Assembly: GCA_937127445.1 (NCBI GenBank) | Contig: CAKZLY010000008.1 | Location: forward strand, 1 to 34,552 | DNA: 34,552 nucleotides | Source: Eximiradius sp. | GTDB taxonomy: Bacteria; Bacteroidota; Ignavibacteria; Kapaibacteriales; UBA2268 | Direction: 5' to 3' | Part shown: positions 1 to 34,552 of the stretch, one piece after another | Position numbering within the stretch: the first letter of the stretch is position 1 | How the letters are laid out: each line of letters begins with the position of its first letter | Translations under genes and position numbers: made by a program | Notes under the pieces: generated by a model | What the model was told of the DNA's origin: nothing | What the model saw: the letters and a program-made list of their open reading frames with translations, nothing else | The model's database searches: none

Positions 1-112
1 AAAATATAAACCTATATCCTTTTTTTTCAAAAATTTCTTTACTCCTTGCTACATTAATAAATACTTTACCATCAACTATTTTTTCAGGATATGTATTATT
101 GATTTCAGTCAT
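1..112 (-). CDS. N-terminal fragment of an unrecognised protein, cut by the window edge
   Basis: An ATG at 112-110 opens 37 codons with no stop before the left edge. The product begins MTEINNTYPEKIVDGKVFIN and continues to a Lys/Phe-rich stretch. I do not recognise the family. It is read in the same direction as dnaK but lies after the dnaK terminator, so it probably has its own promoter in 113-221, which is almost pure A/T. The fragment is short, so the call rests only on an open frame with a plausible start. Confidence 0.4.
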   Translation of the reverse strand, partial: MTEINNTYPEKIVDGKVFINVARSKEIFEKKGYRFIF

Positions 113-221
113 AAAATTAAGAAAATATAGTATTATTACTAAATATCGGAAAAAACTATAAAAAATTTACTATATGAGCAAAAATACTTTATAAAAATAG
201 AATATTTTTAATAAAAATAAA

Positions 222-254
222 ATAAAAAGAGGCCGAAATGAAAAATTCAGCCTC
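222..254 (-). terminator. Rho-independent terminator of dnaK
   Basis: On the minus strand a 9-bp stem is formed by 254-246 and 237-229: GAGGC pairs with GCCTC and TGAA pairs with TTCG through one G-T wobble. The loop is 8 nt. A run of five T (228-224) and further T-rich sequence follow. It begins 30 bases past the dnaK stop, so it should end the dnaK transcript. Confidence 0.85.
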
Positions 255-284
255 CAAGCAAAAATATCAATTATAATTATATGA

Positions 285-2198
285 TTATTTATCTTCGTCG
301 ACAACCGTGAAATCAGCTTCTTCAACTCCGTTGTCTTTTTTAGCTTCATTTGTTGCAGTGCCGTCAGATGAAGATTGAGCATTGTTTGGTGCTGTCCCAC
401 CTTGATACATAGCAGTAGAAGCAGCGCTCCAAGCTGAATTAAGTTCATCCATTGCTTTCTTGATTTCATTTATGTCGTTCGATTTTATTGCGTTTGATAG
501 TTTTTCTTTCGTATTCTCAATTTTCATCTTATGTTCTGATGGAATTTTATCTCCAATTTCTTTCAATTGCTTGTCAGTTGAATAAACCAACGTATCAGCT
601 TGATTTCTCAAATCAATTTCTTCCTTACGTTTTCTGTCAGCTTCCATATTTTTCTGAGCTTCGGCTTTCATTTTTTCAATTTCATCTTTAGAAAGACCAG
701 AAGAAGCCTCTATTCTGATATTTTGTTCTTTACCCGTTGCTTTATCACGAGCAGAAACTCCCAAAATACCGTTTGCATCAATATCGAAAGTAACTTCAAT
801 TTGAGGAATACCACGTGGTGCAGGTGGAATACCATCAAGATGGAAGCGCCCAAGTGAACGGTTATCGGCTGCCATTGGTCTTTCGCCTTGAAGCACGTGT
901 ATTTCTACTGACGTTTGATTATCAGTTGCTGTAGAGAAAATTTCGGATTTCCTTGTAGGTATTGTTGTATTTGCCGGTATCATAACTGTCATAACCCCGC
1001 CAAGTGTTTCAATACCTAAACTCAGAGGTGTTACGTCAAGCAGCAATACATCGCTTACATCGCCAGCAAGCACTCCACCTTGAATTGCAGCACCCACAGC
1101 AACAACTTCATCAGGATTTACGTTTTTAGATGGTTCTTTCCCAAAAAAATTGCGAACAAGTTCTTGAATTTTCGGTATACGAGTTGAACCACCAACCAGA
1201 ATTATTTCATCAATTTGATTTGGCGTAAGCTTAGCATCTTTTAATGCTTTTTCAACTGGTCCAAGAGTTCTTTCAAATAAATCAGCACACAAACTTTCAA
1301 ACTTTGCACGAGTTATTGTAACATTCAAATGCTTTGGTCCATCTTGTGTTGCGGTAATAAACGGTAAATTTACGTCAGTTTGAAGCATTTGAGAGAGTTC
1401 AATTTTAGCTTTTTCAGCGGCTTCACGCAAGCGCTGCAATGCCATTGGGTCTTTTCTTAAATCAATACCTTCATTTTTTTGGAATTCGTCAGCAAGATAA
1501 TCAATTAATCTCTGGTCAAAATTATCTCCACCAAGATGTGTGTCTCCATTGGTGGATTTAACTTCAAAAACACCATCTCCAATTTCCAAAATAGAAATAT
1601 CGAAAGTACCTCCACCAAGGTCATAAACTGCAACAGTTAAGTTTTTACCTTTTTTATCTAACCCATAAGCCAAAGCAGCGGCAGTTGGTTCATTGATAAT
1701 TCTACGAACTTTTAGTCCTGCTATTTCACCCGCATCTTTTGTAGCTTGACGTTGAGCATCATTGAAGTAAGCTGGAACAGTAATGACCGCTTCTTCAACT
1801 TTTTGACCAAGATAGTCTTCTGCTGTTTGCTTCATTTTTTGCAAAATCATGGCAGAAATTTCAGGTGCGGAATACTTTCGACCCTCAATATCAACTCTGA
1901 CAGTTTGTCCATCTTCTGACGGGACTACAGTATAAGGAACCATCTTTATTTCTTCGTCAACTTCGTTTATCCTGCGTCCCATAAAGCGTTTAATAGAATA
2001 AACAGTATTTTTTGGATTAGTAATGGCCTGTCTTTTTGCTGCCTGCCCTACTAATCTTTCCCCAGTTTTTGTAAATCCTACAACTGATGGAGTTGTTCTA
2101 CTACCCTCCGCATTAGCAATTACAACAGGGGTAGAACCCTCCATTACCGCTACTACTGAGTTTGTGGTCCCTAAATCAATTCCAATAATTTTCCCCAT
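285..2198 (-). CDS. dnaK: Hsp70 chaperone DnaK
   Basis: ATP-dependent cytoplasmic Hsp70 chaperone that binds exposed hydrophobic peptides and cycles with DnaJ and GrpE. The 637-residue product is full length. Visible Hsp70 marks are the N-terminal phosphate loop [13 protein letters not shown] (residues 6-18), the second signature [13 protein letters not shown], the third signature [16 protein letters not shown], and a helical lid rich in Lys and Glu. It ends in an acidic tail ([12 protein letters not shown]), the kind of tail that engages co-chaperones. Neither dnaJ nor grpE is adjacent. The start is fixed by the perfect AGGAGGT just upstream. A terminator follows the gene and a 15-bp palindrome precedes it, so it appears to be a single-gene transcript with its own control. 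Confidence 0.98.
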
Positions 2199-2203
2199 AT
2201 TTT

Positions 2204-2210
2204 ACCTCCT
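2204..2210 (-). promoter_or_regulatory. Strong Shine-Dalgarno site of dnaK
   Basis: The minus strand reads AGGAGGT, then five A/T bases, then the dnaK ATG. This is a full anti-16S match. I found nothing comparable upstream of most other genes here (mfd, metH, tetR, feoA and fprA have only A/T-rich leaders). Confidence 0.85.
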
Positions 2211-2257
2211 AAAAATATTATGTATTTTTGTCACATAAGACGTTTTGTCGTAAAAAA

Positions 2258-2272
2258 GCGACAACTTGTCGC
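2258..2272. promoter_or_regulatory. Perfect 15-bp palindrome upstream of dnaK, candidate operator
   Basis: GCGACAA-c-TTGTCGC is a perfect 7-bp inverted repeat around one base, 60 bp upstream of the dnaK start. Further TTGTC units lie at 2228-2232, 2245-2249 and 2278-2282, so the 2228-2282 stretch is a cluster of the same half-site. It does not match CIRCE, HAIR or CtsR boxes as I know them. An operator for a heat-shock or stress repressor is the most natural reading, but the protein that binds it is unknown. Confidence 0.5.
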
Positions 2273-2330
2273 ATATCTTGTCATTTTAAATTCGCTATTA
2301 TTGCTCGCAGAAATTGTGCCAAAAATTTAT

Positions 2331-3209
2331 TTATTCAAAAATATAAGAAATATTAATCGACAATTTATTTATATTTAAAGGAATTTTATGATTTCCAAAA
2401 GGGAAGCTTTCATTTGTTTTTCGCAATTGCCATAAGGTAATTGAAATTGAATTTTTATAAAGAAACTTAACTAACGGATAATATTCTCTATATTTTTCCC
2501 TTAAAATTGGGTCAAGCAACTCAATCCAAAATTGGAACAAATTATCAAATAACAGCATTTTAACAAATTCTTTTGTAGTAACATTGTTAAAAACAATGTT
2601 ATGTGTATATTCAGTTCCAAGAATTATTTGATTATTTGCTTTGAAACTAATTCCAGTCGAGAATAAATATCCGAACTTGTATTTTTCGTCATATTTTTTT
2701 TGCAACAAACGCAAGTTTGTATCATTGGATAAAACTTCGAAATCTATCCTATTCCAATTTATTGCAGAAATATGCTCCAAAAGAAGAAAAAATGAATTAG
2801 AAATAACATATCCATAACCATTATTCAATCCGAAGCCAAAGTTCCATCCATCAACAGTTAATTTACCTTTTCCTATCATTTTGGGTTTGAAATGAGAGGA
2901 AACATTCTCCAAATATGCAAATTCAGATGAATGAGATATAATCTTGAAATCATCAAATGTTCTATATCTACAAAAACCATATTCAATTTTACTAATATAG
3001 CTATTTGAGAATTTTTCTCGAAGTTTATTATCAAAAAATAAGTTAGAAATACCATAAGAGCAATTTATAAAATTATAGCTTCTAATAGTATCTTTCGCAT
3101 TTAAGTAAATATTTATTAATTCATCAAAAGAATAGTTCTTCTTAGCTATTAACGGACTAAAATTCATTAAAAATGATATAATAAATAATATTTTAAATGT
3201 CATTTTCAT
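2331..3209 (-). CDS. Secreted or outer-membrane protein of unknown function
   Basis: Product of 292 residues from the ATG at 3209; the frame also extends 8 codons upstream to a TTG, but only the ATG start gives a clean signal peptide (MKMTFKILFIISFLMNFSP, cleavage near LIA-KK). The mature part is rich in Phe, Tyr, Asn and Gly, with short alternating hydrophobic/polar stretches such as the Gly- and aromatic-rich part around residues 120-150, and the chain ends SYIFE. That texture suits a beta-rich envelope protein or small barrel, but no domain is recognisable. It is divergent from bamD, whose product assembles outer-membrane barrels. A periplasmic protein is the alternative. Confidence 0.7.
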   Translation of the reverse strand: MKMTFKILFIISFLMNFSPLIAKKNYSFDELINIYLNAKDTIRSYNFINCSYGISNLFFDNKLREKFSNSYISKIEYGFCRYRTFDDFKIISHSSEFAYLENVSSHFKPKMIGKGKLTVDGWNFGFGLNNGYGYVISNSFFLLLEHISAINWNRIDFEVLSNDTNLRLLQKKYDEKYKFGYLFSTGISFKANNQIILGTEYTHNIVFNNVTTKEFVKMLLFDNLFQFWIELLDPILREKYREYYPLVKFLYKNSISITLWQLRKTNESFPFGNHKIPLNINKLSINISYIFE

Positions 3210-3281
3210 AAACTTTAACTTAATTACTAACAATAATTAATTTAAAGAAAAAATTGGAAATTGCACAACAATTGAATAATT

Positions 3282-3309
3282 TTGCATTTGGTATTATTTA
3301 TTGTATAAT
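3282..3309 (+). promoter_or_regulatory. Possible vegetative promoter of bamD
   Basis: TTGCAT (3282-3287), a 16-bp spacer and TATAAT (3304-3309) lie just before bamD. Transcription would start near 3316, which leaves only a few bases before the ATG at 3322 and excludes the upstream in-frame TTG at 3301 as the start. The spacer is one base short of ideal, and the region is AT-rich, so chance matches are likely. Confidence 0.3.
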
Positions 3310-3321
3310 TTTAAGTCAATT

Positions 3322-4071
3322 ATGAAAATACAGTTAATAGCTTATTTCTTTCTTCTTTCAATTATTCTAATCAATTGTAAAAGTGCAGATAAATTCGAAA
3401 GTCGAGATCCTGGAGCCGTTTTTAATAAAGCCGTTGAATTGTTTAATAAAGAAGAATATTTGGAAGCACGTAATTTATTTGAAATGATAAAATTGCAGTA
3501 TTCTGCAACCGAATGGGCTGATGATGCTCAATATTATTTAGGTGAAATTGCATACAAACGAAAAGAATTCGTTTTAGCTGCATTCAATTATAACCAGTTA
3601 AGACGAAGTTACCCTGGAAGTATTTATGCAAAAGCAAGTTTATACAAAACCGCTCTTTCCTTCTATGAATTGTCTCCAAAATTCGATCGTGACCAGGAAT
3701 ACACAAAAAAAGCAATTCAAGCGTTTCAAGAGTTTCAATACATTTATCCCGACGATTCATTAAGTCCAGAAGCAGGTAAAAAGATAAGTGAACTTAGAAA
3801 TAAACTTGCATATAGAGATTTTTTCACAGCTGGATTGTATCGAAAACTTGACAGTCCACATTCTGCATTAATTTATTATAATTCTGTTATAAAGGATTTC
3901 AATGATACTGAGTATTATGAACCATCCTTTTTAGGCAAGGTTCAAGTTTTGTTGGAAATGGAAAAAATTGATGATGCTAAGAGCACAATTCAGTTATATA
4001 AAAAGAACTTCCCAATCGGTAAATATTTAAAAGAAATAGCAGAGTTAGAAAGAACTATTTTTATCAAATAA
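3322..4071 (+). CDS. bamD: BamD-like outer membrane assembly lipoprotein
   Basis: Predicted BamD/ComL-type lipoprotein, the TPR scaffold that works with BamA to insert beta-barrel proteins into the outer membrane. The 249-residue product has a lipoprotein signal peptide with lipobox LINC (lipidated Cys19), then helical repeats typical of the family: AVFNKAVELFNKEEYLEARN, a second unit with WADDAQYYLGEIAYKRKEF, and SLYKTALSFYELSP, followed by an AIQAFQEFQYIYPDD unit. Length matches BamD (about 240-280). I chose the ATG at 3322 because it gives the proper signal peptide. No other Bam gene is next to it. A generic TPR lipoprotein is the alternative, but the order of repeats fits BamD well. Confidence 0.88.
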   Translation: MKIQLIAYFFLLSIILINCKSADKFESRDPGAVFNKAVELFNKEEYLEARNLFEMIKLQYSATEWADDAQYYLGEIAYKRKEFVLAAFNYNQLRRSYPGSIYAKASLYKTALSFYELSPKFDRDQEYTKKAIQAFQEFQYIYPDDSLSPEAGKKISELRNKLAYRDFFTAGLYRKLDSPHSALIYYNSVIKDFNDTEYYEPSFLGKVQVLLEMEKIDDAKSTIQLYKKNFPIGKYLKEIAELERTIFIK

Positions 4072-4163
4072 TATTTTAAATTATTTTTTAATAAAAGAAA
4101 TTACGATTATCATTTCATAATTTATCATATTAATTAATGTAATTTTATATTTTTGATTTAATT

Positions 4164-6254
4164 ATGTTTGAAACAGTAAATAATATTATTGAAATCATTA
4201 GCTCAGAACAAGAAAAAAATAAAATAATATTTATTAATGGAACCTTCGGTAGTGGTAAATCTTATTTATTAAATGAATTAAAGAATCTAATAATTAAAAA
4301 CAATCAAAAAACAATAGTATATGAGTATCAACACAGCAAACAAATTGAATATTTACACGAATTTGTTTATACTTTGGCAATGTCTTGTCTGAATATTTCG
4401 TCTTTCGATCCTGACGAAACATTTGCACTAAGAAACAAGTTTCACAAACTATTAAATCATTATCAAACTAACAATTCCATAATTTACAAAGCTATTCGGG
4501 AAAAGTTTAAACTGCAAAATATTCCTGCATTTATATGTGAATCAAAAAAAGAAAATAGATTTGTTGAAATATTAAGTTCTGAAAGAGAATTACTTGCTGA
4601 TGATTACCAATTTTTGCTTAATTCTTTCGAACTTACTTCCAAATCATTTATTCTTGACTTGTTTAATAAACATATAGATTTAGAGAATACTGAGAAAAAG
4701 GACTTTGTTTTTATTATTGACAATTATGACAACGCAGCGGGAACAATAAATCATTGGTTATTCTTTTACTTACCAAAAATACTCGATAAACAAATTTCTG
4801 AACCTTCTAAAAATCTGCCAAATTTCTCAATTTTTAAATTTTGTGATTATATAAATCTTACATTTATTTTGGCAAGTAGAGAGTCTTGTCAATTTCAAGT
4901 ATCTAATGACTTTAATCAATATCATTTTAAATTATCTCCACTTACAAAAGAAGATGTGTTAGATTTCTTCTTTCAAAAAAACATAGATATACGTGATAGT
5001 ATTGATTTTGTATACTCGTATTCAAAAGGTAATCCTTTTATATTAAGTTTAATCTCAGAAGCAGTGCTATTAGGTGATGGAGAAGTTTCAGACTACTCTC
5101 AAATTGAAAGCATTGTCGTTCAACGTGCTTTTAATTACCTAACAGAAAAACAAAAAGATTGCTTATTATCAGTTGCTTTCTTTGATAGCTTTGATTTTGA
5201 AACACTTGAATTTCTCCCTCTTATTAGTGATTGCATCGAAGATGCTTATTGTTTTTTATCAAATACTAATGAATTCTGTGAAAAAACATCTAACAATAGA
5301 ATTAAAGTAAAAGATGAAATAAGAACTTTTATTGTCAATAACATAAAGAATGAAACTCCCAATACAGCAAAATCTTTAGAAATTATTGCTGAATTATATA
5401 ATACTTTTTATTCATTATTTAAGAACTTTGAATTATCGGAACGTCGTTTTTTAAGAATGCTTTCATTTTTCAGATGCTTTGATAAATTTTTTGCAATCCA
5501 ATATGTTTTTGGTGATGATGCCCCAATTGTAAGAAAGATAATTGATAAATACCCTGTATTTTTTGAAGAAAAAAATGGTCTATACTTCGTTGATAGTAAA
5601 ATATCTCAAATAGTGTTGTCTCTTGAAAATTGTTGCAGTACGGAATTATTTGCAAAAACCGACTCTAAGATCCGCGAGGCGTGGGAAAAATATCTTGAAC
5701 AAATACAAAAAGAATTTTTAACCTTATCAAATGAACTAGAAATGTTGACAAATAATATAACCGACTTATATAACAAAGAGACTGAGATAAAATCACAACA
5801 TTCTCAACTGGAAGCCAACTTGTTTGTTATCAACAAAGAGATTGCTGAGATTGAGGCGTTACTGGAAAAATATAAACATGATTCAAAGCTAATTTATATA
5901 TTGCTACCAATTTTTGTCATTTTTTTTGTATTGGTAAACGACATTGTTAAATTCATTAATATTGATTTTTTCTTTTCATTATTCATTGTAATTCTTGCTG
6001 GAATTGTGGCACTTAATAGAATAATTGTATATTTAAAAATCAAGAAAGACCAAGGCAGTTTTCAGAAAATTAATAAAATACTTAAAGATTTGGTTAATCA
6101 GAAAGCAAACATTCAGGATAAAATTGACAAATTAGTTGAAAAAAAACAAGAAATTGTCAATAATATAAACACTTTTAATTCACTTATTACTAAATTTAAT
6201 CAAGATATTAACATATTAAATTTCAAGATTAGTAACAAATTTTATTATGAATAG
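4164..6254 (+). CDS. Membrane-anchored STAND/AAA-like P-loop ATPase, unknown role
   Basis: A 696-residue protein of unknown function. The N-terminal half is a P-loop NTPase: Walker A GTFGSGKS (residues 26-33), Walker B FVFIIDNYD (Asp186, Asp189), a sensor-like LASRES near 236-241, and the LSPLTKEDVLDFF motif near 257 that STAND and ORC/Cdc6-type ATPases carry after the core. A helical or winged-helix region follows (around 320-480). The C-terminal third is a coiled coil (about 500-570), two hydrophobic segments (about 575-592 and 603-623), then a second coiled coil to the end. Topology would put both coiled coils and the ATPase in the cytoplasm. Its last 8 bases overlap the start of mfd, so the two are translated from one message. 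It could be a signalling or regulatory ATPase; nothing shows a specific partner. Confidence 0.85.
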   Translation: MFETVNNIIEIISSEQEKNKIIFINGTFGSGKSYLLNELKNLIIKNNQKTIVYEYQHSKQIEYLHEFVYTLAMSCLNISSFDPDETFALRNKFHKLLNHYQTNNSIIYKAIREKFKLQNIPAFICESKKENRFVEILSSERELLADDYQFLLNSFELTSKSFILDLFNKHIDLENTEKKDFVFIIDNYDNAAGTINHWLFFYLPKILDKQISEPSKNLPNFSIFKFCDYINLTFILASRESCQFQVSNDFNQYHFKLSPLTKEDVLDFFFQKNIDIRDSIDFVYSYSKGNPFILSLISEAVLLGDGEVSDYSQIESIVVQRAFNYLTEKQKDCLLSVAFFDSFDFETLEFLPLISDCIEDAYCFLSNTNEFCEKTSNNRIKVKDEIRTFIVNNIKNETPNTAKSLEIIAELYNTFYSLFKNFELSERRFLRMLSFFRCFDKFFAIQYVFGDDAPIVRKIIDKYPVFFEEKNGLYFVDSKISQIVLSLENCCSTELFAKTDSKIREAWEKYLEQIQKEFLTLSNELEMLTNNITDLYNKETEIKSQHSQLEANLFVINKEIAEIEALLEKYKHDSKLIYILLPIFVIFFVLVNDIVKFINIDFFFSLFIVILAGIVALNRIIVYLKIKKDQGSFQKINKILKDLVNQKANIQDKIDKLVEKKQEIVNNINTFNSLITKFNQDINILNFKISNKFYYE

Positions 6255-9200
6255 TTTAATTGAAAAAGAAGCTTTGTTGATATCGAAATTTTCATTATAC
6301 CGGTTTATTCGCGAAATCTACAATGTTATCAATTCAAATCAGAATTTTAAGATAAGTGTTAAAAACCTAATTTCATCAGCAAAAAGTGTATTTTTAGCCA
6401 CTATTTGTTCAAAATGCAAATGGAAATACGTTGTTCTTTGCGATAATAATTTAGATGCAGAATCATGGTATGATGATTTAATACAACTAATAGATGAAAA
6501 ATATATTTCTATTATCAAAGAATCAAAACAGAAAACCATTGAAAAAGAATTAAACATTAATCTCTCCTATATCATTGAAGGATTAAATAGATTTGCTGAA
6601 AACAATTCTGGAATTATTATTTTAAATAAAGAGATTTTCACTCAGAAACTGCCCAAAATAAATGAGATTTACGATAAAAAAATCACATTGAAAAAAGGTT
6701 TAAAAATTGATTATATCCCATTTACACAAAATTTGTTGCTAAATGGTTTTCAAAAGGAACCCTTTGTTTCTCAACAAGGCGAAGTATCAATAAGAGGGAA
6801 TATAATCGATGTCTTCCCTATTGCTTTTGACAATCCAATTAGGCTTGAGATTTGGGATGATGAAATTGAAAATATTAGAGAATTTGAACCGATATCTCAA
6901 CGTAGTATAAAAAACTTAGATGAAGTAACTTTCATTAACAGCACTTTTGATTCGACAAATAACTTTTCTGGAGATATTCTTGAATATTTTGACGATAAAA
7001 CTGTATTAGTGTTTGATTATTTTGAAATCGATGAAAAGCTAATAGATAAAGTCGCCTCTTTTAATTCAATTGTATTAAATCCATTAGGTAATGCCAACTT
7101 TAACATAACCATCAATCCACAACCTAATTATAACTCACATATTGCTCATTTTAAAGAAGAACTGATAAATCTTGTTAGTCAGAAATTCGATATTGTTATT
7201 GCTGCAAATGGGGACATTCATCTTAACAGATTAAAAGAATTGCTCGAATTATCATTTAACGATGATATTATTTTCGACAATTTTCAAAAAAATATTGTTT
7301 GGCAAAATTACTCATTATCCTCAGGCTTTATTATTGAAGAAGAGCGATTTGCTTATTTTACAGAACATCAAATTTTTAATCGTCAACGAATTACTCCAAC
7401 AAAAAGAACAAAAAAGCACCAAGGAATAACCCTGAAAGAACTACGACAGCTTCAAATCGGCGACTATGTTGTCCACACAGATAAAGGTATTGGAAAATTT
7501 GATGGATTTCAAACTATTGAGATTGGTGACAATAAACAAGATGCTATAAGAATTATTTTTGCTGATGGAGATTTATTATATGTTCATTTAAATTATATTC
7601 ACAAGATACAAAAATATACTTCAAGCGAAGGGGTTATCCCAAAACTCACAAAATTAGGTTCAACTGAATGGACACGCAAAAAAAGCAAAATAAAGTCCAG
7701 ACTTAAAGATATAGCAAGAGAATTAATAAAACTATATGCAGAAAGAAAAAGCAGTGAAGGCTTCCCATTTCCAGGTGACGACATTTGGCAGCAAGAGTTT
7801 GAAGCATCATTCTATTTTGAAGATACACCTGATCAGGCATCTGCAACTGCTGATGTAAAAAAAGATATGGAAAGTAGCTATCCAATGGATAGATTAATTT
7901 GTGGAGATGTAGGCTTCGGGAAAACTGAAATTGCTATTCGTGCTGCTTTCAAAGCAGCCAATGCCGGTAAACAAGTTGCGGTATTGGTACCGACAACAAT
8001 TTTAGCCGAGCAACATTATCAAACTTTTTCTGATAGAATCTCGAGGTATCCAATAAAAGTAGATGTCCTATCACGCTTTAAGTCAAAGAATGAGCAAAAG
8101 AAAGTAATTGACAATCTTGCAAATGGAAAGATTGACATTGTTATCGGAACTCATAGATTACTTAGCAAAGACGTAAAATTCAAAAATTTAGGACTTTTAA
8201 TTATAGATGAGGAGCATAGGTTTGGCGTAGCCGCAAAAGAAAAATTAAGACAGTTAAAAGTTAATGTAGATACTCTTACAATGACTGCTACACCTATACC
8301 ACGAACGCTGAATTTTTCGTTGCTCGGAGCAAGAGATTTAAGTATAATTGAAACTCCACCCAGAAATCGCTTATCTATTGAGACAGAAATTATAGAATTT
8401 AACCCTGAATTCTTGTCCAAAATAATTATAAATGAAATAAATCGTGGTGGACAAATTTTTTTCGTTAATGATAAAATTGATGGAATTGATAAGCTATCAG
8501 CAGATATTTCAATGTTATTGCCAAATATGAAATATGGAATTATACATGGGCAAATGCCTTCAAGTGAAGTAGAAACAGTCATGAAAAAATTCCTTGAGAA
8601 AAAATTTAACGTTCTATTTGCTACTAAAATAATCGAGGCTGGTATTGATATCCCTAATGCAAATACTATGATAATAAATAACGCTCATAATTTCGGCTTA
8701 GCCGAGCTTTATCAACTACGTGGTCGCGTAGGTCGTTCCAACACACAGGCTTATTGCTTTCTTGTAGTTCCTAATTTCAAGATCTTGAAAAAGCAGTCTA
8801 TTCAACGACTACAAGCTATTGAAGAATTCACGGAATTAGGTAGTGGTTTGCGTCTTGCTATGCGAGACCTTGAAATTCGTGGCGCAGGCAATTTATTAGG
8901 AGCAGAACAAAGCGGATTTATTGTTGATATTGGATTTGAATTATACCAAAAAATATTAGATGAAGCTGTTTATGAATTAAGAACTGAAGAATATCCCGAA
9001 TTATTTAAAGATATTCAGCATTTACCAAAGTCATTAGAGAAAGACATCGCAATTGAAATCGATAGAGATGCCTTCTTCCCTGATTATTATATTGAAAATT
9101 CCACCGATAGATTTAATTATTATAAATTATTATATAACTGCACTACAAATAAAGAACTTGAAGATTTAACAAAAGAAATCATTGATAAATATGGAAAACT

Positions 9201-9504
9201 ACCAAAAGAAGCTATAAATTTAATATTTGCCGTTCGATTGAGAATTGCTTCTCTAAATACTGGTTTTACTAAGATAATTCTAAAAAATAAAAAATTAATT
9301 GCTGAGTTTCCCGATACTTCTGATGAATATTATTATAATAACATTTTCTTGCATCTTGTTGAGTTTATTAATACTTTGAATAATATAAACTTGAAACAAA
9401 CTAAAACAAGATTAATTCTTGAAGCAATTTTGAAAAATGATTCTGATGCAATAGAAATACTATGGAAAATCAAAAAGTCAATTGAGTTATACAATAATTT
9501 ATAA
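6247..9504 (+). CDS. mfd: Transcription-repair coupling factor Mfd
   Basis: DNA translocase that removes RNA polymerase stalled at lesions and recruits UvrA for nucleotide excision repair. The 1085 residues hold all the parts: an N-terminal UvrB-like region that lacks a working P-loop, the CarD-like RNA-polymerase interaction domain (about 396-470, with GDYVVHTDKGIGKFDGF), then the RecG-like motor with Walker A GDVGFGKTE (about 552-560), DEEH (about 654), TATPIPRTL (about 680), GRVGRS (about 825), and the translocation motif RDLEIRGAGNLLG (about 872). The C-terminal UvrA-masking domain is present. It is slightly shorter than the usual 1150. The ATG overlaps the end of the upstream ATPase gene by 8 bases with no Shine-Dalgarno, which points to coupled translation. 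Confidence 0.97.
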   Translation: MNSLIEKEALLISKFSLYRFIREIYNVINSNQNFKISVKNLISSAKSVFLATICSKCKWKYVVLCDNNLDAESWYDDLIQLIDEKYISIIKESKQKTIEKELNINLSYIIEGLNRFAENNSGIIILNKEIFTQKLPKINEIYDKKITLKKGLKIDYIPFTQNLLLNGFQKEPFVSQQGEVSIRGNIIDVFPIAFDNPIRLEIWDDEIENIREFEPISQRSIKNLDEVTFINSTFDSTNNFSGDILEYFDDKTVLVFDYFEIDEKLIDKVASFNSIVLNPLGNANFNITINPQPNYNSHIAHFKEELINLVSQKFDIVIAANGDIHLNRLKELLELSFNDDIIFDNFQKNIVWQNYSLSSGFIIEEERFAYFTEHQIFNRQRITPTKRTKKHQGITLKELRQLQIGDYVVHTDKGIGKFDGFQTIEIGDNKQDAIRIIFADGDLLYVHLNYIHKIQKYTSSEGVIPKLTKLGSTEWTRKKSKIKSRLKDIARELIKLYAERKSSEGFPFPGDDIWQQEFEASFYFEDTPDQASATADVKKDMESSYPMDRLICGDVGFGKTEIAIRAAFKAANAGKQVAVLVPTTILAEQHYQTFSDRISRYPIKVDVLSRFKSKNEQKKVIDNLANGKIDIVIGTHRLLSKDVKFKNLGLLIIDEEHRFGVAAKEKLRQLKVNVDTLTMTATPIPRTLNFSLLGARDLSIIETPPRNRLSIETEIIEFNPEFLSKIIINEINRGGQIFFVNDKIDGIDKLSADISMLLPNMKYGIIHGQMPSSEVETVMKKFLEKKFNVLFATKIIEAGIDIPNANTMIINNAHNFGLAELYQLRGRVGRSNTQAYCFLVVPNFKILKKQSIQRLQAIEEFTELGSGLRLAMRDLEIRGAGNLLGAEQSGFIVDIGFELYQKILDEAVYELRTEEYPELFKDIQHLPKSLEKDIAIEIDRDAFFPDYYIENSTDRFNYYKLLYNCTTNKELEDLTKEIIDKYGKLPKEAINLIFAVRLRIASLNTGFTKIILKNKKLIAEFPDTSDEYYYNNIFLHLVEFINTLNNINLKQTKTRLILEAILKNDSDAIEILWKIKKSIELYNNL

Positions 9505-9513
9505 ACTTATCGT

Positions 9514-11772
9514 TTGCTTATTAAAAAAAATCATCTCAAGTTGAGCAAAATTATTAAAATAGTTCGTATTTCTCCATTAATTGCTTTTAGAAAACTTTCA
9601 CAGAAAGTATTAAAATATTTTTATTCGCCAATTACAAATTATTTAAACAAAAAGAAAGCAACATATTTATCAGCTCCTGAATGGTTCAAAAGCATTAATT
9701 ATCATACCATTCCATTGCCTCCGATTGAAAATATACAACACTTTCCCGAGCAAATTAAAACTGTTGCAGCACTTATTTCAGAAAACAAATTCGACTTGCT
9801 TGGCAGTGGAATTAAAACTGTTAGTTTAGAAAATAATGATAATAAATCAAACATTAACGAAACAGAAGAAAATCAGCAAGAAATCATTGATTTAGTAAAT
9901 TCTTTCCCAAATAAAGAAAATAGGAAATTCGCTTTTTCATTATTAACTCAAATTGATAAAAAGTATAAATTTATTGATTGGCAAGTTGATTTCAAAAGTA
10001 ATTATCATTGGAATGTATCATCGACTTCCAATAAAATTATTTACGGTAATGTCAAAGGCGCAGATATAAAAGTTCCTTGGGAACTTGGACGTATGCAATA
10101 TTTAATAACTTTGTCTTATGCATATTATTTATTTAACAATTTAGGAAACACTGAAAGAGCTAAGCATTACTCAAATGTTTTTAAAAACATAATAATTGAT
10201 TTCCGTATTTCAAATCCACCTAAATTTGGAGTACAATGGGTTTCTCCTATGGATGCTGCAATAAGATCGGTTAATATATTACTTGCATATAGTTTTTTTA
10301 AACAAGTAGGAGCAAAATTTGATGAAAATTTCGAAAAAATACTTTTGGATGTGTTGTTTGAACATATAGAATTTGTTCAAGAAAATCCAGAGTGGAATTC
10401 TGGATTACGGGGCAATCATTATCTTGCTTGCATTTCCTCGCTTTTGATTATTTCTACATATCTGCCAACTAATGAGTATACTCAAAAGCTTTTTGCAAAT
10501 TCTTTGAATAAATTAATAAATGAAATTTTTTATCAGTTCTACAATGATGGTGGTAATTTTGAAGGCTCAATGCCATATCATAGATTCTGTTCTGAAATGG
10601 TATTCTATGCCATTTTTTCTGCTTTAAGCATACCTAAACCAAGATTCAAACTCTTCAATAATTTTCGAAATAAGCATATTAAATTATCAGGCGATAGAAT
10701 AGTTATAGACGATAAATTACTACTTCAACTATTTCGTATTTTTGAATTTTTGCTATTCAACTCAACAAAAAGCCATTATTTCTCTCAATTTGGCGATAAT
10801 GATGGCGGATATTTTATACATCTGACACCTTTATATGTAAAATATTTGCCTAAGAAAGTTAACACAATTGATTTCTTGTTTCATAATGCAAATAATCCCT
10901 GGAATATAATCAGTTTGTTTGCCGGATTTTTTTCTGACGTTATAGGTAATAAAATTTTCGAAAGGTATAATGAATTTTATGTTGGCAAAATTTTAAGAAA
11001 TAAATCAAATATTGAATATAATATCAATACGATTTATGACATCATTGTTCCGATTAATAAGTATCTTGAAAACAAAAATTCAGATGAAATATATAAAGGC
11101 AAATTATTTGAAAAATCAGGTATTTGTTCAGTTTGGAATAAAAAGTATCATTTAGTTTTTTCAATTGGCAAACTTGGACAAAAAGGCAAAGGTGGGCACA
11201 ATCATAGCGATTGCTTATCGTTTGAACTTTTCGTTGATAACATGCCTATTATTGTTAACACTGGGACTTACTGCTATACACCTTTCCCAAAAATTCGAAA
11301 TCTTTACCGTTCTATTTGTTCTCATAATACAATTACATATGAAGGTTTCGAACAAAACATTTTTTCTGAAAATTCAAAAGATGATTTATTCTGGATTGAA
11401 AAGCACCTCGCAAAAGGAAAAATATTAAAATTCTCTGATAAATTAATTATTGCGGAGCATTACGCTTTCAATTATCCCTGTAAAAGAATAATTACATTTG
11501 AGGATGAAATTATTGAGTTTAATGACTATTGTAAGCAAAAAGGAAACAAAAAAATCTTACTTCATTTTTTCCCAGGAGTTGAAGTTTTCAATAAAGAAGA
11601 ATACGTTATTTGCGATTATAGATACATTCGAATAAAAATATATGGTGAAGCGTTAAATTTCTCGACTAAACATTACCAGTACTCTCTCAATTATGGACTG
11701 CTTCAAAATGCCAAATGCTTGATTATATCCTCTGAGAATGAAAATGTTAATTGGAAAATCAAAATCTATTAA
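9514..11772 (+). CDS. Heparinase II/III-like polysaccharide lyase family protein
   Basis: Probable 752-residue polysaccharide lyase or related protein with an (alpha/alpha) toroid and a C-terminal beta-sandwich. Family signs are WNSGLRGNHY (Asn301, His302), GGNFEGSMPYHR (Tyr355, His356) and the hallmark KGKGGHNHSD (His562, His564, Asp566) followed by VNTGTYCY. Asn, Tyr and His residues are the catalytic set in PL12-type enzymes; assigning them here is inference. No signal peptide is visible, and the basic N-terminus (KKNHLKLSKI) resembles homologues encoded in exopolysaccharide clusters. It is in the same frame as mfd, opening 9 bases after the mfd stop, and has no ATG for nearly 200 codons, so TTG at 9514 or 9541 is the likely start. 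Substrate cannot be read. Confidence 0.85.
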   Translation: MLIKKNHLKLSKIIKIVRISPLIAFRKLSQKVLKYFYSPITNYLNKKKATYLSAPEWFKSINYHTIPLPPIENIQHFPEQIKTVAALISENKFDLLGSGIKTVSLENNDNKSNINETEENQQEIIDLVNSFPNKENRKFAFSLLTQIDKKYKFIDWQVDFKSNYHWNVSSTSNKIIYGNVKGADIKVPWELGRMQYLITLSYAYYLFNNLGNTERAKHYSNVFKNIIIDFRISNPPKFGVQWVSPMDAAIRSVNILLAYSFFKQVGAKFDENFEKILLDVLFEHIEFVQENPEWNSGLRGNHYLACISSLLIISTYLPTNEYTQKLFANSLNKLINEIFYQFYNDGGNFEGSMPYHRFCSEMVFYAIFSALSIPKPRFKLFNNFRNKHIKLSGDRIVIDDKLLLQLFRIFEFLLFNSTKSHYFSQFGDNDGGYFIHLTPLYVKYLPKKVNTIDFLFHNANNPWNIISLFAGFFSDVIGNKIFERYNEFYVGKILRNKSNIEYNINTIYDIIVPINKYLENKNSDEIYKGKLFEKSGICSVWNKKYHLVFSIGKLGQKGKGGHNHSDCLSFELFVDNMPIIVNTGTYCYTPFPKIRNLYRSICSHNTITYEGFEQNIFSENSKDDLFWIEKHLAKGKILKFSDKLIIAEHYAFNYPCKRIITFEDEIIEFNDYCKQKGNKKILLHFFPGVEVFNKEEYVICDYRYIRIKIYGEALNFSTKHYQYSLNYGLLQNAKCLIISSENENVNWKIKIY

Positions 11773-11774
11773 AT

Positions 11775-13121
11775 TTATGCCCATTTTTCAACATAAGATT
11801 GTATGTTATATTTCCTAACTAATCCTTTATCATTCATATATCTAATTTTACCAAAAATAGGTCTTTCAGCCCAAGGTCTATCGTGAACACCACCAATCGA
11901 CCAGGCAATACCAGCGTAACTATTAGGGTCACGTCCATCAATTGAATATTTATCATTTAAGAAAACGGCTATTTGCTGTGCTTCCTCTGGACTGATAGTC
12001 CACTCAAGAATTTTTTTACACCAATACATTCGCATATAGCCATGCATTTTACCAGTGTAAAGCATTTCTTTTTGTGCTGCATTCCAATATATATCGTGTG
12101 TATTAGCAGTTTCGAACTCTTCAATTGAATAAATGTAGTCCCTTTTATCTACTCGATGGTTGTTAAGTGTATCTTTTGCCCAATCTGGAAAACCGTCAAA
12201 ATTATCGTAGTTTGAGTTGAACAAGCAAAAGTTATCGGAAAGCTCACGTCTTATGAATAACTCTTCGATAAACTCCTTTGAATATTCCTCTACCCCATCT
12301 TTCGACATTATTTCGAGAAAAACTCTTTGTGCAGAAATATGTCCAAAATGCAAGTAAGGCGATAGATTGGACTGATAATTATAAGAAGGGTCGTTTCGCT
12401 TTTCTGAATAATATTTTAACTTATTTTCGATAAAATCGTTTAAAACACTGAATGCTTCTTTGGTTCCAGGTTTAAATTGGGTAGGATTAATGAAATCAAC
12501 TTTTTTCAAATAATCGTCAATATCTTGAAAATAATCAATTTTATTAATGTATCCGTTTTGACTGAAATAAGTTATTCTGGGAAATTCTTCAAGAAATTCG
12601 TTTAGCAATTTATGTAATTTAGATCGTATTGTGTAAGCAGTAAATTCCTGTTTATCCGAAGCATAAAAAACTGGGACGATGTTATGTGCATCAACTTCAA
12701 AAAAAGCACAGTCAATTGCTTTTGCGATTTCCTTTTTCCAATACTGTTTTATTCTCAGTGGATCAAAATCATTGACTATTGCTGCAACTTGATTAGATTT
12801 ATAATAATCAATTAATTTTTCAATCGGATTACCAATTAATAGTTCGAAAGAAATATTTAGCTCATATAATCTTTCTTGAATTTGTTTAAGTCCCTCTAAC
12901 ATAAATGAAAAGCTTCTATAATTAGCCAAAGGATATGAGAAATCAAGTGTAAAAATAACTTTTAATTTTCTTCCATTTTCATTTGCTAATTTGTGTGCAT
13001 AAATCAGTGCCCAATTATCTTCGACTCTCTGATCTCTACTCATCCAGTAGATTACTTCACCGTTGATTAGAGGTTTATTATTAAGCTTTCTAATTCTTTT
13101 TGAGTTCATTGTTTCTTTCAT
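11775..13121 (-). CDS. phr: Class II deoxyribodipyrimidine photolyase
   Basis: Light-driven FAD enzyme that splits cyclobutane pyrimidine dimers. The 448 residues carry the class II opening YWMSRDQRVEDNWAL (residues 25-39), then VDAHNIVPVFYASDKQEFTA in the Rossmann half, FIEELFIRRELSDNF (about 281-295) in the FAD-binding half, and the C-terminal KMHGYMRMYWCKKILEW (about 358-374) that is typical of class II rather than class I enzymes. Length matches the class. A weak AAGGA lies about 8 bases before the ATG. It is convergent with the heparinase-like gene, with 2 bases between the stops, and divergent from feoA. It complements Mfd-dependent excision repair encoded nearby, but no shared control is visible. 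Confidence 0.95.
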   Translation of the reverse strand: MKETMNSKRIRKLNNKPLINGEVIYWMSRDQRVEDNWALIYAHKLANENGRKLKVIFTLDFSYPLANYRSFSFMLEGLKQIQERLYELNISFELLIGNPIEKLIDYYKSNQVAAIVNDFDPLRIKQYWKKEIAKAIDCAFFEVDAHNIVPVFYASDKQEFTAYTIRSKLHKLLNEFLEEFPRITYFSQNGYINKIDYFQDIDDYLKKVDFINPTQFKPGTKEAFSVLNDFIENKLKYYSEKRNDPSYNYQSNLSPYLHFGHISAQRVFLEIMSKDGVEEYSKEFIEELFIRRELSDNFCLFNSNYDNFDGFPDWAKDTLNNHRVDKRDYIYSIEEFETANTHDIYWNAAQKEMLYTGKMHGYMRMYWCKKILEWTISPEEAQQIAVFLNDKYSIDGRDPNSYAGIAWSIGGVHDRPWAERPIFGKIRYMNDKGLVRKYNIQSYVEKWA

Positions 13122-13168
13122 CTATTGTTCCTTTGATAGAAGATATTTATAGATTTTTATTATATTAT

Positions 13169-13199
13169 TTTGATTAGTTAATACTATTTTGTAATTTAG
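13169..13199 (+). promoter_or_regulatory. Possible Bacteroidota-type promoter of feoAB
   Basis: TTTG (13169-13172), 19 bases, then TAATTTAG (13192-13199), one mismatch from the TAnnTTTG element known in Bacteroidetes. It sits 29 bases before feoA. AT-rich context makes chance matches common. No Fur box was recognised. Confidence 0.3.
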
Positions 13200-13228
13200 T
13201 TTTTCCTAATTGTTGAATTTGTTATTTT

Positions 13229-13465
13229 ATGGCAAAAGTTAGTTTAATAGAAGCACCAGCAGAAAGGAATTTGAAAGTTATTGATGTTCAAGCTGGAAAA
13301 GATATACGCCAACATTTAGCAATTTTGGGTATTCATATTAATGATATTATTGTTAAGCAGAATTGGGCAAAGTGGGGTCCAGTCTTAATATTGAACAAAT
13401 CCAACAGCAATTCAAAAGTTGCGATTGGTAGAGGTTTAGCTGATAAAATTTTTGTAGAGTTTTAG
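13229..13465 (+). CDS. feoA: FeoA, SH3-like accessory protein of ferrous iron transport
   Basis: Small cytoplasmic FeoA-domain protein (78 residues) that assists the FeoB ferrous iron permease. The chain has the family layout: a basic N-terminal strand, LAILGIHINDIIVKQ (the G-hx-Gd turn of FeoA), then a beta-rich middle with GPVLI and a C-terminal IGRGLADKIFVEF that matches the usual lg...A..I.V end. It is 1 base upstream of feoB. FeoA in other genomes is 75-85 residues, so this is full length. The name also rests on the feoB neighbour. Confidence 0.9.
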   Translation: MAKVSLIEAPAERNLKVIDVQAGKDIRQHLAILGIHINDIIVKQNWAKWGPVLILNKSNSNSKVAIGRGLADKIFVEF

Positions 13466-13466
13466 A

Positions 13467-15398
13467 ATGAATAAAGTATATAAAGCAGTCCTAATAGGGC
13501 AACCTAACTCAGGGAAAAGCACTCTTTTCAAAGTTCTTTCCGATATAAAGGTATTAAGTTCAGGCCCAACGGTAGAAGTAAATTCGACAGATGTCAATCT
13601 TTATGGCGATACATTAAGATTAATCGATTTGCCTGGACTATTTTCTTTAAATTATATCCATCCAGCAGAAGAAATAACTGTAAAATTTTTGCTTCATCAG
13701 AGAATTGACCTGATAATTAATGTTGTTGATGCTTCTATGCTAACAAGAAGTTTAGAACTTACAATTGAACTTTTAGAACTCGGTATTCCAATGATAGTTG
13801 CTTTGAATTTGGAAGATGTTGCTAATAGTCAGGGGCATATAATTGATGCAGAAAAACTGTCCAGATTATTGAACTTGCCAGTTGTCCCAACACAAGCTTT
13901 ATACGGCAAAGGTGCTAAGCAATTATTAGATGAAATCAAAAATTTACTATTTAACAACGCAAAACACAAACAAACGTTTTTTAAATTTACTCATCATTTA
14001 GAAGAAAAAATAATAATAGTTGAAAAAGAAATTAAAAATCATATTAATGGCAATGAAGTTTCTTCACGTTTTTATGCGATAAAAGCAATTGAAAATCCAA
14101 ATATATTATCAAAAACAATAATTGAACACGTTGAAAATATCCAAAAAGAAGTACTTGATAATTTGCAAAAAGAGCACAATATGGATGGTTTCGAATGCAT
14201 ATCATACGAAAGACACCATTTAGCGATGAAAATTTCTGAACAAGTTTGTTTAATCAAGCCAACAAGGAAAACACCATTAATAAGCAAGATAGATAATTTA
14301 CTTCTGCACCCGATCTATGGTTATTTTTTCCTTACTGCATTTTTCTTTCTCTATTTCTTTTTGATATTCATTGTTGGTGAATTTTTAGCTAGCTTAGCCG
14401 AATTCCCTCTTAGTTTACTCACAGATGAAGTTGAAAAGTTAAGAAATGTAAATCTATTTTTATATATTTCTTTGCACGGTGCGGTGCAAGGGTTTATTGG
14501 AATAGTTGGAATTGTCCTCCCATATTTTATTCCACTTGTTCTTTTAACAGCAATTTTCGAAGAAACAGGTTATCTTTCACGTGTTGCTTTTTTAATTGAT
14601 GGTCTTATGCATAAAATTGGCTTGCACGGGAAATCAGTAGTACCAATAATACTTGGATTTGGCTGCTCTGTTCCTGCCATTTATGCTACAAGAATGATAG
14701 AAAACCCACGAGATAGAATGATTACCGCTGTACTAATTCCTTTTGTACCCTGTTCGGCAAGAATAGCAGTTATTTTTGCATTGGCAGCAGCATTTACTGG
14801 ACCATTCTGGGCGGTTGTTGTATTTGCCTATGTTATTTTTGTACTGGCACTACACGGAAAAATTATGTCAAAATTCCTGACTAAACCTACCGGTTTGATA
14901 TTAGATATTCCAAGATTACAGCGTCCATCAGTCCGTGGTTCGATGAAAGCAACTTGGCTTAGAACAAAAGATTTTTTGAAAGAAGCATCAATTTTCCTTC
15001 TTCTTGGCAGCATTGTTTTGAGTTGGTTTGAATATTTTCATTTTGCAGAATATTTGAATATTTTGTTTGAGCCAATTTTGACTACTATTTTAGGGCTTCC
15101 TGAACAGCTTGGTTCTACTCTAATTTTTGGATTTCTGCGTAAAGAATTAATATTAGTGATGGCAAATCAAGCTCTTGGTGTGAACTTTATTGGCGAGTTA
15201 CCACTTAATATCATTCAGGTTGTTTCTTTCATTATTTTTGTTACTTTTTATTTTCCTTGTTTGACAACGTTCGTTGTAATTCTAAAAGAATTTGGGACAA
15301 AAGTAGTAGTTTTTTCATCAATTTTAAGTGTATTAGTAGCAACTATTTCTGCGTATTTGTTTAAAGTTGTTCTCGGTTTTATCTTTATTGGATTATAG
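13467..15398 (+). CDS. feoB: FeoB ferrous iron permease with N-terminal GTPase
   Basis: Inner-membrane Fe(II) transporter with a cytoplasmic G-protein domain. The 643 residues show G1 GQPNSGKST (11-19), G3 DLPG (54-57), G4 NLED (114-117) and a G5-like TQALYGKG, followed by a helical linker and then the membrane core with the two FeoB Gate segments: EETGYLSRVAFLIDG leading to GFGCSVPAIYATR (about 396-408) and the second gate FYFPCLTT (about 594-601), each with its conserved Cys. G1 has Gln where Asn is usual. The protein is shorter than the 770-residue enterobacterial FeoB. It follows feoA by 1 base. Together they imply growth where reduced iron is available, at low oxygen. Confidence 0.97.
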   Translation: MNKVYKAVLIGQPNSGKSTLFKVLSDIKVLSSGPTVEVNSTDVNLYGDTLRLIDLPGLFSLNYIHPAEEITVKFLLHQRIDLIINVVDASMLTRSLELTIELLELGIPMIVALNLEDVANSQGHIIDAEKLSRLLNLPVVPTQALYGKGAKQLLDEIKNLLFNNAKHKQTFFKFTHHLEEKIIIVEKEIKNHINGNEVSSRFYAIKAIENPNILSKTIIEHVENIQKEVLDNLQKEHNMDGFECISYERHHLAMKISEQVCLIKPTRKTPLISKIDNLLLHPIYGYFFLTAFFFLYFFLIFIVGEFLASLAEFPLSLLTDEVEKLRNVNLFLYISLHGAVQGFIGIVGIVLPYFIPLVLLTAIFEETGYLSRVAFLIDGLMHKIGLHGKSVVPIILGFGCSVPAIYATRMIENPRDRMITAVLIPFVPCSARIAVIFALAAAFTGPFWAVVVFAYVIFVLALHGKIMSKFLTKPTGLILDIPRLQRPSVRGSMKATWLRTKDFLKEASIFLLLGSIVLSWFEYFHFAEYLNILFEPILTTILGLPEQLGSTLIFGFLRKELILVMANQALGVNFIGELPLNIIQVVSFIIFVTFYFPCLTTFVVILKEFGTKVVVFSSILSVLVATISAYLFKVVLGFIFIGL

Positions 15399-15403
15399 GC
15401 TAA

Positions 15404-15433
15404 TATTGTTCAATAGTATTTATTTGAGCAATA
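15404..15433 (+). terminator. Hairpin after feoB, possible weak terminator
   Basis: Arms 15404-15413 and 15424-15433 pair over 10 bp (ATTGTTCAA against TTGAGCAAT with one G-U, plus a flanking T-A), with a 10-nt loop. It starts 6 bases after the feoB stop. There is no T tract after it, so it may only stabilise the 3' end or need a termination factor. It separates feoAB from the flagellar operon. Confidence 0.4.
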
Positions 15434-15528
15434 AATAATGATTCAGAGAAACATAAACATTTTTCTTATTTAAATTATCCTATTTTATTTCAATAGCTTA
15501 CAAAAAAAATAATCCATATTTTTATAAT

Positions 15529-15546
15529 GTGGCATTTTCATTGCAA
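15529..15546 (+). promoter_or_regulatory. Sigma-54 (-24/-12) promoter of fliPQR-flhB
   Basis: TGGCA (15530-15534) and TTGCA (15541-15545) have the conserved GG and GC exactly 10 bases apart, as in the RpoN consensus TGGCAC-N5-TTGCA. Transcription would begin near 15556, 16 bases before the fliP ATG at 15572. Sigma-54 control of flagellar export genes is common in other bacteria, which agrees with the position. No enhancer site is identified. It implies that the organism has RpoN. Confidence 0.7.
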
Positions 15547-15571
15547 TTGAATAAGAAAAATATGATTGATA

Positions 15572-16351
15572 ATGAAAATTTCAGTATATATATTAACAGC
15601 AATATTGTTATTGCTAATAAATTGCAATTTATTAGCCCAAAGGCAGGAAGAAATTCCACCCAAAAACACTATTGCCATACCTAAATTATCAATAAATGTT
15701 GATATGGCAGATGGCAAGGATGATTTAGTACTTACACTTCAAATCCTTGTTGTAATGACAATATTGACACTTGCTCCATCAATATTGGTTATGATGACTT
15801 CTTTTACACGAATAATTGTTGTTTTTCATTTCTTACGGCAAGCACTTGGCACTCAGACCCAACCACCAAACCAATTGCTAACAAGTTTAGCCCTATTTCT
15901 TACTTTTTTTGTTATGCAACCCGTGTTAAATGAAGCAAATCAAAAAGGATTACAACCATATCTGAGAGAAGAGATTAACCAAGAACAAGCAGTGAATAAT
16001 ATGATACAACCTTTCAGGGAATTTATGTTAAAACATACGCGGGAAGAAGATCTTGGATTATTTATCAAACTTAGTGGAGGAGATAAACCGAATACAATTG
16101 ACGACGTCTCAATTTGGGCAATTATTCCAGCTTATTCATTAAGCGAATTGAGAATTGCCTTCCAAATAGGGTTTCTGATATTTATTCCATTTTTAGTTCT
16201 TGATATGATAATTGCATCAACTTTAATGTCGCTGGGTATGTTTCTTCTTCCGCCACAGCTTATTTCATTACCCGTTAAAGTTCTAATATTTGTCTTAGTT
16301 GATGGTTGGTATTTAGTTGTTGATTCATTAATGAAAAGCATTATAAAGTGA
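15572..16351 (+). CDS. fliP: FliP, flagellar type III export gate subunit
   Basis: Core membrane subunit of the flagellar export gate, forming a ring with FliQ and FliR. The 259 residues start with a cleavable signal peptide (MKISVYILTAILLLLINC, cut near LLA), as is normal for FliP. Next comes LTLAPSILVMMTSFTRIIVV and FLRQALGTQTQPPNQLL, the family's signature, then a periplasmic segment and the C-terminal pair of hydrophobic segments ending in GWYLVVDSLMKSI. I use the ATG at 15572 because an overlapping ATG at 15562 is in another frame. It heads an operon with fliQ 7 bases away. Type III secretion homologues (SctR) are the alternative, but the FlhB partner and the operon order support flagellar use. 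Confidence 0.96.
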   Translation: MKISVYILTAILLLLINCNLLAQRQEEIPPKNTIAIPKLSINVDMADGKDDLVLTLQILVVMTILTLAPSILVMMTSFTRIIVVFHFLRQALGTQTQPPNQLLTSLALFLTFFVMQPVLNEANQKGLQPYLREEINQEQAVNNMIQPFREFMLKHTREEDLGLFIKLSGGDKPNTIDDVSIWAIIPAYSLSELRIAFQIGFLIFIPFLVLDMIIASTLMSLGMFLLPPQLISLPVKVLIFVLVDGWYLVVDSLMKSIIK

Positions 16352-16358
16352 GAATAGT

Positions 16359-16622
16359 ATGACAGACCAGTTTATTATTCATATTGTTCGTGAAGCGTTT
16401 TATAACGTTTTGTTAATAGTAGGTCCTCTATTAATTGTCTCATTAATAGTTGGATTGATTATTTCAATTTTTCAGGCTGCAACATCGATTTCAGAACAAA
16501 CTTTGACATTTGTCCCAAAAATATTATCAGTAGTAATACTAATTGTTATATTGCTTCCATTTATGCTATCTACTTTAAAAACATTTGTCTTAGAAGTATA
16601 TTCGTGGATACCAAGGTTGTAG
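16359..16622 (+). CDS. fliQ: FliQ, flagellar type III export gate subunit
   Basis: Small inner-membrane export gate protein of 87 residues, the standard FliQ length. It consists of two hydrophobic helices, LIVGPLLIVSLIVGLIISIF (about 19-38) and SVVILIVILLPFML (about 57-70), joined by the conserved QAATSISEQTLTFVPK loop that lines the gate. It lies between fliP and fliR with gaps of 7 and 4 bases, so it is in the same transcript. Confidence 0.95.
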   Translation: MTDQFIIHIVREAFYNVLLIVGPLLIVSLIVGLIISIFQAATSISEQTLTFVPKILSVVILIVILLPFMLSTLKTFVLEVYSWIPRL

Positions 16623-16626
16623 ATAA

Positions 16627-17430
16627 ATGCTTGATAGCATCACCCTATCCATATTGACAGCAAAATTTTTAATTTCTACATTAATCTTCATAAGGATTAG
16701 TGGAATTTTTATTACTGCTCAATTTTTCGGCAGCACAGGTATCCCTGTTCATTTAAAATTTATTTTAGGTATTATTTTAACAGTATCTGTTGCAGCTCCA
16801 TTTTGGAATGAACAGCCACAAATTGATTTTCATCTGTGGAATTTGGTTTTGCTTGTGTTTAAAGAAATGCTGGTTGGAATGATAATAGGTTTTTCTGCCA
16901 ATATGGTTATGTGGGCAGCCCGTTTTGCCGGTGGATTAATTGACTTTGAAATGGGATTTCAAGCAGCAGCAATTTTCGACCAGGAACAAGGTGCACCAAC
17001 CTTAGTCGGTGAATTTTACTTTTTAATCGCTATGATGATTTTTTTGATGATTAACGGGCACCATTACGTAATTGAAACTCTCTTTTTTAGCATTAAAGCT
17101 GTTCCATTGACTACTTTTGCTATTTCCGAGGCAACAGTAACCGTGTTAATCAAATTTGTTTCATCTGTTCTTATGTTAGGATTAAAAATATCAGCCCCAA
17201 TTATATTATCTTTATTTTGCACAAATTTAGTACTCGCGCTTCTGGCTAGAATGGCACCGCAAACTAACATTTTTATGCTTAGTTTTCAGATTAAAATAGG
17301 TGTAGGATTAGTAATGCTATTTCTTACTGTTCCTATGGTGGTGTTGGTCATTAAATATGCGATGTATAATATCCAGCACGAATTAATGAATATGTTATTA
17401 ACATTAAATCCAGAAAATGTAACGAGATAG
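16627..17430 (+). CDS. fliR: FliR, flagellar type III export gate subunit
   Basis: Export gate subunit of 267 residues with about six hydrophobic segments. The FliR marks are KEMLVGMIIGFSANMVMWAA followed by FAGGLIDFEMGFQAA, GAPTLVGEFYFLIAMMIFLM, and the NGHHYVIET turn after it. Length is normal (about 255-265). One FliR is thought to join the FliP/FliQ assembly and complete the channel entrance. It is 4 bases before flhB, which suggests a single message. Confidence 0.95.
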   Translation: MLDSITLSILTAKFLISTLIFIRISGIFITAQFFGSTGIPVHLKFILGIILTVSVAAPFWNEQPQIDFHLWNLVLLVFKEMLVGMIIGFSANMVMWAARFAGGLIDFEMGFQAAAIFDQEQGAPTLVGEFYFLIAMMIFLMINGHHYVIETLFFSIKAVPLTTFAISEATVTVLIKFVSSVLMLGLKISAPIILSLFCTNLVLALLARMAPQTNIFMLSFQIKIGVGLVMLFLTVPMVVLVIKYAMYNIQHELMNMLLTLNPENVTR

Positions 17431-17434
17431 GACA

Positions 17435-18520
17435 ATGGCTGAAAACAAAGAAGGTCAAGAAAAAACCGAAGAACCTACCAGCAGGCGATTGGAAGAGGCA
17501 AGAAACAGAGGTCAGATAGGCAAAAGTACAGATGTAACTACTGCTGGAATGATAATAATAGGTGGGTTGCTTCTTTTTGCTTGGGGAAGCTCTATAATGA
17601 ATACTTATAGAGGACTGATGATTAATGTTTTACATAATGTCGCGAACTATGAAATTACCTATACAAATTTAATAAGTAGTTTCTACAAATTTATTCTGTT
17701 GCTTGCATCCATTCTTTTACCACTAATGATAACAATCTACGTTGTTGCATTAATCGGTGAAATTTCACAGGTTGGTTTTAAAATTGCCACGAAAAAATTC
17801 ACTGAAGGTTTGAATTTCAAAAAAGTGTTCAATCCATTCGAAGGAATTCGCAAAATCCTATTTTCGACTAACTCACTTGTAGAATTAGTAAAAAGCTTTT
17901 TAAAGCTATTTTTGCTCGGAGGATTAGCAATATATATCATTTTAAATCATACAGAAGAGCTTATTACACTTTCAGAGAGACCGTTTTTTGATTTTGGTTC
18001 ACTGATGGTAGATATTAGTTTTGAATTGGTATGGAAAATTGGAGTGTTATTCATTTTTATTGCAGCTTTTGATTATATGTACCAAAAGTGGCGTTTTAAA
18101 AACGAAATGAAAATGACAAAGCAAGAAGTTAAAGACGAAATGCGGCAGAGCGAAGGCGACCAGATGGTAAAAGCAAGAATACGCTCTATTATGAGAAATC
18201 GTTTGCGAAAACTTATGCTGAAAAATGTTCCAAAAGCAGATGTAGTAATAACAAACCCTACGCATTTTGCTGTTGCATTACGATATAAGTCTGGCATTGA
18301 TAATGCACCAAAGGTTGTCGCAAAAGGTGTTGATTATCTTGCGTTAAAAATTAAAACAATTGCTCTGGAAAACGATGTACCTGTTGTAGAAGAACCACCT
18401 CTGGCAAGGCAGCTTTATTTCACCTGTGAAATTGACCAAGAAATACCAGAACAATTGTTCAAAGCAGTAGCGCAAATTTTAGCTTATATATACCATCTTA
18501 AACAAAAAACTCCATTTTAA
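17435..18520 (+). CDS. flhB: FlhB, flagellar export switch protein
   Basis: Membrane protein that changes flagellar export from rod/hook to filament substrates after self-cleavage. The 361 residues open with a cytoplasmic KTEEPTSRRLEEARNRGQIG (conserved), carry four hydrophobic segments, then the cytoplasmic domain with EVKDEMRQSEGD and the autocleavage motif NPTH (274-277), cut between Asn274 and Pro275. FlhB proteins are about 350-385 residues, so this one is complete. A weak AGGA lies about 8 bases before the start. Its last 4 bases overlap the end of metF on the other strand, so the operon stops here. No flhA or fliO is present in the window. Confidence 0.96.
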   Translation: MAENKEGQEKTEEPTSRRLEEARNRGQIGKSTDVTTAGMIIIGGLLLFAWGSSIMNTYRGLMINVLHNVANYEITYTNLISSFYKFILLLASILLPLMITIYVVALIGEISQVGFKIATKKFTEGLNFKKVFNPFEGIRKILFSTNSLVELVKSFLKLFLLGGLAIYIILNHTEELITLSERPFFDFGSLMVDISFELVWKIGVLFIFIAAFDYMYQKWRFKNEMKMTKQEVKDEMRQSEGDQMVKARIRSIMRNRLRKLMLKNVPKADVVITNPTHFAVALRYKSGIDNAPKVVAKGVDYLALKIKTIALENDVPVVEEPPLARQLYFTCEIDQEIPEQLFKAVAQILAYIYHLKQKTPF

Positions 18521-19470
18521 TATATTGATTGTGCAATCTGAGCAATGTTTGAGGATCGCCCCATTGTATAAAAATGAATACTCGGGACCTTTGCTGCAAT
18601 CAATTCTTTTGCTTGCATAATAGCCCATTCGATTCCGACTTGCTCAACTTCTTTATTGGAATTACACTTTTCAACTTCTCTTGATAATTCAATAGGAATT
18701 TCAACATAAAAGTTTTTGGGTAATATATTTAAATGTCCTTTTACTGAAATAGGTTTTATACCTGGAACGACTGGAACATCAATTCCATTTTTTCTACATA
18801 ATTCAACGTAATCAAAATAATATTTGTTATCGAAAAATAATTGAGTTACAATATAATTTGCTCCACACGCTAACTTATGCTTGAGTACTCTGATATCAGT
18901 CTCGAAATTTGGCGATTCTGGATGCTTTTCTGGATAACCAGCAACACCAATTGAAAACTGAGTTGGTGTAGGATTTGCGATGTCTTCATCTAAATATATG
19001 CCTTTGTTCAAGTTTGAAATTTGTTCAATTAATTCGCTTGCATAAGTGTGTCCGCCTTTTGTTGGAATAAAAGTTTTCAAAGTTTTGTCTGGATCCCCAC
19101 GAACAACTAACAAGTTATGAATTCCTAAAAAATTGAGGTCAATTAATGCATCTTCGGTTTCTTCTTTCGTAAATCCTGAACAAATTAAATGGGGAACAAC
19201 CTCAATGTTATATTTATGCTTTATTGCAGCTGAAATTCCTACTGTTCCAGGACGTTTCTTAATAAGGCGTTCTTCAAGTAAACCGTCCTCGCGTTTTTTA
19301 TAAACAACCTCTTCCCTATGATATGTAACATTAATATAAGCGGGATTGAATTCGAGAAGTGGTTCAATAGTATCATAAATTTCTTGAATGCTTTTACCTT
19401 TCAATGGTGGCAAAAGTTCGAAGGAAAAAAGCGTCTTTTTAGTACTTTTTAATAACTCAGCAACTATCAT
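18517..19470 (-). CDS. metF: MetF, 5,10-methylenetetrahydrofolate reductase
   Basis: Flavin enzyme that reduces methylenetetrahydrofolate to 5-methyltetrahydrofolate, the methyl donor for MetH. The 317 residues begin with [20 protein letters not shown] (the usual FSFE-PP opening), then the INVTYHRE strand and [23 protein letters not shown] and [15 protein letters not shown], all typical of the reductase barrel, followed by the [11 protein letters not shown] substrate strand. Its ATG lies in an ATGA overlap with the metH stop, so translation is coupled. The order metH then metF puts donor production and use on one transcript. Confidence 0.96.
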
Positions 19471-22400
19471 ATGCTTAAATTTAATGTATCTAACAGAATT
19501 TTTTTTGCTTTTTCAATTGTTATGTTTTTCTTTTTCGCGTACAATTCAATTTGTTCATTACCAAGAGAAAAGACTTTAAAATAATGCGATTTCGGATGTG
19601 CAAAAACATAAGCACAAACCGAAGCAGCTGGACACATCATAAATGTATCTGTAAGCTGAACATCTATTCTCTTCGCATCAAGTAATTCGAATATCATTTT
19701 CTTTTCAGAATGGTCCGGACAAGCAGGATAACCTGGTGCTGGACGAATTCCCCTATATTTCTCTTTAAATAAATCAGGAATTGTTAAATTTTCATTTGGT
19801 GAAAATCCCCAAATTTTTGTTCTGATTTCTTTATGCAAGTATTCAGCGAAAGCTTCGGCAAATCTATCCGCAAGTATTTTGACCATTGTATAACTATAGT
19901 CGTCCCCTTGTTTTTTAAATTTATCTGCAAGTTCATAGGAACCAATCCCACCTGTTACAACAAATAAACCTATATAATCCTCAATTCCAGTTTCTTTGGG
20001 TGCGATAAAATCAGCCAAACATAAATTTTTTTCATTTACATTTCTTTTGCTGCAATCTCTCAAAAAACACATTCTTTCAATTCTATCATCTACATATATT
20101 TCAACATCTTCATCAACAGAGTTAGCTTTAAAAATACCAAAAGCTGCATTTGCCGTAAGTTTCTTCCCTTCAACTATTTCATTCAATAGTAAATTTGCAT
20201 CCTCGAATAAACGACTTGCCTCCTGTCCTTTCTCAGTGTCTTGGAATATTTCCGGGTATTTTTTATTTATACCCCATTGATAAAAAAAGAAAGTCCAGTC
20301 GATATAATCTTTAAGGACAGACAAATCCATATTATATATATAATCGATACCAATAAACGCCGGGTGAACAATTTCGGCTTCTTCCTGCCTCCAGAAATAC
20401 TTGTTATGTCTTGCTTCTGATAAAGAAATAGAATGATTCTTGATATTTTTTTCTTGGTAATATTTATGTCTCAAATTTTCATATTCACTCTTAATTTTCT
20501 GAATAAGATCATTTCTTCTGTTATTATCCAGAAGTTCTGCAACAACTGGAACGCTTAAAGAAGCATCTTTAACATAAACTACAGCACCTGAATATTGAGG
20601 GTCAATCTTAATCGCAGTATGTAGTTTTGATGTAGTCGCTCCGCCAATTAGTAGCGGAATAGAAAAGTTGTGTTTTTGCATTTCAGTGGCTACATTTACC
20701 ATTTCATCAAGAGATGGTGTAATTAAACCACTTAATCCAATAATATCAACATTATGTTTTTTTGCTTCATACAAGATTTTCTCAACAGGTGTCATAATTC
20801 CCAGATCAATCACCTCATAATTATTACAAGAAAGCACTACACCAACGATATTTTTCCCGATATCGTGAACGTCCCCCTTCACTGTTGCTAATAATATTTT
20901 CCCTGCTTTTTTTGAAACACCATCTTTTTTATTCTGTTCAATGATAATTGGTTCAAGCATACTAACAGCTTTTTTCATTACTCTTGCTGATTTCATTACT
21001 TGTGGTAAAAACATTTTCCCTTGCCCGAATAGTTCTCCAACCTTGTCCATTCCTCTCATTAATGGTCCTTCAATGATTTTTAAAGCAAAGCAATACTTTT
21101 CAAGTGCTTCTTTTATGTCTTCTTCAATATATTCATTTATTCCATTCACCAGTGAATATTCAAGACGCTCATCAACTGTACGACTTCTCCAATCATCTTT
21201 TTTCGATTTATCAGTTTCTTTTTTCCCAAGCTTTGATGAATATTCAAGTAATCTTTCAGTTGCATCTTCTCTCCGATTTAAAATCAAGTCTTCGCATAAA
21301 CACCTCAATTCAAAATCAATTTCATCGTAAATTGGTAAAGCACCAGCATTGACAATGCCCATATCCAAGCCTGCATTGATAGCATGGTAGAGAAAAACAG
21401 AGTGCAAAGCTTCACGAACTAGGTTGCTACCTCTAAAAGCGAACGATAAATTACTTATCCCTCCACTTGTTTTGCAATAAGGTAAATTCTTTTTGATCCA
21501 TTCTACTGCACGAATAAATTCAACGGCGTAATTATTGTGTTCAGCAATTCCAGTTCCAATTGTAAGGATATTGCAATCGAAAACGATATCCTCAGGTGGA
21601 AAGTCTATTTTTTCAGTAAGTAATTTATAAGCACGTTCGCATATTTCAATCTTCCGCTGAAAATCTGTAGCTTGTCCTTTTTCATCAAATGCCATTACTA
21701 TTGCTGCTGCACCATATTTACGAATAAGCTTTGCCTGTTCGAGAAATACTTGCTCACCTTCTTTTAAACTAATTGAATTTACTATTGCTTTGCCTTGAAT
21801 ATTTTGTAAAGCTGTTTCAATAACTTCCCACTTCGAGCTATCAATCATAAATGGGACTTTTGCAATATCTGGTTCAGCTGCAATTGTTCTTAGAAAGATT
21901 TCCATTTCAAGCTTTGCATCTAATAGTGCGTCATCAAAATTAATGTCGATTATTTGGGCACCATTTTCTATTTGCTGCCGAGCAATAGAAACTGCTTCAT
22001 CATACTTTTTTTCTTTAATTAATTTTGCAAATTTTGCTGAACCTGCTACATTTGTTCTTTCACCAATGTTAATAAAATTACTATCCTTTTCAATTGTAAG
22101 TGGTTCAAGCCCCGATAACTGAGTCTTTCTAGAAAAATTTATTGGTTTGCGTGGATTTTTACCTAATGTAGCATTTTTAAAAAGTCTTATAAAATCAGGG
22201 GTTGTTCCGCAACAACCACCAACAATATTTACCAGACCCTCATCTATAAATAATCTTATCCACTCGCTCATATTTTCAGGAGTTTCGTCATACTGCCCAA
22301 ATTGATTTGGCAAACCAGCATTTGGATATGTCGAAATGAAGAGATGTGTTCTTAACGATAAGTCCCAAATGAGTGGATACATTTCCTTTGCACCAAGGGC

Positions 22401-23117
22401 ACAATTCAAACCTATTGATAATAGAGGAAAATGATTCACGGATACAAGAAAAGCATCAAGAGTTTGCCCCGATAATGTTCTGCCTGATGCATCGGAAAAT
22501 GTAACAGAAAGCATCACAGGAAGCTTTCGTCCTTTTTCTTCGAGAACACTTTGAATTGCAAATAAAGCAGCTTTTGCATTAAGAGTATCGAATACGGTTT
22601 CGACAAGTAAAACATCACATCCACCATCAATCAATCCATTTACCTGTTCTTTATACGCATCAACCATCTGAATAAAATTCACGCTTCTAAAAGAAGGATT
22701 ATTAACATCGGGCGAAATAGAAAGTGTTTTATTTGTTGGTCCAATACTACCTGCAACAAATTTATATTCAAAGTTAGAGAACTTGTCAGCAATTTTGCGA
22801 GCTATTTGTGCAGCATTATAATTAATCTCATAAACATAATCTTGCAAATCATAGTCTGCAAGCGATATTCTCGTTGAGTTGAAAGTGTTTGTTTCAATAA
22901 TATCTGCGCCAGCGGCAAGATATTGGTGATGAATTTCTTCTATCACATCAGGTTTTGTCAAATTAAGTATATCATTGCATCCTTTAAGCAACTTGTTATG
23001 AGCAGCAAAACGATTGCCACGGAAATCATTTTCCGAAAGGTTGTATCGTTGAATCATAGTACCCATCGCACCATCAATAACAAGTATGCGATTTTGAAGT
23101 ATGTTTTCAATTGACAT
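19467..23117 (-). CDS. metH: MetH, cobalamin-dependent methionine synthase
   Basis: Transfers a methyl group from 5-methyltetrahydrofolate through cobalamin to homocysteine. The 1216 residues hold all four modules. The homocysteine module (1-330) has the zinc-binding Cys239 (GLNCALG) and Cys302-Cys303 (GGCCGTTP). The folate module (about 345-630) has [14 protein letters not shown]. The cobalamin module (about 640-890) has DVHDIGKN with the cobalt-binding His751. The reactivation domain (about 900-1216) has [12 protein letters not shown]. Each lies where the E. coli enzyme has its counterpart (offset about 8). Length matches. I see no cobalamin or SAM riboswitch in the 206 bases upstream. It is divergent from the TetR operon, and metF follows. 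Confidence 0.97.
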
Positions 23118-23176
23118 AATGCTTCGCGATAATTATTGATTATTAATATATATAGCTAGTAGTAACGAATTGAGAA

Positions 23177-23212
23177 TAATATTATTAATAATATTACTTA
23201 CTTATTAGTAAG
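23177..23212. promoter_or_regulatory. Two adjacent perfect palindromes between metH and tetR
   Basis: TAATATTATTAATAATATTA (23177-23196) is a perfect 20-bp palindrome of only A and T. It is followed directly by CTTACT-TATT-AGTAAG (23197-23212), a perfect 6-bp inverted repeat around four bases. The second includes ATTAGT, which is also found in the site just before tetR, so a regulator may bind both. The first may simply be an AT-rich chance palindrome. Confidence 0.4.
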
Positions 23213-23261
23213 AAGCAAAAGTAAAATAACAGTAATTCTGAGAAATAATATGAAAAAATAT

Positions 23262-23292
23262 TTTGTATTTAAGAAAAATATCATTATTTTTG
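23262..23292 (+). promoter_or_regulatory. Bacteroidota-type promoter of the tetR efflux operon
   Basis: TTTG (23262-23265), 19 bases, then TATTTTTG (23285-23292), a full match to the TTTG/TAnnTTTG promoter known in Bacteroidetes at the usual spacing. Transcription should start a few bases later, inside the adjoining palindrome, which would let a repressor there block it. The 5' leader would be about 25 bases. Confidence 0.5.
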
Positions 23293-23315
23293 ACTAAGTA
23301 ATTTAACCAATTAGT
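23293..23315. promoter_or_regulatory. Candidate TetR operator over the transcription start
   Basis: ACTAA at 23293-23297 and TTAGT at 23311-23315 are inverted half-sites with 13 bases between, in an imperfect palindrome centred near 23304. It lies between the promoter and the tetR ATG, where a TetR-family protein usually represses its own operon. It shares ATTAGT with the palindrome at 23197-23212. That the operon's own TetR binds here is inference. Confidence 0.5.
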
Positions 23316-23323
23316 TAAAATAA

Positions 23324-23956
23324 ATGGATAACAATAAAAATATTAATTCCCCAAATAATCTATCAGAACCCGAGAATAAAATCTTAGAAGCTGCTAAAAA
23401 AGTTTTCATTCAAAAAGGTTTTGATGGAGCTACCATGCAAGAGATTGCAGATGTAGCTGGTATTAACAAGGCATTGCTACATTACTATTTTAGAAAGAAA
23501 GAGATATTATTCAAGACAATTTTTCAACAAGCTTTTTCGGAATTTGTTCCAAATATTCAAGAAGTAATAAGTTCTGATAAGCCTCTCAGAAAAAAAATCA
23601 AATCATTTATTGAGGGTTATATTGATTTGTTAACGAAAAATCCATATCTACCAATTTTCATTCTAAATGAATTAAGTCAAAGACCAGAAAAACTTATTAC
23701 AATAATAAAAAGTTCAGGCTTAAATCCTTCTTTGATAATTAAAAATTTCGATAAAAGCCTTCAAGAAGCAGGCATAAAATCTTATCCCATTAAACATTTG
23801 TTAGTTAATATACTATCAATGTGCATTTTTCCAGTAGTAGCCAAACCTGTAATATCATCATTTCTTTTTGATGGCAACGATAAATCGTATCAATTATTTA
23901 TTCAACAAAGGAAAAAATACATTTATGATTTTATTATAAAGGCATTAAAAATATGA
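23324..23956 (+). CDS. TetR-family repressor of the efflux operon
   Basis: A 210-residue TetR-type regulator. The DNA-binding head is plain: ILEAAKKVFIQKGFDGATMQ followed by EIADVAGINKALLHYYFRKK, ending in the usual KKEILFKTIF helix (about 20-68). The rest is all-helical and would hold the ligand pocket; ligand unknown. It heads the operon and its stop overlaps the tolC-like gene by ATGA. The arrangement resembles CecR upstream of ybhGFSR in E. coli, so its likely job is to relieve repression when a toxic compound enters the cell. The start ATG has no Shine-Dalgarno. Confidence 0.92.
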   Translation: MDNNKNINSPNNLSEPENKILEAAKKVFIQKGFDGATMQEIADVAGINKALLHYYFRKKEILFKTIFQQAFSEFVPNIQEVISSDKPLRKKIKSFIEGYIDLLTKNPYLPIFILNELSQRPEKLITIIKSSGLNPSLIIKNFDKSLQEAGIKSYPIKHLLVNILSMCIFPVVAKPVISSFLFDGNDKSYQLFIQQRKKYIYDFIIKALKI

Positions 23957-25215
23957 AAGTCAAATATATTATATTATTTACATTGATTATCAATTTGAAT
24001 TCATATGCGGATACCAGTTATATTTATTTTGAACAGCTTATTGAAGGACTAACAAACAATTATAAGTTGAAAGATAATGTGGCAAATACAAAAGTAATCC
24101 AATTAATTAGAGAAGATATAAACAAAACATCATACTTACCACAATTCAATATCTCCTCGCAAGTTTCTTATCAAAGCGACGTTACCAAAGTTCCAATTTC
24201 ATTGCCTGGTATAAATTTTCCAACAATGGATAAAACACAATATAAAATCAATTTAGAGATAAATCAAATTATTTACGATGGTTTCTTAATGAATATTATT
24301 AATAAAAGAGATAAATATCTTTCACTTATCGAAGAATTGCAAACTGATTTAATCCTTGATTCACAAAAAGAGTTACTGAATAAATTAATATATCTCTACT
24401 TGATAAATTATAAAACTAAACAACAATTGGATGAACAAAAAAAGATATTAGACTTCAAAAAAAATGATATAGCAAATTTAATTTCGGGCGGAATATTAAC
24501 TAACACCGATATGGACTATCTAAACATTGAAATGATTAAAATCTCTCAACAAATTGAAACACACGAGATTAATTGTCAGTACTTGAGTGAGAATATAGAA
24601 CTATTAACAAATATCAGAGTGAACAATAATTTGATATATTACAAAGATGAAAGCCTTTCTCAAACTGACAAAATGAATAGAAAAGAGTTGAGAATACTTG
24701 AAATGAAGAAAAACATAGCCGACATAAATGCAGAAATCTTATCAAAGCAAACTTCTCCAAAATTATTTGCCTTTGGACAGCTCGGATATGGCAAACCCGG
24801 TTTGAATATGTTATCTAATAACAACAGTTCATATTATCTTGTTGGAGTTAAAATGACATGGAATATCTTTGACTGGGGGAAAAGTAGAAAAGAAGAAGAG
24901 ATAGCACAAATCAATACAGCTTCATTAGATAATGAAAAAGCACAATTTATTCAGAATATTATATTGCTAAAAAATGAAATTTTAGCAAATATCAGTAAAA
25001 TTGATAAACAGATTGAAAATGATTTAGAAATCATAAAATTAAGAGAAAAAATATTATTAGCTACTTATTCAAAACTTACAAATGGTACCGCGAAAGCCGT
25101 TGACTATTTAAATGATTTATCTGCCAAGACACAAGCAATAATAGATTATGAAAAGCATACTATTGAAAAGCAATATTATATTCAGTATTATTCAATTTTA
25201 ATGGGAATAAAATAA
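23953..25215 (+). CDS. TolC-like outer membrane efflux channel
   Basis: Outer-membrane channel of the tripartite exporter. The 420 residues start with a signal peptide (MKVKYIILFTLIINLNSYA, cut before DTSY). The mature protein is rich in long coiled helices with Gln/Ile/Leu/Asn, in two structural repeats, each followed by a strand part: SSQVSYQSDVTKVPISLPGI and, in the second half, LFAFGQLGYGKPGLNMLSNN then SYYLVGVKMTWNIFDWGKSR. The WNIFDWGK motif is typical of the TolC/OEP family. Length matches (420-480). It begins in an ATGA overlap with tetR and is 3 bases before the adaptor gene. Having a dedicated channel in the operon suggests a full export machine. Confidence 0.92.
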   Translation: MKVKYIILFTLIINLNSYADTSYIYFEQLIEGLTNNYKLKDNVANTKVIQLIREDINKTSYLPQFNISSQVSYQSDVTKVPISLPGINFPTMDKTQYKINLEINQIIYDGFLMNIINKRDKYLSLIEELQTDLILDSQKELLNKLIYLYLINYKTKQQLDEQKKILDFKKNDIANLISGGILTNTDMDYLNIEMIKISQQIETHEINCQYLSENIELLTNIRVNNNLIYYKDESLSQTDKMNRKELRILEMKKNIADINAEILSKQTSPKLFAFGQLGYGKPGLNMLSNNNSSYYLVGVKMTWNIFDWGKSRKEEEIAQINTASLDNEKAQFIQNIILLKNEILANISKIDKQIENDLEIIKLREKILLATYSKLTNGTAKAVDYLNDLSAKTQAIIDYEKHTIEKQYYIQYYSILMGIK

Positions 25216-25218
25216 ATT

Positions 25219-26103
25219 ATGAAAAAATTAAAAATAATTATTGTAGTAAGTATTGCATCAGTAATGTTTTCTTGCTCCGATAGAGATAATCAACCAGATG
25301 CATATGGCCAATTCGAAGCGACAGAAATTTTGCTCTCTTCAGAAATACAAGGGAAATTAATAAAATGGGATGTTGAAGAAGGGAAAAATTATCCTTCGCA
25401 ACAACTGTTAGGTATAGTTGACACTAATTCTCTATTTTTAAAAAAACAACAATTAGTAGCACAACAAAAACTTATTTCAGCAAAATATTTAAATATATCC
25501 ACACAACTCGACATTTTATACCAACAAAAAACCAATTTGGAAAGTGAAAAGAATAGATTTGAAAAACTTGTATCTCAAAATGCTGCTACTCAAAAACAAT
25601 TAGATGATATTGTAAACAACATCAAAATAATTGAGAAACAAATTGAAAACGCTAAGACTCAAAATAATCTTGTGACAAATGAACTGGAAAGTGTAAAATT
25701 TCAGATTAAACAATTAGACGACCAATTATCAAAATGTTACATTCAAATGCCAATAGATGGAACTATTTTAGTGAAATATGTGGAACCTTTTGAATTAGTT
25801 TTACCAAACAAACCATTACTAAAGATTGCTGATCTCAACAAAATGTATCTCAGGTGCTACATTGATGAAGAACAATTATCTCAATTTAAATTAGGACAAA
25901 ATGTTAAAGTCTATGTTGACAGTAAAAATGGGTTAAAAGACTACAATGGAATCGTTAGCTGGGTATCGTCACAAGCTGAATTCTCACCTAAAATTATTCA
26001 AAATCGTAATGAAAGGAAAAATTTAGTTTATGCAGTTAAAATTTTAGTAGAAAATGATGGTAGCTTAAAAATCGGGATGTTAGGAGATGTTATCATCAAG
26101 TAG
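25219..26103 (+). CDS. HlyD-type periplasmic adaptor lipoprotein
   Basis: Membrane fusion protein bridging inner-membrane transporter and outer-membrane channel. The 294 residues begin with a lipoprotein signal whose lipobox VMFSC puts the lipid on Cys19. Then come the first half of a lipoyl-like fold (VEEGKNYPSQQLLGIVD), a long coiled coil (about 75-175, with QKTNLESEKNRFEKLVSQNA), the closing half (CYIQMPIDGTILVKYVEPFE), and a beta-barrel (GQNVKVYVDSKNGLKDYNG). This is the YbhG/HlyD layout. Neighbours are the TolC-like gene (3 bases upstream) and the ATPase (2 bases downstream). Confidence 0.93.
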   Translation: MKKLKIIIVVSIASVMFSCSDRDNQPDAYGQFEATEILLSSEIQGKLIKWDVEEGKNYPSQQLLGIVDTNSLFLKKQQLVAQQKLISAKYLNISTQLDILYQQKTNLESEKNRFEKLVSQNAATQKQLDDIVNNIKIIEKQIENAKTQNNLVTNELESVKFQIKQLDDQLSKCYIQMPIDGTILVKYVEPFELVLPNKPLLKIADLNKMYLRCYIDEEQLSQFKLGQNVKVYVDSKNGLKDYNGIVSWVSSQAEFSPKIIQNRNERKNLVYAVKILVENDGSLKIGMLGDVIIK

Positions 26104-26105
26104 TT

Positions 26106-26999
26106 ATGGAAGCAATTAGAGTAAATAATATCACAAAAAGTTATGAAAATATTAATGCATTATCAAATGTTAGTTTTTCTATTAATCAAACTGAAATTTT
26201 TGGATTAATTGGTCCCGATGGAGCTGGCAAAACAACTTTGATAAGAATTTTGACATCACTTATTTTGCCGGATGAAGGGAACGCTTACATACTTAATTTA
26301 GATTTAAAAAAAGATTATAAGCAAATAAGAAAGATAATTGGCTATATGCCTCAAAGGTTCTCATTATATATGGATTTATCGGTTGAAGAAAATTTACAAT
26401 TTTATGCAGAAATTTTTGGTGTATCAATAAAAGATAATTATTATTTAATTGAACCAATTTATAAACAAATTGAACCTTATAAAGAAAGAAAAGCAGGAAA
26501 GTTGTCAGGTGGAATGAAACAAAAATTAGCACTTTCTTGTGCATTAATTCATAGACCTAAATTTTTATTGTTAGACGAACCCACTACTGGTGTTGATGCA
26601 ATCTCTCGTATTGAATTTTGGGAAATGTTAAAAAATTATCAAAATGAGGGCATCACGATACTAGTATCAACTCCATATATGGATGAAGCATTACAGTGTA
26701 ATAGACTTGCATTTATCAAAGAAGGCAAAATATTGACAGTAGCCTCACCAAGCGAAATATTAAATAATTATCCATTTAATATATATGATATTAAGAATGA
26801 AAATACTTATCAAACAATTGAATATTTTAAAAAAATAATACCTGATGCAATAATAAATAGATTCGGTCAAAGTTTACATTGTTCAACTCAATTATCATTT
26901 GATGAAATTATTCAAGCTACAGATATCAATAATATTCTTATCGAAAAAATTGAACCAACAATTGAAGATTGTTTTTTATGGATATCGCAACAACAATAG
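26106..26999 (+). CDS. ABC exporter ATPase, YbhF first-half type
   Basis: ATP-binding subunit, 297 residues. Walker A GPDGAGKTT (36-44), the signature LSGGMKQKLALSCALIHRP, Walker B FLLLDEPTTGVD and a switch position that is unusual (VSTPYMDEA, with Pro where His is normal). The GPDGAGKTT variant is that of the first half of E. coli YbhF, in which two NBDs are fused. Here they are separate genes that overlap by 22 bases. The missing His at the switch (a degenerate site) is common in the first NBD of such asymmetric pairs; that is inference. Confidence 0.94.
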   Translation: MEAIRVNNITKSYENINALSNVSFSINQTEIFGLIGPDGAGKTTLIRILTSLILPDEGNAYILNLDLKKDYKQIRKIIGYMPQRFSLYMDLSVEENLQFYAEIFGVSIKDNYYLIEPIYKQIEPYKERKAGKLSGGMKQKLALSCALIHRPKFLLLDEPTTGVDAISRIEFWEMLKNYQNEGITILVSTPYMDEALQCNRLAFIKEGKILTVASPSEILNNYPFNIYDIKNENTYQTIEYFKKIIPDAIINRFGQSLHCSTQLSFDEIIQATDINNILIEKIEPTIEDCFLWISQQQ

Positions 27000-27727
27000 A
27001 ACCTCAAAAATATGCAATTTATGCACGGAAATTGGTGAAAAAATTTGGCAATTTTATCGCTGATGATAATTTAAATTTCGAGGTTCATCCAGGTGAAATA
27101 TTTGGATTATTAGGTGCGAATGGAGCAGGAAAAACAACCGCTATAAAAATGATGACTGGTTTACTCAAACCAACCTCTGGTATATTGAAAGTTAATGGTT
27201 ATGATATTTATTCTGAATCAGAGATAATTCGTAAATCTATTGGCTACATGAGCCAGAAATTTTCACTTTATGAAGAATTAACTATTTACGAAAATATTCG
27301 CTTCTTTGGCGGAATTTATGGATTGAACCTTAAAAGCATTAAATCAAGAGCTGAATGGGCCGAACACACCTTTTCTCTTAGTGGATTTATGGATAAAAGA
27401 GTATCAAATCTTCCACTTGGATGGAAGCAAAAAGTTGCATTTGTTGTTGCAAGCATTCATAATCCGGCAATTATTTTTTTAGATGAACCGACTGGAGGGG
27501 TCGATCCCAGTGTCAGAAGAAATTTCTGGGATAATATCTATCAAGCTTCAATTAACGGAACAACCATTATTGTTACAACCCATTATATGGATGAAGCAGA
27601 ATACTGTCAAAGAATTTGTATTATGGATCAAGGAATAATTAAAGCCATTGGTAAACCGAATGAATTAAAAAATAAATTCCTTGTAAATACAATGAATGAA
27701 TTATTTATTAAGATTGTTAGAAATTAA
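26978..27727 (+). CDS. ABC exporter ATPase, YbhF second-half type
   Basis: Second ATP-binding subunit, 249 residues from the ATG at 26978 (a TTG lies three codons earlier). Walker A GANGAGKTT (46-54), Walker B IIFLDEPTGGVDP and a normal switch His (VTTHYMDEAEYC) are clear. The signature is LPLGWKQK rather than LSGGQ, a change seen in the second half of YbhF. With its partner, one composite ATP site would pair the odd signature of this protein with the Walker A of the other. It overlaps the partner by 22 bases and is followed by the first permease with one base between. Confidence 0.94.
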   Translation: MDIATTIEPQKYAIYARKLVKKFGNFIADDNLNFEVHPGEIFGLLGANGAGKTTAIKMMTGLLKPTSGILKVNGYDIYSESEIIRKSIGYMSQKFSLYEELTIYENIRFFGGIYGLNLKSIKSRAEWAEHTFSLSGFMDKRVSNLPLGWKQKVAFVVASIHNPAIIFLDEPTGGVDPSVRRNFWDNIYQASINGTTIIVTTHYMDEAEYCQRICIMDQGIIKAIGKPNELKNKFLVNTMNELFIKIVRN

Positions 27728-27728
27728 T

Positions 27729-28835
27729 ATGAAACAATTAATTGCATTTATCAAGAAAGAATTCTTTCATATTTTTAGAGATTGGCGAACTTTGATTGTG
27801 ATCTTTGCAATTCCTGCAATTCAATTAATAGTATTTGGCTATGCAATATCTAACGATTTAAATAATATTTCTATTGGCATATTAGATAAATCTAATGATG
27901 AATTTAGTAAAAAAATTGTTTCAAAAATGACATTCTCAAACTTTTTCAAAATAGGACACATATTACAAAGCGAAAAAGAAATTGAAAAATTATTTAAAAG
28001 TGGAAAAGTGAAAGAAGTTGTAATAATTCAGCAAAACTTTTCAAAAAGTATTATTAAAAATGGTATAGCATCTATCCAAATAATTGCTGATGCATCTGAA
28101 CCGAATACAGCAAACTTAGCAATTAATTATACTTCAGCTTTGATAAATAATTTTGTCCAGGACATATCAAAAACTACTGCAATAGTGCCACCCTATTCAA
28201 TTGAAGTTAAAATGCTGTATAATCCTACATTGCAATCATCCTGGATGTTTATCCCTGGTATTATTGCTTTAATATTAACATTAATATCTGTAATGCTGAC
28301 TTCTGTAAGTATTGTAAAAGAAAAAGAATACGGTTCAATGGAGTTACTATTAGTAACACCCCTAAAATCTTTGACAATAATAATTGGGAAAGTTGTGCCG
28401 TACTTTATTTTATCAATAATTAATATTAGTTTTATTTTTTTATTAGGACATATATTTTTTGCTTTACCTGTACAGGGTAGCCTATTTACATTGTACATGC
28501 TTTCCACTATGTATATAATTTTAGCTTTATCAATTGGAATATTTATTTCTGTCAACGTCGCAAATCAACAAGTAGCAATGTTAATATCACTTGTTGCATT
28601 AATGCTACCTACTATTTTGCTTTCTGGATTTATTTTCCCAATTGAGAACATGCCCAAATGGTTACAATTATTTTCCATTATTATGCCACCAAGATATTTC
28701 ATAGAAGGACTAAGAGGAATAATGCTAAAAGGAAATGGCTTCCAAGAATTATGGATAAATTTTTTAGTTATTATGTTTATGACATTTATTTTTATTATAC
28801 TGAGTATCAAAAGATTTAAATCACGGTTAATATAA
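27729..28835 (+). CDS. ABC-2 family permease (YbhS-like)
   Basis: Membrane subunit of the exporter, 368 residues from the ATG at 27729. An ATG at 27696 would add 11 residues inside the ATPase gene and is less likely because 27729 follows the ATPase stop directly. Topology is that of ABC-2 exporters: one N-terminal hydrophobic segment (LIVIFAIPAIQLIVFGYAIS), a soluble domain of about 150 residues, then five segments, with the family marks VKEKEYGSMELLLVTPL, LSGFIFPIENMPKWLQ and IMPPRYFIEGLRGIML. It ends in a 1-base overlap with the next permease gene (TAATG). The two would form a heterodimer. Confidence 0.93.
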   Translation: MKQLIAFIKKEFFHIFRDWRTLIVIFAIPAIQLIVFGYAISNDLNNISIGILDKSNDEFSKKIVSKMTFSNFFKIGHILQSEKEIEKLFKSGKVKEVVIIQQNFSKSIIKNGIASIQIIADASEPNTANLAINYTSALINNFVQDISKTTAIVPPYSIEVKMLYNPTLQSSWMFIPGIIALILTLISVMLTSVSIVKEKEYGSMELLLVTPLKSLTIIIGKVVPYFILSIINISFIFLLGHIFFALPVQGSLFTLYMLSTMYIILALSIGIFISVNVANQQVAMLISLVALMLPTILLSGFIFPIENMPKWLQLFSIIMPPRYFIEGLRGIMLKGNGFQELWINFLVIMFMTFIFIILSIKRFKSRLI

Positions 28836-29944
28836 TGAGAACATTATTGTTTTTAATTCAAAAGGAATTTTTACAAATATTTCGCAATAAAATGATGTTA
28901 CCAATAATTTTTGGTGTTCCTATTATACAATTGTTGATTCTTGTTAATGCTGCAACTTATGAGATTAAGAATATAAAAGTTGGAATTATAGATTATGATA
29001 AGAGCACTCTTTCGCAAAAATTCATCATGAAAATTCAAGGTTCACATTATTTTATTCTAACTAATAATTATCTTAGTACTATCGAAGGAATAAGTGCTAT
29101 TGATAACAATAGTATAAAAGCTCTAATAGTAATTCCCAAGTATTTTGAAAGAGATGTCTTGTTAAATAGAAACCCAATAAAAATTCAATTACTAAATGAT
29201 GCTATCAACTCAGTAAATGCTGCAATAACATATTCATATTTTCAGCAATTATTCAATTCGTTTATTAAAGAAGAAATAAATAAGAATTCTATTGAGCAAC
29301 CCGATAACATTAATATTATTCCAAGATTTCGCTTCAATGTAGATTTTGATTATAAAAAGTATATGGTTCCAGGTGTTCTGGTAATGTTGATAACTGTTAT
29401 AAGTTTTGTTTTGGGTGCTTTAAATATTGTGCGAGAAAAAGAAGTTGGAACAATCGAACAAATTAATGTAACACCAATAAAAAAATATGAATTCATTATC
29501 GGCAAACTATTTCCTTTTTGGATTATTGCATTATTGGAGTTTACAATTGGATTGACATTAGGAAAATTGGTCTACAATATTCCAATTGTTGGTAGCATAC
29601 CATTATTATATATGGTAGCAGGAGTATATCTGATAATATTATTATCTTTAGGTCTATTTATTTCAACAATCGTTGATACGCAACAACAAGCAACTTTATT
29701 AGCATTTTTCTTTTTGATGATATTCATTTTATTAAGTGGTTTATTCACCAGCCTGGAAAGTATGCCCAAATGGATATTGTTAGTGAATAAGATTAATCCA
29801 CTAGCATATTTTATTCAAACTATTAGAATGATATTGTTAAAAGGTAGCGGTTTTTGGGATATATTACCCAATTTTATCGCAATTGTTGTATTAGCTATTC
29901 TTTCAATGAGTTTAGCTATATTGAGAGTTAGAAAAACAGATTAA
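28835..29944 (+). CDS. ABC-2 family permease (YbhR-like)
   Basis: Partner permease of 369 residues, paralogous to the previous one: same topology and the same motifs in order (VREKEVGTIEQINVTPIKKY, LSGLFTSLESMPKWILL, INPLAYFIQTIRMILLKGSG). It starts in a TAATG overlap, so translation is coupled. It is the last gene of the operon; the 55 bases after it show no clear terminator, and the next gene is convergent. Substrate of the exporter cannot be read from sequence. Confidence 0.93.
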   Translation: MRTLLFLIQKEFLQIFRNKMMLPIIFGVPIIQLLILVNAATYEIKNIKVGIIDYDKSTLSQKFIMKIQGSHYFILTNNYLSTIEGISAIDNNSIKALIVIPKYFERDVLLNRNPIKIQLLNDAINSVNAAITYSYFQQLFNSFIKEEINKNSIEQPDNINIIPRFRFNVDFDYKKYMVPGVLVMLITVISFVLGALNIVREKEVGTIEQINVTPIKKYEFIIGKLFPFWIIALLEFTIGLTLGKLVYNIPIVGSIPLLYMVAGVYLIILLSLGLFISTIVDTQQQATLLAFFFLMIFILLSGLFTSLESMPKWILLVNKINPLAYFIQTIRMILLKGSGFWDILPNFIAIVVLAILSMSLAILRVRKTD

Positions 29945-29999
29945 TATTATACTGATTGATAGAACTACTAACTTATATAGCATAACTTGTATATTTTAC

Positions 30000-31130
30000 T
30001 CAGCATTTATTCAGAACATCATAAATTATCTTTCGCATTTTCTTCTCTTCAATAGCATAATTATTATTTTTGGCAAATTGAAGGCTGTTTTGCCTATAAA
30101 ATTCATAATTATCGATAATTTTTTCTATTGCATTTTGAATTGATCTTGCAGCAAAATCACTAATAACCACACCAATATTGTTTTGATTTATTATTTTTTC
30201 CATTGCAGGGAGAGAAGATGCAACCTGTGGAAGCCCAGCCATTGCATACTCGAACATTTTGTTTGGTAACGCTAATTTATAAGAAAGGCTAATCGGTTCA
30301 ATTAAATTAATACCCACATCAGCTGAACAAGTCCAATGATGCAATTCCTCATATGGTACGTTGCCAGCAAAAACTACTCTGTCCAAAATACCTTTATTTT
30401 GAGCAATTATTTTCGCTTTATTTAAAAATATGCCTTCACCTAACACAACAAAAGCGAATTTTTCACTATTTGCGATAAAGTCTAAAACAGGAATGATTCC
30501 GCGTCCATAATGAACAGCACCTTGGTATAACAAAATTAGTTTATCTTTTAAAAACGGATATCTCTCTTTAATTATGTTTGAATTAATATGTTCCCTATAA
30601 GGTGGGACGTTGTAAATTGTAGTGAATAATTTGTCTGTTTTAAAGTAACCTCGTAAATATTCGGCATCTAAATCACCCGAAACAACAAAATGATTTACAG
30701 TTTTTACCCATTTTTTTTCTAAAAAAGACAATATCTTCTGCTTTATTGGAAATTTCGAGAGATTTGCAAGAGCAGAATAAATTTCGCGCGAATCATACGT
30801 CACATAGTCTTCCTTTCGGGCAATTTTATAAACCGCGCCCAAAGAATATAAATCACAAGCCCAGAAAATGTATTTCTCATATTTATTATGAGTAAATATT
30901 TTTTTGATGTAGTTAATAAAAAAAAGCCAATTCAAAATAAGTCTTTTTCTAGGAGAAGGAACTGAAAAGTGCTTTACATTGTTTGGTAAAGTAAGTTTAT
31001 TAAATTCATTTTCAGAAGTAAGAGAAAAACAAATAACATTCGAAATCGAAGAAACAGCACGGAGAACATTTAGACTACGTCCATCTCTGACTAAATTTGA
31101 AAATGTAATTAAGCAAACATTCGACTGCAT
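30000..31130 (-). CDS. GT-B fold glycosyltransferase (GT4-like)
   Basis: Predicted glycosyltransferase of 376 residues that would add a sugar from a nucleotide donor to a lipid or polysaccharide. The N-terminal half is an acceptor-binding Rossmann domain. The C-terminal half shows ILLYQGAVHYGRGIIPVLDF, FVVLGEG, RVVFAGNVPYEELHHWTCSA and LALPNKMFEYAMAGLPQVAS, where the Glu in FEYA is the donor-binding acid of GT-B enzymes. No signal or membrane segment is evident. It is the third gene of fprA-femAB-like-GT, beginning 3 bases after the previous stop. The acceptor is unknown. Confidence 0.88.
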   Translation of the reverse strand: MQSNVCLITFSNLVRDGRSLNVLRAVSSISNVICFSLTSENEFNKLTLPNNVKHFSVPSPRKRLILNWLFFINYIKKIFTHNKYEKYIFWACDLYSLGAVYKIARKEDYVTYDSREIYSALANLSKFPIKQKILSFLEKKWVKTVNHFVVSGDLDAEYLRGYFKTDKLFTTIYNVPPYREHINSNIIKERYPFLKDKLILLYQGAVHYGRGIIPVLDFIANSEKFAFVVLGEGIFLNKAKIIAQNKGILDRVVFAGNVPYEELHHWTCSADVGINLIEPISLSYKLALPNKMFEYAMAGLPQVASSLPAMEKIINQNNIGVVISDFAARSIQNAIEKIIDNYEFYRQNSLQFAKNNNYAIEEKKMRKIIYDVLNKC

Positions 31131-31133
31131 TAA

Positions 31134-32117
31134 CTAATCCGAAAATTTATAATGATAAGTACTTCGTAATATTCCACGAGCAAAAAAACGTTCCTTGAAA
31201 TCAATTAAACTTATAGATGGAGTCATTGGATCAAATGCAGAAGTATCTTGCGATACTCCAATATCAACCCACTGATAACCTTCCTCTATTGCTTTTTCGA
31301 CAGTGTGGTGCATAATCAAATAGACAGGTTTTAAATGTTCATATTCATATAGCAGCATATTATAAAAACACAAAACAACTTTGCTATTACAGAAAAACAG
31401 CCACGACCCTGCAATTGGTATATCTTCATAATAAACCATATTCAAACGAACTTTGTCGGGAAGCAACTCGGCAAGTTTAATCATATCTTCAAGTGTATGA
31501 GTCGGCTTTACATTAAATTTAGACTTGTTTTGCAATAAAATTTTATTAAATGTTTCATAGTCATTACTTTCTTTAATCGTAATTTTATTGTCTCGCAATA
31601 TCTTTCTAATGGTTTTACGAGCAGTTTTATCATAATGTAAAAAAGTATCTTTTCCGTACTTCAAGTCAATTGCGTGGGAAATATAATGAAGTTCAAAATC
31701 GAATTTTCTGTAAAGCATTGCATATTCAATATGCTGCGAAATGTTTTTTGAATATACTATTGGTGGAGGAATAAGGAAAATCTCACTAATCCCATTTATT
31801 ACACAATAATCCATAAAAGTATCAACTAATTCAAGGCATTCTGAGAAAGGCAAATCTTCGGTAACAAACGAACCATAACTTGCACCTACTGGCGACCAAA
31901 AAACTTTTCCCTGTTCTTTGAACCCACCTGGGAGCACAGCTATCAGTTTACCGTTTTTTCTAAACATAAAGCTTGTAAAATCAAACTTACCAGGAGCGTG
32001 ATAATCAAGAAAAGTTTGCATATGGAACATTGTTCCATTATTGGATTTCTCTACAAAATCTTCCCATTCCCTTTTCTTTGAGGGTTCATAAATCTCAACA
32101 CTTATTTTACCGCTCAT
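31134..32117 (-). CDS. FemAB/GNAT-like acyl transferase
   Basis: Predicted FemAB-type or related GNAT-fold transferase of 327 residues. FemAB-like traits are an N-terminal half with GTMFHMQTFLDYH and MFRKNGKLIAVLPGGFKEQG, a middle TARKTIRKILRDNKITIKES, and a C-terminal half with PIAGSWLFFCNSKVVLCFYN, the LKPVYLIMHHTVEKAIEEG helix and the YQWVDIGVSQD strand. These proteins transfer amino acids or acyl groups to sugars or peptidoglycan precursors. Its ATG adjoins the fprA stop with no base between, and a glycosyltransferase follows, so a cell-envelope or glycan-modifying role is likely. Substrate unknown. Confidence 0.82.
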   Translation of the reverse strand: MSGKISVEIYEPSKKREWEDFVEKSNNGTMFHMQTFLDYHAPGKFDFTSFMFRKNGKLIAVLPGGFKEQGKVFWSPVGASYGSFVTEDLPFSECLELVDTFMDYCVINGISEIFLIPPPIVYSKNISQHIEYAMLYRKFDFELHYISHAIDLKYGKDTFLHYDKTARKTIRKILRDNKITIKESNDYETFNKILLQNKSKFNVKPTHTLEDMIKLAELLPDKVRLNMVYYEDIPIAGSWLFFCNSKVVLCFYNMLLYEYEHLKPVYLIMHHTVEKAIEEGYQWVDIGVSQDTSAFDPMTPSISLIDFKERFFARGILRSTYHYKFSD

Positions 32118-33314
32118 TTATTGTTTCTTTCCTACAAATTCAGCAAATTTTTTCCCGAATTCCCTTAATTTTCTTATTTCATTTTCGTCTGGCAACCATT
32201 GCGTTTTTGCACTTTCCTCAAATAATTCAAAACCAGAATTTTGAAGAAATTCATTAATAATTTTAACATTTGCGGGACTCCATCCATAGGAACCAAATGA
32301 AGCTGCTTTTTTCCCTTCAAGAGATAATCCTTTTATTTCTTCAAGAATTGCAGCCGTTGAATTCAAAATCCCATTATTATATGTTGGAGAACCAATCAAT
32401 ATTGCTTTGGAACGAAAAACTTCAGTTATAATATCGCTATTATCAGAACGTGCAGAATTGAAAATCTTCACAATACAATCTTTATCGATCGACTTTATTC
32501 CTTCGGCAATACTTTCAGCCATTTTCCGAGTGCTATCATACATTGTATCGTAAACTATCGTAATTTGATTTTCTTTATAATCATTAGACCACTCAAAGTA
32601 TTTATCGATTATTGTATTTATATCTTCACGCCAGATAATACCGTGTGCAGTTGCAATAATGCTAATCGGTAGGTTTAACGATTTGAGTTCTTCAATTTTC
32701 TTTACTGTTTTCTTGGCAAACGGTGCAATAATATTCGCAAAATATTTCAATGCTTCATAATATAAAATCTCTTTGTCTTCAATTTTATCATCAAATAGAT
32801 CAAAAGAAGCATAGTGCTGCCCAAAAACATCCGATGAGAATAATATGTTATCGCCTGAAAGAAAACACATCATTGTATCAGGCCAATGCAGCATCGGAGC
32901 TTCAATAAACGTAAGTTCACTTTTACCAAGTGATATTTTATCGCCAGATTTTACCGTTTGGAAACCCCAGTCTTTGTGATAATATCCTTTGATCGATTTG
33001 ACGCCATTTGCAGAGCATAATATTTTTGCATTTTTAGCTTGCTCGGCAAGAATTGGTAAAGCACCGCTATGGTCGGGTTCTGCGTGAGTTACAATAATAT
33101 AATCAATTTTATCTAACTTAATTTGTTTTTTTAAATTTTCGATAAATTCTTCTGCAAATGGCTTCCAAACAGTATCAATCACAGCAATTTTCTCGTCTTT
33201 AATAAGATAAGAGTTATACGAACTACCTTTATAAGTAGAAAGCTGTTTACCGTGAAATTTACGAAGTTCCCAATCAATCTTTCCCATCCAAATAACGTTT
33301 TCAGTAATTTTCAT
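32118..33314 (-). CDS. fprA: Flavodiiron protein (A-type), oxygen or NO reductase
   Basis: Cytoplasmic flavodiiron protein that reduces O2 to water or NO to N2O. The 398 residues have a metallo-beta-lactamase-like diiron domain: THAEPDHSG, supplying His77, Glu79, Asp81 and His82, then MLHWPD (His143), SSDVFG and a later TAHGIIWR. The C-terminal flavodoxin domain has VYDTMYDSTRKMAESIAEGI (FMN phosphate loop) and IGSPTYNNG. Length is normal for the class. No rubredoxin or other reductase is next door. A TAnnTTTG element lies at 33344-33351 (TAATTTTG on the minus strand), about 30 bases before the ATG. This fits a microaerobic or anaerobic organism that must detoxify O2 or NO. Confidence 0.95.
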   Translation of the reverse strand: MKITENVIWMGKIDWELRKFHGKQLSTYKGSSYNSYLIKDEKIAVIDTVWKPFAEEFIENLKKQIKLDKIDYIIVTHAEPDHSGALPILAEQAKNAKILCSANGVKSIKGYYHKDWGFQTVKSGDKISLGKSELTFIEAPMLHWPDTMMCFLSGDNILFSSDVFGQHYASFDLFDDKIEDKEILYYEALKYFANIIAPFAKKTVKKIEELKSLNLPISIIATAHGIIWREDINTIIDKYFEWSNDYKENQITIVYDTMYDSTRKMAESIAEGIKSIDKDCIVKIFNSARSDNSDIITEVFRSKAILIGSPTYNNGILNSTAAILEEIKGLSLEGKKAASFGSYGWSPANVKIINEFLQNSGFELFEESAKTQWLPDENEIRKLREFGKKFAEFVGKKQ

Positions 33315-33590
33315 AGCATAAATATCAATAATTTAACAAAGCACAAAATTAAATAAAATAATCAAAGTAAAAAAGAAAAGAGGTATTGCAGGATATAAAA
33401 AATATAAAATTAATTATTCTAAAATTTCACCTAAAAATAGCCAATGTTGATAAATAATTTGGGGATATTACCTCAGAAAACGAAAAAAGCTGCTTGAATA
33501 TGCAACCCGTCTTTTCGCCGAAAAAATCAACACTTCGTCCGAAACCTTTATCACTAACACCTTAGAAATCCACACATTTTTCGATTAATC

Positions 33591-33908
33591 CTATTGCTCT
33601 TCATTATCATCTTCATCGTCCATAAAAGTCTCGTCCCACCAAGAGTCGTCGTAATCCATCAACCCAATCTCGTAAAAATCCTCTCGGTACCTCTGCTTTA
33701 CACCTTCTCCGCAAAATGCTCTGTTCTGCTTTATAAGCTCTCTTGCTTTTGCAACTACTTCCGGCGACAATGGTTTCAAAGCGAAAGCATAAGGTAAAAT
33801 ACTGTTATAAAAATACATATCCGCCGAACACATCTTGCCTTTGACAAGCAGTATCCATTCTAACAAATCGGACTCAATTTCCTTTTTCAATTCTTCTTTG
33901 TTTTTCAT
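33591..33908 (-). CDS. Small acidic protein, unknown; second gene of a coupled pair
   Basis: A 105-residue protein from the ATG at 33908, chosen because that ATG sits in an ATGA overlap with the stop of the upstream 54-residue gene. An in-frame GTG four codons earlier is possible. The N-terminus is charged and helical (KEELKKEIESDLLEWI). The middle has CSADMYFYNSILPYAFALKP and LSPEVVAKARELIKQNRAFC, and the end is a very acidic tail (DESWW-like aromatics and 15 Asp/Glu in the last 20 or so residues). No signal peptide or known domain is recognised. It lies after the trailer end of the CRISPR array on the array's transcribed strand. A role in defence is only guesswork. Confidence 0.65.
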   Translation of the reverse strand: MKNKEELKKEIESDLLEWILLVKGKMCSADMYFYNSILPYAFALKPLSPEVVAKARELIKQNRAFCGEGVKQRYREDFYEIGLMDYDDSWWDETFMDDEDDNEEQ

Positions 33909-34069
33909 AAACTTTTCCACTTATTTTTGCTCGTTTTATGGAATTCAATTTCACCTTCTTTTGTGTTTTTGTAACGAAAATATTCCCTTATCCTGCCCAT
34001 CCAATAAACCACACACATATCCGCACTCGCCAAGATAATAGCGCTAACGACAAAACAAATATTCTCCAT
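33905..34069 (-). CDS. 54-residue single-pass membrane protein, unknown; first gene of the pair
   Basis: ATG at 34069-34067, stop TGA at 33907-33905. The product begins MENICFVVSAIILASADMCV, giving one hydrophobic N-terminal helix, and the rest is a basic cytoplasmic tail (GRIREYFRYKNTKEGE, then HKTSKNKWKSL). Its stop overlaps the start of the next gene as ATGA, the best evidence that both are real. No Shine-Dalgarno is visible. Its start is 20 bases from the last CRISPR repeat and no promoter is obvious in that gap. Short membrane peptides with a downstream acidic partner can be toxin-antitoxin or holin-like pairs, but nothing in the sequence shows this. Confidence 0.6.
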   Translation of the reverse strand: MENICFVVSAIILASADMCVVYWMGRIREYFRYKNTKEGEIEFHKTSKNKWKSL

Positions 34070-34089
34070 ATTTAACCATTAATGATACC

Positions 34090-34522
34090 ATTTCAATACT
34101 CTAATATAGTGCGATTAGAACGTGCGGTTGGTGCTGCTGTCTCGGCTGTCTTCGGAGATTCTTCAATACTCTAATATAGTGCGATTAGAACTCTTCACCT
34201 GTTTTATTGCCATTCAACAAATGTATATTTCAATACTAATATAGTGCGATTAGAACTTATATTTTAATAGGCGTTCTTTTACATTAATTTTTATTTCAAT
34301 ACTAATATAGTGCGATTAGAACTGATTATACTTTGCGTTTAACGTATCCCAACACACTATTTCAATACTAATATAGTGCGATTAGAACTTGAAATAGCTA
34401 AACAATGGATTATGTTAAACTTACCAAATTTCAATACTAATATAGTGCGATTAGAACGTTTCCATCTTTTTTAATTAAAAGTTCAGAGTGATATTTCAAT
34501 ACTAATATAGTGCGATTAGAAC
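34090..34522 (-). CRISPR. CRISPR array, seven repeats, right end truncated
   Basis: Repeats: 34090-34121 and 34160-34191 (32 bp), 34227-34256, 34293-34322, 34359-34388, 34428-34457 and 34493-34522 (30 bp, identical). Spacers are 38, 35, 36, 36, 39 and 35 bp. On the minus strand the 30-bp repeat begins GTTCTAATCGCACTAT and ends ATTGAAAT, the tail typical of type I-B and III repeats, with a CTAAT/ATTAG hairpin. So the array is read leftward and its leader is beyond the right edge. The left two repeats differ: both have an extra AG after the hairpin (CT on the plus strand), and 34160-34161 also differ. This degeneracy at the trailer end agrees with the orientation. No cas gene is in the window. 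Spacer 34122-34159 is GC-rich (23 of 38), unlike the host. Confidence 0.96.
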
Positions 34523-34532
34523 TATGTATTTA

Positions 34533-34552
34533 AGATCGGAAGAGCGTCGTGT
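34533..34552. other. Illumina adapter sequence at the contig end
   Basis: The final 20 bases read AGATCGGAAGAGCGTCGTGT, the standard start of an Illumina TruSeq adapter, and are not genomic. Only 10 bases (34523-34532) of the seventh spacer are real. The array is cut by the library or assembly rather than ending here. Confidence 0.97.

Follow-up and report, generated by a model that had tools for sequence, protein, structure and literature searches.

An acidic putative immunity gene and a probable broken toxin tail beside a type I-B CRISPR array in Eximiradius sp.

Does a pair of small overlapping reading frames that directly follows a CRISPR array belong to that array, or did it arrive there independently? 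The question is raised by one end of an Eximiradius sp. contig (G000:C8), which was analysed in its entirety and is referred to here as the window (34,552 nt). An initial annotation had described the pair as a single-helix membrane protein followed by a very acidic protein, had found neither of them recognizable, and had proposed a CRISPR accessory or toxin-antitoxin module, new in kind, that might be expressed by read-through of the array. The data presented below make it very probable that the pair consists of an orphan immunity gene and a broken toxin tail, both derived from cassette exchange of a MuF polymorphic toxin, phage-borne and presumably antibacterial, and that its adjacency to the CRISPR array is a matter of chance.

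The gene pair and the adjoining CRISPR array

Both frames lie on the minus strand, one of 105 codons (P0001, 33594-33908) and the other of 54 codons (33908-34069), and they overlap as ATGA, exactly as described before. The array (34090..34524, minus strand) shows seven repeats in the window and continues on another contig (C35), where copies of the same repeat type lead into an AT-rich leader-like stretch and then a cas operon in the order cas2-cas1-cas4-cas3-(cas5)-cas7-(cas8)-cas6. Of these genes, cas2, cas1, cas4, cas3, cas7 and cas6 were assigned by Pfam and the remaining two, cas5 and cas8, by position only; the gene order suits type I-B, as which the array was classed. Considering that the leader-like stretch and the cas genes are located at the C35 end, the array is read on the minus strand of the window, and the window end represents the trailer. 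The position of the pair at the trailer end and on the transcribed strand is thereby borne out. Its spacing agrees as well, the distance between the ATG of the 54-codon frame and the closest repeat core (34092-34121) being about 20 bp, with the first array copies at 34092 and 34162.

The window ends with 20 bases (34533-34552) identical to AGATCGGAAGAGCGTCGTGT, which we take to be the Illumina adapter, implying that the contig break inside the array is artificial; these bases ought to be trimmed from the contig. The two repeats at the trailer end (34092-34191) carry a 2-nt insertion, reading ACTCTAATA as compared with ACTAATA in all other copies seen.

P0001 has an intact reading frame and is predicted to be all-helical. 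Its acidic character was confirmed for the protein as a whole (25 D/E versus 14 K/R, pI 4.4), with the qualification that the acidic excess is found mostly within the last 25 residues. The codon score of 0.197 compares with a mean of 0.20 for the genes of the window and with -0.02 ± 0.08 for wrong frames. As the initial annotation had stated, neither product is recognized, and searches against Pfam, PHROGs, PADLOC and NCBIfam gave nothing significant for either of them. At the sensitivity of the respective searches, P0001 was without relatives among viral contigs, named genome contigs, phages and plasmids, and a sequence search of the PDB with the P0001 alignment gave no match; the AF2 model of the single protein was of low confidence (pLDDT 59), and a Foldseek search was uninformative. 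Promoter-like sites near the pair occur at chance level only, with no strong promoter in the ~20-bp gap, and the pair may be expressed by read-through of the array. A weak terminator-like hairpin lies 3' of P0001 (33487..33508, minus strand), of which about 0.5 are expected by chance. The hairpin is overlapped by a short open stub on the plus strand (KRKKLLEYATRLFAEKINTSSETFITNTLEIHTFFD, 33478-33587), which is part of the variable segment and has only chance-level matches elsewhere.

Relatives of both frames in a putative MuF-type toxin cassette

Among 54 genomes of the same family, P0001 has one real relative, found in a congeneric species (G025:C97; E 6.4e-5, 32% identity). Smith-Waterman alignment of the two proteins gave a score of 90, versus 35.5 ± 6.6 in shuffles (z 8.3). 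The relative, also acidic and 90 aa long (L019:9489-9761, minus strand), is encoded directly behind a frame for a putative MuF-type toxin (L019:9743-10279, minus strand; pI 9.7), which starts with a phage minor capsid C-terminal part (PF06152, E 4e-5, the MuF matches scoring under Pfam's cut-off) and ends with a basic domain some 95 residues long. The toxin stop overlaps a downstream start in G025 as well as in the window, and the ATGA junction is thus common to both loci. In G025 the MuF protein is represented by its C-terminal part alone, and because the N-terminal half is missing, the toxin copies of that genome may themselves be fragments. Downstream of the first pair, G025 carries a second toxin tail without a carrier, which by eye resembles the C-terminus of a CdiA_C-like domain, together with a second small gene.

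The toxin domain from G025 approached Colicin_D (PF11429) with an E value of 0.87, which is below the cut-off, and had no match in the PDB by sequence search; outside G025, it gave chance-level matches only, in 345 genomes of the phylum, in the family and in phages. Toxin and immunity gene have a single detected relative each. Weak matches to P0001 or to the toxin in G006, G051, G098, G180 and G250 were rejected as chance, being short and mostly located within long frames; the match in G006 lies inside a long frame that by eye encodes threonyl-tRNA synthetase.

The 54-codon frame is related to the same cassette. Frameshift-aware alignment of window positions 34091..33906 (minus strand) with the G025 toxin gave a score of 63, compared with 26.7 ± 4.2 (maximum 40) in 300 dinucleotide shuffles of the DNA and 30.7 ± 4.7 (maximum 47) when the toxin protein was shuffled 300 times. 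When 119 real proteins from the fetched loci were compared with the 54-aa region, the G025 toxin ranked first, and the next one scored 40. The match reaches the C-terminus of the toxin and changes frame inside the 54-codon ORF, which accounts for the failure of plain BLASTP to find it and for a p value of only about 0.009 in a plain Smith-Waterman comparison. The ORF is thus composed of a part of a frame-broken C-terminal toxin domain tail (33908..34035, minus strand, aligned to L019:9743-10279, minus strand) and of out-of-frame sequence. Owing to the frame change within the match, the hydrophobic N-terminal part, which gives the appearance of a membrane helix, falls outside the ancestral frame; the codon score of the ORF is intermediate between coding and non-coding, and the description as a single-helix membrane protein had to be abandoned. 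The frame change could come from a sequencing error, in which case the truncation would persist. With the remainder of the toxin and the MuF part gone and the frame shifted, the remnant, as judged from its sequence, would yield no toxin. The MuF N-terminal domain gave no match in the window or elsewhere in G000, whereas the relative in G025 has a MuF part.

These alignments bear directly on the idea of a classical chromosomal toxin-antitoxin pair, in which the 54-aa hydrophobic peptide would act as a type I-like membrane toxin. An N-terminus that is short and hydrophobic, with basic residues behind it, and the overlap of the genes would suit such a pair, but the toxin homology passes through the hydrophobic part in a different frame and amino acids 1-19 have a non-coding-like codon score, making this reading extremely unlikely. 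What stands of the toxin-antitoxin proposal is a module of toxin and immunity type; its toxin is broken, and its 54-aa frame is no membrane protein.

The window holds both a carrier-less toxin fragment and an intact immunity frame, the two marks of an orphan toxin-tail/immunity module, and P0001, the small gene directly downstream of the toxin fragment, is homologous to the gene in the same place in G025. It could be argued that the whole module is fully decayed, both frames being silent and P0001 being either a chance opening or a gene that died only recently. The broken toxin part, the lack of an evident promoter and the presence of this copy in one species only would agree with such decay, but P0001 is full-length and has gene-like codon use even though the adjoining toxin part is broken, and we consider complete decay unlikely. 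Other genomes contain further forms of these proteins: G013 encodes a complete MuF-type protein of 330 aa whose C-terminus is CdiA_C-like (E 0.001), and the 62-aa gene behind it is by eye related to the second small gene in G025. In G014, a MuF protein that lacks a toxin is encoded close to a Mu-like portal protein (E 7e-26).

Different modules at the orthologous site

The conserved flank of the module is formed by a gene for a diiron flavoprotein (ODP/metallo-beta-lactamase and flavodoxin domains; 32118..33314, minus strand), which is orthologous in G025. The window from 30024 to 33379 matches G025:C142 with 84.5% identity, and the match ends where the variable part starts. At the orthologous site and in the same orientation, G025:C142 carries a CdiA_C-like toxin tail (E 9e-4) and a small immunity-like ORF, a module unrelated to the toxin tail and immunity gene of the window. 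The examined stretch of G025:C142, a contig that starts inside the toxin tail, contains no copy of the repeat sequence of the window. The cas genes beside asnS are retained in G024, indicating that the CRISPR side is stable while the side of the flavodiiron gene changes. Differing modules at one site match the outcome of cassette exchange between polymorphic toxin loci, a process known to leave orphan toxin tails together with intact immunity genes (PMC3150448).

The same comparison speaks against a CRISPR accessory or toxin-antitoxin module expressed through array read-through. The location on the array strand, about 20 bp beyond the last repeat and behind a gap without a strong promoter, had suggested such a function, but the only clear relative of P0001 sits in a phage-toxin cassette without a CRISPR repeat, another module occupies this site in the sister species, PADLOC gave no match, and the 54-codon ORF belongs to a broken toxin tail. 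Recurrent linkage to arrays, put forward as a check of this proposal, did not emerge from 54 genomes of the family and about 300-400 of the phylum, with no array-linked relative in about 400 genomes searched. An accessory role in CRISPR defence is therefore very unlikely, and the proposal fails by the yardstick for refutation that the initial annotation had set.

Origin and possible role of the pair

Both parts have homologues in the G025 cassette, in the same order and with the ATGA junction conserved, and the module at the orthologous site has been swapped; together this argues that the pair arose through cassette exchange among MuF polymorphic toxins. P0001 would then be the cognate immunity protein, binding and neutralizing the small basic C-terminal toxin domain, whose toxicity we infer together with its target. 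The toxin would come from a related prophage or lysogen, either made by the lysogen or delivered by MuF. The 54-aa frame would be the residue of the toxin's C-terminal tail, the remaining toxin and the entire MuF part having been lost. The site upstream of the flavodiiron gene carries different toxin/immunity modules in different species of the genus, and the CRISPR array would abut the module by chance. The C-terminal toxin domain is probably a nuclease: the charge complementarity between toxin (pI 9.7) and immunity protein (pI 4.4) fits a nuclease/immunity pair, and the assignment is a guess in view of a toxin domain with neither a curated family nor a PDB relative.

Precedents exist for the parts of this arrangement. 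MuF toxins with small downstream ORFs are found in temperate phages (Jamet et al. 2017, PMC5576092), and the relatives described here similarly have a C-terminal domain fused to MuF2 (PF06152) with a short ORF after it; the window differs in having no MuF part and a broken tail as its only toxin sequence, and the reported MuF toxins are mostly from Firmicutes and their phages, whereas the present lineage is apparently neither. The orphan cdiA-CT/cdiI modules that occur in CDI and Rhs loci (Poole et al. 2011, PMC3150448) likewise consist of a carrier-less toxin-tail fragment and an intact immunity gene, and their content at one locus varies between related genomes. In contrast to these modules, the carrier here is a phage capsid protein rather than CdiA or Rhs, and the fragment in the window is far shorter and frameshifted, so that it would not serve as a toxin reservoir. 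For T6SS, immunity gene arrays are reported to remain after effectors have been displaced (PMC5361080); immunity genes outlast lost effectors in both cases, whereas a single immunity gene is present here and no secretion system was seen nearby. Contrary to the proposed novelty, the locus is not new in kind, as orphan toxin-tail/immunity remnants are already known.

A further scenario, that the orphan immunity gene is kept and currently expressed by array read-through as part of a combined anti-prophage island, is distinctly improbable. If true, one island would unite adaptive phage defence with an immunity protein against a toxin carried in the capsids of such phages. An 'unknown' gene pair beside a CRISPR array now has an explanation, which cautions against guilt by association with such arrays. 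The analysis adds a putative, so far unannotated immunity family and an exchange site for MuF-toxin cassettes, in a lineage where phage-capsid toxins occur across several genera.

Two minor observations concern the DNA of the toxin loci. The synteny breakpoint coincides with an exact duplication of 52 bp of the toxin gene (L067:507-558 and 70-121), which may be a trace of the route of cassette exchange. The toxin/immunity loci of G025 (L019:9340-9460; L030:326-378, 659-733, 1718-1808) contain many short palindromes (TCATCCGATGA, GGGCTCCACC/GGTGGAGCCC and CCTTCGGAAGG), which are possibly mobile or recombination-prone hairpins.
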